From: Tolypothrix brevis GSE-NOS-MK-07-07A
GTDB lineage: Bacteria; Cyanobacteriota; Cyanobacteriia; Cyanobacteriales; Nostocaceae
Direction of reading: 5' to 3'
Assembly: GCA_019358985.1 (NCBI GenBank)
Contig: JAHHIJ010000046.1
Location: forward strand, 1 to 46,735
Length of the DNA stretch: 46,735 bases
Part shown: in pieces, positions 1-46,735 of the stretch
How the letters are laid out: every line of letters starts with the position of its first letter
Position numbering within the stretch: the stretch's first letter is position 1
Notes under the pieces: generated by a model
Told to the model about the DNA's origin: nothing
The model's database searches: none
The model's input: only the letters and a program-made list of their open reading frames with translations
Made by a program: the position numbers and the translations under genes

Positions 1-142
1 TAAAAATGTTCTTGTTCCTCTTGAAACCCTTATTCTCTCGTCAACTTGTCAAAAGCGATCGCATGAACAAAATCATAGCTCAAACATAGTGCTAGTATAC
101 CTTTGGTAATTTGCGGATAGGTCTATTAAAATACCAGATAAT

Positions 143-568
143 TTGCCCTGGAGTGGGGCGACAAAGTTCGTGGGACGTGAAAAAGAACTCGCACATCTCC
201 ACCAATTATTGCAGGGAAATCACCAAGTTGCGATCGCAGGTATGGGTGGTGTGGGTAAAACAGAATTAGCGCTGCAATATGCACTCAAGCAGCGCGAATT
301 TTACTCTGGTGGGATTTGCTGGTGTGGTGTCAAAAGCAGTGATGTAGGGTTGCAGGGAGACAACCATCCCTATGTCGCGCAAAGCTTAAACAATTTGGCG
401 GAACTCTACAAATCTCAAGGAAGTTACAGCCAAGCGGAACCTTTATTGCAAGAAGCTTTAGATATTTTACAGCGTCAGTTAGGGGCAAATCATCCCCACA
501 CTATCACCGCTCGTGAAAATCTCGCAATTCTTCATGCTCGGTTGACTTCTGATATCAAATCCGTTTAA
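143..568 (+). pseudogene. NB-ARC/TPR STAND ATPase remnant with internal deletion
   Basis: The 141-codon frame starts with a P-loop NTPase (GMGGVGKT, residues 33-40) preceded by the FVGREKEL motif typical of cyanobacterial NB-ARC proteins. At about residue 62 it passes directly into tetratricopeptide repeats (NHPYVAQSLNNLAELY, about 74-115). A normal family member has about 250 residues of NB-ARC and winged-helix sequence between these, so most of the ATPase core has been lost in frame. The first codon is TTG with no Shine-Dalgarno. The frame is open upstream to about 110 without an ATG, so the N-terminal domain is also missing. STAND ATPases of this kind act as signalling or immunity switches. 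This copy lacks Walker B and the sensor regions and should be inactive. A family A repeat begins just after the stop. Confident about the family and the deletion, not about whether the stub is expressed. Confidence 0.75.
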
Positions 569-569
569 T

Positions 570-703
570 TAACAGTAGTCAGATTGCGTTGTTATGAAAT
601 ACATGTAGAGACGTAGCATTGCTACGTCTAATCAAGGGTTTTGGGTTTTACGTATATTTGACTATGTGATGAGTGAACTATGTAGCTCATCTACCTGAAA
701 TTC
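570..703. repeat. Family A MITE-like repeat, degenerate copy
   Basis: This has the same order of blocks as the clean copy at 21631-21739: an AGATTGCGTTGTTATGAAAT arm, the core palindrome around GACGTAGCATTGCTACGTC, a GGGTTTTGGGTTTTACGTA block, and a final CTACCTGAAATT arm. The ends have drifted and the right half carries about 25 extra bases. It sits between the NB-ARC remnant and the ylqF stop codon. Confidence 0.7.
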
Positions 704-711
704 ACCTTTAC

Positions 712-1620
712 TCAAAAATCGCTCGAAAAGGTTGTTAGCGCGTTAGGTGGTAATTCTAAGGGAATTGTACCGAGAAATCCTTTGCGAAAATCGGTTAAAA
801 GTTGCCTTGCGGTGCGTTCGACATCACCTTTGAAGCGATGAAGAGCTAAAGCGTGTAAATATGCTTCTCCGGTGTCGGTTGTGGGGTCGAGGTCATAACG
901 ATTCTCTAAGGGTTTTTTCGGTAATACGTTAGTCGCTACAGCTTCTAAGTACATGACTAAATCTGCCAGTGCTGATGCTACTAGTTGATTATCATAAGAT
1001 GCTTCGCCAATGTCGTCACAAATCGCTAACTTTAATGCGGCTTCTTGGTCTTCTAACTTTAGGGGGATGACACCAGGAGCATCAAGCAATTCTAATTGCT
1101 CAGAAATTCGCACCCAGCGCAAAGAACGAGTTACACCAGGACGAGCAGCACTTTCGACTACTCGCTTTCCCACTAAGCGGTTAATCAAAGCTGATTTGCC
1201 GACGTTGGGAAAACCAATGACTACAGCACGAACAGGACGGGGTAGCATTCCGCGATCGCTTCTTCTTTTATTTATCTCTATTCCAGCTGCTTGTGCTGCT
1301 TTTGATACTGCAATTACACCTTGACCTTGTTGAGCATTGGTAAAATAAGGCACTTCACCTTGTTCCTTAAACCAATCTATCCAAAGCGATCGCGCTAATG
1401 GTGTAATCATATCTACTCGGTTTAGCACCAACACCCGCTCTTTACTGCCTACCCATTCAGTCATTTGGGGATGGTTTGTCGCTAAAGGTATGCGTGCATC
1501 TCTTACGTCCAGCACCACATCTACACGCTTTAGCTGTTCTTTAAGCTTCTTTTCAGCTTTGGCAATGTGACCAGGATACCATTGAATCAGATTTAATTTA
1601 TAATTTTGAGTTATTGACAT
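712..1620 (-). CDS. ylqF: Ribosome biogenesis GTPase YlqF/RbgA
   Basis: This is a circularly permuted GTPase that assists late assembly of the large ribosomal subunit in the cytoplasm. The permuted order is visible: G4 NRVD (67-70) comes before G1 GFPNVGKS (136-143), then G2-like PGVT (161-164) and G3 DAPG (180-183). The N-terminal WYPGHIAKA segment is typical of the family, and 302 residues is the usual length. The start ATG is followed by MSITQN and no closer start would keep the WYPGH block. It stands alone, without an RNase HII neighbour as in Bacillus. Upstream is a short low-complexity TTGGTTGATGG-type spacer. Confidence 0.93.
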   Translation of the reverse strand: MSITQNYKLNLIQWYPGHIAKAEKKLKEQLKRVDVVLDVRDARIPLATNHPQMTEWVGSKERVLVLNRVDMITPLARSLWIDWFKEQGEVPYFTNAQQGQGVIAVSKAAQAAGIEINKRRSDRGMLPRPVRAVVIGFPNVGKSALINRLVGKRVVESAARPGVTRSLRWVRISEQLELLDAPGVIPLKLEDQEAALKLAICDDIGEASYDNQLVASALADLVMYLEAVATNVLPKKPLENRYDLDPTTDTGEAYLHALALHRFKGDVERTARQLLTDFRKGFLGTIPLELPPNALTTFSSDF

Positions 1621-1712
1621 TTGGGTTGATAGTTGTTGGCTGTTGGTTGATGGCTGATGGTTGATGGTTGTTGGTTGATGATTGCTGGTTATCCACTAAC
1701 CACTATCTACTA
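1621..1712. repeat. Short tandem low-complexity spacer (STRR-like)
   Basis: The whole gap between ylqF and the VOC gene is built from degenerate 6-8 bp units such as TTGGTTGATGG and GTTGTTGG. It ends in ATCCACTAACCACTATC, which partly complements the first half. Similar heptamer-like spacers occur at about 45826-45914. Confidence 0.6.
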
Positions 1713-2093
1713 TCAAATATCCATTTTAGATTGATGCAAAATTATTCTATTTTCATCAGGATCGTAAGCGTAAATTTCTCTGCCGTGAGAAGCGGTTGTG
1801 ATTTCTCCTGGTGGGGGATAACCTAGAATAGTAAGGTGAGCGATCGCATCTTCCAAATTACTCACCTCTAAGCACAAACTCATCTTACTTTTAAGTGAGT
1901 TAGTAAATTCAGATTCATTAGTTGTTTTTGCTTTGAAAATACCTAATTTTACACCTTTTAATTGAAACTCCGCATAAACATTTGGGATAATTTTTACTGG
2001 TTTTGTCTTAAATAAATTAGTATAAAAACATACGCTTGTTTCTAAGTCAGTAGTGGCTATGGTGACGAAAGCATCAGTATATTGGAAAACCAT
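1713..2093 (-). CDS. VOC (glyoxalase/bleomycin-resistance fold) family protein
   Basis: About 126 residues in a vicinal-oxygen-chelate layout: an N-terminal beta-alpha module (FVTIATTDLETSVCFYTNLF) and a C-terminal module ending in YAYDPDENRIIL, the usual last strand of these proteins. I start at the ATG giving MVFQYTDAF. The frame runs further upstream to 2156, but that part overlaps repeat sequence (TGTAGAGACGTTGCA) and does not look like protein. VOC proteins are metal-dependent lyases, dioxygenases or binding proteins; the substrate cannot be told. The C-terminal glutamate/asparagine region (DENRI) is retained. No operon partner. Confidence 0.75.
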   Translation of the reverse strand: MVFQYTDAFVTIATTDLETSVCFYTNLFKTKPVKIIPNVYAEFQLKGVKLGIFKAKTTNESEFTNSLKSKMSLCLEVSNLEDAIAHLTILGYPPPGEITTASHGREIYAYDPDENRIILHQSKMDI

Positions 2094-2098
2094 ATTTA

Positions 2099-2165
2099 TA
2101 GCAGTTCTCGTTTGAATCAAATACATCCTGACGGTTAATGTAGAGACGTTGCACATGCTTCATTT
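2099..2165. repeat. Dispersed repeat fragment upstream of the VOC gene
   Basis: The block TATAGC-GTTCTC-TTTGAATCA-ATACAT at 2099-2129 recurs in the opposite orientation at about 39407-39437, with three differences. It is followed by TGTAGAGACGTTGCA, a half of the common GTAGAGACGT palindrome. This probably forms the promoter side of the VOC gene. Confidence 0.5.
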
Positions 2166-2257
2166 CTACAATCTGTATTGCGTACAAGTGCAAACGATTA
2201 TAATCAAGGCTGTCTAGTTAGTCAATGATTTGTATAGTTGCGCGATCGCGTTATTTT

Positions 2258-3577
2258 TTAGATATTATCTGGATCAATATTCAATTTTCGCAGTTTTGCA
2301 GCAAAGCGATCGCTCACATATTCCATCACCACATTTTGCAACGTCAAACCTTCATTGGTAGATTGAATTAAACAACGTCCTAACAAAGAGTCTAAACTTT
2401 CTCGAATTTGGCGTTGCGATAAATGCAGAATATTTTCTGTTAACTGAATCTCCGATACAGGTTCCCGGTTAATCACCAACCAATACATTAAATACTTTTC
2501 TGATTCCGATAACCGCTCAAACTGTTGGGTTAACAAATCATGAATATCATCAAAAATAGTTGTCCCAGAATTTAGAAAAGCTGCAATATTACCATTAAAA
2601 AGTTTCTTTATTGTCTCTGGAACAATTTGCAACGCCAAAGCATTACCGTGATAATGATTAATTAACTGTTCTATCTCTGAATCGGAACCCTTTAAACCCC
2701 TCACAGTCAGAATTTCACTCGCTTCCACAGACAATCCAGCTAATTCCCAAACCCGTACAGGTAAGCTTTCCCCCGCTAACCGTCGAACTTCCTTAAACTG
2801 CTCTCGACTGGTTAAAATCAAACAACTTTGATGTTGAGAATCCCCTACTCGTCGAAATAACTCACCATAACCAGAATATCCCTCACGATAATTACCTGTG
2901 GAAGAACCACTTTGTAAGATTGATTCCCCATTATCAAATATCAACAAACAACGAGAAGCGCGTAAATAACCAAGCAGTTGCGTGATTTTGTCTCCTAAAC
3001 TTTCCGGTAAATCAATTTCTTGTTCCTGGGAAAGAAACTTCACCACATCTGCAATGATTTTTTCTACCGTCGGTGCTTCCCGCAGACTCCGCCAAATAAT
3101 ATAGTCAAATTCCCCATTCACCTCTTGGGCTAATTTTACCGCCAAAGCAGTTTTCCCCACACCACCCATCGCCAAAATTGTTACCAAACGACATTTATCG
3201 TTAAGTAGCCATTGTTTTAATTTACTTAGTTCTATACTTCTATCGTAGAAAATTGATACATCTGGTGCTGCATCCCAATCAGGTTTTATAGAGGATGGTT
3301 TGTCTTGATGCTGAGTATCAACAACCTCTTCCCAGTCCAGTTTGAGGACTTGACAAAAAGCCTTGAAATTACGAGTTTCAACAGGTGTACCCCTCAAAAA
3401 GCGCTTCCAAGTACCAATGCTAACCGCTACTACTCCATTTCCCCATTTTATGTCCGGTTCCAGCATATAACTCGCTTTTTCCAGCCACTCCGGGTTATCT
3501 ATCGCGTATTTATCAGATGTCTCCCGTGCTTGTTTTATCTTTTTCAGTCCCTCTGCTGATGCTTTTAAGCTACGCAT
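2258..3577 (-). CDS. NB-ARC domain ATPase with N-terminal HTH-like domain, no effector repeats
   Basis: 439 residues. Residues 1-88 form a helical domain with a SIGTWKRFLRG segment, like the HTH-type N-terminus of many Nostocales NB-ARC proteins. The NB-ARC core follows: P-loop AMGGVGKT (136-143), Walker B LLIFDN (211-216), a SCLILTSRE sensor strand, and a GLSVEASEIL/GNALALQIVP segment equivalent to the plant GLPLA motif. A winged helix (about 355-435) ends the protein. Most relatives continue into WD40, TPR or pentapeptide repeats. This one stops right after the winged helix, and no repeat remnant is visible downstream. It could be a stand-alone regulator or a truncated gene. STAND ATPases oligomerise on ligand sensing; the target here is unknown. 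Confidence 0.82.
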   Translation of the reverse strand: MRSLKASAEGLKKIKQARETSDKYAIDNPEWLEKASYMLEPDIKWGNGVVAVSIGTWKRFLRGTPVETRNFKAFCQVLKLDWEEVVDTQHQDKPSSIKPDWDAAPDVSIFYDRSIELSKLKQWLLNDKCRLVTILAMGGVGKTALAVKLAQEVNGEFDYIIWRSLREAPTVEKIIADVVKFLSQEQEIDLPESLGDKITQLLGYLRASRCLLIFDNGESILQSGSSTGNYREGYSGYGELFRRVGDSQHQSCLILTSREQFKEVRRLAGESLPVRVWELAGLSVEASEILTVRGLKGSDSEIEQLINHYHGNALALQIVPETIKKLFNGNIAAFLNSGTTIFDDIHDLLTQQFERLSESEKYLMYWLVINREPVSEIQLTENILHLSQRQIRESLDSLLGRCLIQSTNEGLTLQNVVMEYVSDRFAAKLRKLNIDPDNI

Positions 3578-3836
3578 TATTACTTATAATTTTTGGTGTT
3601 ATCAAGTACATTTACAGATCACTTCAACACGAGGGGTAACTGACCCGGATATGTGCTGGTTACTTCTTTGTATCTTTATAGATAATGGGAGGTGAAAGAA
3701 TACAGGGTAAGTTTTTATGATTTATCCTACTGTCGATACTTCCTGGACTAACTATATAGCTTGAATGCAAGCAGATCGGTTATTAAGGAAAATTTGTATC
3801 TCAATGTAGTAAGTAGAAATCTCAAGGAGTTATATT

Positions 3837-4277
3837 ATGTCTTCTACAGTTGAACTATTGTATGAACAATATTATGAGATGTGTGCTATATCTCAAAGGT
3901 TAGAGAATATTAAAGAAGATCTAAATAATGTTTGGCTGGGTGATCTCTCAAAATTAAAGAAACTTCAATCAAAAGCAGAAGAATGTGATAAAAAAACAAA
4001 ATCTATTAAGCAAAGATTAGACCAAGTATTAAAAGAGAATCTTCTCGAAATATATAGAGATAGTGACATTTTTATGAAAATTTCTCAAATGGCAGCAAAA
4101 AACTGTGAAAATGCTGAGGATATTTTAAATAAAATTGAAGAGAAGAATATTTTTGGGAATAAATTCAATGAGGTGATGGAAAGTTTGATAGTAAATGCTG
4201 CATCGCTGGCTAGTTTTATGATAAAGAAAATAAGTGGACGACTACCACCTAATTTGCAGAAATATCTTCCTGAATAA
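3837..4277 (+). CDS. Hypothetical AT-rich, all-helical protein
   Basis: 146 residues preceded by a good Shine-Dalgarno (AAGGAG, 8 bases before ATG). I do not recognise the family. The sequence is Lys/Glu-rich with heptad-like spacing between about residues 10-75, suggesting a coiled coil. A more hydrophobic segment (VNAASLASFMIKKI) lies near 120-133, which might associate with membrane or a partner. Base composition is clearly more AT-rich than the flanking housekeeping genes, consistent with acquisition by transfer. The next gene is also a small coiled-coil protein and the two may be a pair, with about 146 bp between them. Confidence 0.6.
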   Translation: MSSTVELLYEQYYEMCAISQRLENIKEDLNNVWLGDLSKLKKLQSKAEECDKKTKSIKQRLDQVLKENLLEIYRDSDIFMKISQMAAKNCENAEDILNKIEEKNIFGNKFNEVMESLIVNAASLASFMIKKISGRLPPNLQKYLPE

Positions 4278-4423
4278 TATAAATATAGGCATTGTGTGAA
4301 TGCGAGATAAACTGAATTATCAAATTATTATTCAATATATGTTTTAGATATGTTCAAATTATCTCCTAAATTAGCAATGCCTGAAAATAAAAATAATAAA
4401 GAATAGCTTAGAAGTATATAATC

Positions 4424-4741
4424 ATGGACGCAATTAATAAAATCACAGAAAGAGTAAAGGTAGATTACAAGAAAATTGAACAAGATATAGAAAATGTACA
4501 TTGGATAAATAGACTGGAAATTGATCAGATTAATTTGAGAATTCAAAAATTAGAAAGTATTATTGATAAAGCAATAGAGGAATTTAATCGTTCAAAGATG
4601 CCAATAGAGGAGCTAAAAGATAAAACAATATGGCTTCGATGGTATCAAAGTAGTATTCAAGAATTAAAAGCTAAATTAGAAAAAAAGGATTTTCTGAAAT
4701 GGTTTTTTCAATTAAGTTCTGTTAAACAATATCGAAAATAA
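4424..4741 (+). CDS. Hypothetical small coiled-coil protein
   Basis: 105 residues, strongly helical and charged (long runs of Lys, Glu, Ile, Leu), with a coiled-coil-like stretch from about 10 to 90 and an aromatic C-terminus (FLKWFFQLSS). No Shine-Dalgarno is evident before the ATG. It follows the 3837 gene on the same strand with similar AT-rich composition, so a two-gene unit is plausible. Family not recognised. A defence or toxin-antitoxin role is suggested only by location, between an NB-ARC ATPase and a type I restriction remnant. Confidence 0.5.
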   Translation: MDAINKITERVKVDYKKIEQDIENVHWINRLEIDQINLRIQKLESIIDKAIEEFNRSKMPIEELKDKTIWLRWYQSSIQELKAKLEKKDFLKWFFQLSSVKQYRK

Positions 4742-4860
4742 TCATACCCTGCGCGATCGCATTCTCAGCGCCTTAATAGAAACTACATTAATATTTGTTA
4801 CTCGATGCATAGGCTTTGTTATTTTCTCAGTTGTGACTAATTCGGATACCCCAAGAGCTT

Positions 4861-4968
4861 TACAGCATTTCCGGCTGCTGTGAGGTACATACGTAAAACC
4901 TAAAATCTTATAGAGACGTAGCATTGCTACGTCTCTACATGTATTTCATGACAACGCAATCTGCTGTA
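4861..4968. mobile_element. Family A MITE inserted at the hsdS remnant
   Basis: 108 bp bounded by TA-CAGCA and TGCTG-TA. It contains GAGGTACATACGTAAAACC, the perfect core palindrome GAGACGTAGCA/TGCTACGTCTC and a CAACGCAATCTGCTG arm. It is the inverted orientation of the copy at 21631. The TA at each end fits TA target duplication as made by IS630/Tc1-type transposases. HsdS coding sequence resumes immediately after it, so it marks the break point of that gene. Confidence 0.8.
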
Positions 4969-5063
4969 CTCTTGTCAGTATGCGTAATAATGTACTCCCC
5001 AAACTCTTATCAGGTGAAATCCGCATTAAAGAAGCCAAGAAGGTTGTAGCTACTGCATTATGA
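4969..5063 (+). pseudogene. C-terminal tail of a type I restriction specificity subunit (HsdS)
   Basis: Reading codons from 4965, the peptide ends SMRNNVLPKLLSGEIRIKEA followed by KKVVATAL and a TGA. NxLLPKLLSGEIR is the characteristic C-terminal conserved helix of type I S subunits, which direct the HsdM/HsdR complex to DNA. Only about 31 residues survive; a family A MITE stands where the rest of the gene should be, and no hsdM or hsdR lies in the window. The TGA overlaps the ATG of the next gene (ATGA), showing that the DUF6883-like gene was translationally coupled to a complete hsdS before the disruption. Confidence 0.75.
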
Positions 5064-5392
5064 AACTGCCTAACCCAGAACGCGCTATCGTTGAAATAGA
5101 TAAAATAGTAGGTTACTGTCTCAACCCAGAACATCCAGAAGGAAAACACAAAGCCCGTGTATTTAAATCTGCACTAGACTTAGATTTAAATAATGCAGAA
5201 GAATTAGAAGTAGCACTTTTACAAGCAGTAGCTAATTATGATGCCATCCCTGGTAAAAGCAATCCATATGGTCAAAAATATATCATAGATTTTACCATGA
5301 CTCGTTCAGATAAACAAGCAATTATTCAAAGCGTTTGGATAGTGCGGAATAATGAAGGTTTCCCCCGTCTAGTCACCTGTTATGTAATTTAA
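5060..5392 (+). CDS. DUF6883-like small protein
   Basis: 110 residues. The conserved pattern KLPNPERAIVEIDKIVGYCL, then HPEGKHKARVFKSALDL and a C-terminal DFTMTRSDKQAIIQSVWIV, matches my memory of the DUF6883 family. Members are often adjacent to DUF4926 proteins, as here (18-bp gap). Function is unknown; the pairing and frequent location next to restriction genes suggest a toxin-antitoxin-like or RM accessory role. The ATG overlaps the stop of the hsdS remnant. With the upstream operon destroyed, its expression probably depends on a promoter in or near the MITE. Confidence 0.7.
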   Translation: MKLPNPERAIVEIDKIVGYCLNPEHPEGKHKARVFKSALDLDLNNAEELEVALLQAVANYDAIPGKSNPYGQKYIIDFTMTRSDKQAIIQSVWIVRNNEGFPRLVTCYVI

Positions 5393-5409
5393 GCAGTTAG
5401 GTAATACCA

Positions 5410-5640
5410 ATGAAATTATTAGATGTTGTCGCGCTAACGGAAGACTTATCAGAATTAGGATTACATCGCGGTCAAGTAGGAACAATTGTAGACGAATATG
5501 AACCTGAAGTTTTTGAAGTGGAATTTAGCAACTTAACAGGACAGGCTTATGCAATAGAAACCTTAAATGCTAGTCAGCTAATGATTTTATATCATCAGCC
5601 CATTGGTGAAACAACATTAGTATATAAAAGTAATATTTGA
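5410..5640 (+). CDS. DUF4926 domain protein
   Basis: 76 residues with the DUF4926 signature: KLLDVVALTEDL near the start, GLHRGQVGTIVDEY (residues 17-30) and EVEFSNLTGQAYAIETL. This is a small SH3-like beta-barrel fold. It is the probable downstream partner of the DUF6883-like gene. The biochemical role is not established. A short DUF is retained intact although the adjacent hsdS is destroyed, so the pair may be independently maintained. Confidence 0.8.
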   Translation: MKLLDVVALTEDLSELGLHRGQVGTIVDEYEPEVFEVEFSNLTGQAYAIETLNASQLMILYHQPIGETTLVYKSNI

Positions 5641-5690
5641 TTTCTGAAAAAAAACTGCGAGATAATACGTATACAATTTAATAACGAACA

Positions 5691-5813
5691 ATGCCAAATC
5701 AGCATCTAGAAATAGCGATCGCAGAAGAAGAAAGGGCAGATCCGTGGCGCGAAACCACATCCATGCGTCAAATTCAATTAGGATTTATTTCTATAAGTAT
5801 GCAATCAGCTTAA
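5691..5813 (+). CDS. Possible 40-aa peptide
   Basis: ATG at 5691 opens a 40-codon frame (MPNQHLEIAIAEEERADPWR..., ending QSA) lying between DUF4926 and the antitoxin-like gene on the same strand. It contains a HIP1 octamer. No clear Shine-Dalgarno. It could be a fragment of a larger lost gene rather than a functional peptide; I do not recognise it. Confidence 0.25.
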   Translation: MPNQHLEIAIAEEERADPWRETTSMRQIQLGFISISMQSA

Positions 5814-5865
5814 AAAAATTATTCAGATTGCATAAATTTTATTTTACACAACCGAGGACAAAGCC

Positions 5866-6078
5866 ATGACCATTATCACAATAGATGATGAACTAATTAA
5901 TGAAATTATCGCAGTCAGTCACTATGAAAATCCACAGGAAGCGGTCATTAAAATATTATCCAATTACTTGCAGCAACAAAACAAAGAACTGCCTTTATTT
6001 GAGCGACTACGTTTTATAGACGACGAATCTGCCGAAGATGATATCGCCTCGTTGTTTGAACGTGATAGAGACAGTTAA
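5866..6078 (+). CDS. Orphan antitoxin-like protein
   Basis: 70 residues. An N-terminal TIITIDDELINEIIAVSHYE segment and a helix ending in LSNYLQQQ resemble the DNA-binding part of VapB-like antitoxins. The acidic C-terminus (DDESAEDDIASLFERD) would be the toxin-neutralising tail. The upstream GAGGACAAAGCC gives a usable ribosome binding site. No toxin gene follows: the next gene is an exported protein 160 bp away, so this is an orphan or works in trans. Confidence 0.6.
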   Translation: MTIITIDDELINEIIAVSHYENPQEAVIKILSNYLQQQNKELPLFERLRFIDDESAEDDIASLFERDRDS

Positions 6079-6237
6079 ACCAATAAATCAGCTTTTTACG
6101 TTAAACCTACAAAAAGTTGGGCTTTTCGCTATTTCTTTGGCACTCAATTGATGTGAAATTCGTCACAGTACAGGTTGATTGACCAAACTGCATTCATCAC
6201 AAAGTTGACCTAAATGCAAGTTATTGAGGAGAAGAAC

Positions 6238-6627
6238 GTGAAAACAGCGGTTATTGTCAAAACATTAATTACATCGTTTAGTTTACTAGCTTTAGTTGCC
6301 CCAGGTCGAGCATCCGCTCAAATCATTCCTCAACCTTGGGTTTCTGTCGGTAGCCAAGAAGGTGATATAACTTATTCTGTCGGAGCGAGAGCTTTAAATT
6401 TCGGGGCTGAATTGGGATTTGGTCCCGACGGTTCTACTGGTGTAGACTTACTAAAGTTCATTTCTTTGCCAGTAATTTCACCCTATGTAGGAGTTGGGTT
6501 ATATTCAGAAGATAAAGGTGTTGCCGTTTCTGGAGGTGTTCAGGTAGGCGCCACCGATAATGTTTTTCTTGGTGCAGGTTACAATTCTGTTCGCGGCTTT
6601 AACGGACAATTGGGAGTAAGATTTTAG
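6238..6627 (+). CDS. Exported small beta-rich protein
   Basis: I choose the GTG at 6238 because GAGGAG lies 6 bases upstream. The longer frame from 6214 would place charged residues before the signal peptide. The protein then reads as a signal peptide (VKTAVIVKTLITSFSLLALV...ASA, cleavage near residue 27) followed by about 100 residues rich in Gly and alternating hydrophobics (SVGARALNFGAELGFG, PYVGVGLYSEDKGVAVSGG), as in outer-membrane barrels or beta-sandwich proteins. It ends in GVRF, a Phe-terminated strand like porin C-termini. Function unknown. Confidence 0.65.
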   Translation: MKTAVIVKTLITSFSLLALVAPGRASAQIIPQPWVSVGSQEGDITYSVGARALNFGAELGFGPDGSTGVDLLKFISLPVISPYVGVGLYSEDKGVAVSGGVQVGATDNVFLGAGYNSVRGFNGQLGVRF

Positions 6628-6659
6628 GGCTAGAAACTGTAACTTGATTGCTGGACACA

Positions 6660-6767
6660 TACAGCAAATTTCAGGTAAATGAGGTACATACGTAAAACCC
6701 AAAACCCTATAGAGACGTAGCGTTGCTACGTCTCTACATGTATTTCATAACAACGCAATCTGCTGTA
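6660..6767. mobile_element. Family A MITE copy
   Basis: 108 bp, TA-CAGCAAATTTCAGG at the left and CAACGCAATCTGCTG-TA at the right. The core palindrome is GAGACGTAGCG/TGCTACGTCTC. It is nearly identical in length and order to 4861-4968, same orientation, 33 bp after the exported protein. An AATAGAAACTACATTA block that also stands near the 4861 copy follows at 6795. Confidence 0.8.
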
Positions 6768-6885
6768 TGTACAAGCCTAGTGCATCGCGGCAAAAATAGA
6801 AACTACATTAGTAGGCTTTGTTCTTTTTTGGTATTTCCTGTCAATGTGTAAGTTCTAGAATCATAAAAATGGCAAAGGCATTATC

Positions 6886-7233
6886 ATGGGGAAAGGTAAA
6901 CAGATATCGTTGTCTATGAATCTTCAAGCCTTCGCAAGTTTAAATAAAATGCCTCTGCATGTTCTGGTTGAACGGCTTGAATCGGGGTATTTTATGGCAT
7001 CGGTGCCAGAGTTAGCCGATTGTGTGGTAGCGGCTGCAACTCGTGAGGCAGCGATCGCGGCTGTACAGGAGATGGTGAAGGTGAGGCTAGCGAATATTGA
7101 GGTTTTGACACTGGAAGTTGCAAATAATCCCTGGACAGAATTTATTGGGATGTTCTCAGGGGATGAAGAGTTTGCGGAACTGGCTGAGGAACTGCGGACG
7201 GAACGTGATTTAGATATAAACGGCGCTACATGA
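6886..7233 (+). CDS. Antitoxin-like protein upstream of VapC
   Basis: 115 residues. Residues 22-80 (MPLHVLVERLESGYFMASVP... CVVAAATREAAIAAVQEMV) have the layout of HicB/DUF1902-like partial RNase-H folds, and the acidic tail (GDEEFAELAEELRTERD) is typical of antitoxins. The stop codon overlaps the ATG of the PIN toxin by 4 bp (ATGA), a strong sign of a toxin-antitoxin operon. The start is uncertain: ATG 6886 or ATG 6949 (MPLHVLVERL) both fit. It probably represses its own promoter together with the toxin. Confidence 0.75.
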   Translation: MGKGKQISLSMNLQAFASLNKMPLHVLVERLESGYFMASVPELADCVVAAATREAAIAAVQEMVKVRLANIEVLTLEVANNPWTEFIGMFSGDEEFAELAEELRTERDLDINGAT

Positions 7234-7667
7234 GTCTTTGGTTGTTAGATACGGATCATGTGTCGCTGTTATTGGAGCATCATCCACAGGTGAGTCGTAG
7301 GGTGGCTAACCAGGGGGCAGAGGTTGCGATTTCCATCGTAACGGTTCAGGAATTGTTTAATGGTTGGGTGGTGCGAATAAATAGTGCGCGAGAGGTTGAA
7401 GATGTTGTGCGGTTGTATGGCAAGTTGAGCCGGACAGTGGCTCTATTCGGACGGGTAAGGGTGCTGGACTTTGATGGGAAAGCAGGGGAAATGTTTCAGC
7501 GATTGCTAACAGAAAATCCAACGTTATCAAAACAGCGATTGCAGAAGGATATGCGAATTACCGCAATTGCTTTAGCGAATAATGCAGTTGTGGTGACGCG
7601 AAACAATCGAGATTTTTCTCAGGTATCAGGGTTAAATATTGAGGATTGGTCGCAGCAGGATGGATGA
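7230..7667 (+). CDS. vapC: PIN-domain ribonuclease toxin (VapC family)
   Basis: 145 residues. The PIN active-site acidic residues are visible: D7 and D9 (LLDTDH), E41 (VQELFNG), D107 (QKDMRITAIALAN) and D128 (RNNRDFSQV). VapC toxins are Mg-dependent RNases cutting tRNA or rRNA when released from the antitoxin. The gene is translationally coupled to its antitoxin. The closing GLNIEDWS is the typical VapC C-terminus, so the protein is complete. Its 3' end overlaps a broken antisense DUF2281 frame. Confidence 0.88.
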   Translation: MSLWLLDTDHVSLLLEHHPQVSRRVANQGAEVAISIVTVQELFNGWVVRINSAREVEDVVRLYGKLSRTVALFGRVRVLDFDGKAGEMFQRLLTENPTLSKQRLQKDMRITAIALANNAVVVTRNNRDFSQVSGLNIEDWSQQDG

Positions 7668-7826
7668 GGTGGCTTGAAGACTATAGCCTGGGTGAGTTGT
7701 GGAAGAAATTATAGGTTGAAGTTTCACCATTTTTGCATGAATAAATTTTACAAAATCTAAAACTTCTTCCTGTTTTTCTTTGTCAAGCGATCGCCATTTT
7801 TCTAATAATTCTTGTTCTGGACTCAT
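7632..7826 (-). pseudogene. Truncated DUF2281 antitoxin-like gene
   Basis: The first 32 residues (SPEQELLEKWRSLDKEKQEE, then VLDFVKFIHAK) are a clear DUF2281 N-terminus, a VapB-like antitoxin family common in cyanobacteria. After that the reading frame runs into sequence that is not family-like and overlaps the 3' end of vapC on the other strand. The C-terminal toxin-binding part has therefore been lost. It starts only 107 bases from the sucD-like gene start side and shares its strand. Confidence 0.6.
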
Positions 7827-7834
7827 ATCTATCT

Positions 7835-8716
7835 CTATTTCAGTGCCTTTTTAACTAATTGTGGAATTTGAGAAGGACGTTCAGCTACTGGTACATTTGC
7901 TTTTTTGAAAGCGGCTAATTTACTTTTTGCTGTGCCAAAATCAGGATCGCGTCCGATAACAGCTGCTAAAGTCCCAGTTTGACGCCAATGTTTTCCTGCT
8001 GGTGCTTGAGTGCCTGCAATATAAGCAATAACTGGTTTATCAATAGCCTCAGCAATGTACCGCGCTGCAACTTCTTCGCTACCTCCACCAGGTTGACCAA
8101 CGACAACGATCGCTTGTGTATTTTCATCTTCATCGAGAATTTGCAACCATTGCAAAAAAGATGAACCAACGATCGCATCACTACCAATACTCACACTGAT
8201 CGATTGCCCCAAATCAGCTTTTGTTAATTCCCAGGCAACTTCATAAGTCAGAGTGCTGCTACGGCTGACGATTCCCACTGATCCTGGCGTATAAAACTCA
8301 CTAGGTTGAGTACCTAAAAGAATTTTGCCGGGGACGATGATTCCTGGACTATTCGGTCCGACAACCACAGTTTCTTTAGCTTCGGCTTTGCGAAGTAATT
8401 CCACCATATCCAGAGGTGGCACCCCTGGGGAGATAATAATTAATTGGCGGATATTAGATGCGATCGCTTCTAATGCTGCATCCAGTACTTGGTAAGGATG
8501 TACGCAAATAATCGTCGTATCAATTTGCCCAAATTCCGCTATTACTTCCTCTACTAAGTCAAACATCAGCAAATCATACAATTGCTGTCCACCATATCCA
8601 GGATTCACACCAGCTACTAAATTAGTACCATAAGCTTTCATTTGAGCTATATGAGTTGCTGAGATGAATTCACTGAAGCCTTGAATTAACACTTTGCTGT
8701 CTGGCATTAAGTTCAT
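7835..8716 (-). CDS. SucD-like CoA ligase alpha subunit with altered active site
   Basis: 293 residues aligning over its whole length with succinyl-CoA synthetase alpha: CoA-binding Rossmann start (KVLIQGFS), GVNPGYGG, VVGPNSPGII, GSVGIVSRS and IAGTQAPAGK. Placed against E. coli SucD without gaps around the catalytic loop, the phosphorylated His246 (GHAG) is Gln here (RQTG), and Glu208 (GEIGG), which stabilises it, is also Gln (GQPGG). The standard phosphohistidine mechanism should therefore fail. The gene follows the beta-subunit gene at 8785-10008 by 68 bp on the same strand. It may be a non-catalytic or neofunctionalised paralogue; a true sucCD may exist elsewhere in the genome. Confidence 0.85.
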   Translation of the reverse strand: MNLMPDSKVLIQGFSEFISATHIAQMKAYGTNLVAGVNPGYGGQQLYDLLMFDLVEEVIAEFGQIDTTIICVHPYQVLDAALEAIASNIRQLIIISPGVPPLDMVELLRKAEAKETVVVGPNSPGIIVPGKILLGTQPSEFYTPGSVGIVSRSSTLTYEVAWELTKADLGQSISVSIGSDAIVGSSFLQWLQILDEDENTQAIVVVGQPGGGSEEVAARYIAEAIDKPVIAYIAGTQAPAGKHWRQTGTLAAVIGRDPDFGTAKSKLAAFKKANVPVAERPSQIPQLVKKALK

Positions 8717-8784
8717 AAAAAAGTCAGATTTAGTTTGGTACCACAGCAGCGATTAACCTTATCCACATTGCAGGGGTAAGATTT

Positions 8785-10008
8785 TCAAAACTTTCTATGA
8801 GATTTGGCAAGACGAATTGCTTCGGTTACCGCCTCATCTAAATTTTCTACTACTATGGGTGCATTGCTGAGAGTTTTTAGGGTTGCTAAATATTTTCTGG
8901 CTGCATTTAAATCAGAACCTCCAAGACGGACAACCAAACGCGGAAAATTATTTTCTCGGCGGGTTTTGTTACCATTAGAATGTAGTAGTTGTGGTTTGAG
9001 TTCGCTAGAATCGTATTGGCAAAACATGGCAATAATTTCCGCTAGTTCTATAGGCTGAGGAATGCTGCCCAAAAGGTTAATGAGGATGACTTGAATACTT
9101 TTGTCATCTGCCAATATTTTCAGACTTTTGGTGAGGCGATCGCTAAAAGTAGTTGTGGGAGTATCTGTAGGAAAAGCATGGCGTAGATTCAAGCAAACAC
9201 CAGGCTTACCCCCACCATTAGCCACTAAATCCAAAGTTGCCATTACTGAACCAGCACCATTACCCAAGATGCCAATTTTACCATGCATTTCTATTCCATC
9301 CCAATCATGGGAATGCCCATTTTTATGATTACCGGGATGACGGTTGACTATTTTTTCCGCCATCGCTGCCATATCGGGATGACGACCAATCGCTCGTTCG
9401 TTGACTCTGATATTACCATTCAGCGCCATCACGCTTCCAGAGGGACTCACGCCCAAAGGGTTAATTTCTACTAAGTCCAGGTCTTTTTCCACAAATAACT
9501 GATACATTTTTTCCATGACGGTGCTGATGGATTGCATCATTGCACCCTCCAAACCCATTTTTAACGCTAATCTTCGTGCATAATATGGCGAGAATTCTTG
9601 TTCAACAACTACATGTTGTATTTTATCTGCGGTTAATTCCCAATCTATGTTCGCTTCTTTACCACCTAAAAGAACCGGACGGCAAAGAGCGGTATCTAAA
9701 ACTACTGCTAAATAATATTCTTGATCGGCATCGTATTTAGATTCTGCCAGCAAAACTTCAGGTAACTCGCCTAAAATTGGCAAATTGAAGATATTTTGCG
9801 CGGCAGCGATCGCATCAATGGTAGTCTCTACAAATCTGACTCCACCAGCTTTTGCCCGTTCCCCGGCATGTACTTGAGATTTTAGCACAATCGGATAACG
9901 GATTTTTAAACGTTTTAAATCTGTGGGATGGTCAATTCGTTGGGATGGCAATACGGGAATGCCTATACTCCCAAACCATTCTTTGACTTGATACTCTAAC
10001 AAATCCAT
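8785..10008 (-). CDS. SucC-like ATP-grasp beta subunit with altered motifs
   Basis: 407 residues with the SucC layout: ATP-grasp start DLLEYQVKEWF, KSQVHAGERAKAGGV (residues 43-57), LVEINPL (179-185), and a C-terminal CoA-ligase domain with GNGAGSVMATLDLV. Departures from the norm: the Mg ligand Asp in LDGK is Asn (LNGN, 196-199); the glycine-rich GGGA phosphate loop of the power helix reads NLRHAF (274-279); IFGGI reads LLGSI; and a His-rich insert (about 224-236) separates the domains. These changes parallel those in the alpha subunit, so the pair has diverged together. Its substrate, if any, is not predictable. Confidence 0.82.
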   Translation of the reverse strand: MDLLEYQVKEWFGSIGIPVLPSQRIDHPTDLKRLKIRYPIVLKSQVHAGERAKAGGVRFVETTIDAIAAAQNIFNLPILGELPEVLLAESKYDADQEYYLAVVLDTALCRPVLLGGKEANIDWELTADKIQHVVVEQEFSPYYARRLALKMGLEGAMMQSISTVMEKMYQLFVEKDLDLVEINPLGVSPSGSVMALNGNIRVNERAIGRHPDMAAMAEKIVNRHPGNHKNGHSHDWDGIEMHGKIGILGNGAGSVMATLDLVANGGGKPGVCLNLRHAFPTDTPTTTFSDRLTKSLKILADDKSIQVILINLLGSIPQPIELAEIIAMFCQYDSSELKPQLLHSNGNKTRRENNFPRLVVRLGGSDLNAARKYLATLKTLSNAPIVVENLDEAVTEAIRLAKSHRKF

Positions 10009-10047
10009 TTTTCTCGAACCTTGTATAACTACTTACCAAAAGTGTCT

Positions 10048-10254
10048 TCACTGCATCTTGAATCCAAAATCAAGCCTTAATTGGCTATCAACATTTTTTC
10101 TCTCATTAATTTTATCCAATTCGGTACATGAAGCAAATTGCTGACCATAGCCAATCCATTCTTGTAATGTCAACAATACATAACTAATTTCCTCAGTACA
10201 ATTGACAGCATCTAAGATAACCAGCATTTTTGTGTAACAGAACTGTTGAAGCAA
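10048..10254 (-). CDS. Doubtful 68-aa frame upstream of the sucC-like gene
   Basis: An ATG-started frame (MLQQFCYTKMLVILDAVNC...) on the sucC strand, 39 bp before its start. LVILDAVNCTEEISYVLLTL could be a gene fragment, but I recognise no family and see no Shine-Dalgarno. It may only be leader sequence. Confidence 0.2.
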   Translation of the reverse strand: MLQQFCYTKMLVILDAVNCTEEISYVLLTLQEWIGYGQQFASCTELDKINERKNVDSQLRLDFGFKMQ

Positions 10255-10780
10255 TTTTTGCTTTTTATTTAGATAATTTTGTTACTAACGCATTCTCACG
10301 ATAAAATTAACTACGGTAGCTAATGTACGTTTTTTGGCAAATTGAATGCGGTAAAAATGCTCGCAAATTGTATTATTCCCATTTTTTTGTAATTTTTAAC
10401 TGCAATTGAATTGAATAAGAACGCCATCTAGCTGTATAAAAACCTAGAGATGTAACCATAGCGCATCTTTAGCAAAAAATAAACCATAATTATATTTGCT
10501 TGGATTATGAGAAGTGTTTGAAATTTCTATTTATCAAACGCGGGTTGGAAAAAAGAACACACAACCAGAAGCGGACTCTTAACAGTTGACATCAACAGTT
10601 TGGAGTCAAGCGTAAAAAAGCGAGCTTTACGAATTATTGAGTTTTATGAGAATTGAATTTTTACTAAAGAATCGTAATTTGTGTTACAAAGTTGTTCCTT
10701 CGGACTTTAAAGCTGTGATTGATCAAACTGTGCATTTGCAATCAAAAAACGGAAATTATTCATCTAAACCTCCAGGAGAT
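10255..10780. other. Gene-free stretch before the tnpB element
   Basis: AT-rich with no convincing coding frame; a short frame from 10637 looks like chance. It presumably holds the leftward promoter for the sucC/sucD-like pair and, somewhere in its right part, the left end of the IS200/IS605-type element. No sharp boundary or target duplication is visible, as expected for this single-strand transposition family. Confidence 0.5.
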
Positions 10781-10813
10781 CCCCACCAAAACTGTATTCA
10801 GTTTGGTGGTGGG
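10781..10813. other. Strong stem-loop upstream of tnpB
   Basis: CCCACCAAAACTG and CAGTTTGGTGGTGGG pair around a TATT loop with one bulged base. No T-tract follows, so it is not a terminator. It could be a subterminal hairpin of the mobile element or part of a structured RNA together with the next feature. Confidence 0.6.
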
Positions 10814-10824
10814 AGGAATGGAGG

Positions 10825-10898
10825 GCTAATTGCGAAACGTCCCCTAAGTAAATTTGTGCGTTTGCACAAACAGCGAGGGGGACAGTTGAACAATTAGC
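10825..10898. ncRNA. Candidate structured RNA: three-tier hairpin
   Basis: Three nested perfect or near-perfect helices fill 74 bases: GCTAATTG/CAATTAGC at the outside, GTCCCCT/AGGGGGAC inside it, and TTTGTGC/GCACAAA closing a GTTT loop at the tip. Such a layered fold between a host gene and tnpB is unlikely by chance. It may be an RNA gene, a cis element of the IS, or a solitary repeat. Strand of transcription unknown. Confidence 0.45.
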
Positions 10899-10949
10899 AA
10901 ATATTTTGTTAGCCACTAGTTTGTGCATTGTGTTTTCTGATATAATTGG

Positions 10950-12116
10950 ATGAGTTCTGATGATAATGCAATGCAAACAATATCGGTAAAATGCAAGGTT
11001 CAAGTCCCTATAGAGTTGCGCTCTGAAATAGACCGCACTTTGCAAGGATTTGCTGATGCTTGCAATCAGATATTGGAGGTTGCAAAGCGTGAGAAATGCT
11101 GGAATACGACCAAGCTTCACCACTTGGTTTACAAGCCAGTACGCGCATCTACAGGCATCAAAGCAAATCACGTTTGTCAAGCTATTCGCCGCGTGATTGG
11201 TAACGCTAAAGCAGTTAAGCAAATTCACAAGTTCAGACCAACATCCATTAATTTGGATGCTCGGACTTTTCAGTACTTGGAAGAACTGCAAACTGTGGGC
11301 GTTACCTTGATGTGTGGTCGTAAAAAGTTCAAGTTGTCGATTGGTAATTATCAATTGGCACTGCTGAAAGGGCAAACACCAACAGCAGCAACGTTGAATA
11401 AAACCAAACACGGCGACTACTACATCAATATCTGTGTTGACATTCCTACTAACCCCACTGGCAAAACTCCCAAGGTTATTGGGGTCGATTTGGGCAGGCG
11501 CGACATAGCGACTACTTCTAATGGTGACTCTTGGAGTGGTAAGCAGATTCAAAACACTCGTGACCGATATAGTAAGGTCAGAGCTAATGTTCAATCCAAA
11601 CGCACTAGAAGCTCTAGAAAACTTCTTAGAAGGCTCTCTGGGAGAGAACAAAGGTATCAATTGTGGTTGAATCACAATATCTCGAAACAGTTGGTTCAAG
11701 ATGCCAAACAAAGTAATTCTGCTTTGGCATTTGAAGACTTGACCAATATCAGACAATCTCTCAATCAACCACCTAGAAGCAAGACTGAACGCCGTAGAAC
11801 TAATAATTGGGCATTCTACCAATTGCGGATATTTGTTGATTACAAGGCAAATATCGCTGGTGTGCCAGTCGTCTTTGTTCAACCAAACTATACCAGTCAG
11901 ACTTGTTCGCGGTGTCACCATGTACACCCCGTTAAAGGTAAATCCTATCGTTCTAACAAGTCTTTCAAGTGTGGGCATTGTGGCTTTGAGCATGATGCTG
12001 ATATTAACGCTGCACTAAACATTGCAGCTTTGGGGGTTTCCGTAAACAACCCTGAAGTTCCGGGGATTGCTTGCTTGTTGGAAGGACAACGAAGGTTTGT
12101 TTCCGACAGGTGGTGA
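10950..12116 (+). CDS. tnpB: TnpB RNA-guided nuclease (IS200/IS605 or IS607 OrfB)
   Basis: 388 residues with the TnpB layout: WED/REC-like N-terminal half, then a split RuvC domain with D180 (VIGVDLGRRD), E262 (LAFEDL) and D351 (DADINAALNI). A zinc ribbon lies between (C319, C322, C341, C344: CSRCH...CGHCG). All catalytic residues are present, so the nuclease should be active. Family proteins cut donor sites using an omega RNA made from the 3' end of their own gene and so favour retention of the element. No tnpA is present, so movement depends on a transposase in trans. ATG 10950 and ATG 10971 are both possible starts. Confidence 0.92.
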   Translation: MSSDDNAMQTISVKCKVQVPIELRSEIDRTLQGFADACNQILEVAKREKCWNTTKLHHLVYKPVRASTGIKANHVCQAIRRVIGNAKAVKQIHKFRPTSINLDARTFQYLEELQTVGVTLMCGRKKFKLSIGNYQLALLKGQTPTAATLNKTKHGDYYINICVDIPTNPTGKTPKVIGVDLGRRDIATTSNGDSWSGKQIQNTRDRYSKVRANVQSKRTRSSRKLLRRLSGREQRYQLWLNHNISKQLVQDAKQSNSALAFEDLTNIRQSLNQPPRSKTERRRTNNWAFYQLRIFVDYKANIAGVPVVFVQPNYTSQTCSRCHHVHPVKGKSYRSNKSFKCGHCGFEHDADINAALNIAALGVSVNNPEVPGIACLLEGQRRFVSDRW

Positions 12117-12173
12117 AATCTGGGACAAAGCCTACTCCGCATTTGGTACTCCAAATCGGTGTAGGTAGTTTAC
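12040..12173 (+). ncRNA. Predicted TnpB omega RNA and right end
   Basis: The last part of tnpB and the 57 bases after it should encode the omega RNA. The right-end hairpin is visible: CCTAC...ATTTGG-TACT-CCAAAT...GTAGG (12131-12165), followed by TAGTTTAC, where the element is expected to end (about 12173). The guide would begin directly after it in host sequence (TCTATACACTCGAAG). Boundaries are inferred from the usual arrangement in this family. Confidence 0.55.
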
Positions 12174-12226
12174 TCTATACACTCGAAGATAGTAAAAACA
12201 ATATAGAAAACCAGCGAGATCCATGT

Positions 12227-13963
12227 ATGAAAGTAGAAGTCCAGCAAGAAGATTTACAGCTTTTGGCAACAATTTTGCAGGAACACTTACGTGCAGAAGT
12301 CTTATCTGGTGAACTTTTCCAGGTTAAGTGTGCTGTCAAAAATGACCAGCTAATGATTCTAGTTGAACATCCTCTAAGTGTGACAACTCATACTCAGCAA
12401 GTTTTTGCAGTACTAGAGGAAGCACTTGAATCGCTTCCAGGTTGCAAAAACCAACGAGTAGAAATTTTTCTCAGAATCATCAGCGAGAAACTTCCTTACA
12501 CTAAGCATTCTGTGATAGTGAGAGTAGGGGAAGAAGGGGGAGAAGGGGGAGAATCGGCAGAATCGGCAGAAATCTTTCCGTTACCTTCTATAGTTTATTC
12601 TCCATACACTGAGGAAGAAGCATTTGACCAGATGGTGGATGCTGAGGATTTCTCTTATGTGACAACATTAAAGCGATCGCCTAAAATCAACCCAATTATA
12701 CTGGGTGTTGCTTTGTCAGGAATTGGATTGTTAGGCATCGGTGCTTACTTGTTGACTCGTTCTTGTGTCATGTCTGAGTGTAAAGAGATATTAACAGCGA
12801 CGGAGTTACAAAAATCATCCCAGCAATTAACCCGCAATGCTAGGTCTGAGGAAGAATTGGCAAAGCTGCACACGCAATTTAAAACAGCCACCACCGATTT
12901 AAAAAACATTCCGGGTTGGTCGCCACGACACCAAGAAGCAGAGCAACTTTTACTTAATTTATCAGGGCAGTCAGAAAAAATTAAGTTGGTTCTCAACGCT
13001 TTGCAATCAGCATCTTTAGCAGAGCTAAAAACTGAAACTCCGGTAAATAATATACAACAATTACATAAGAAACAACAACTTTGGCGAGAGGCGATCGCAC
13101 CACTGGAAGGTATTAACCCCCAAAACGAACTTTATGGACTGGTACAGGGCAAATTATCCTTGTATCGCTTGAGATTGCAAACTGTAAATCAGCAGTTACT
13201 GAATGAAGAAAAATGGTCTAAAAAATTGGCAGATTCAAAATCTGTAGCCAAAGTAGCAGCAACGTGGGAAACTAAAGCTAAATCTCTAAAAGACTTGCAA
13301 AGAGTGCAGTCTACTTGGCAGGTAGTAGTTAATGCTTTAAGGATTATCCCCCAGACTAGCCCAGAATACGAACAAGCACAAAATCTTCTAGTTGATTATA
13401 AACTGAAACTAGCAACCGCACGCGATCGCGCAACTTTTGAACAATTAGCTGCCAAATCTTATCAACAAGCCATTAACACTGCCAACCAAGCTAAAAGATA
13501 TGAGCAGCAAAACCAGTGGCAAGCAGCACGGGCAAACTGGTCTCTGGCTTTGAACACCCTCAAACAAATTCAGGCTGAGAGCTTTTCTTACTCACAAGCG
13601 CAACTCTTAATTGAACCTTATACAAATGCTTTCAACCAAGCAGAACAACAAGCCCAAGTTGCGGTTTATTTGCAACAAACCCGGACAGACTTGGTGAAAA
13701 CTTGCACTAGTAGAATTCGGATTTGCACCTTCACCGTAAACAACAAAGGAATTATCGTCAAAATCACTGCTGAGTATCAAAAAGCAGTGCAGAATAGTTT
13801 AGCTAACCCCAATCCTCAAGATCCAAGTTCTTTTACTGGTATTAGCAATCATTTGCAAGTATTGCAATCAGCATTAAGTGCCATTAGTGAAAATGCTAAC
13901 CTACCTTTAATAGTCTATGATGCCCAAGGTCAAGTAGTCCATACGCGATCGCATCAAGGTTAG
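12227..13963 (+). CDS. Membrane-anchored coiled-coil protein of unknown function
   Basis: 578 residues starting at ATG 12227 (MKVEVQQEDLQLLATIL). The frame is open upstream through the tnpB right end, but that part is transposon sequence. Residues 1-100 form a soluble domain rich in Glu/Leu. A Glu/Gly/Ser-rich linker follows, then one transmembrane segment (ILGVALSGIGLLGIGAYLL, about residue 150-170) followed by a Cys pair (CVMSEC). The remainder (about 180-520) is long, Ala/Gln-rich and helical with repeated W-x-A/L patterns, probably on the far side of the membrane. Cyanobacteria-specific in my memory; function unknown. The tnpB element sits only about 54 bp upstream, so the native promoter may have been displaced. 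Confidence 0.75.
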   Translation: MKVEVQQEDLQLLATILQEHLRAEVLSGELFQVKCAVKNDQLMILVEHPLSVTTHTQQVFAVLEEALESLPGCKNQRVEIFLRIISEKLPYTKHSVIVRVGEEGGEGGESAESAEIFPLPSIVYSPYTEEEAFDQMVDAEDFSYVTTLKRSPKINPIILGVALSGIGLLGIGAYLLTRSCVMSECKEILTATELQKSSQQLTRNARSEEELAKLHTQFKTATTDLKNIPGWSPRHQEAEQLLLNLSGQSEKIKLVLNALQSASLAELKTETPVNNIQQLHKKQQLWREAIAPLEGINPQNELYGLVQGKLSLYRLRLQTVNQQLLNEEKWSKKLADSKSVAKVAATWETKAKSLKDLQRVQSTWQVVVNALRIIPQTSPEYEQAQNLLVDYKLKLATARDRATFEQLAAKSYQQAINTANQAKRYEQQNQWQAARANWSLALNTLKQIQAESFSYSQAQLLIEPYTNAFNQAEQQAQVAVYLQQTRTDLVKTCTSRIRICTFTVNNKGIIVKITAEYQKAVQNSLANPNPQDPSSFTGISNHLQVLQSALSAISENANLPLIVYDAQGQVVHTRSHQG

Positions 13964-13981
13964 GAGTTAGGAGTCAATGGT

Positions 13982-14083
13982 CAATAGTCATAGGAGTGAA
14001 AATAAATGTAGAGACGTAGCACTGCTACGTCTAATCAAGGGTTTCGGGCAACGCATAATTAGTTTCTACGCCTATGTCTATTG
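13982..14083. mobile_element. Family B MITE copy
   Basis: 102 bp with terminal inverted repeats CAATAG-CATAGG-GT and AC-CCTATG-CTATTG, the core palindrome GAGACGTAGCACTGCTACGTC, and an AATCAAGGGTTTCGGGCAACGC block. It lies between two convergent genes. A pyrimidine-rich low-complexity run (CCCCTGCCTCCCCTGCCT type) follows at 14100-14160. Confidence 0.7.
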
Positions 14084-14160
14084 GGAAAAAAGAATTATTT
14101 TGCTCCCCCCTGCCTCCCCTGCCTCCCCTGCTTCCTTGTCTCCTTGTCCCCCACTCCCCC

Positions 14161-14937
14161 TCACCTCACCAATTGCGCGTTGGAGTTAAAAAACTGGCTA
14201 CACAAACCGCGAGTAATTAATAGGGTTGTCAGCAAGTTGGTGAAAGCGATCGCAAACACAATCAAAATCTCGTATGATACAGCATCAAGGGGGGTTACTC
14301 CACCTAGTAACTGTCCGGTGGTGATTGGTGGTAGTGCGACCATACCGATAAGCGTCATCTGATTTAAAGTGGGAATTAATCCGGCTTTGATGGCATCTTT
14401 GCGGTATTGAGTAATTGCTTGCATAGGTGTTGCCCCTAAGCTTAAGTGAGTTTCAATTTCTAGGTGGCTGGAGTTAATTGTACTCACAAGACGCTCCCCA
14501 GCGATCGCGGCTGCATTCATGGCATTACCTAAGATTATCCCCCCTAAAGGAACCAAGTACTGCGGTTCATACCATCTGTCTGGTTGAATAATTAAGAAAT
14601 TGATGTAAAACAGTGTGATAAAAGTGCTGATGAAAATTGTTCCCCAGACTAACGGCAAAACCTGGGGTATTTTCTGAGTGATGCGATTTCGTGCGACAAT
14701 CGCTGCTATCGTCAGCATTATTGCCAAAATCCCCAAAACTGCCCAAGGGTTATTAAAAGCAAAGATGAAGTCTAAAACGTATCCCAACACAAGTAGTTGT
14801 AGGATGGTTCTCCCGGTAGCGAGGGCTAAGTTTAATTCTAGCCCTAGTCTGGAAAGCGCAGATAAACCAATGGCGATCGCCATTAATCCTACACTAATAA
14901 CCAAATCAACCAAATCCAACTTGATCAAATCCTGCAT
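14161..14937 (-). CDS. fetB: FetB-type ABC transporter permease (YbbM family)
   Basis: 258 residues with about six hydrophobic segments and the family signatures ATGRTILQLLVLGYVL (residues 40-55), LGGIILGNAMNA (131-142) and QMTLIGMVALPPITTGQLLGG. In E. coli FetAB exports iron and relieves oxidative stress; cyanobacterial and plant homologues (ALS3/STAR2-like) are linked to metal tolerance. The cognate ATPase (FetA/STAR1 type) is not adjacent, so it must be encoded elsewhere. The predicted location is the plasma membrane. The protein looks complete. Confidence 0.85.
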   Translation of the reverse strand: MQDLIKLDLVDLVISVGLMAIAIGLSALSRLGLELNLALATGRTILQLLVLGYVLDFIFAFNNPWAVLGILAIMLTIAAIVARNRITQKIPQVLPLVWGTIFISTFITLFYINFLIIQPDRWYEPQYLVPLGGIILGNAMNAAAIAGERLVSTINSSHLEIETHLSLGATPMQAITQYRKDAIKAGLIPTLNQMTLIGMVALPPITTGQLLGGVTPLDAVSYEILIVFAIAFTNLLTTLLITRGLCSQFFNSNAQLVR

Positions 14938-15041
14938 TGATTTTCTACCTTTTGAAGTTTTTTTCGCTCATTTGCCTACACACTTGGAACTTTAATTAGA
15001 GGTGTTGGATCTTGGTTGATATATATCATCTTTTATGCCAA

Positions 15042-15090
15042 TAATTGGTAGCTTTACCAATTATAAATCTAAGTAAAAATTCTTACTTAG
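15042..15090. promoter_or_regulatory. Two adjacent perfect palindromes upstream of the aminotransferase
   Basis: TAATTGGT-AGCTTT-ACCAATTA (15042-15063) and CTAAGTAA-AAATTC-TTACTTAG (15069-15090) are each perfect 8-bp inverted repeats with 6-base spacers, only 5 bp apart, 44-92 bp before the start codon. Equal arm and spacer lengths suggest operator sites or twin RNA hairpins controlling the gene. Confidence 0.45.
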
Positions 15091-15133
15091 GTTGATTGTC
15101 TTGAAATCGCTTATTCAAATCAAATGAAAACTC

Positions 15134-16282
15134 ATGATCCAAAGCATAAATACTATCCCTGCCTTTGATAACAAGCTGCAATACAGCACCATTGAAGCAG
15201 AAGTGAGTGCGGCTGTTTTAGAACTTTTGGCTTCTGGACGTTATATCGGCGGTTCTGTAGTTGCCAGCTTTGAGCAACAGTTTGCCGCTTTTCATGGTGT
15301 TAGTCAATGTGTCAGCTGTAACTCCGGGACTGATGCGCTTTACTTATCCCTACGAGCCTTGGGAATTGGTTCTGGTGATGAAGTAATTACTACACCTTTT
15401 ACTTTTATTGCCACATCAGAAGTTATCAGTGCTGTGGGTGCAAAACCAGTTTTCGTTGATATTGATGCTACTACCTATAATTTGGATTTGCAGCAAATAG
15501 CAGCGGCAATTACACCCAAAACGAAGGCAATTATTCCAGTTCATTTGTTTGGACAACCTGTGGATATGACTGCTTTGATGGATTTAGCCAAAGTTCACAA
15601 TCTAATAGTAATTGAAGATTGCGCTCAATCTACAGGGGCAAGTTGGGCAGGGGAAAGAGTAGGAAGCATTGGACACGTCGGTTGTTTTAGTTTCTACCCG
15701 ACTAAAAATCTTGGTGGTTGTGGTGATGGGGGAGCGATCGCAACTAATGACCCAGAAATTGCGGCAAAGGTGCGAGTATTAAAAGAACATGGGAGTAAAA
15801 CTCGCTATATTCACGAAGAAACAGGTGTAAATAGTCGCTTGGATGCTTTACAAGCGGCTATTCTTCAGATTAAACTACGTTATCTTGATACTTGGAATAA
15901 TCAGCGAAGAGCGATCGCAATTCGTTACCATCAGTTACTCACATCAATTCCTGGTATCATCCCCCCTCAAGAATTAACTGGTGGTTCAGGCGTTTGGAAT
16001 CAATACACAATTCTGGTATTATCTGAAGGGCGAAATGGTATTAGCGCCAAACATCGCGACTCGGTTCGCGACTCTTTGCAATCTTTGGGTGTAAGTACAA
16101 TGATTTACTATCCCCACCCTTTACATTTACAGCCAGTTTATCAAAATCTGGGCTATCAGCCAGGACAATTGCCTGTAGCTGAACAAACCTGCAATGAGGT
16201 TTTATCTTTGCCCATGTTCCCCGAACTTTCACAACAACAGCAAGACCAAGTAATTTATGCGTTAAAGGATTGTTTGGGGTAA
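15134..16282 (+). CDS. DegT/DnrJ/EryC1/StrS family PLP aminotransferase
   Basis: 382 residues, full length for sugar aminotransferases. Visible features: substrate/PLP segment SCNSGTDALYLSLRALGIG (61-79), VIEDCAQSTGA with Asp162 binding the pyridine nitrogen, and GCFSFYPTKNLGGCGDGGAI with Lys191 as the Schiff-base lysine. The C-terminal NQYTILV and YYPHPLHLQPVY are also typical. Such enzymes transaminate nucleotide-linked keto-sugars for polysaccharide or antibiotic sugars. No other sugar-nucleotide genes are in the window, so the exact sugar is unknown. Start ATG 15134 has no strong Shine-Dalgarno. Confidence 0.9.
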   Translation: MIQSINTIPAFDNKLQYSTIEAEVSAAVLELLASGRYIGGSVVASFEQQFAAFHGVSQCVSCNSGTDALYLSLRALGIGSGDEVITTPFTFIATSEVISAVGAKPVFVDIDATTYNLDLQQIAAAITPKTKAIIPVHLFGQPVDMTALMDLAKVHNLIVIEDCAQSTGASWAGERVGSIGHVGCFSFYPTKNLGGCGDGGAIATNDPEIAAKVRVLKEHGSKTRYIHEETGVNSRLDALQAAILQIKLRYLDTWNNQRRAIAIRYHQLLTSIPGIIPPQELTGGSGVWNQYTILVLSEGRNGISAKHRDSVRDSLQSLGVSTMIYYPHPLHLQPVYQNLGYQPGQLPVAEQTCNEVLSLPMFPELSQQQQDQVIYALKDCLG

Positions 16283-16504
16283 ACAAAAGTGCCTGACGAC
16301 TGAAGTCGCGGCTATACAAACCAAGCCCACCTTGTCCTAAGGGACACGCTTCTCTTCTCCTGTCGGAGACGCTGCGCTCTCCTAGAGGCACGCGGCTACG
16401 CGAACGTGGGCTAAATACAGAACTTGTCATTACCAACATATTTCAAAACCCTCGCTCTTGCCGCTATCTCGACGAGCGAATAAATTTATCAGGCTAATAG
16501 CACA

Positions 16505-16600
16505 AGTCCATTAAAATGGACTGAAATCTTTATTTAGTCAACCCATATTTAGTCCTCTTTTAGAGGACTTTAGCTGTTAGACAACGGTTTATAGCCGTTG
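16505..16600. repeat. Row of three perfect hairpins
   Basis: AGTCCATTAAAATGGACT (16505-16522), AGTCCTCTTTTAGAGGACT (16551-16569) and CAACGGTTTATAGCCGTTG (16582-16600) follow one another. They lie within a long inverted arrangement: TTACCAACAT near 16431 and ATGTTGGTAA near 16630. No coding capacity. The preceding 16283-16440 contains a GAAGTCGCGGCTA/CGCGGCTACGCG-type repeat common in Nostocales. Confidence 0.65.
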
Positions 16601-16636
16601 GCGGGATAAGGGTTTTACGAGATAAATAAATGTTGG

Positions 16637-16801
16637 TAATCTCATATCTTGCCCGCCCGCCCTAACGACTAGAAATCGCGGCTAAACAAACCAAGTCCGC
16701 GATTAGGCGGACTACCGAAAATCAAGGGTTTGGTAGCCTGCGTAGGCAGGCTTTGTTCTCTTAGCCGCGATTTTAATCGTTCGGTGCAAGATATGAGTAA
16801 T
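16637..16801. mobile_element. Composite inverted-repeat element (MITE-like)
   Basis: The outer arms CTCATATCTTGC (16641-16652) and GCAAGATATGAG (16786-16797) match exactly. Inside them lie a second pair, AATCGCGGCTAA/TTAGCCGCGATT, and two small hairpins, AGTCCGC/GCGGACT and AGCCTGC/GCAGGCT. The nested symmetrical layout is that of a non-autonomous transposable repeat that forms a cruciform or branched RNA. It ends only 8 bp from the ycf23 stop codon. Confidence 0.6.
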
Positions 16802-16809
16802 GACAAGCC

Positions 16810-17547
16810 TTATACGGTGAGGGCAGTTTTTGCTAAAGCTTCCACCAAGCCACGTACAGCAGCAATCATTGCTATTTCGCTGTTAAGTTGATTGATGGCA
16901 GAACCGACGCCAACACCAGCGGCGCCGCTAGCTATAGCTAGTGGAACTGTGACGTTAGAAATGCCGGAAGCACACAATACTGGCACTGATACTACACGAG
17001 AAATTTCATAAGCTGCTGCTAAGGTGGGAGCGGCTTTTTCAATTAATCCTAGAGTTCCGGGGTGTGTGGGTTGGCTACTAGTACCACCTTCGGTTTGGAT
17101 AATGTCAGCACCTGCTTTCACCAATTCCTCGGCTAGGTGTACTTGTTTATCCAGTGTCAGGATGTGGGGAACGGTTACAGATAAGGTAATTTCTGGCAGT
17201 AAGGCGCGAGTAGAGCGAGTCAATGCCAAAACTTCCTCAGCCTCAAAACGGCGTCCTTGAGCATAGAAAGAATCAAAATTGCCAATTTCAATTAAATCAG
17301 CACCAGCGGCAACAGCTTGAACAAACTTTTCTGGTTCAACTGCCGAAACACAAATTGGTAAGTTTGTCAAACTTTTAGCTAATTGAACCAAAGCCGGATC
17401 TGCGGCAATATCAACAAAAGTAGCACCACCGAGATCGGCTGCTTTCACAATAGCGGCTGTGCGATGGGCATCAAAGTTGTTCAAACCGCTGATAACTTTG
17501 AGAGCTTGACGGTTAGCAAATGCACGTTGGATTGGATACATAGTCAT
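16810..17547 (-). CDS. ycf23: DUF561 / Ycf23 family TIM-barrel protein
   Basis: 245 residues matching the plastid-encoded Ycf23 family: KVISGLNNFDAHRTAAIVKA near the start, GGATFVDIAADP (40-51), ICVSAVEP (65-72), ADIIQTEGGTSS and the barrel-closing phosphate-type loop SGAAGVGVGSAIN. It is expected to be a soluble (beta/alpha)8 protein; its reaction is not established. Conservation in cyanobacteria and red-lineage plastids implies a role tied to photosynthetic metabolism. ATG at 17547 and at 17541 (MYPIQRAF) are both possible. It stands alone. Confidence 0.9.
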   Translation of the reverse strand: MTMYPIQRAFANRQALKVISGLNNFDAHRTAAIVKAADLGGATFVDIAADPALVQLAKSLTNLPICVSAVEPEKFVQAVAAGADLIEIGNFDSFYAQGRRFEAEEVLALTRSTRALLPEITLSVTVPHILTLDKQVHLAEELVKAGADIIQTEGGTSSQPTHPGTLGLIEKAAPTLAAAYEISRVVSVPVLCASGISNVTVPLAIASGAAGVGVGSAINQLNSEIAMIAAVRGLVEALAKTALTV

Positions 17548-17659
17548 AGTTTGTCTTGTAACGCGGGAGCAAATAACGATTATTCTATCGTTCTGCTATA
17601 CAAAACTTGACTAAACTTTTTTAAGGCTAGTCATTCAAGTGATTTTCGTTTACTAAAAA

Positions 17660-17731
17660 AGCCCGTGACGAGGATTGAACTCGTGACCTCACCCTTACCA
17701 AGGGTGTGCTCTACCACTGAGCCACACGGGC
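17660..17731 (-). tRNA. trnT: tRNA-Thr (GGT anticodon)
   Basis: Read on the minus strand: acceptor GCCCGTG pairs with CACGGGC, the D-arm is GGCTCAGTGGTAGAGC, and the anticodon stem CACCC-TTGGTAA-GGGTG presents GGT. The T-arm GTTCAATCC is standard. 72 nt, discriminator T, CCA not encoded. Decodes ACC/ACU. Confidence 0.95.
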
Positions 17732-17820
17732 AAAATGCCTGAGATATTGTAAGTGTTGATTTCTCGACTATGCTAACGCATAATTCAATTTAAAATCAAC
17801 ACTTATAATTTGTAGTGAGG

Positions 17821-17901
17821 TGGGCCGAGCTGGATTTGAACCAGCGTAGCTTTCGCAACGGATTTACAGTCCGTCTCCATTAACCACTCGGACATCGACC
17901 C
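17821..17901 (-). tRNA. trnY: tRNA-Tyr (GTA anticodon)
   Basis: Minus strand: acceptor GGGTCGA pairs with TCGGCCC (one wobble), anticodon stem ACGGA-CTGTAAA-TCCGT presents GTA, and a long variable arm (TGCGAAAGCTACG region) marks a class II tRNA, as expected for bacterial tRNA-Tyr. The T-arm GGTTCAAATCC is present. CCA not encoded. About 90 bp upstream of tRNA-Thr in transcription order; possibly co-transcribed. Confidence 0.95.
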
Positions 17902-18038
17902 ATTTGGCTCACGATTTATAATATTAGCATAAGCTTTTGGAAATGGCAATAGTTTTTGCCAAGAATTTTTGGGAAGGCATTAATTGTGAGGCATCGCCGC
18001 AACAGAAAGTAGAATAAAGCTAGGTTTACTCTTGTAAT

Positions 18039-18596
18039 GTGAGCGATTCGGCAATGAAGACGCTAGCTAAATGGTCTGTGGATGACTATCATCGCATGGT
18101 TCAAGCGGGAATTCTGAGCGATCGCCGTGTAGAATTGCTCTTTGGGGAAATTGTTGAAATGAGTCCAGAAACCCCGATTCATTACAGTACGGCAAAACGA
18201 GGCGTGAAATACCTAGAAGAGTTACTCTTAGGTAAAGCCGATGTTCGTTTTAATGGACCGATTACACTACCTAACTCGGAACCTGAACCAGATATAGCGA
18301 TCGCACGACTACCAGAGTCAGCTTACAACAATCGCCATCCTGCACCTGAAGATATATTTTGGGTGATAGAGGTTGCCAAGACAAGCTTGAAGAAAGATTT
18401 AGAATTGAAAGCTTTTATTTACGCTGTTGCTGAAATTCCAGAATATTGGGTTTTGGATTTATCTGCAAAGCAAATAATTGTCTTTCGAGAACCCAAAGAC
18501 GGGAAGTATATTACAGAAGAAACTATTGTAAAGGGAACGATTACACCGTTGGCATTTTTAGACATTCAGGTATCGGTTGAGAAGCTGTTGGGTTAA
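18039..18596 (+). CDS. Uma2 (DUF820) family PD-(D/E)XK endonuclease-like protein
   Basis: 185 residues. Family landmarks: W-S-VDDYHRMVQAGIL at the start, SDRRVELLFGEIVEMSP, and the nuclease core EPEPDIAIA (Asp of the PD motif) with FWVIEVAKTSLKKDLELK supplying E-x-K. EYWVLDL follows. Uma2 proteins are abundant in cyanobacteria; their physiological target is unknown. The frame starts at GTG 18039; ATG 18054 (MKTLAKWSV) is an alternative. Complete. Confidence 0.88.
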   Translation: MSDSAMKTLAKWSVDDYHRMVQAGILSDRRVELLFGEIVEMSPETPIHYSTAKRGVKYLEELLLGKADVRFNGPITLPNSEPEPDIAIARLPESAYNNRHPAPEDIFWVIEVAKTSLKKDLELKAFIYAVAEIPEYWVLDLSAKQIIVFREPKDGKYITEETIVKGTITPLAFLDIQVSVEKLLG

Positions 18597-18625
18597 GTGC
18601 GATGATCGCTGTTGAATAAATTAAA

Positions 18626-18670
18626 AATTTCCGTACAATCATCCTTTTGAGGATATTATACGGAAAAATT
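18626..18670 (-). terminator. Probable terminator of the ABC exporter gene
   Basis: TTTCCGTA (18628-18635) pairs with TACGGAAA (18659-18666), with an inner ATCC/GGAT helix. On the minus strand the stem is followed by TTTTTAA. It lies between convergent genes, so it may also slow transcription from the Uma2 side. Confidence 0.5.
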
Positions 18671-18697
18671 TATGATGTTATTCAAAAAACAAGGAGG

Positions 18698-20506
18698 TTA
18701 ACTCAACAATTCTCCAGTTTCTTGCAGAGAGTGCAAGCGGTGGTAAATTCCTTCATGACGCAACAATTCATCATGACTACCGACTTCAACAATCCTACCT
18801 TGATCTAGAACCACAATCTTATCTGCTTCGCGGACTGTACTCAAACGGTGAGCAATAATTATTGTAGTACGAGTTCCTTGAATCGATCGCATGGCTAATT
18901 GAATCAATCTCTCAGACTCATAATCTAAGCTAGATGTCGCTTCGTCAAAAACTAATACATCTGGTTCAACTAATAACGCTCTAGCAATTCCTAAACGCTG
19001 TCTTTGTCCACCAGATAACCTGACACCACGTTCACCGACAACTGTGTAATAACCTTCGGGTAAAGAGCGAATTACGTCATCTAATTTGGCAATTTTACAC
19101 GCTTCTTCAACTTGGTGAAAACTCGCGCTTCGATTGCCATATTTTAAATTATCCAACAAAGTACCGTTAAAAACGTCTACTTCTTGGTGAACGATGGCTA
19201 AACGTCGGCGATAATTACCAACATCTAATCTAACAATATCTTGCCCATCAATCAATATCCTTCCCTGATTCGGTTCAAAATAGCGAAATAGCAATTTCAC
19301 TAAAGTAGATTTCCCCGAACCTGATCGCCCAACGAGTGCTACTGTCTGATATGGTTCTATTAACAAGTTGATGTCTTCCAGAACCGGACGGTTAGCGTCA
19401 TACCCAAAAGTTAGATGAGAAAACTCAATTTTCCCGGTAAAACTATAAGCTGATTCACTATCTAACAAACTAGCTGCATCTACCCCAATCGGCTGCTGCA
19501 TTAATTCGTGATACCCCAACATTGAAGCATAACGACGGGCAAAAATTTCCGCTAGGCTGCTGATAGGTTCCAACTCGGCATAAGCCATGCTAGAAACTGT
19601 TAAAGTCGTGAGAAAATGTCCTAAGGAAATTTGACCTTTTACCGTCGCTGCTAAAGTTAAACCTAGTATCGTAAACACGCAAAATTGAACGAATGCTGTT
19701 CTAAAAGTACCTAACTTGATATAACCAATATGGATGCGGTAATCAGCTACTTTAAACTCGCGGTTAAGTCGTTGTTTTTGGCGTTTAAATTCTAGTTTTT
19801 CTGTGGCAAATGCTTTAACTGTTTTGATATTGGTGATAATTTCGGAATTGCGGCTTTGGGTATTTTCCATGTATTTATCTAGCCGCTTTTCTTGTTCCAT
19901 CAGCTTCTTTAAATCTTTCATACTGAAGCTGAGGATTGCCATAAACGAAATAAAAAATACTATGGCAATACGCCATTCAATCAACAAGATGATTACAAAA
20001 ATTCCCAATACTCTAAAGAGTTTAGGAATCATTTGTCCGGCAACTTCTGGATAAGTCCAAGTGTGATTTTCTAAACCTCTAGATATTTTACCTGCAATGC
20101 GTCCAGGATTATTTACATCGTAAAATTCTAGCGGTAAAGTGAGTATTTTCGCTACCGTTTTTTCCAAGTGATCTCGTCTGGTACGCAAAGCAATATCCCA
20201 ATGAAACCACCAAGTTGACCAGATTTGAATCGGCGCTCTGGCAACGGTAACAAAGAAGATTACAATCATTAGCACTGCCAAAGATGATAACCGATTTTGT
20301 GGTAAGTTAATCAGGTTAGTAATTGCTGCGATCGCATTCTCTGTTGCATTATCTAGCGGTTGTCCCGAAAGTACGTTTAAAATCTGCCCTGTGGTATATG
20401 GTACAACCAAATCGATAATCTCAAAGATGCTCGCTGCGGCAATACTAAATATAACCGCTAATCGATAGCGATCGTAATATTTGATAAGGTCTCTAAATTT
20501 TGCCAT
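18698..20506 (-). CDS. ABC exporter, fused permease and ATPase (MsbA-like)
   Basis: 602 residues. The N-terminal half has six transmembrane segments of the type I ABC exporter fold. The C-terminal ATPase has Walker A GRSGSGKST (about residue 391), Q-loop VHQEVDVFNGTLLDNL, signature LSGGQRQRLGIARALL, Walker B VLVFDEATSSLD and H-loop IIAHRLSTV. Half-transporters like this work as homo- or heterodimers and export lipids, peptides or drugs; the substrate is not predictable. No partner half-transporter is adjacent. Complete, in a plasma-membrane location. Confidence 0.92.
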   Translation of the reverse strand: MAKFRDLIKYYDRYRLAVIFSIAAASIFEIIDLVVPYTTGQILNVLSGQPLDNATENAIAAITNLINLPQNRLSSLAVLMIVIFFVTVARAPIQIWSTWWFHWDIALRTRRDHLEKTVAKILTLPLEFYDVNNPGRIAGKISRGLENHTWTYPEVAGQMIPKLFRVLGIFVIILLIEWRIAIVFFISFMAILSFSMKDLKKLMEQEKRLDKYMENTQSRNSEIITNIKTVKAFATEKLEFKRQKQRLNREFKVADYRIHIGYIKLGTFRTAFVQFCVFTILGLTLAATVKGQISLGHFLTTLTVSSMAYAELEPISSLAEIFARRYASMLGYHELMQQPIGVDAASLLDSESAYSFTGKIEFSHLTFGYDANRPVLEDINLLIEPYQTVALVGRSGSGKSTLVKLLFRYFEPNQGRILIDGQDIVRLDVGNYRRRLAIVHQEVDVFNGTLLDNLKYGNRSASFHQVEEACKIAKLDDVIRSLPEGYYTVVGERGVRLSGGQRQRLGIARALLVEPDVLVFDEATSSLDYESERLIQLAMRSIQGTRTTIIIAHRLSTVREADKIVVLDQGRIVEVGSHDELLRHEGIYHRLHSLQETGELLS

Positions 20507-20525
20507 GATGCACTCTATTTAATGA

Positions 20526-20554
20526 GTAGAGACGTTCCAGCGCAACGTCTGTAC
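20526..20554. repeat. GTAGAGACGTT-type palindromic repeat
   Basis: GTAGAGACGTT-CCAGCGC-AACGTCTGTAC, a one-mismatch inverted repeat just upstream of the ABC exporter start. It is the CGTT variant of the repeat core found in families A and B. The 15-bp units at the window end carry a related sequence. Confidence 0.6.
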
Positions 20555-20662
20555 AAAGGTGATGAATTGGGTTTTAACTCCTCACTTTTCACGTTGCAGT
20601 TGAGCCACAGACTTTTTATACTACTAATATACTACAATGTAGTCAAGGAGTAATAGCGTAAA

Positions 20663-21472
20663 TCATTCTTTGGGAGTAGCTGATATGTCAGAGGGAAAAA
20701 ATTCTAGCCGATAGCGATAAAGTGCGACTGGTTGAGAGCCAGATTTAAAGTAATCTGGATCTTGAGGAGAAAGGTAGACAGCAGTAACTTGATCTGCCTC
20801 TATCACTGGATTGGATGTAGAAAGTTTGCGGTAAGCGGTTGTTGATTCTACGGAGTTGAAATAAGGATTAGAGCCACCTTTAAATAGTTGCTGAAAGACT
20901 TCTGTAGTGATAAACTGATTATCAGGTGTAGTTTCGGTAGCCCGTGCGGTGACAATAGAAACTAACTGAAGATTGCCTTTTAATAACGTAATTTGACGAT
21001 TAGGCGATTTTGGATCTACTTTTACTGATAACACGCGATCGCCTAAATAAGTCCGCGCCAAATTCAAGCTATTAAATGCCCTATCCGCAACTACAACGGG
21101 CAATTTTGTATCTATCCAAGGTATGAATTTTAAACCCGTGATGGGTAATTGCTCTTTCACAAATCGTACTGGAAAACTCACAGGTTGATTTAGCTGTCGG
21201 CGATTCCCTTCAAAACCTGGTGTAACTATATCTGGTGCTAAAGGTGCAGCCAAATCGATTAAAGTACTTTTAAGGTGCCAATTACCCGCCATCCAATCAG
21301 GATAAATCAAATCACCTTCAGGCGATGCTTCCAAGGGGAGCGATGGCACCGAAGTTATTTTTTCCCACCGAGGAAAATTAGCCAACCTTTGGCTTAATTC
21401 TCCCGCTGCTGCTTCAGAAGCAGCAGATAGCAGAAATAAAAAAATTAAGCAAACGCTTAAAATCGCTTTCAT
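20663..21472 (-). CDS. DUF6816-like exported (lumen-type) protein
   Basis: 269 residues with a signal peptide (KAILSVCLIFLFLLSAASEA, cleaved near AAAGE) followed by ELSQRLANFPRWEKI and the conserved YPDWMAGNWHLKSTLIDLAAPLAPDI region, here spanning about residues 57-82. This pattern is shared by cyanobacterial proteins and plant thylakoid lumen proteins of the DUF6816 group, as far as I recall. Mature protein expected in the lumen or periplasm. Function unknown. The start codon is preceded by AAGGAATTAG-type sequence on the opposite strand, so no clear Shine-Dalgarno. Confidence 0.75.
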   Translation of the reverse strand: MKAILSVCLIFLFLLSAASEAAAGELSQRLANFPRWEKITSVPSLPLEASPEGDLIYPDWMAGNWHLKSTLIDLAAPLAPDIVTPGFEGNRRQLNQPVSFPVRFVKEQLPITGLKFIPWIDTKLPVVVADRAFNSLNLARTYLGDRVLSVKVDPKSPNRQITLLKGNLQLVSIVTARATETTPDNQFITTEVFQQLFKGGSNPYFNSVESTTAYRKLSTSNPVIEADQVTAVYLSPQDPDYFKSGSQPVALYRYRLEFFPSDISATPKE

Positions 21473-21630
21473 CGCAAGGAATTAGAGATATATACTGTTT
21501 TATGGAAATTGAAAATTAATTTAATTAAAGTTTAATTACGTTTTCTTCATTAAATTTAACATGTACTTCAATAAACTAAACAAAAACATAACTATCCAAT
21601 TTAATTTCTTGGGTTAAAGAGAAGCAAGCA

Positions 21631-21739
21631 TACAGCAGATTGCGTTGTTATGAAATACACGTAGAGACGTAGCATTGCTACGTCTGTGAGCGGGTTTTGG
21701 GTTTTACGCATGTACCTCGTCTACCTGAAATTTGCTGTA
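21631..21739. mobile_element. Family A MITE, best-preserved copy
   Basis: 109 bp: TA-CAGCAGATTGCG at the left, AAATTTGCTG-TA at the right, with a GTTATGAAATAC arm, the core palindrome GACGTAGCATTGCTACGTC and a GGGTTTTGGGTTTTACGC block between. TA at both borders suggests TA target duplication. Confidence 0.8.
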
Positions 21740-22133
21740 AGTACAAAAATTTTAATTTATCTTCTCTGATACTTGCTCCCTAGCCTTTTTGAAGTTTTAG
21801 TTATGCTGGCATCCTATTACTTAGTGTCAAACAGTATGTATAATATCTGATTATTTTCGTATTTATAGTGAGGTTAGTTATGTTAATTATCTAGCAATTG
21901 TATAATTACTTATTGTTAAAGGTTGAGCGTATACTATGCTTCTAAGGGGTGCTACAGATCAAGAGCAAGTAGCTTTGAACTAAAGTCAGGTATAAAACTT
22001 GCTATTGAGCCGGCTGGTGCTTCTCCTGTCACCAGACGCCACGGGAACAAGGTAGGAAACCTCTGTAACGCACTGCCTCAAATATTTTTAGGGTGCTATT
22101 TCAAATAAATTCCTATTTACAGTTCTTGAACCA
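21740..22133. other. Leader region of the DUF4388-GTPase cluster
   Basis: No protein gene supported. The first 200 bp are AT-rich and probably carry the cluster promoter. From about 21990 to 22085 there is a GC-richer patch (GCCGGCTGGTGCTTCTCC, then CCAGACGCCACGGGAACAAG and GTAGGAAACCTCTGTAACGC) that looks like structured RNA. It resembles sequence I associate with IS200/IS605 ends in Nostocales but could equally be a 5' UTR element. Confidence 0.4.
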
Positions 22134-23006
22134 ATGACCATATCTAGCTCTTTTACGGATTTTTCCTTAGCGGAGTTATTCCAATTGATTGACCAAGGGC
22201 GAAAATCTGGCTGTTTAAGTGTCTGTACTTTACCAGATATTCGTGTTGCTGGATCTAAATCCCTACATTACTATATTTGGTTTCGTCAAGGGCGTATTGT
22301 CGCTGCGGCTAATCGCTTAAATGGTCAGGAATTAGTATCTAAAATAATCAAAAGAAAGTGGTGTAACCCATCTAGAGAAAATATTTCTATAAGTGCTACA
22401 GGAAGACCTTTAGGTTTAGAGTTGAAAACCGAAGGATTGCTGAGTGCTGAACAACTGAACTTATTATTTGCTAGTCAACTACAACAAGTTCGGCAATTGT
22501 TTGAAATTCAAAGCGGTGTATTTAAACTTGATAGCAAGGCTACTTTGCCCTGGACAGAGATGACAGGATTAAGCCTAAGAGCTACTGAAGTAGCGCTAAT
22601 GGCTTTGAGAGCATTGAAAAACTGGGAAGTATTAGCTGATGTACTTCCAGATGTCAGTTCTGGCGTTAAAAGTATTACACAAAACAAACCACAATTTCGC
22701 TTGAATCCTTTCGAGTGGCAAGTGTGGGAGTTTGCGAATGGAACTGTTGATTTAAGTGCGATCGCTTTTCAACTCAATCAACCTACATTAATAGTTCAGC
22801 AAGCTGCTTTCCGGCTAATGTTAGCAGATTTGGTAGAAGAAGTTTCTTTGCAACAATGTACACCCGAACTAAATAATTACCCGATGGATGAAACTCAAGG
22901 AAATGCTTTCAATTGTGAGCCAAAAAAAGCCCCAGAAGCAAATATGCTGAAGGTAAGTGCAGCATTTTTAGAAAATTTAGTCGGGTTTTTAAGGAGTAAA
23001 GCTTAA
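22134..23006 (+). CDS. DUF4388 (PATAN-like) domain protein
   Basis: 290 residues. The start TISSSFTDFSLAELFQLIDQ followed by GRKSGCLSV and YIWFRQGRIVAA is the hallmark of DUF4388/PATAN domains, named after the N-terminus of the heterocyst pattern protein PatA and found in bacterial signalling and motility proteins. The second half (about 190-250) has a winged-helix-like FEWQVWEFANGTVDLSAIAFQL block, often seen attached to DUF4388. The stop codon overlaps the ATG of the GTPase gene by one base, so the two are coupled. I infer a signalling or scaffold role for the GTPase; this is not shown by sequence alone. Confidence 0.85.
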   Translation: MTISSSFTDFSLAELFQLIDQGRKSGCLSVCTLPDIRVAGSKSLHYYIWFRQGRIVAAANRLNGQELVSKIIKRKWCNPSRENISISATGRPLGLELKTEGLLSAEQLNLLFASQLQQVRQLFEIQSGVFKLDSKATLPWTEMTGLSLRATEVALMALRALKNWEVLADVLPDVSSGVKSITQNKPQFRLNPFEWQVWEFANGTVDLSAIAFQLNQPTLIVQQAAFRLMLADLVEEVSLQQCTPELNNYPMDETQGNAFNCEPKKAPEANMLKVSAAFLENLVGFLRSKA

Positions 23007-23539
23007 TGGAAATCCTACGCATAGTAATTACAGGTGGCGTAGGTGCAGGAAAAACAAGCTTGATTCGCACAATAAGTGAAATTGATGTTGTTAACACAGA
23101 TAAGGAAGTTACAGATGAACTAGCAGAAATGAAGGCGAAAACTACGGTAGCTATGGACTTTGGGCGGATAACCATAGCAGCCAATCAATCACTGCATCTT
23201 TATGGGACACCAGGACAAACGCGATTTGACTTTATGTGGGACATCCTGATTGCTAAAGCTCAAGCTTACATTTTGTTAGTAGCTGCACACCGCCCCGATC
23301 ATTTCCGTTATGGTCGTAAAATTTTCAAGTTTATGAATGAAAGGGTGCAAATTCCTTATTTAATTGGGGTGACTCATACTGATTGCGCGGATGCTTGGGA
23401 ACTCGAAGATGTGGCGTTAGCTTTGGGATTTGGGGATGACAGTACTCGACCGCCTTTGATAGCTGTAAATGCTACCGAAAGAGCTTCAGTAAAAGAAGCA
23501 TTAATGGCGATCGTTTTAGAATTAGCCAAATCTCGCTAG
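23006..23539 (+). CDS. Small Ras-like GTPase (MglA/Gtr-type)
   Basis: 177 residues, a minimal G domain. G1 is GGVGAGKT (10-17), G2 threonine lies at TT (46-47), G3 is YGTPGQTRF (66-74) and G4 is THTD (123-126). GTPGQ rather than DTAGQ is typical of bacterial MglA-like and archaeal small GTPases. Such proteins switch between GTP and GDP states with a roadblock/LC7 partner as activator or regulator; one is encoded downstream. It overlaps the DUF4388 gene and is followed by a 98-bp gap with a long inverted repeat. Confidence 0.9.
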   Translation: MEILRIVITGGVGAGKTSLIRTISEIDVVNTDKEVTDELAEMKAKTTVAMDFGRITIAANQSLHLYGTPGQTRFDFMWDILIAKAQAYILLVAAHRPDHFRYGRKIFKFMNERVQIPYLIGVTHTDCADAWELEDVALALGFGDDSTRPPLIAVNATERASVKEALMAIVLELAKSR

Positions 23540-23554
23540 CATCAACCTTAACAA

Positions 23555-23636
23555 ACAAAGTAAATGCAAAAAAAAATCCCAAAAGTAAAAAATGATTCTT
23601 GCTTTTTTTCGCTTTTTCCTTTTAACTTTACTTTGT
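23555..23636. other. Long imperfect inverted repeat between GTPase and roadblock genes
   Basis: ACAAAGTAAA (23555-23564) and TTTACTTTGT (23627-23636) are exact complements. The A-rich and T-rich sequences between them continue the pairing loosely around ATGATTCTTGC. It could act as an attenuating hairpin or RNA stability element that sets the ratio of GTPase to its partner. Confidence 0.5.
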
Positions 23637-23760
23637 CTTGGTAGTAAATTATCGAAACGTATGTGATGGAAATAACTCTATTGCAATAAGCAGTTTACCG
23701 CTTATGCCTCTAGGCAAAATCCTGAAGCTACTCGCAGAGGCATTTCAAAAAACGCCTACT

Positions 23761-24000
23761 GAGTCTGTAAATGCATCAAAATTGCCAACTTCGGAGAATA
23801 CGACTTTACCGACAACTACCGAAAATACTGAAACGTTACCACTAATTACAAAATCTCCGTCACCAATAAGTACGGAAAACCAATCAAAATTGTCAACCTC
23901 GGAGAATACGACTTTACCGACAACTACCGAAAATACTGAAACATTACCACTAGTGACGGAATCTCCGTCACTAGTAAACACGGAAAACACGGAAATAGAT
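23761..24000 (+). repeat. Tandem duplication of about 120 bp, in frame with the roadblock gene
   Basis: Two copies of a roughly 40-codon unit (SKLPTSENTTLPTTTENTET then LPLITKSPS..., and SKLSTSENTTLPTTTENTET then LPLVTESPS...) lie side by side. The first starts near 23775 and the second near 23886. Both are open in the frame that continues into the LC7 domain without a stop, and encode Thr/Ser/Glu-rich linker sequence. The duplication is recent, as the two copies differ at few positions. Confidence 0.75.
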
Positions 24001-24027
24001 TTACCAATAATTTTGGAGGAAAAAATC

Positions 24028-24396
24028 ATGATTAATAGTTCGATGCTACAAGACGAGCTGCAAAACTTTGTCAGCGGCACCTCTGAGGTTCAAGGTGCAG
24101 CCTTAGTCAGTCCTGATGGTTTGGCTTTAGCTTCGGTGCTACCCGGAGGTATGGACGACGAACGTACCGCCGCAATGTCTGCATCTATGCTTTCTTTGGG
24201 GGAACGCATCGGACGCGAACTCGCTCGCGGTAACGTTGAGCGAATTGTGGTGGAAGGTGAAAAAGGCTACGGAGTTTTGGTTGGCTGTAGTGGTGATGCT
24301 GTTTTATTAGTTCTCGCTAATGCATCAGTCAAACAAGGCTTGTTGTTTTTAGAAATTAAACGCGCTGTTGCCAAAATTGCACCTTTGCTTGGTTAG
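24028..24396 (+). CDS. Roadblock/LC7 domain protein (MglB-like)
   Basis: 122 residues from ATG 24028, which has a strong GGAGG 8 bases upstream. Roadblock features: MLQDELQNFVSGTSEVQGAA, SPDGLALASVLPGG, ERIGRELARGNVERIVVEGEKG and VLVLANASVKQGLLFLEIKRA are each recognisable in order. These form the beta sheet and helices of the LC7 fold. LC7 proteins dimerise and act as GAPs or regulators of MglA-like GTPases. An upstream in-frame extension to ATG 23704 (MPLGKILKLLAEAF and a Thr-rich linker) would give about 230 residues. Both forms are possible, and the Shine-Dalgarno favours the short one. Confidence 0.88.
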   Translation: MINSSMLQDELQNFVSGTSEVQGAALVSPDGLALASVLPGGMDDERTAAMSASMLSLGERIGRELARGNVERIVVEGEKGYGVLVGCSGDAVLLVLANASVKQGLLFLEIKRAVAKIAPLLG

Positions 24397-24446
24397 CTAA
24401 TAACACGAAGCAACCCGTATTCAGATTTGTGGATTTCCGATTTTCT

Positions 24447-24508
24447 CTCTTAAATTGCCATTCTTAATTTACAACTAATTTGGAACTTGAAGTTTGGCAA
24501 TTTAAAAG
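24447..24508. other. Inverted repeat before the globin gene
   Basis: TTAAATTGCCA (24450-24460) and TGGCAATTTAA (24495-24505) are perfect 11-bp complements 34 bases apart, followed by an A-rich run. The position, about 105 bp before the globin start, fits a processing hairpin or an operator. Confidence 0.45.
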
Positions 24509-24613
24509 AAAAAATAAGGACAATTTTCTCAGTTCCAAGCTGATGATTTATCAGGGCTGGCTCTACTGTAATCAAAACAGTTGGTTTTTATTAATCTTAG
24601 GAGAAACGCAAGA

Positions 24614-25168
24614 ATGACTTTAGAACCACACTCCTTTATGTCCATAATGGAAAAGCGTATTGGCTTTACAGATGAGGACAAAGCTCTACTAAAATCTGAG
24701 GCAAGCTGGGGAGTAGAAATTGCTCCAGAGATGGCAGACCACTTTTATGCTTACCTTGAGCGCGACTCAGAAATGAATGGTATTTTACACGCTACTGAAG
24801 GGCGGATTCATCGCTTGCGGGAAACCTTTGTTGAGTGGTTTTATGAGATGTTTACAGGCATGGATGAGTGGGGAAATGACTATGCCGATCGCCGCTGGAA
24901 AATTGGTCTAATTCACGTCCGTATTGGCATTGGACCTCAGCATGTTGTGCCGGCGATGGCAACGGTAATTCATCAGGTAGGTAAACGCTTAAAAAATGAT
25001 GGTAAAAGCGAAGACTTGAAAGAGTCTCTTAGCCGAATTTGTATGATTGACTTGGCTTTTATTGAACAAGCTTACGTAGAAGTTTCTTCGACGGCTGTAC
25101 TTAATGAAACTGGCTGGTCAGAAGCTCTATTTAGGCGTTTAATTGTTACTGGTGCAAAAGCGATGTAA
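24614..25168 (+). CDS. Protoglobin / globin-sensor domain protein
   Basis: 184 residues from ATG 24614 (MTLEPHSFMSIMEKRIGF), with AGGAG upstream. It matches single-domain protoglobins: RIHRLRETFVEWFYEMFTG (the C/E helix region), YADRRWKIGLIHVRIGIGPQ with the proximal haem His in IGLIHVRIG, and the following HVVPAMATVIHQVGKRL helices. It should bind haem and O2, NO or CO. There is no attached signalling domain, so the output probably passes to neighbours in the cluster. An upstream TTG-started extension exists but adds only 11 residues with no signal. Confidence 0.85.
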   Translation: MTLEPHSFMSIMEKRIGFTDEDKALLKSEASWGVEIAPEMADHFYAYLERDSEMNGILHATEGRIHRLRETFVEWFYEMFTGMDEWGNDYADRRWKIGLIHVRIGIGPQHVVPAMATVIHQVGKRLKNDGKSEDLKESLSRICMIDLAFIEQAYVEVSSTAVLNETGWSEALFRRLIVTGAKAM

Positions 25169-25181
25169 CACTACACATATT

Positions 25182-25202
25182 CCTCAGGTTTTCAGCCTGA
25201 GG
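25182..25202. other. Intergenic hairpin between globin and V4R genes
   Basis: CCTCAGG-TTTTCAG-CCTGAGG, a perfect 7-bp stem 13 bp after the globin stop. No T-tract, so read-through into the V4R gene is expected; it may protect the upstream mRNA end. Confidence 0.5.
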
Positions 25203-25239
25203 CTAGACAAATAAAACTTCATTTGTAGAAAACTCATTT

Positions 25240-25701
25240 ATGTTACGTCCAAAACTCGGAGATTTTAGCAGTATAGTTTGTTTCAGGTCGGCAATTGTCG
25301 GCATGGAAGATGCTTTGGGTGAAAAAGCAACAGCGATCGCTTTAATTGCAGCCGGTCGCAGCCGTGGTAAACATTTGGCACAAGAATTAGGTTTAACAGT
25401 CGCAAACTCGTCTTTAGACGATATTGCCTCAAAACTTGGATTTGCTTTAGGTAAAGATGGCACTCGTTTATGCATCATTAATCGTATCGAAGCTCAAGAA
25501 AATGTTATCAAAGTTTACACTTCGGAAACTCTATGTTCTGCCGGGGAAGCTTTAGGTTCAGATCGTAAATGTACTTACACCCTTGGCGCTATTTGGGGGG
25601 CATTAGAGCAAACCGTTGGTAAGCGCTTCCAAGGAAAACACGTAGAATCTGTGCTTCGTGGTGGTGAGTACGATGTATTTGAGTTTACTGAATTGAGATA
25701 A
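25240..25701 (+). CDS. V4R-like (4-vinyl reductase type) small-molecule-binding protein
   Basis: 153 residues. The middle (IAAGRSRGKHLAQELGL) and the C-terminal half (SETLCSAGEALGS, CTYTLGAIWGALEQTVGKRF, HVESVLRGGEYDVFEF) fit the V4R domain found in BchJ, in XylR-type sensor domains and in stand-alone hydrocarbon-binding proteins. The two Cys (in LCSAG and KCTYT) may bind a metal or be redox-active. Its place at the end of the GTPase-globin cluster suggests a ligand-sensing input. A tnpB element is inserted directly after the stop. Confidence 0.78.
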   Translation: MLRPKLGDFSSIVCFRSAIVGMEDALGEKATAIALIAAGRSRGKHLAQELGLTVANSSLDDIASKLGFALGKDGTRLCIINRIEAQENVIKVYTSETLCSAGEALGSDRKCTYTLGAIWGALEQTVGKRFQGKHVESVLRGGEYDVFEFTELR

Positions 25702-25763
25702 TTGCTACCGGAAATAATGGGGTTAGAGCCTCCCCCTTCGTCGTGCTTCTTTAAATTAATTTA

Positions 25764-25800
25764 GCTATTCCTATGATGAATGTGTTATCATAGGAATAGC
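25764..25800. other. Left-end-type hairpin of the second tnpB element
   Basis: GCTATTCCTATGAT and ATCATAGGAATAGC form a perfect 14-bp stem with a GAATGTGTT loop. It is directly followed by the GGGAGGAAAG ribosome binding site and the tnpB ATG. It may serve both in transposition and in limiting tnpB translation. Confidence 0.65.
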
Positions 25801-25813
25801 GGGAGGAAAGAAA

Positions 25814-26950
25814 ATGCTAGTTCTCGAATTCAAGGTTTATGCAAAACCAGCCCAGCTTCAAGCAATTGATGAAGCGATCAGAATTTGTAAATTCATTCGC
25901 AACAAATCAATTCGGCTGTGGATGGATGGCGGTGCAAAATCTTGGTTCGATCTTTCCAAATACTGTGCTTTATGGGCTAAAGAGTTCAACTTTGCAAATA
26001 AGTTGGGTGCAATGGCTCGGCAAGCTAGCGCGGAGAGAGCGTGGGCAGCAATTTCTCGGTTCTATGACAACGTAAAAAAAGGGATTAAAGGCAAGAAAGT
26101 TGGCTTCCCAAGATTCCAAAAAGATTGCCGATCCGTTGAATACAAAACAAATTCTTGGAAGCTATCAAACAACCGCAAAACAATCACTTTTACCGATAAA
26201 TGTGGCATTGGTAGATTAAAAATGAAAGGTACTCGTGACCTTAATTTTTACTCCTCCGAACAAATCAAGCGAGTACGATTAATTAAACACGCTGATGGTT
26301 ATTACGCTCAGTTTTGCGTAAGTATTGATCGTACTGAGCAAGTTGCAATAACAGGTAAAACGATTGGATTAGATGTTGGTTTAAAAGAGTTTTACACCGA
26401 TTCAAATGGCGAGATGGTTCCCAATCCTAAGTTTATGCGTAAGGGTGAAGTGCGGTTAAAGCGCGCTCAACGCTTAGTAAGCCGGAAAACAAAAGGCGGA
26501 ATAAATCGCCGTAAAGCACGAGTGATTTTAGGTAAGCGACACCTCAAAATAAGTAGACAGCGTAAAGACCATGCTATTAAGTTGGCAAGGTGCGTAATCA
26601 CATTAAACGATGTAGTAGTCTATGAAGATTTGAGAGTGTCCAATATGGTTAAAAATCACTGCCTTGCAAAATCAATTAGCGATGCCTCTTGGTATCAATT
26701 TCGAGTATTTCTCGAATATTTCGGAAAAGTATTTGGTAGGATTACGATTGCAGTGAATCCTGCCTATACTAGCCAAGAGTGCCATAGCTGCGGAACGATT
26801 GTTAAGAAAAGCCTATCCACGAGAACACATATATGTAAGTGTGGTTGCGAGATGGATAGGGATCATAACGCAGCGATTAACATCTTAAATCGCGGGATAA
26901 GTACGGCAGGTCATGTCGGAACTTCGATCCTGGAGATCGTAAACGCTTAG
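25814..26950 (+). CDS. tnpB: TnpB RNA-guided nuclease (IS200/IS605 OrfB)
   Basis: 378 residues. N-terminal OrfB_IS605 region LEFKVYAKPAQLQAIDEAI; RuvC residues D187 (TIGLDVGLKEF), E271 (VVYEDLRV) and D350 (MDRDHNAAINI); zinc ribbon C323/C326 (CHSCG) with CKCGC at 341-345. All are intact, so it should be an active nuclease. Strong GGGAGG Shine-Dalgarno. It differs from the tnpB at 10950 in family and flanking ends, so the two arrived separately. No tnpA. Confidence 0.93.
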   Translation: MLVLEFKVYAKPAQLQAIDEAIRICKFIRNKSIRLWMDGGAKSWFDLSKYCALWAKEFNFANKLGAMARQASAERAWAAISRFYDNVKKGIKGKKVGFPRFQKDCRSVEYKTNSWKLSNNRKTITFTDKCGIGRLKMKGTRDLNFYSSEQIKRVRLIKHADGYYAQFCVSIDRTEQVAITGKTIGLDVGLKEFYTDSNGEMVPNPKFMRKGEVRLKRAQRLVSRKTKGGINRRKARVILGKRHLKISRQRKDHAIKLARCVITLNDVVVYEDLRVSNMVKNHCLAKSISDASWYQFRVFLEYFGKVFGRITIAVNPAYTSQECHSCGTIVKKSLSTRTHICKCGCEMDRDHNAAINILNRGISTAGHVGTSILEIVNA

Positions 26951-27047
26951 GGAGATCAGACCTCTGGATTAGGTGCGGTAACGTTCTTAATTAAAGTCCG
27001 ATCATTGAACTAAGAATCCTCACGCATCGACGGCTGAGGAGTGTCAA
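26900..27047 (+). ncRNA. Predicted omega RNA and right end of the second tnpB element
   Basis: The tnpB 3' end and the following 97 bases should encode the omega RNA. The right-end hairpin is formed by AATCCTCA-CGCATCGACGGC-TGAGGAGT (27013-27042), and the sequence then runs into GTGTCAA, the usual last bases of this IS200/IS605 group. The element is thus expected to end at 27047 and the guide to start with AAGTTGAAAATAGGG in host DNA. Boundaries inferred from family pattern. Confidence 0.6.
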
Positions 27048-27083
27048 AAGTTGAAAATAGGGAAAGAGTTAAAAAACCTTTCC

Positions 27084-27119
27084 CAAAAAATCCCGCCATA
27101 GCCGATCGCTATAACGGGA
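27084..27119 (-). terminator. Rho-independent terminator of the 27145 gene
   Basis: On the minus strand, TCCCGTTATAGC-GATCG-GCTATGGCGGGA is followed by TTTTTT. It lies 26 bp after the stop of the exported protein gene. It includes a HIP1-like GCGATCGG. Confidence 0.8.
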
Positions 27120-27144
27120 GAATAATAAGAAGATTCTGTATAAA

Positions 27145-28410
27145 CTATCGATAAGCGACTTGTGGACCTGCCCAAACTTGTGTGACTTGTTCACCATAAG
27201 TAATAGGCTGATCTACCTCTGTTGCTGCGCCAGTTTTACCATCACTAGAAACTGTCACTAAAGGCCAGTTTTCATCTCCTAGTTCACCAGTACGGAACAT
27301 AACATTATCAGGTTTAGTTTTGCTCCAACCTAACAACACGGAAATTTTATCGTGTTCTTGTTCGTTACCATCGCTAGGGGCAACAGTATTAGTATTATTT
27401 TTTTGTCGATCCCAAATCACCGCGCTATCTGACGCATCAGATGTATTAAATAGTGCTTCAAATCTACGTGCTAAAAAGCGATCGCCTTTTTGAGACCAGC
27501 TGACAGGAACTAAAACCCCAATAGTCCCTTCACCGTTAGGATCTGGTGATGATACCTTAACATTCAATAGCGCATCTCTATTATAAGAAGTTGAAGACAC
27601 TACCCGTAAATTCTTGGTTTGCCTATCTTCAATAAACAGAACACTGCTAACCCGGCTATTGTGCATTTGGGGTTTGACTTCTAATTGTACGCGGCTATAA
27701 ACAGCATACCTACGATCAGGAGAAATTACGGGTACACTGCGGTAATAGCGCACTCCACCACCCTTGGAACTCATAGCCTCTTGAGTAGACTGTATCCATT
27801 GCCAAGGAATCGGATAAGGACTTCCTATCGGATCTAGTTGTGCGGCTTCAGACTCATCACGCTGGGGAGTTACATTTATGTTTGTTGTATTTGATTGCTG
27901 ACGCCCTGTTGCCGGCGAGATTGTCGCTGCGTCTAATAATTCATCACCAGGCTTATGTATTGCGATAACAGTATCTTCGCTGATAAAAGACCTGAGTTTC
28001 GCAGCTTTCAATCTTTCGACTAAATTACTTTGACTGGCAGACACACTAGTGGATGGTGCGAGTTCAACCGCTGCCAAGGGATCGGGAATAGATGCCTCTA
28101 TTAATGGTGCGAATTCAACAGCTGCCAAAGGGTCAACAGTCGATTCTTCACTTGACAGAGAATCATCTTCTGCTGTCAAAGGCTGCATTTTATCTGATAA
28201 AGGTGATAGTTGTGGGTCAACAGAAGCCATTCCCACTAATTCTGAGTCAGAGTTTCCTGACGCAGGTGTGATTTGAGCTACCTGTGATTGTTTCGCTGAA
28301 CTAGAGTGACCCGATGCAGCCACTAAAGGTGCGACAAAAAGCACAACGACAACATACTTTGTGAATGGTTTCACGCGGAACCATTCGGACAGCAAAAGGG
28401 TTTTAAGCAT
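27145..28410 (-). CDS. Exported protein of unknown function
   Basis: 421 residues. The N-terminus carries a hydrophobic export segment (YVVVVLFVAPLVAASG, about residues 19-34). A low-complexity Ser/Glu/Ala region follows with an imperfect internal repeat (DPLAAVEFAP and DPLAAVELAP, about 93-119). The C-terminal domain (about 205-421) starts with PIPWQWIQSTQEAMSSKGGG and includes YYRSVPVISPDRRYAVYSRV, SVLFIEDRQTKNLRVVSS and WSQKGDRFLARRFEALF. This looks like a beta-propeller-like blade pattern of a cyanobacteria-specific family. I do not know its role. It ends in a good terminator. Confidence 0.7.
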   Translation of the reverse strand: MLKTLLLSEWFRVKPFTKYVVVVLFVAPLVAASGHSSSAKQSQVAQITPASGNSDSELVGMASVDPQLSPLSDKMQPLTAEDDSLSSEESTVDPLAAVEFAPLIEASIPDPLAAVELAPSTSVSASQSNLVERLKAAKLRSFISEDTVIAIHKPGDELLDAATISPATGRQQSNTTNINVTPQRDESEAAQLDPIGSPYPIPWQWIQSTQEAMSSKGGGVRYYRSVPVISPDRRYAVYSRVQLEVKPQMHNSRVSSVLFIEDRQTKNLRVVSSTSYNRDALLNVKVSSPDPNGEGTIGVLVPVSWSQKGDRFLARRFEALFNTSDASDSAVIWDRQKNNTNTVAPSDGNEQEHDKISVLLGWSKTKPDNVMFRTGELGDENWPLVTVSSDGKTGAATEVDQPITYGEQVTQVWAGPQVAYR

Positions 28411-29189
28411 GTTCTAACTCTCTAGAGGGCGGGGTTGCTGTGTGAGGAAGCACCTGCTGAGACAGTAATGAGGCAAACTACATTATATGTATAACAACAA
28501 ACCAATTGATTGAACGAGATATTTTATTAAAATTTTGCACAGTTTTACATAAACCAGGTAACATGCCCCATACCTTGAAAAAGTACTGAGTTCTTACTTT
28601 GAATATGCTAGCAATGTACTGACAGTAAGCAAACAGGAACTACTGAGATGCAGAAATCCGCCGCTGCTAAAATCCAACTACAGCAAAATAAGAGCGATCG
28701 CTCTACTTGAGTGTTGAACGCATCAATTGTACTTACTACTTTTACTGGCAACCTGCGCTCACATGACGTGTTTGTTTTTTGTGGCTTTAATAAAACTAAA
28801 AGCTAACCTATTATAGGTAGCCTATTTTATTTTATGCCACACACCAGACCACGATTACTGTAGAAGTATGACCTTACGGAAAAACTTGGTAAACGCCCAA
28901 CAAATAATACTCTAAAAGTACTACCTGCATCTACCAAAAGACAGACATTGCAATTGAAGTTACAATGCTTACAAAAGCAAACTACTACTTAATTGATATC
29001 AACGGAATACGAAAGCCGAAGTCTTTGGGAACTATTGGGAACGATATTGAGTGCTTAAACTCAGAGCGTTTTGTTCTTAGACATCGCAAGGGAATTAAAT
29101 TTGCGAAAAGTAGATGCGTTTCACACTGGCTTATCTGCCAGATGATTCATTATAACCGCTTCTAAAAACCTACACATATCTAGGCATTA
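28411..29189. other. Gene-free stretch
   Basis: No supported gene. A 66-codon frame at 28965 has no recognisable domain and overlaps the approach to the RNA candidate. The first 150 bp should hold the promoter of the leftward exported-protein gene. If the RNA at 29190 is an IscB-type omega RNA, its guide would be encoded just upstream of that point. Confidence 0.45.
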
Positions 29190-29440
29190 GTCCGTAAATA
29201 TGGGCAAGCTCAACTCCACGGTATAAGTTCGCTCAACTAGAAGCGCCTAAAGGCTTGGTTCCTTTGCTCCGAGCTTCAGGTTCCTTGACCACTAATCCCC
29301 AGTTAGAGATACTGAAACTAATTTCAGTACGAGACTTCAAAATTTATTCAGTTGTTTGTTCGTGGTTCACAAGCCCCAGTACGAGCTTTTTAACCTTCAC
29401 GGTTAACTAGGCTTTACTATCGGATATGTTTAGCCACAAC
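29190..29440 (+). ncRNA. Probable orphan IscB omega RNA (HEARO type)
   Basis: The order of blocks CGCTCAACTAGAAG (29230-29243), small hairpin GCCTAAAGGC (29245-29254), GCTCCGAG (29266-29273) and CTTCAGGTTCC (29274-29284) follows the CUCAACYUGAAG ... CUCCGAG ... CAGGUUCC pattern I remember for HEARO RNAs beside iscB genes. The first and last blocks pair (AACTAGAAG with CTTCAGGTT, 8 of 9). Two more hairpins follow: ACTGAAA/TTTCAGT (29311-29328) and TTAACC/GGTTAA (29390-29406). No IscB frame (RRXRR or HNH) follows, so the RNA would be an orphan. Identification from memory of the consensus, not from a covariance search. Confidence 0.5.
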
Positions 29441-29619
29441 TTGCATTGTATCATCAAATATCTGGGCAATTATCCTTCTTATTTACCCAGAGATGCAGAG
29501 TTTTTAGTGAACAGCAGCCAACCCTGATTAGCGATGCTGTCTTTTACAAGCACCAAATCATTTTACAGCTAAATGAGCAATTTTTTAGTTAGTGTGATTG
29601 TAAAAAAGCAAAATTATTA

Positions 29620-29643
29620 GGGAATCGGGCATTACCGATTCCC
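29620..29643. other. Perfect hairpin upstream of fmt
   Basis: GGGAATCGG-GCATTA-CCGATTCCC, a perfect 9-bp stem 33 bp before the fmt start codon. No T-tract. It probably lies in the fmt leader; it may be a repeat or regulatory hairpin. Confidence 0.5.
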
Positions 29644-29675
29644 CAGTACAATCGGTCCTTAGTCCCCATTTCCTT

Positions 29676-30680
29676 ATGAAAATCGTATTTTTTGGTACTC
29701 CCCAATTTGCTGTACCTACCCTAGAAAAATTGCTGAATCATCCAGAATTTGAAGTTTTGGCAGTAATTACCCAGCCAGATAAACGTCGGGAACGCGGTAA
29801 CAAACTTACACCGTCACCGATAAAAACTGTCAGTGCTGCTGCGAACCTACCAATATGGCAACCCCAGCGCATAAAAAAAGATACTGAAACCTTAACTCAA
29901 CTTAAACAATTGAACGCGGATGTATTTGTTGTAGTTGCCTATGGGCAGATTTTATCTCAAGAAATCTTGGATATGCCCAAATTGGGTTGTATTAATGTAC
30001 ATGGCTCGATTTTGCCGAAATATCGGGGTGCAGCTCCGATTCAGTGGTGTTTGTATAACGGTGAGAAGGAAACCGGCATTGCAACAATGTTAATGGATGC
30101 GGGGATGGATACGGGAGCCATGCTGCTGAAAGGGACTACGCCAATTAAATTACTGGATGATGCTGAAGATTTGGCAATTAGGCTATCTCTAATCGGTGCT
30201 GATTTGTTGGTGGAAACTCTATCTCAGCTAGAACAAGGAGAGATTCAACCAATTGCTCAAGACGATTCACAAGCTACTTATGCACCTTTAATTAAAAAAC
30301 CCGATTATGTGTTGGATTGGTCAAAAAGCGCTTTTGCATTACACAATCAAATTAGAGGCTTTTATCCCAACTGCACTGCCACCTTTCGCAACCAACCGCT
30401 AAAAATCACTGCCACCGCTCCCCTTGGTTCTGCTTTTTGGAGTGAGTTACCACCAGAATTAGCAGAAATACAGCATAAATTGCCTGATTTATCAACAATA
30501 TCAAGTAATCCAGGAGTTGTGGTAAGTATTGTTAAGGGAATGGGAGCGATCGCTCAAACCGGAGATGGTTTATTATTGTTACGAGAAGTTCAGCAAGCCG
30601 GCAAACGTCCTCAATCAGGATGGGATTTTGTTAATGGGACTCGTTTAGCTGTAGGAGAAGCGTTTGCCGGTGGGAGTTAA
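29676..30680 (+). CDS. fmt: Methionyl-tRNA formyltransferase
   Basis: 334 residues. It formylates initiator Met-tRNA with 10-formyl-THF in the cytosol. The N-terminal Rossmann domain starts [19 protein letters not shown]. The catalytic triad is visible: N107 and H109 ([19 protein letters not shown]) and D145 ([11 protein letters not shown]). The C-terminal OB-like tRNA-binding domain includes IRGFYPNC and ends LAVGEAF. Length is usual. No def neighbour. The 33-bp leader after a hairpin has no clear Shine-Dalgarno. Confidence 0.97.
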
Positions 30681-30693
30681 GAGTGGGGGAGAC

Positions 30694-30800
30694 AAGGAGA
30701 CATTTCCATAATTTAATTATGCGTTCCCCCGAAATCCTTAATTAGACGTAGCATTGCTACGTCTCTACATCTTTGTCTACCAGATGACTATTGACTATTC
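30694..30800. mobile_element. Family B MITE-like copy, degenerate
   Basis: Contains TTAATTATGCGTTCCCCCGA, ATTAGACGTAGCATTGCTACGTCT and an ATGACTATTGACTATTC end. The arrangement matches the family B copies at 13982 and 38536, but the left arm is eroded. It lies between the convergent fmt and DUF6464-like genes. Confidence 0.55.
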
Positions 30801-31139
30801 ATAGAATCGGCAAGAGTCACAAGGTCCTTCTGGGTTAACTGCACAGCGAATAATTTCTGAATTAGCATTATAGCGGCAGGTGGCATCTCCGACTACCCAA
30901 CGTCCGTTTACCAAACTTCTTTCTGATGGTCGTTTGGCGGATTGTACGTAAACAGCTATATTTTGTAAACAGTAACGTCCTGCCTTAAGCTGATATCTGT
31001 GGCGTCGCTCTAAAACTGCATAGGTTTTACCTTCCAAATCGAGATAGTTTCCCGGTTGTGGTGTCCAATCAAATTGCACGTTGCCAAGGGATTGGCGTGG
31101 ATGCGTCAAAATCACCTCGGTTGAAAGAGATGGCTCCAT
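30795..31139 (-). CDS. DUF6464 family protein
   Basis: 114 residues. The series VILTHPRQSLGNVQFDWTPQ, GNYLDLEGKTYAVLERRHRY, YCLQNIAVYVQ and GDATCRYNANSEIIRCAVNP, ending CDSCRFYE, matches a small cyanobacterial family I recall as DUF6464. Four to five Cys in the C-terminal third (C87, C98, C106, C109) could bind a metal or an Fe-S cluster. Function unknown. Convergent with fmt. Confidence 0.75.
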   Translation of the reverse strand: MEPSLSTEVILTHPRQSLGNVQFDWTPQPGNYLDLEGKTYAVLERRHRYQLKAGRYCLQNIAVYVQSAKRPSERSLVNGRWVVGDATCRYNANSEIIRCAVNPEGPCDSCRFYE

Positions 31140-31587
31140 AAGCTTTTGTAATTAGGTTTACATTATTAGGATGGTAGCGCACTGCTCCAAAAGACTTATC
31201 TAAACTTCATTATTTTGCTGTTCTTGAATCGATTCTCAACTCCCAAAAGTGATAAGCCTTATTTTTGGTTAAACTTTGCCTCTATCGGTAAATCCCCCGG
31301 AAACAATGACATTGCAGAATATTGCCAAATTTAATTGGCGCTTGTATTAATCAAATGCTGTACTAAGATATATAGAACTTACGTAAAATATCTCTCAAAC
31401 TCTTATTCCTCCGTGTACTTTGCTCCCGTAGTGCAGTTCGTTACCATAAAAAAAGAGACCGGAATCAAATTTAAATTTTCGTCGTCTGAAGCTATGAGCA
31501 GTACCACCAGCAATTGTGTGGCTTTTACACACAATAAGTTCTTATTTGTCAGTTGTTATTTGCCCCATGCCCAATTTCCAATGCCTA
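31140..31587. other. Gene-free stretch before the lipid transport operon
   Basis: No convincing gene; a short plus-strand frame at 31335 lacks any family feature. It includes AACTTACGTAAAATATCTCTCA and ends in a CCCATGCCCAATTTCCAATG low-complexity spacer typical of these genomes. Promoters for both the leftward DUF6464 gene and the rightward mlaF-like gene must lie here. Confidence 0.45.
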
Positions 31588-32373
31588 ATGAATAAACCAT
31601 TAATTGAACTTAAAGGTGTTTCTAAATCCTTTGGTGACAATATAGTTTTAGATGATGTAGACTTGACAATTTACCAAGGAGAAGCATTAGGAATTATTGG
31701 TCCTAGCGGCACTGGTAAATCAACTATTTTAAGGATAATTGCAGGATTAACGGCTCCCGACGCTGGAGAAATTTATGTACAAGGGGTACGAAGAGAAGGT
31801 TTAATAGAAGATGGTGTCGATCCGGTTGGTATTGGGATGGTGTTTCAGCAGGCAGCATTATTCGATTCATTGACAGTCGAGCAAAATGTCGGATTTTTAC
31901 TTTATCAATACTCAAAAATGTCGCGATCGCGTATTCGAGAATTGGTTGAAGAAAAATTGGACATGGTAGGTTTGCCAGGAATCGGTTCGCTCTACCCTAG
32001 TGAACTTTCCGGAGGAATGCGAAAACGTGTCAGTTTTGCCCGTGCGGTTGTGTCCAACCCAGACAACCCACAAGAAGGACCAGCAATTTTACTATACGAT
32101 GAGCCGACAGCCGGACTTGACCCAATTGCCTCTACAGTAATAGAAGATTTAATTCGCCAATTACAATGTACTCAGGGAGTCTGTGGTAGTTATGCCATTG
32201 TTACCCACCAAGACAGTACTATTCGTCGTACCGCTGATCGAGTTATTTTTCTTTATCAAGGTAAAGTGCAATGGCAAGGTAATATAGATGAACTTGAAAA
32301 TACAGAACATCCTTTAATTAGACAATTCCTCAGTGGGAGTGTGCATGGACCGATTCATGTCGGGGTCAGCTAG
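31588..32373 (+). CDS. mlaF: MlaF/TGD3-type ABC ATPase of lipid transport
   Basis: 261 residues from ATG 31588 (MNKPLIELKGVSKSFGD). The frame is open further upstream, but that part is low-complexity spacer. Walker A GPSGTGKST (38-46), Q-loop FQQAALFDSLTVEQNV, signature LSGGMRKRVSFARA (140-153), and Walker B ILLYDEPTAGLDP (167-179). LSGGM instead of LSGGQ and the CTQGVCGSYAIVTHQ region are usual for the Mla/TGD3 group. It powers phospholipid movement between membranes. The MCE protein gene follows 17 bp later; the MlaE/TGD1 permease is not adjacent. Confidence 0.9.
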   Translation: MNKPLIELKGVSKSFGDNIVLDDVDLTIYQGEALGIIGPSGTGKSTILRIIAGLTAPDAGEIYVQGVRREGLIEDGVDPVGIGMVFQQAALFDSLTVEQNVGFLLYQYSKMSRSRIRELVEEKLDMVGLPGIGSLYPSELSGGMRKRVSFARAVVSNPDNPQEGPAILLYDEPTAGLDPIASTVIEDLIRQLQCTQGVCGSYAIVTHQDSTIRRTADRVIFLYQGKVQWQGNIDELENTEHPLIRQFLSGSVHGPIHVGVS

Positions 32374-32390
32374 ATGGTAGAAGGAGAAAA

Positions 32391-33878
32391 ATGCGATCGC
32401 GAACATTTAGAGAGGGTTCTGTAGGGTTATTACTTTTGGCAGGATTAGGAGTCTTTGGACTTATTCTGCTATGGTTGAATAGAGTTACTACATCTCAACG
32501 TTCATACAAAGTTATTATCGAGTTTGCTAACGCCACCGGAATGCAAAAGGGAACACTTGTTCGCTATCGTGGGGTGAAAGTAGGAAGTATTTCCAAAATT
32601 CAACCTGGTTTAAATAACGTTGAAGTGGAAATTGATATTTCTCAACCTGAATTGAAAATCCCCCGTGATGTATTAGTTGAAGCTAATCAGTCCGGTTTGA
32701 TTAGCGAAAGCATTATCGACATTACACCAAAAGCAACGCTAGTTCAAGCAACTGATATCGCTAAACCCACAGAAAAAAATTGCAATCCCCAGATTATCGT
32801 CTGCAATGGATCTCGCTTAAAAGGTCAGGTTGGCATCAGCGTTGATGAGCTTATTCGCAGTTCAACTACGCTATCTGTTGCATACAGTAATCCGAAATTT
32901 TATAACACTGTCAATAAAACCCTGGAAAGCACATCCCAAGCAGCTGCCAACATAGCGGATTTAAGTCGAGAACTCAAGGTTTTAAGCAAAAGCGCACAGC
33001 AACAATTAGGCACATTTTCCGCCACAGCTAATTCAGTGCAACGGGCAACAGATAAACTGAGTACATCCACCAGTCAAACAGTAAATCAATTCGGTACGAC
33101 CGCCAAGCAATTTAGCACAACCGCAACTGAATTTGGTACAACCGCAAAAACTATTAGTTCGACTGCAAATCAAGCAAAAAGTTTGGTGACAAACCTCGAT
33201 AATTTGGTAACAACAAATCGCTCAACACTAGTTGGTACTTTAAATAATCTTAGCCAAGCCAGCAATGAATTGCGTGTTACAGTCAGCAGTTTATCACCAA
33301 CTGTCAATCGCTTCACTCAAGGAAAATTACTAGAAAACTTAGAAACTCTCTCGACAAATGCAGCGCAAGCATCAACTAATTTACGCGATGCTACCAAAAC
33401 CTTCAACGATCCAAATAACCGACTGCTATTGCAACAAACTTTAGATTCAGCACGGGTAACATTTGAAAATACCCAAAAAATTACATCTGATTTAGATGAG
33501 TTGACTGGTGATCCCGCTTTTAGAAATAATTTGCGGCAATTGGTGAATGGTTTAAGTACTTTGGTTTCTTCCACAGAGCAGATGCAACAGCAAGTGCGAA
33601 TTGCTGATACTTTAGACTCTTTTAAAACATCTGTTAATAAATCAGATTTGGTTATTCCTGCCCCAACGGCAACCCAAAAGGTGATGATTATTAATATGTC
33701 ACCTGCTGAAGAGAAAAGTGCTGCGAAAAAGCCAGAAATTACAATTAGTTTAAGTACTTCCACTTCATCTCAAAAACGCTTATTGAAGCAATTGCGCGAC
33801 TATAAAGAGCAGCAAAATAACCTTTCTCTGTCTAAACAAGAAGAAAAGACAGAATTTGAGTTGACAACTGATAACTAA
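32391..33878 (+). CDS. MCE-domain lipid transport protein (MlaD/TGD2-like)
   Basis: 495 residues. One N-terminal transmembrane segment (SVGLLLLAGLGVFGLILLWL, residues 10-29), then the MCE domain (about 35-115) with FANATGMQKGTLVRYRGVKV and SGLISESIIDITP. A long Ser/Thr/Ala-rich helical region (about 150-430) follows, with repeated FGTTAKQFSTTATEFGTTAK units forming a coiled coil or needle that can span the periplasm. Substrate is lipid by family. Operon with mlaF. Longer than E. coli MlaD, as is normal in cyanobacteria. Confidence 0.9.
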   Translation: MRSRTFREGSVGLLLLAGLGVFGLILLWLNRVTTSQRSYKVIIEFANATGMQKGTLVRYRGVKVGSISKIQPGLNNVEVEIDISQPELKIPRDVLVEANQSGLISESIIDITPKATLVQATDIAKPTEKNCNPQIIVCNGSRLKGQVGISVDELIRSSTTLSVAYSNPKFYNTVNKTLESTSQAAANIADLSRELKVLSKSAQQQLGTFSATANSVQRATDKLSTSTSQTVNQFGTTAKQFSTTATEFGTTAKTISSTANQAKSLVTNLDNLVTTNRSTLVGTLNNLSQASNELRVTVSSLSPTVNRFTQGKLLENLETLSTNAAQASTNLRDATKTFNDPNNRLLLQQTLDSARVTFENTQKITSDLDELTGDPAFRNNLRQLVNGLSTLVSSTEQMQQQVRIADTLDSFKTSVNKSDLVIPAPTATQKVMIINMSPAEEKSAAKKPEITISLSTSTSSQKRLLKQLRDYKEQQNNLSLSKQEEKTEFELTTDN

Positions 33879-33907
33879 GTACTGGAGTGTAAATAAACGC
33901 TCTTAAA

Positions 33908-33957
33908 CGTAGTAAGGGTTGAAGCCCTTAAAATTGAGCGGTAAACCGCTCACTACG
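33908..33957. repeat. GTAGT...ACTAC hairpin repeat, copy 1
   Basis: CGTAGTAAGGGTTGAAGCCC and GAGCGGTAAACCGCTCACTA form two side-by-side hairpins enclosed by GTAGT/ACTAC. The same outline, GTAGTAAGC...GCTTACTAC, recurs at 42782-42827. Dispersed repeat after the MCE gene. Confidence 0.6.
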
Positions 33958-34009
33958 AGTTATACCATTCCACATTAATAGCGATACATATGAATCTTGT
34001 AGAGACGCC

Positions 34010-34141
34010 AAATTTGGTTCGGTTAAGGCAAGAGACGCAAGGGAATCGCCGTCTTTACAATAAAAAGTCCTTTGTAGAGACGGCGCCTTGCGTCTTTGTG
34101 ATCTATAATTTTCATCAAAAAATCTTATCCGAACCGTATTG
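34010..34141. mobile_element. Family C MITE, inverted copy
   Basis: Reads GGTTCGGTTAAGGCAAGAGA ... TTATCCGAACCGTATTG and is the inverted counterpart of 38224-38359, sharing GACGCAAGGGAATCGCCGTC, GATCTATAATTTTCATCAAA and the CCGAACCGTATTG end. On both sides stands GTAGAGACGCCAAATTT, i.e. the element sits in, or duplicated, a GTAGAGACGCC palindromic repeat. Confidence 0.7.
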
Positions 34142-34451
34142 GTAGAGACGCCAAATTTGGCATCTCTACATATCTGTGATTTGTATCAAGGTTTTTGTGA
34201 AAGGGTATTAGTGGGACTTAAACATTTTTGAAATCAAAATAAGCCTCAAATCCTTGTAGGGCAAGGGAAATACCCCAAATACTCAAAAATTCCTGAAACC
34301 CATGTATATCAAGAAACTAGGCAAAACGATGTGAAAGTCTCCTCCCATATACATTGTTCCTATTCACCGCTGACTACAAACAGCAGTTAATTTTTATCTT
34401 TCAAAAGTAATAAAAGAAAGTTCTTGTTGCACCCTGAATGCTTTGAACTTT

Positions 34452-34588
34452 AAATTAAATTATACCTTTTGCAAAGTCTTTATCTACATTTAGGGAGATG
34501 GAAAAAAGTTATTGTTGGGCGCAGGACTATTTGATATCCAAATTAAATTATACTTTTTGGAAAGCCTTTATCTACATTTAGGCAGATG
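34452..34588. repeat. Imperfect 49-bp direct repeat, 88 bp apart
   Basis: AAATTAAATTATACCTTTTG plus CAAAGTCTTTATCTACATTT AGGGAGATG (34452-34500) recurs as AAATTAAATTATACTTTTTG plus GAAAGCCTTTATCTACATTT AGGCAGATG (34540-34588), with only a few differences. The rest of 33958-34785 has no supported gene. Confidence 0.7.
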
Positions 34589-34785
34589 TATAATGCGAGA
34601 ATTAATGTATAAATTTGGAATTCAACATTTTTGCCAACCTGCACTAGTACCGCGAACTGCTTTCATTTCGGTTTTCTCTACAAGCAGACGATCGCTCCAA
34701 TTATCTCATCCGCGCAAAAACCGACTGCTTAGGTGAAAGCGTCTGCGTAATTACAAATATCATCTACTTCGATCTAAAAAATTCA

Positions 34786-35010
34786 ATGGGTACACTACGC
34801 GATTTTATTTTACGCCTAGTTGGTCTAGAAACTGAGGAATCTCGATTAGGCGACTCATACAACAGCAAACCATGTTCTCAAACTTCTAACTGTCTGGAAA
34901 AACAGCTTTATAGACAACTGCGGCAAGCTAAACAATTACCCTTGCCTTCTGTTGAAGAGGTGGAAGTTTTAGATGAGATAAATAAGATATCCGAAATATC
35001 CGAAGCTTGA
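34786..35010 (+). CDS. Hypothetical 74-aa protein
   Basis: MGTLRDFILRLVGLETEESR begins a small acidic protein with Leu/Val-rich amphipathic ends and a mid-section with two Cys. No family recognised and no strong Shine-Dalgarno. Length, codon use and isolated position make it a plausible but unproven gene. Confidence 0.4.
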   Translation: MGTLRDFILRLVGLETEESRLGDSYNSKPCSQTSNCLEKQLYRQLRQAKQLPLPSVEEVEVLDEINKISEISEA

Positions 35011-35118
35011 ACAATTTATCATACCAACGTCAGATGACGAACTAGATAAAAACTACAATTGGGTATTGGGGATTGAGAATTGGGTTTCTCCCCCTTCCCC
35101 TTTCCCCTCTTCAATGCC

Positions 35119-35415
35119 CTAATTCCAATCTTGCTCTTCTTTTTTGCCGCGAGTTTTGTAAATCTTGGCAAAGTTGTGAATTTGGCGGGTTTTGTGATAG
35201 AGTTCAGCTTCCGTCAAACCCCAAGTCAGCAAGACTCGATCTAAAGCCTGTTGAATGTCTCTCGCACCAGGAAAACCTTGATAACGGATTCGCAATCTAG
35301 CAAGTTCTGCTAAATTGTAATCTGTTTGCCCTTCAGATAGTAAAATATCTATTAGAGGGCGATCGCGATTGTAAAGGGGATGTTGTTGGTCTTTCCCTGG
35401 TGATGTGTCTGTCAT
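35119..35415 (-). CDS. DUF3288 family protein
   Basis: 98 residues matching the cyanobacterial DUF3288 pattern: KDQQHPLYNRDRPLIDILLS, then NLAELARLRIRYQGFPGARD and LLTWGLTEAELYHKTRQIH. Small soluble protein of unknown function, conserved in most cyanobacteria. Single gene, divergent from clpC, with which it shares a 252-bp upstream region. Confidence 0.85.
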   Translation of the reverse strand: MTDTSPGKDQQHPLYNRDRPLIDILLSEGQTDYNLAELARLRIRYQGFPGARDIQQALDRVLLTWGLTEAELYHKTRQIHNFAKIYKTRGKKEEQDWN

Positions 35416-35667
35416 AATTTACACCGATTTTAAATTTTATTTTTGCAAAGGTTTAAGAGCCAAAACTTATTATTTTGGTCTTTCACAGGCTCTCCAGCCT
35501 CTCCAATCTACTACTAGACGGCAACCACACCTGAGCCTTACGGCTCTCACTACTGCCACTTCACTTTAAATAAAGATACATTGTCCTTAAGAAAATACAT
35601 GAAAGTTTAAAAAGAGTGAAGATTATTTTCACTCTCAGCGTAAGCAGCAAGGGAGCAAGAACCCGTT

Positions 35668-38118
35668 ATGTTTGAACACTTCACTTCCGAAGCCATTAGA
35701 GTAATTATGTTAGCTCAGGAGGAGGCTCGGCGCCTGGGACACAACTTTGTCGGCACAGAACAGATTCTCCTGGGCTTGATGGGAGAAGGAACTGGGGTGG
35801 CTGCAAAAGTCCTAACTGAGTTGGGTGTTATCCTCAAAGACGCACGTCGAGAAGTAGAAAAAATCATTGGTCGCGGTAGTGGCTTCGTACCACCAGAAAT
35901 TCCCTTTACACCAAAGGTAAAAAGCCTATTTGAGCAATCATTTAAAGAAGCTCGTAGTCTGGGACACAACTACATAAACACAGAACACCTGCTTTTGGGA
36001 TTGACTGAAGCTGGTGAGGGTGTTGCTGCCAAAGTCCTGCAAAATCTGGGAGTTGAGCTACAGACTATTCGCAGTGCAGTCATTCGCCGTTTGGGTGATG
36101 ATCCAAGCGTTACCGCAGGTGGTGGTGGTCAAAAACGCAACCAAAATCTGAGTATAGAAGAGTTTGGCAGAAATCTCACCAAACTAGCCAAAGAAGGCAA
36201 GATTGACCCTGTAGTTGGTCGAGAAAAAGAAATTGAGCGTGCGGTGCAAATTCTCGGTCGCCGTACCAAGAATAACCCAGTGTTGATTGGGGAACCAGGA
36301 GTTGGCAAAACAGCGATCGCCGAAGGTCTAGCACAACGCATTATAAATCAAGATGTGCCCGATATTTTGCAAGATAAGCAAGTTATCAGTCTAGACATGG
36401 GATCGGTGGTGTCAGGTACTCGCTTCCGTGGCGATTTTGAAGAACGCCTGAAGAAAATCATGGAGGAAGTCCGCACGGCGGGTAATATCATCCTCGTGAT
36501 CGATGAAATTCATACCCTTGTTGGTGCTGGTGGCACAGAAGGCGGCTTGGATGCTTCTAACATCCTCAAGCCAGCATTAGCGCGGGGTGAACTTCAGTGC
36601 TTGGGAGCAACCACACTTGATGAGTATCGCAAGCACATCGAACGCGATGCGGCTCTAGAGCGGCGTTTCCAACCGATTATGGTCGGGGAACCCACTGTGC
36701 CAGAAACCATCGAGATTCTACAGGGCTTGCGGAGCGTTTACGAGCAGCACCACAGAGTCACAATTTCTGATGCAGCCCTACAAGCTGCGGCTGAATTGTC
36801 AGACCGCTATATTAGCGATCGCTTTCTCCCAGATAAAGCGATAGACTTGATTGATGAAGCCGGTTCTCGCGTTCGTTTGCGGAACTCGATGTCCTCCAAC
36901 AACAAAGAACTCAAACGCCAATTAATCAGCATTTGCAAAGCTAAAGACGAAGCCGTCAGACTTCAAGATTTTGACAAAGCCGGACAAATGCGCGATCGAC
37001 AGTTAGAAATTGAAGCGCAACTGCAATTAGAATCAGAAAGCGAGACAAATTTCCACGGAATCGTTGACGAGGAAGACATCGCCCAAATCGTCGCTTCCTG
37101 GACTGGTGTACCCGTCAACAAGCTGACCGAATCTGAGTCAGAGTTGCTTCTACACTTAGAAGATACTCTCCACCAACGGCTTATCGGTCAAGAGCAAGCT
37201 GTCACCTCAGTATCTCGCGCCATTCGTCGCGCTAGAGTTGGCTTAAAGAATCCCAACCGTCCCATCGCTAGCTTTATTTTCTCTGGTCCCACCGGAGTTG
37301 GTAAAACTGAGTTAGCAAAATCATTAGCGAGTTACTTCTTCAGTTCGGAAGAAGCAATGATTCGTCTGGATATGTCGGAATATATGGAACGCCACACCGT
37401 TTCTAAGTTAATTGGCTCGCCTCCTGGTTACGTCGGATACGACGAAGGCGGACAACTAACCGAAGCCGTGCGCCGCAGACCATACACAGTACTGCTTTTC
37501 GACGAAATCGAAAAAGCACACCCCGATGTATTCAATATGCTGCTGCAAATCTTAGATGACGGTCATCTCAGCGATGCGAAAGGTCGCAAGGTGGACTTTA
37601 AGAACACCTTGATTATCTTGACTTCTAACATCGGTTCTAAGGTGATTTCAAAAGGTGGTGGTGGTTTAGGCTTCGATTTCACAGAAAACGCAGCCGAGGC
37701 TAATTACACCCGCATCAAAGCTTTGGTGAACGAAGAATTGAAGGCTTACTTCCGTCCTGAGTTTCTCAACCGTCTGGATGAAATTATCGTCTTCACTCAG
37801 TTGAACAAAGAAGAAGTGAAGCAAATCGCCGAAATCATGCTGCGCGAAGTTGCAGGTCGCTTGACCGAAAAGGGAATTACCTTAGAAGTCACAGAACGCT
37901 TTAAAGAGCGTGTCCTACAAGAAGGTTATGACCCCACCTACGGTGCTAGACCCTTACGTAGGGCGATTATGCGCCTTTTGGAAGATTCTCTCGCGGAAGC
38001 GATGCTATCAGGTCAAGTCGTCGATGGAGACTCAGCCATTGTTGACGTTGACGACGACGGTCAAGTGGTAGTACGCAAGTCAGAAAAACGCGAGTTGTTA
38101 TTAACGAGTGTTGGCTAA
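35668..38118 (+). CDS. clpC: ClpC, Hsp100 AAA+ chaperone of the Clp protease
   Basis: 816 residues, near the usual 820-825 of cyanobacterial ClpC. Double Clp-N domain (1-145) with [20 protein letters not shown] and the [14 protein letters not shown] repeats. First AAA+ domain has Walker A GEPGVGKT (208-215) and [16 protein letters not shown]/middle region (about 415-455) follows. The second AAA+ domain has [28 protein letters not shown] and [14 protein letters not shown]. It unfolds substrates for ClpP proteases and is essential in cyanobacteria and plastids. Monocistronic with its own terminator. Confidence 0.98.
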
Positions 38119-38161
38119 TTTATCCCAAATCACTTTTTGCTTGAATTAAGTATAATTTTGA

Positions 38162-38189
38162 CCCCTAGTAGAAATATTAGGGGTTTTTT
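38162..38189 (+). terminator. Rho-independent terminator of clpC
   Basis: CCCCTA-GTAGAAATA-TTAGGGG followed by TTTTTTG, 44 bp after the clpC stop codon. Confidence 0.85.
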
Positions 38190-38223
38190 GTATGGCTGAT
38201 AACAACTGTTACAGGACATGTCT

Positions 38224-38359
38224 CAATACGGTTCGGATAAGATTTTTTGATGAAAATTATAGATCACAAAGACGCAAGGGAATCGCCGTCTTTACAATAA
38301 TAAGCCCTTTGTAGAGACGGCGATTCCCTTGCGTCTCCTGCCCTAACCGAACCGTATTG
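38224..38359. mobile_element. Family C MITE with perfect 10-bp target duplication
   Basis: 136 bp with 13-bp perfect terminal inverted repeats CAATACGGTTCGG / CCGAACCGTATTG. It is flanked on both sides by GGACATGTCT (38214-38223 and 38360-38369). Inside is an inverted pair, GACGCAAGGGAATCGCCGTC and GACGGCGATTCCCTTGCGTC. No coding capacity. The intact duplication shows a recent insertion. Confidence 0.9.
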
Positions 38360-38378
38360 GGACATGTCTGGCAAATCC

Positions 38379-38517
38379 CAATACGCTTGGTGTTAAGCCT
38401 AGAAATAAAATAACGTAGGTTCGGTGAAGCGAAGCGTAACCCAACATTTGCGCGTTATTCGTTGGGTTTCACTTCGTTCCACCCAACCTACAATTATTCT
38501 TAACACCAAGCGTATTG
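38379..38517. mobile_element. Second CAATACG-ended MITE with perfect 10-bp target duplication
   Basis: 139 bp with 19-bp perfect inverted repeats CAATACGCTTGGTGTTAAG / CTTAACACCAAGCGTATTG. Flanked by TGGCAAATCC at 38369-38378 and 38518-38527. Internal arms GTAGGTTCGGTGAAGCGAAG and CTTCGTTCCACCCAACCTAC pair loosely. Same end sequence and duplication length as its neighbour, so the same transposase type is likely. Confidence 0.9.
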
Positions 38518-38535
38518 TGGCAAATCCTACATACA

Positions 38536-38648
38536 TTAGACACAATTCGAGTAGAAATTAATCCCGAAACCCTTGATTAGACGTAGCAATGCTACGTCTC
38601 TACATTCTTTTCGGTTAACGCATAATTAATTTCCACTCCTATGTCTAT
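38536..38648. mobile_element. Family B MITE copy
   Basis: Ends TTAGACA...GTAGAAATTAAT and ATTAATTTCCACTCCTATGT-CTA are imperfect inverted repeats. The core is TAGACGTAGCAATGCTACGT followed by CTCTAC, and the copy carries the CCGAAACCCTTGATTAG block of the family. It lies 18 bp after the second family C element. Confidence 0.65.
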
Positions 38649-38699
38649 TCTTAGGACTTACGCTTTTAGGACAAAAAAACGAACCGCACTTAGCTTTAT

Positions 38700-38829
38700 G
38701 TTTATTTTAAATATAATGCGCGATCGCATGAGCGTGATTTAATGGTTTGAGGTGGGAAATAAAGTGTAATGCATTTTCTTTTTAGGAAGCGAACCACCGG
38801 GTTAAGTTCAAAGGCATACCCGGTTTTTT
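38700..38829 (+). ncRNA. Candidate small RNA with terminator
   Basis: A TATAAT box (38712-38717) in an AT-rich context is followed about 80 bases later by an intrinsic terminator: ACCGGGT (38796-38802), ACCCGGT (38818-38824), then a T-run. No start codon and frame of any length fit between them. A transcript of about 100 nt would end just before the tail of the convergent secreted-peptide gene. Confidence 0.45.
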
Positions 38830-38839
38830 CGCGTTTTAT

Positions 38840-39001
38840 TTACCCCAGGAGGTACAAGCAATCTTCACGGCGACCAGCCCCACGATAAGTACAATCACTT
38901 ATTGCATTACGTAAGCCATAGTTGGGTAATTTGTGGGCATTTGCTAGCGCTGGCATCGTCAAGGCGATGGCGCTAATCAAAAAAACTGCTAAAATTTTCA
39001 T
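38840..39001 (-). CDS. 53-aa secreted peptide
   Basis: MKILAVFLISAIALTMPALA is a clear signal peptide (cleavage after NA or LA), followed by a short mature part beginning HKLPNYGLRNAI with Cys in SDCTYRG and EDCLYLLG. Two Cys could make one disulphide. The mature peptide would be about 31 residues and basic. The signal peptide makes a real gene likely although it is short. I do not recognise a named family. Confidence 0.7.
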   Translation of the reverse strand: MKILAVFLISAIALTMPALANAHKLPNYGLRNAISDCTYRGAGRREDCLYLLG

Positions 39002-39502
39002 TGGTTTAGCTACTCAGATATTTAATTCATCAGGATTAATGAGCTAATACCGGGTGCTTTCTCAAAATTTGTTCAGTCTTTAACTTGCCTTAATGGCGGT
39101 TTGGTGCGGTTAAACAGGTCATAAGCGTGATAGTTAAAAAAATCAGCATATTCTTTGAGCAACGGAATATTCACATTTGCTATGAATTGCGGCTGTAAAT
39201 GTTTATCACAGCAATCAAAGTTAGTAAATCAAAAAGTTCACCTTTTATAGCGATCGCTTTTCGGTTAAGTATTTGTTTTAACTACTATCAAATAATTTAA
39301 ATTTTTAGGAGTTAGGCATTGGCATACATCACCAGATGTGGATTATCTCTTTGGTTATCTAGCTGACGTAGAGCTAGATTAAATCGTCAAATTCTTGGCT
39401 TTTGAACATGTATGTGATTCAAATGAGAACCGCTATATTTTAAATGGGTGGTTTATTTTCACTCCTATGTCTAGTCATTAACCGGACTTGAAGTTAGACC
39501 TA
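39002..39502. other. Gene-poor stretch with repeat fragments
   Basis: Contains the inverse copy of the 2099 repeat (about 39407-39437) and a solo family B end (TTATTTTCACTCCTATGTCT at about 39454). On the minus strand, 39073-39230 is open without an ATG and reads as a possible gene fragment (...PLLKEYADFFNYHAYDLFNR...), family unknown. Nothing else supported. Confidence 0.4.
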
Positions 39503-41374
39503 TTATTCACCCTCTCCACCACTACTAGGTGCAGGAGGTGCAGATTCCCGACTCCGACGAAGTACGCTACGCAACCGACTACCACTATCTTTAGACTGAT
39601 TTGATTGATTCAATTCCCGTTTCCTTCTTCTAGTCGGTGCTTGCTGTTCTCCTGATGTTCTCCTATCAGCAGTTACTTCCCTACGTCTGCGTTGTCTTGG
39701 TGCAGCTTCCCCGGAATTATTTTCTAGGGGACGACGCAACTGACTACGAATAGAACTTTGTTCAGAATTTCTTACCCTTTGTCTTGGGGTTTCATCTTCA
39801 TTCCTGGATGCACTAACTTCTGCACGTCGTCGCAAGCGTTGACTTAGCCTGCTACTTCTCGATGACTCGTTAGAAGATGCACTTTCCCCTGACGATTCTA
39901 GATTTCGCCGTCTTCTACCATTCGATACTGATACACCAGTATTATTACTAGATGATGCTTCTAGATTTCTCCTTCTGCGTCTTGATGTTTCATCCCCAGA
40001 GTTATTGTTATCTGAAGAAGCTGCTGCAACTTGCCGCTGTCTTTCTCGTTCTTCTCGTTGTCGCTGCCTTTCTCGCACTTCTCGGTTACGGCGAGAACCT
40101 GCCATAGAGTATTCTGTAGCTATATTAACTCCTTGCCTTCCTTGTTCGGCAGGTTTTAATTTCCACTGACGCGCTTGTCTGAGATGTTCTTCATCCAACT
40201 CGCGATCGCCACTGGAACGAGACAACCGCGCATTAGTAACATTACCATCTCTATCTGTATCAACAGCTACTTCTACTCTTCCTTCTGCATTTCGCCTTCT
40301 AGCACCTTCGGAGTATTTAACTTTACAGTCTTTACAAGCGGCTCGACCATCCGCAGAGCCTCCAGATCCACCGTTGCCTTCAGGTTTTTTTATTTGTGTT
40401 GGTATCTTTGGCTTTGTTGGTGCGATCGCTATTTCCCCTCTGCCGCTTCCCGTCCCATTACCACTTCCGGTACCGCTACCTGTACCAGTACCACTGCCAT
40501 TTCCAGTACCGCTACCTGTACCAGTACCACTGCCATTTCCAGTACCGCTAACACTTCCAGTACCAGTACCACTTCCTGTACCTTTACCAGAACCCGAAGC
40601 AATGGTGGAATTGCCACCACCTCCGGTACTATCAGAAGAACCATTACCGGAACCTGGTTGAGTAGCTCTTGAATCTCTAATCTGACCTAGCGTGTTTCTC
40701 AAGTTCTCGCTACTTTCTTGGGTGCTAGTCGATGATTGTACTGTCGTATTATTAGTTGCGACTTTTGTAGAACTTTGTGATTCTTGGGGCTGAGTTTTTT
40801 CAACAGGCTTTTGAACTGAGGTTGTTTCCTTTGGTATATTATTTATTGGCTTTTGCGGTTCCTTGGAAACTACCGGATCTTCCTTCTGGGGTTGTGGTCG
40901 AGTGACATCGCGTTGCTTTGTCTCAACTTGCTTCTGTACGGGAGTAAATGCTTGGGGTACGATTGGCTTTTCAATAGCCTTGGAGACTCGCACCGGTGCT
41001 TGTGGTAAAGCTTGAAGGGTTAGGTTCTGTTGCGATTGAAGTTGAGGAGATGACTGTGCAGATGTTCCCGCAACTGAACCTTCACCACCATTCCCTCCGG
41101 ATGATGTCAAAATTTCTCTTTTCCCTAATTTATTATCTTCAGGTGAGGGATTTTTTTCTTCCTTTATTGGTGTTTCCTTGACTTCCGGCTCAACAAAAGT
41201 CAACTCAATCGGTTTCTCATCCAGTTCTGGTACTCGCGTCAATAGATTACCAATACCAGATGCCAGTACCGCAACGTGCAGCACCAAGGAGCCGACTGTG
41301 CTGTAAACTAAGAAAGTTTTTAGCGCTTTGATTTCTTTCTCTCGCTGCTGTATCGCAATACTGGAGAAGGTCAT
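39503..41374 (-). CDS. TonB-family protein with long Arg/Ser-rich C-terminal tail
   Basis: 623 residues. N-terminal anchor ([20 protein letters not shown], about 20-44) with the SxxxH-type TonB helix, then a Pro/Glu/Lys/Gln-rich periplasmic spacer. A low-complexity Gly/Ser/Thr run of [13 protein letters not shown] type (about 240-320) follows. The TonB C-terminal domain (about 350-425) has [40 protein letters not shown] and [12 protein letters not shown]. Unusually the protein does not end there: about 195 more residues follow, dominated by Arg, Ser, Glu and Asn ([24 protein letters not shown]). It couples ExbB/ExbD proton flow to outer-membrane receptors. It is divergent from exbB-exbD. Confidence 0.85.
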
Positions 41375-41692
41375 AAACTATTGCTACTTATTTTCACTAT
41401 TGCTTTTCTAGAATAAAACGATTCAGTGCAAAAGTAAACTAATTATATAAATTTTTTATTGAAAACTTGTGGTGGAGTAATCGAAGCATAATTCCTTTAT
41501 ATATAGGCTTTAAGTGATTTTTAGTATACCTGGCAAGTCAGATTGCGGGAAAAACTTATGTCATCAAGCCTTAAAAATGATTGACAGGAGGATTGATTTA
41601 TTCTAATCTTTATTGAAAACTAGTTTCAATACTATGATTTTTTAGTTATTGATGTTTACGGCAAATTCATTCATACTGTTTAGAGGCAAAAC
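41375..41692. promoter_or_regulatory. Divergent promoter region of tonB and exbBD
   Basis: 318 bp, very AT-rich. ATTGAAA-ACTAG-TTTCAAT (about 41612-41630) is a palindrome, and its half TTTTTATTGAAAACTTG also occurs near 41454. These could be operators for iron control, as TonB systems are usually Fur-regulated, but I cannot match a FurA box with confidence. Confidence 0.4.
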
Positions 41693-42346
41693 ATGGGAAT
41701 AAGTAATCTGTTTGCCGCTGGGGGCGTGGTAATGTTCCCCTTGCTGGCTTTTAGTGTGGTAGCGATCGCTTTAATTGTAGAACGGATTCGTTTTTGGTAT
41801 CGGATCAATCAACGTCAGAGTCGGGTAGTACGGGAAGTTTTGAATTTATATCGCTTGGATAATGTGGTAGGTGCGCTAGATAAGCTACAAAACAATGCGG
41901 ATTTACCGATTGCGAGAATGTTTCTCTCGGCTTTGGAATTGGAACAACCTAATCCTGAGGAGTTTCGTTTAGCTTTGGAAAGTGAAGCACAAGCGGAGAT
42001 ACCTGTTCTCAAACGGTTTAATAATATTTTTGAGACAATCATCTCCCTTGCTCCCCTGTTGGGATTGCTTGGTACAGTATTGGGTTTGATAGCTTCCTTC
42101 GCTTCGTTGAATATCGGTGATGTTGGTGGTAGTAAAACTGGAAGCGTCACAGCAGGTATTAGTGAAGCCCTCGTATCGACTGCATCGGGATTAGTTGTAG
42201 CTATTTTTACGTTGATGTTTGCCAATACATTTCGAGGACTTTATCAACGTCAAATCGCCTTTATGCAAGAATATGGCGGACAATTAGAACTACTTTATCG
42301 TCGTCGTTACGAACGAGGAGAGAAATCTTATGCGACTACCAGATGA
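41693..42346 (+). CDS. exbB: ExbB / MotA-TolQ-ExbB proton channel protein
   Basis: 217 residues with three transmembrane segments: VVMFPLLAFSVVAIALIVER near the N-terminus, and ETIISLAPLLGLLGTVLGLI plus EALVSTASGLVVAIFTLMFA in the second half. GLLGTVLGLI and the T-x-x-G-L motif line the proton channel in the family. ExbB forms the pentamer in which ExbD sits, energising TonB. The 3' end overlaps exbD by 17 bp. Confidence 0.93.
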   Translation: MGISNLFAAGGVVMFPLLAFSVVAIALIVERIRFWYRINQRQSRVVREVLNLYRLDNVVGALDKLQNNADLPIARMFLSALELEQPNPEEFRLALESEAQAEIPVLKRFNNIFETIISLAPLLGLLGTVLGLIASFASLNIGDVGGSKTGSVTAGISEALVSTASGLVVAIFTLMFANTFRGLYQRQIAFMQEYGGQLELLYRRRYERGEKSYATTR

Positions 42347-42734
42347 ACCTGATATTCCACCGCAAATAAATATTGTGCCGATGATTGATGTGATATTTGC
42401 GATTTTGACATTTTTTATCATGTCAACGCTGTTTTTAACTCGCCAGGAAGGTTTACCTGTAAATTTACCGAAAGCTTCAACATCTCAACAATCCCAAATT
42501 CCAACAAGAATAACTATTACAGTAGATTCCCAAGCACAGGTGAGCTTGAACAAAAAGCCGACAACAATTGATGCGCTGACTGAACAAGTGCGTAGTTTAG
42601 TTGGTGTAAACCCGGAGGCAATAGTAGTAATTAATGCCGATACAGGCGTTGGACATGGTAAGGTTGTGGCGGTAATGGATAAGGTGCGTCAAGTGAAGGG
42701 AGCGAGGTTAGCGATCGCTACTCAGAAACAATAG
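42330..42734 (+). CDS. exbD: ExbD biopolymer transport protein
   Basis: 134 residues: short cytoplasmic start, a transmembrane helix with the essential Asp (PMIDVIFAILTFFIMSTLFL, D20), then a periplasmic domain (NLPKAST to the end) with VVVINADTGVGHGKVVAVMD. It overlaps exbB, so the two are translationally coupled. With the divergent tonB gene this is a complete TonB energising system. No TonB-dependent receptor is in the window. Confidence 0.95.
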   Translation: MRLPDEPDIPPQINIVPMIDVIFAILTFFIMSTLFLTRQEGLPVNLPKASTSQQSQIPTRITITVDSQAQVSLNKKPTTIDALTEQVRSLVGVNPEAIVVINADTGVGHGKVVAVMDKVRQVKGARLAIATQKQ

Positions 42735-42781
42735 CAGGTCTTATATAGCAGGAACATACTCATTTAATTGACGACTCGGTT

Positions 42782-42827
42782 GTAGTAAGCGATTAATCGC
42801 TTAAAAAGTGCGAAGAGCGCTTACTAC
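42782..42827. repeat. GTAGT...ACTAC hairpin repeat, copy 2
   Basis: GTAGTAAGC and GCTTACTAC close two inner hairpins (GCGATTAATCGC and a GTGCGAAGAGCGC stem). Same layout as 33908-33957. It lies between the convergent exbD and Pmp3-like genes and may act as a transcript end. Confidence 0.6.
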
Positions 42828-42841
42828 GAACTTCAAGCAGC

Positions 42842-43000
42842 TTATTTCTTCGCAATCACCCATATTGCGTGGATAATTCCTGGAAGATAGCCGAAAAGCG
42901 TCAAAACTATATTGATCCAAAAGTCCATACCAAAACCAACTTGCAAAAATACTCCCAGAGGTGGTACAAATATAGCGCAAAGAATCCTAACTAAATCCAT
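42842..43000 (-). CDS. YqaE/Pmp3 family membrane peptide
   Basis: 52 residues: MDLVRILCAIFVPPLGVFLQ, then FWINIVLTLFGYLPGIIHAI and WVIAKK. Two transmembrane helices joined by a short loop, with the PPLGVFLQVG and GYLPGIIHA motifs diagnostic of UPF0057/Pmp3. These peptides are induced by salt or cold in plants, yeast and bacteria and affect membrane potential. A perfect GGAGG lies 6 bases before the ATG. Confidence 0.95.
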   Translation of the reverse strand: MDLVRILCAIFVPPLGVFLQVGFGMDFWINIVLTLFGYLPGIIHAIWVIAKK

Positions 43001-43064
43001 TTTAACCTCCAATTAACTTGTTAATGTATTCGCAGATCTACAGTCGGTTTTATTCCCACACCGA

Positions 43065-43409
43065 TTAACCACCGCTAATTTTGGCTTTGTAACCAAGCTT
43101 AATCAGAATCTCTAGGATTTTCTGCTTGTGATCGCCTTGAATTTCAACTTCATTATCTTTAATTGTGCCACCTGTGCCGCATTGAGCTTTCAATTGCTTC
43201 ACCAAATCTGCTAAAGTTTCTGGTTTTGCCTGAAACCCAGTAATTACGGTAACAGTTTTACCTTTACGTCCGCTGCGGGTAGCTTGTACCCTCACATTTT
43301 GTTGTTGTGGAGGTAGTTCTTGAGTTGGTCTTTCAAAAGCAGCAGAGTTATCGTTACCAAATTCTTGGTAAACAATACGTTTGTCAGAGTTACCTTTTCC
43401 AGAAGCCAT
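43065..43409 (-). CDS. yciH: SUI1/eIF1-like translation factor (YciH family)
   Basis: 114 residues. The variable N-terminus ends near residue 38; the SUI1 fold follows: RVQATRSGRKGKTVTVITGF, LADLVKQLKAQCGTGGTIKD, EVEIQGDHKQKILEILIKLG and YKAKISGG. The RxGRKGK-VT-I-G and CGTGGT patterns are strict family marks. It is thought to affect start-codon fidelity on the 30S subunit. Single gene, 64 bp after the Pmp3-like gene start and on the same strand, so the two may be co-transcribed. Confidence 0.93.
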   Translation of the reverse strand: MASGKGNSDKRIVYQEFGNDNSAAFERPTQELPPQQQNVRVQATRSGRKGKTVTVITGFQAKPETLADLVKQLKAQCGTGGTIKDNEVEIQGDHKQKILEILIKLGYKAKISGG

Positions 43410-43490
43410 AGTACATCAAGTAAAATTTAGCTTTATGGTTATTTATACTGATGAGGGATTAAGAGATAACTTCTTCACAATGCCCCATAC

Positions 43491-43592
43491 CCAATAGACA
43501 ACCGATGTGGAAGTTAATTATATGTTACCCAGAACCTGTAGAGACGTAGCATTGCTAGGTCTCTACATCTTTTCCACTTTCTATGCCCAATA
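43491..43592. mobile_element. Family B MITE-like copy
   Basis: CAATAGACAACCGATGTGGA and TTCCACTTTCTATGCCCAAT are imperfect inverted ends. The core is GTAGAGACGTAGCATTGCTA followed by GGTCTCTAC (one base off the palindrome). It lies between the divergent yciH and trpB genes. Confidence 0.65.
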
Positions 43593-43674
43593 CCCTAATT
43601 ATAATAAGGCGATCGCATCCTATGCCCTTGAGACTTTTCTATAATTAAGTACATTGTCTCATCGAAATCAATTT

Positions 43675-44907
43675 GTGACTACCACTCCCCTTCCTTCCTC
43701 GAAATCAACTGCACAAATCCCTGATACTCAAGGACGTTTTGGACGCTTTGGCGGTAAGTATGTCCCAGAAACGCTCATGCCTGCTTTAGCTGAACTAGAA
43801 GCAGCTTACCAACAATACCGCAATGAAGCTGGGTTTCAAGCCCAACTGCAACAACTCTTACGGGATTATGTCGGACGCGCTACACCTTTGTATTTCGCCG
43901 AACGCCTTACCGCTCATTATGCCCGACCAGATGGCACGGGAGCGCAAATTTATTTAAAGCGTGAAGATTTAAATCACACCGGCGCTCATAAAATTAATAA
44001 TGCTCTAGCTCAGGTTTTGTTAGCAAAGCGCATGGGCAAGCAGCGAATTATTGCCGAAACCGGTGCGGGACAACATGGAGTAGCTACAGCCACAGTTTGC
44101 GCTCGTTTTGGGCTGGAATGTATCATCTACATGGGCGTTCACGATATGGAACGCCAATCTTTAAATGTGTTTAGAATGCGGTTGATGGGAGCAGAAGTGC
44201 GTCCGGTAGAAGCTGGGACTGGAACTTTGAAGGATGCAACTTCTGAAGCAATTCGAGATTGGGTAACGAATGTAGAGACGACTCACTACATCCTCGGTTC
44301 GGTGGCAGGACCTCATCCTTACCCAATGATGGTACGCGATTTTCATGCGGTGATTGGGCAAGAAACTCGCGCTCAAGCGATGGAAAAATGGGGGGGTTTG
44401 CCAGATATTCTTCTAGCTTGTGTCGGTGGTGGTTCTAATGCGATGGGGCTATTTTATGAGTTTGTCAAAGAATCTTCTGTACGCTTAATTGGTGTGGAAG
44501 CAGCCGGCGAAGGTGTAAATACAGAAAAACACGCTGCCACCTTGACAAAAGGACAAATAGGTGTACTGCACGGAGCGATGAGCTATTTATTGCAAGATGA
44601 GGATGGACAAGTAATTGAAGCTCATTCGATTAGCGCGGGTTTAGATTATCCTGGTGTGGGTCCAGAACACAGTTATTTAAAGGATACTGCCCGTGCAGAA
44701 TATTACAGTGTGACAGATGCAGAGGCTTTGGCAGCGTTTCGGATGCTGTCGCAGTTAGAGGGAATTATACCAGCATTGGAAACCGCTCATGCGATCGCCT
44801 ACTTGAATACTTTATGTCCGCAGTTAAATGGTAGTCCTAAACTTGTCATCAACTGCTCTGGACGCGGTGACAAGGATGTGCAAACTGTTGCAGGAATTAG
44901 GGAATAG
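43675..44907 (+). CDS. trpB: Tryptophan synthase beta chain
   Basis: 410 residues from GTG 43675 ([11 protein letters not shown]); the TTG 21 bases upstream gives a longer, less likely start. [20 protein letters not shown], the PLP lysine in [13 protein letters not shown] (K106), [20 protein letters not shown] and the phosphate loop GGGSNAMG are all present. It makes L-tryptophan from indole and serine with TrpA. trpA is not adjacent, as usual for cyanobacteria. Canonical TrpB1 type. Confidence 0.96.
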
Positions 44908-45228
44908 GGCATGGGGCTTTTTTAAGAGGGGTAAAGGGACTCATGTATGGAAATAAAGCGCTAACTGGTGCGGGGTCGGTTTCCGTCCCGTTGACGTTTG
45001 TAAGAAGAGTTATTTAAATACAGCTATTATATTTTTCTTCCCCTTTCCCCCTTCCCCCTTCCCCCTCTTAAAAAGCCCCAATTGTTAAATTTTTCTTTTA
45101 ATTTGCTTGCCGATCGCTTTTATTGTAATTAAATACTCTAACTAAGGCGATCGCAATGTGCAAATATTTCCTAACATCCTGAAATACTGCAAAGTATACG
45201 GGTATACTAGGAAACAAAAAAGCAGGGG
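44908..45228. other. Intergenic region with pyrimidine-rich run
   Basis: No gene. Holds a CCCCTTTCCCCCTTCCCCCT low-complexity run (about 45040-45067), HIP1 sites and, near 45195, an AT-rich stretch (AAAGTATACGGGTATACTAG) containing the small palindrome GTATAC twice, which may lie at the promoter of the CAP-domain gene. Confidence 0.45.
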
Positions 45229-45819
45229 ATGCGTCTAAAAACTCTACATATTACTCAACTCTTCATGTTTCGACAAACTGCTTTTGGCATCGCTTTCAGT
45301 GCGCTTGTCCTAGCCAGTGGGTTAACAAGCAGTCCTGTACCGGCGGGTCACACAACGACGAAGAAAAACAGCGATAACCAGCCGTTGTCGATTGAGTCTA
45401 GTCAAGTTGCATTGTCGCCTACTACTACTTTTAAAACCACTGCTCTAGAAAAATCAGTTTTTGACCAAATTAATAGCTATCGAGTTTCTAAGGGCTTGTC
45501 AAAACTGACTTTAAATGCAAATATCACTCGGCAGGCAAGGATTCACAGCCAAAATATGGCTAATGGTAAAGTTCCGTTTAGTCACAAAGGATTTGAAAAA
45601 CGAGTAAATTCTATGCCGATTAAATACAAGAGTGCGGCAGAAAATGTCGCTTTTAACCAAGGCTATAGCGATCCTGCAAGTCAAGCTATGACTGGTTGGA
45701 TCGATAGTCCCGGACATCTAAAAAACATTAAAGGCAAATACAACTTAACTGGGATTGGTGTTGCTGCCAATAGCGAAGGTGAAGTTTATCTGACGCAGAT
45801 TTTTATCGGCAACAAATAA
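45229..45819 (+). CDS. Exported CAP/SCP-domain protein
   Basis: 196 residues. Signal peptide best read from M13 (MFRQTAFGIAFSALVLASGL), so ATG 45265 may be the true start. The CAP domain covers about 70-195: VFDQINSYRVSKGLSKLTLN, RQARIHSQNMANGKVPFSHK (conserved His), SAAENVAFN and WIDSPGHLKNIKGKYNLTGI (conserved SPGH). His and Glu of the CAP tetrad are retained. Extracellular or periplasmic; bacterial CAP proteins have varied roles and no activity can be assigned. Confidence 0.9.
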   Translation: MRLKTLHITQLFMFRQTAFGIAFSALVLASGLTSSPVPAGHTTTKKNSDNQPLSIESSQVALSPTTTFKTTALEKSVFDQINSYRVSKGLSKLTLNANITRQARIHSQNMANGKVPFSHKGFEKRVNSMPIKYKSAAENVAFNQGYSDPASQAMTGWIDSPGHLKNIKGKYNLTGIGVAANSEGEVYLTQIFIGNK

Positions 45820-45825
45820 GGATTA

Positions 45826-45914
45826 GTTAGTGGATGGTGGATAGTTGTTAGTTGTTAGTGGATAGGAGTAATTTTTGACAACTATCAACTAAAAACTAAC
45901 CACTAACTGCTAAC
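45826..45914. repeat. STRR-like spacer forming a long inverted repeat
   Basis: TTAGTTAGTGGATGGTGGAT and GTTAGTTGTTAGTGGATAGG at the left face TTGACAACTATCAACTAAAA and ACTAACCACTAACTGCTAAC at the right, so the spacer can fold on itself. It could act as a bidirectional end for the CAP gene and leader for the RNase D gene. Confidence 0.6.
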
Positions 45915-45956
45915 AATCAGGTAATATGAGGTATTAAACTGGACTTAATTCAATTC

Positions 45957-46580
45957 ATGGAAGATTTTCAAATTTGCGATCGCGACCTTAATGACGCTGA
46001 CTTATCGCAGTATTTAGAATCATCTGCGATCGCAGTCGATACCGAAACTATGGGATTATTGCCACTGCGCGATCGCTTGTGTCTTGTCCAATTGTGCAAT
46101 CATGAAGGTAAAGTTACCGCAATCCGCATTGCCAAAGGGCAAACCGACTCCCCAAACTTAAAAAAACTCTTAGAAGCAACGAATATTGTTAAGATTTTTC
46201 ACTTTGCTCGCTTCGATGTCGCCACTTTGCGTTATTATCTTGACATCCAAGTTAATCCTATATTTTGCACCAAAATTGCGAGTAAGTTAGCCCGCACTTA
46301 CACCAATCGCCACGGACTAAAAGATGTAGTGCAAGAATTGGAACAAGTCGAACTCGATAAAAGCACTCAAAGTTCAGATTGGGGAAACGCCGCTAATTTA
46401 TCCACATCTCAATTAAGTTACGCTGCTAATGATGTCCGCTACTTAATCAGCGTCCGACAAAAGTTGATAGAAATGCTCACTAGAGAAGAACGTTGGCAAA
46501 TCGCACAAGAATGTTTTCAGTGTTTACCAACTATAGTTTCCTTAGATTTGTTGCAATTTAAGGATATTTTTGAACATTGA
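45957..46580 (+). CDS. RNase D-like 3'-5' exonuclease (DEDDy family)
   Basis: 207 residues, only the exonuclease domain. Exo I VDTETMG (D28, E30), Exo II FHFARFDVATL (D87) and Exo III YAANDVRYL (Y155, D159) are complete, so it should be active on RNA. HRDC domains of E. coli RNase D are absent, as in the short cyanobacterial form. LARTYTNRHGLKDVVQELEQ and DWGNAANLSTSQLSY are typical. Likely role in tRNA or small RNA 3' processing. Confidence 0.93.
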   Translation: MEDFQICDRDLNDADLSQYLESSAIAVDTETMGLLPLRDRLCLVQLCNHEGKVTAIRIAKGQTDSPNLKKLLEATNIVKIFHFARFDVATLRYYLDIQVNPIFCTKIASKLARTYTNRHGLKDVVQELEQVELDKSTQSSDWGNAANLSTSQLSYAANDVRYLISVRQKLIEMLTREERWQIAQECFQCLPTIVSLDLLQFKDIFEH

Positions 46581-46594
46581 TAAATTACACATTG

Positions 46595-46735
46595 TAAAGA
46601 CGTTCCGCGTAAAGACGTTCCGCGTAAAGACGTTCCGCGTAAAGACGTTCCGCGTAAAGACGTTCCGCGTAAAGACGTTCCGCGTAAAGACGTTCCGCGT
46701 AAAGACGTTCCGCGTAAAGACGTTCCGCGTAAAGA
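46595..46735. repeat. 15-bp minisatellite reaching the window end
   Basis: Perfect head-to-tail repeats of TAAAGACGTTCCGCG, 9 full units and 6 bases, with no mismatch seen. The unit contains AAGACGTT, close to the GAGACGTT of the palindromic repeats. The array continues past the window, so its length is unknown. It begins 14 bp after the RNase D-like stop. Confidence 0.95.

Follow-up and report, generated by a model that had tools for sequence, protein, structure and literature searches.

A block of five same-strand genes at positions 22134-25701 (+ strand) of contig JAHHIJ010000046.1 of Tolypothrix brevis GSE-NOS-MK-07-07A (GCA_019358985.1) on balance probably encodes, judging from sequence, a modular ligand-gated small-GTPase switch, in which a sensor would act on a roadblock protein, the roadblock protein on a GTPase, and the GTPase on a PATAN protein. 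The genes lie in a stretch of 46,735 nucleotides (the window) and are denoted P (DUF4388/PATAN protein), G (MglA-type GTPase), R (roadblock), H (protoglobin) and V (V4R-fold protein). A first-pass annotation had described them in the order P-G-R-H-V, with a one-base overlap between the first two; all five ORFs were confirmed in position and strand, as was the overlap (TAA at 23004-23006, ATG at 23006-23008). In the 6.5-Mb genome, the sole matches to a roadblock protein and to the window G (both at E ≤ 0.001), to H (E ≤ 1e-15) and to V (E ≤ 1e-8) all fell inside the 3.6-kb block, so the clustering of the five genes exceeds what chance would give; DUF4388 had seven matches in the genome. The gaps between G and R (164 nt, to the ATG at 23704) and between R and H (217 nt) are wide, and a consensus scan of the window gave 7 promoter-like and 1 terminator-like sites (shuffle means 10.1 and 3.6, respectively), with no excess of either, so that co-transcription of the five genes is a candidate only. 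Separate promoters or terminators were dropped as evidence, the counts from the consensus scan not being above those of shuffles.

Whether the five genes are kept together in relatives had been proposed as a test, and the neighbourhoods bore the linkage out: 64 of the 75 globin hits, and 55 of the 89 V4R-like ones, had a GTPase on their own strand at most 6 kb away, and 96 of 130 G loci had H and/or V in an unbroken same-strand block. The same blocks contained R at 114 and P at 110 of the 130 loci, and P, R, G and a sensor shared one block at 85 loci (78 genomes, 36 genera and 12 families), in many gene orders. Linkage was retained while gene order was permuted, which the inheritance of a single fixed block would not explain. 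Sensors usually adjoined R (V in 51 of 56 cases, H in 47 of 65), and at six of the 130 loci repeated sensor-R pairs preceded G-P (VRHRGP and VRVRGP twice each, HRVRGP and VRVRGPH once each). G was found in 65 of 66 genomes with a globin versus 40 of 225 without (raw counts, in which kinship is ignored). Thus the part of the first-pass annotation that proposed a ligand-responsive GTPase switch was supported as far as a globin- or V4R-linked GTPase module is concerned, H or V often being kept in one block with G; the module is nevertheless patchy (of the 291 cyanobacterial genomes sampled, 105 have G and 186 lack it) and its G4 motif is not canonical. The globin and V4R proteins, both proposed as inputs, were indeed linked to G, but mostly as alternatives (43 loci with H only, 33 with V only and 20 with both) rather than as two fixed inputs. 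Neither H nor V was in the block at 34 of the 130 loci, 15 of which run to the end of the sequence read. RGP blocks of this kind had a hemerythrin as partner or, in L200 and L202, a small protein; its scanned copy (L200) matched NitrOD5 weakly and below the cut-off (E 0.016). V4R-like hits lacking a GTPase within 6 kb numbered 34 of 89, and 16 of 19 V4R-only regions read showed V with no adjoining cassette gene; H stood alone in 8 of 11 globin-only regions.

G (23006..23539, + strand, 177 aa) is a small Ras-like GTPase, MglA Group 5-like by Pfam, alignment and motif census. It matched several G-domain families weakly (ATP_bind_1 2.6e-12, Roc 7.8e-6, Ras 2.8e-5). The motifs G1, G3 and G4 had been called intact. 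This held for G1 (GGVGAGKT); G3 reads GTPGQ and not DxxG, and an intact G4 is literally wrong because the motif reads THTD and not NKxD. GTPGQ was present in 127 of 136 cyanobacterial G ORFs, and among the 133 of at least 150 aa (three shorter ORFs being excluded from the residue census) the G4 histidine (His124) was kept in 132, and T46 and T47 in 129 each, a Thr standing at the arginine-finger position in G2. The non-cyanobacterial relatives (from the best 80 of 204 matches) numbered 58, with NKQD as G4 in 54 and P immediately upstream of G in 56. In the part covered of Wuichet and Sogaard-Andersen (2014, PMC4316618), GTPGQ and a Thr substituting for the arginine finger are reported for MglA Groups 2-5, and Group 5, reported there in Cyanobacteria and Chloroflexi, is given a canonical G4 ([NT]KxD). 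The window G thus shares the first two traits, and the cyanobacterial set, with THxD, departs from the third; by their motifs, the cyanobacterial THxD GTPases are a diverged, Group 5-like clade that would work like an MglA.

The LC7/roadblock partner gene was confirmed by Pfam (R, 23704..24396, + strand; Robl_LC7 1.2e-16), and its Asp-Gly pair, a trait reported in the covered part of PMC4316618 for roadblock partners of MglA Groups 2-5, was present in 129 of 129 relatives; with domain and pair together, R resembles an MglB-type partner. Sensor-roadblock fusions were not found by local profiles among 8450 ORFs. On a roadblock tree, from which identical cores and ORFs below 110 aa were excluded, the H and V sensor labels changed at least 15 times, of which well-supported branches forced only 3, and were more clustered than in shuffles (0 of 500 as low). 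With this many changes, and with 60 of the 113 inner branches left open in this poorly resolved tree, neither strict co-evolution of R and its sensor nor frequent swapping is fully supported.

H (24614..25168, + strand) is a single-domain protoglobin of 184 aa with a conserved C-terminal tail. A haem-type globin with a proximal His had been predicted, and both parts held (Pfam Protoglobin 9.6e-20): His101, which we take to be the proximal haem ligand, and Tyr45 were each invariant in 75 of 75 relatives. The protein was alike over its full length to PDB 8h17 (E 1.8e-85), the Thermosynechococcus protoglobin Tlr1989, and belongs to the same single-domain globin family. For V (25240..25701, + strand, 153 aa), the V4R assignment of the first-pass annotation stood by predicted fold and not by sequence: the window protein had no match at the Pfam V4R cut-off, and its relatives matched weakly (7 of 22 at E ≤ 0.5, best 7e-4), so that assignment from sequence was set aside as insufficient and the fold used instead. 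The AF2 model (pLDDT 80, pTM 0.79) folds like MopR/PoxR and TRAPPC3/Bet3 (Foldseek: MopR 5kbh, E 4e-6; Bet3 complex 2j3w, 1.6e-5; TRAPPIII-Ypt1 7kmt_F, 3.5e-5), and the predicted fold clearly places V in the V4R/TRAPPC3 superfamily. C14, E96 and C99 were present in 77 of 77 relatives. P (22134..23006, + strand, 290 aa) is a PATAN protein by its DUF4388 match (2.6e-25; 89.3 bits against a cut-off of 25), and Leu286 was kept in 113 of 114 relatives; one relative (L058) had a DUF4388-GTPase fusion ORF. The model of P (AF2 pLDDT 84, pTM 0.75) predicts a PATAN domain, a winged-helix-like segment, a disordered linker and a C-terminal helix.

Few inputs are known for the bacterial small GTPases that roadblock proteins regulate; the block, conserved and with one or another sensor-type protein next to the roadblock, would supply testable inputs in cyanobacteria. 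Co-location, a sensor beside R, G beside P, alternative sensors at one place and invariant haem-ligand and GTPase residues are seen in the sequences; physical complexes, signal direction, ligand identity and the output of the switch we infer. The sensor would be the protoglobin for O2, NO or CO, the V4R-fold protein for a small molecule or, in some species, the hemerythrin-like protein, and would alter the action of a roadblock dimer on the MglA Group 5-type GTPase. The GTPase would be moved between its GTP and GDP forms, and may then act jointly with, or by way of, the PATAN/DUF4388 protein, which would serve as output or scaffold. Motility, heterocyst pattern or redox response as the output is a guess.

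The cassette suggests an undescribed way in which a bacterial GTPase may be coupled to the sensing of gases or small molecules. The first-pass annotation knew of no described system of this composition. The PATAN-MglA link was in print in 2014 (PMC4316618, in the part covered); a globin, V4R or hemerythrin joined to an MglA/roadblock locus was not found among the matches listed from open PubMed Central papers. The cassette resembles MglA Group 5 in its GTPGQ, its Thr for the arginine finger, the roadblock Asp-Gly pair and the PATAN neighbour, but Group 5 neighbourhoods vary widely, with PATAN occasional, and globin, V4R and hemerythrin go unmentioned in the covered parts of that paper. As in the actinobacterial conservon CvnA-D (same source, in part), a small GTPase, a roadblock and a sensor protein share one locus; the conservon has a histidine kinase sensor and CvnC where the cassette has globin/V4R and PATAN, and a conservon-type histidine kinase with an LPxR tail was absent from the window cluster and scanned neighbours. 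The MopR/PoxR phenol-sensing V4R domains share the fold of V but lie within a transcription activator, whereas V is free-standing. With its V4R/TRAPPC3 fold beside roadblock and Ras-like proteins, the block shares the fold set of TRAPP-Rab and of Asgard proteins (PMC10933270, in part, where roadblock is grouped with longin), and a TRAPP subunit has been argued to descend from V4R (PMC2253512, in part). This likeness is one of composition alone: by the same partial account of PMC10933270, TRAPP uses a longin heterodimer where the cassette has a roadblock, and genes that form one block here are not generally so placed in Asgard MK-D1; moreover, in the cassette a globin may stand in V4R's place. 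A TRAPP-like bacterial regulator, in which V4R/TRAPPC3-fold subunits would flank a roadblock platform and gate Ras-like GTPase exchange by ligand, a haem globin being able to replace V4R to give a gas-gated switch with altered (THxD) nucleotide recognition, is a fairly doubtful extension. The block would be a bacterial case of V4R, roadblock and Ras-like proteins adjoining. A T. elongatus protoglobin of 194 aa, presumably Tlr1989, is listed in PMC1457004 (in part); among the matches listed from open PubMed Central papers, Tlr1989 was reported only as a globin, with no GTPase link found. The cassette would offer this globin of solved structure a possible partner.

A Thermosynechococcus single-domain globin was reportedly the subject of a 2023 paper. 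The protoglobin and hemerythrin families include O2- and NO-binding proteins, and the globin and hemerythrin might handle these gases chemically (storage, NO removal) in the conditions that also call for a separate MglA/roadblock/PATAN module, co-regulated and not physically coupled. The wide intergenic gaps in the window and the 11 of 75 globins lacking a GTPase within 6 kb point that way, but the sensor mostly adjoins R, sensor-R pairs are duplicated and a V4R-fold protein occupies the globin's place, and we regard this account as unlikely. Historical inertia without functional meaning is highly improbable: blocks are common to related genomes, which makes the counts non-independent, yet permuted gene orders extend over 12 families. 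Also against inertia, among same-strand ORFs within two genes plus 500 nt (loci L100-L241, with L032-L099 outside the count), the other flanking families had at most 8 members against 24 hemerythrin ORFs, and no further conserved core gene emerged.

The remaining two accounts concern the output. A conventional MglA-like polarity or type IV pilus module, in which the PATAN protein binds the pilus motor and the sensors merely tune, is possible though on the unlikely side, and is compatible with a ligand-gated switch. It draws on PATAN-REC proteins that bind PilB1 in Synechocystis (PMC9090330, in part) and on the control of Myxococcus pili by MglA, as given in sources covered in part; against it, Pfam found DUF4388 alone in P, with no receiver domain, and G has a Thr at the arginine-finger site of Group 1 MglA. 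P might instead be a DNA-binding output of a ligand-responsive transcription switch, acting through its modelled winged-helix-like segment, which seems rather unlikely. The helix-strand pattern predicted at residues ~190-240 can be read as a winged helix, and weak Foldseek matches included winged-helix domains, but these also covered winged helices of protein complexes, and the P model had no fold match in the PDB at E ≤ 0.001.

A hemerythrin-like ORF, absent from the predictions of the first-pass annotation, was present at 27 of the 130 GTPase loci. Asn82 was found in at least 97% of 29 such ORFs, at what we take to be the position of a His ligand in bacteriohemerythrins; because of this replacement, O2 binding by these proteins is uncertain.

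Two starts are possible for R. Its core begins at the ATG at 24028, with GGAGG ahead of it at 24015-24019, and an in-frame ATG at 23704 (MPLGKILKLL...) adds an extension common to Nostocaceae relatives, so R probably carries an N-terminal helix (MPLGKILKLLAEAFQK) and a linker before the core. A TTG at 23638 was not favoured as the start. Two 108-bp tandem repeats (23775..23988, + strand) lie within the linker-coding part of the gene.

The five ORFs described in the first-pass annotation were present on the plus strand at 22134-25701, the first two overlapping by one base as claimed, and Pfam recognized DUF4388, G domain, Robl_LC7 and Protoglobin among their products (a DUF4388/PATAN protein, an MglA-type GTPase, a roadblock protein, a protoglobin and a V4R-fold protein, called P, G, R, H and V, respectively; H and V are jointly called sensors). 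The 6.5-Mb genome contained a single match each for the GTPase, roadblock, globin and V4R-like protein, all located in the cluster, as well as seven DUF4388 matches and one hemerythrin match, the latter on a different contig. Upstream of the cluster, on the opposite (minus) strand, lies a gene for a DUF6816 protein (20663-21472; 6.9e-54), and a TnpB/IS605 OrfB-type ORF follows the V4R gene at a distance of 112 bp (25814-26950; Pfam OrfB_IS605, 2.4e-24; Cas12f1-like_TNB, 6.6e-22).

In a spread sample of 291 genomes of the class, the globin was found in 66, a V4R-like gene in 73 and the GTPase in 105 genomes, and among 39 close relatives the GTPase was found in 19. On the same strand and within 6 kb, a GTPase gene accompanied the globin in 64 of 75 hits and the V4R-like gene in 55 of 89; conversely, 100 of 136 GTPase hits had a globin or V4R-like gene within this distance and orientation. 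Gene order was read in 160 of the 172 regions around all hits, with ORFs labelled by local profiles and a block taken as an unbroken same-strand run, which is conservative because a single spurious ORF interrupts it. The survey of GTPase neighbourhoods suggested in the first-pass annotation supported a conserved association: R was in the block at 114, P at 110, and H and/or V at 96 of 130 GTPase loci (43 with H but not V, 33 with V but not H, 20 with both), and 85 blocks held P, R, G and a sensor. Among the 34 loci with neither H nor V in the block, 15 ran up to the edge of the sequence that was read. Such full blocks occurred in 78 genomes (36 genera, 12 families) if they held P, R, G and a sensor; those with P, G, R, H and V all present, like the one in the window, came from 20 genomes, 9 genera and 4 families; P, G, R and V were together in all four same-genus relatives, and H as well in three. 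Presence of globin and GTPase was strongly linked, the GTPase occurring in 65 of 66 globin genomes versus 40 of 225 genomes without globin (raw genome counts, uncorrected for phylogeny). For 11 of the 75 globin hits there was no GTPase within 6 kb, ten of these genomes having one elsewhere. Sensors thus also exist outside the block, H standing alone in 8 of 11 globin-only regions and V without other cassette genes in 16 of 19 V4R-only regions.

The most frequent block orders were HRGP (32), VRGP (15), RGP (12), HVRGP (11) and PGRV (5), along with many rarer ones. V was immediately beside R in 51 of 56 instances, as was H in 47 of 65; the 11 HVRGP blocks, in which V intervenes, make up most of the 18 exceptions for H. 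Two sensor-R pairs were present at 6 of the 130 loci, which suggests that sensor and R form a unit of gene order. A poorly resolved R tree (116 rows) required at least 15 changes of the H/V neighbour, three of them forced by well-supported branches. P and G were neighbours in either order, overlapping in 11 of 16 PG pairs, and in the gene strings of 56 of the 58 non-cyanobacterial loci, drawn from the best 80 of 204 relatives, P stood directly upstream of G. One Chloroflexi MAG carried a 460-aa DUF4388-GTPase fusion ORF followed by two roadblock ORFs (L058:529-1911), possibly due to a frameshift in the assembly. At least three of the 58 loci (L077, L088 and L100, the three scanned, chosen for likeness) had a V4R protein right after G, one above the Pfam cut-off and two below. 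Like-starting ORFs followed the PATAN-GTPase pair in many loci of L055-L111 (mostly Chloroflexota); the sole one scanned, in L060, was an alpha/beta hydrolase. A VRGP block was also seen in a MAG labelled Tatlockia sp. (L050), reflecting either a mis-binned cyanobacterial contig or transfer.

The P-loop of G is canonical. GTPGQ at G3 and a second threonine beside that of G2 are features described for MglA Groups 2-5 (PMC4316618), and G has both. G4 was T/S-H-x-D in nearly all cyanobacterial loci (L112-L241), replacing NKxD. Of the 133 cyanobacterial relatives that are 150 aa or longer, 132 carry His124, and position 123 is Thr in 114 and Ser in 19; NKQD was present in 54 of 58 non-cyanobacterial relatives. 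The G4 previously called intact is therefore not exactly so. The lysine of G4 is the residue that reads guanine, and its loss may change nucleotide preference or mean that another contact is used.

The window globin matched PDB 8h17 (Tlr1989) along its entire length (E 1.8e-85), and His101 and Tyr45, which serve the haem in this family, were invariant (75 of 75). Its tail past the Pfam domain (158-184) was about as conserved as the remainder, as would be expected if it formed a partner-binding surface. For V, the V4R label held by predicted fold, while sequence support was weak: a Pfam scan of the window's fifth protein gave no V4R hit, 7 of 22 relatives had V4R at E<=0.5 (best 7e-4), and a profile search for a solved relative found none (best E 0.19). 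The AF2 model (11 sequences, pLDDT 80.1, pTM 0.79) matched the V4R domains of the phenol sensors MopR and PoxR (E from 4e-6, TM approximately 0.7 on the query), followed by TRAPPC3/Bet3, including chain F of yeast TRAPPIII-Ypt1 (7kmt, 3.5e-5), establishing a V4R/TRAPPC3 fold at the level of the model.

An Asp-Gly pair in the R core was present in 129 of 129 relatives. The R frame extends upstream to an M-x-LGKILKLL-like segment conserved in Nostocaceae relatives (window ATG at 23704), after which comes a variable linker with two 108-bp repeats in the window. A GGAGG 8 nt before the ATG at 24028 suggests that a short form is made as well. In comparisons with four relatives of the same genus, residues 1-16 showed 0, 2, 0 and 0 differences. 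Over the whole extension (71-72 residues), 4 to 19 residues differed and silent changes were fewer, at 0 to 7 codons; in the core, 4 to 6 of 120 residues differed, alongside 20 to 29 silent changes. These differences suggest a conserved N-terminal helix and a loosely constrained linker, and the helix could serve as a membrane or partner anchor.

Judged from sequence and gene order, the simplest interpretation is one in which the sensor would act on R and R on G, which would work with P. The predicted layout of P comprises a PATAN domain, a winged-helix-like segment, a disordered linker and a terminal helix, and a search for a solved relative gave no significant match; P may attach to the pilus motor, as described for the PATAN-REC proteins of Synechocystis (PMC9090330), or bind DNA. 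In 2014, PATAN was recorded as an occasional neighbour of some Group 5 MglA genes, the closest class for G (PMC4316618), whereas in the relatives read here PATAN is the rule (110 of 130 loci, and 56 of 58 non-cyanobacterial ones from the best 80 of 204 relatives); no open PubMed Central paper among the matches listed linked globin, V4R or hemerythrin to Group 5 MglA-PATAN. A bolder proposal, that the cassette is a TRAPP-like gas-gated regulator, appears rather unlikely. The comparison with TRAPP is one of folds, namely V4R/TRAPPC3, a roadblock (which is grouped with longin) and a Ras-like GTPase. In the Asgard archaeon MK-D1, GTPase genes generally lie outside operons with such partners (PMC10933270).

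When the flanking ORFs in L100-L241 were clustered, a single large family emerged, with 24 members lying downstream of blocks; the four members scanned exceeded the Pfam cut-off for hemerythrin. By profile, hemerythrin-like ORFs occurred at 27 of 130 GTPase loci (three masked in gene strings by overlapping ORFs; that in L194 not directly adjoining the block) and in 0 of the 30 GTPase-free regions read around a globin or V4R hit. Across 29 such ORFs, conservation was at least 97% for each of His26, His63, Glu67, His86, His124 and Asp129, and also for Asn82 (for example, L191:2816-3250), which stands where another His, an iron ligand, would be expected. Beside two RGP blocks without H or V, a small protein was encoded (L200:2063-2632 and L202:6669-7142), with a weak NitrOD5 hit in L200, and is possibly another V4R-like sensor.
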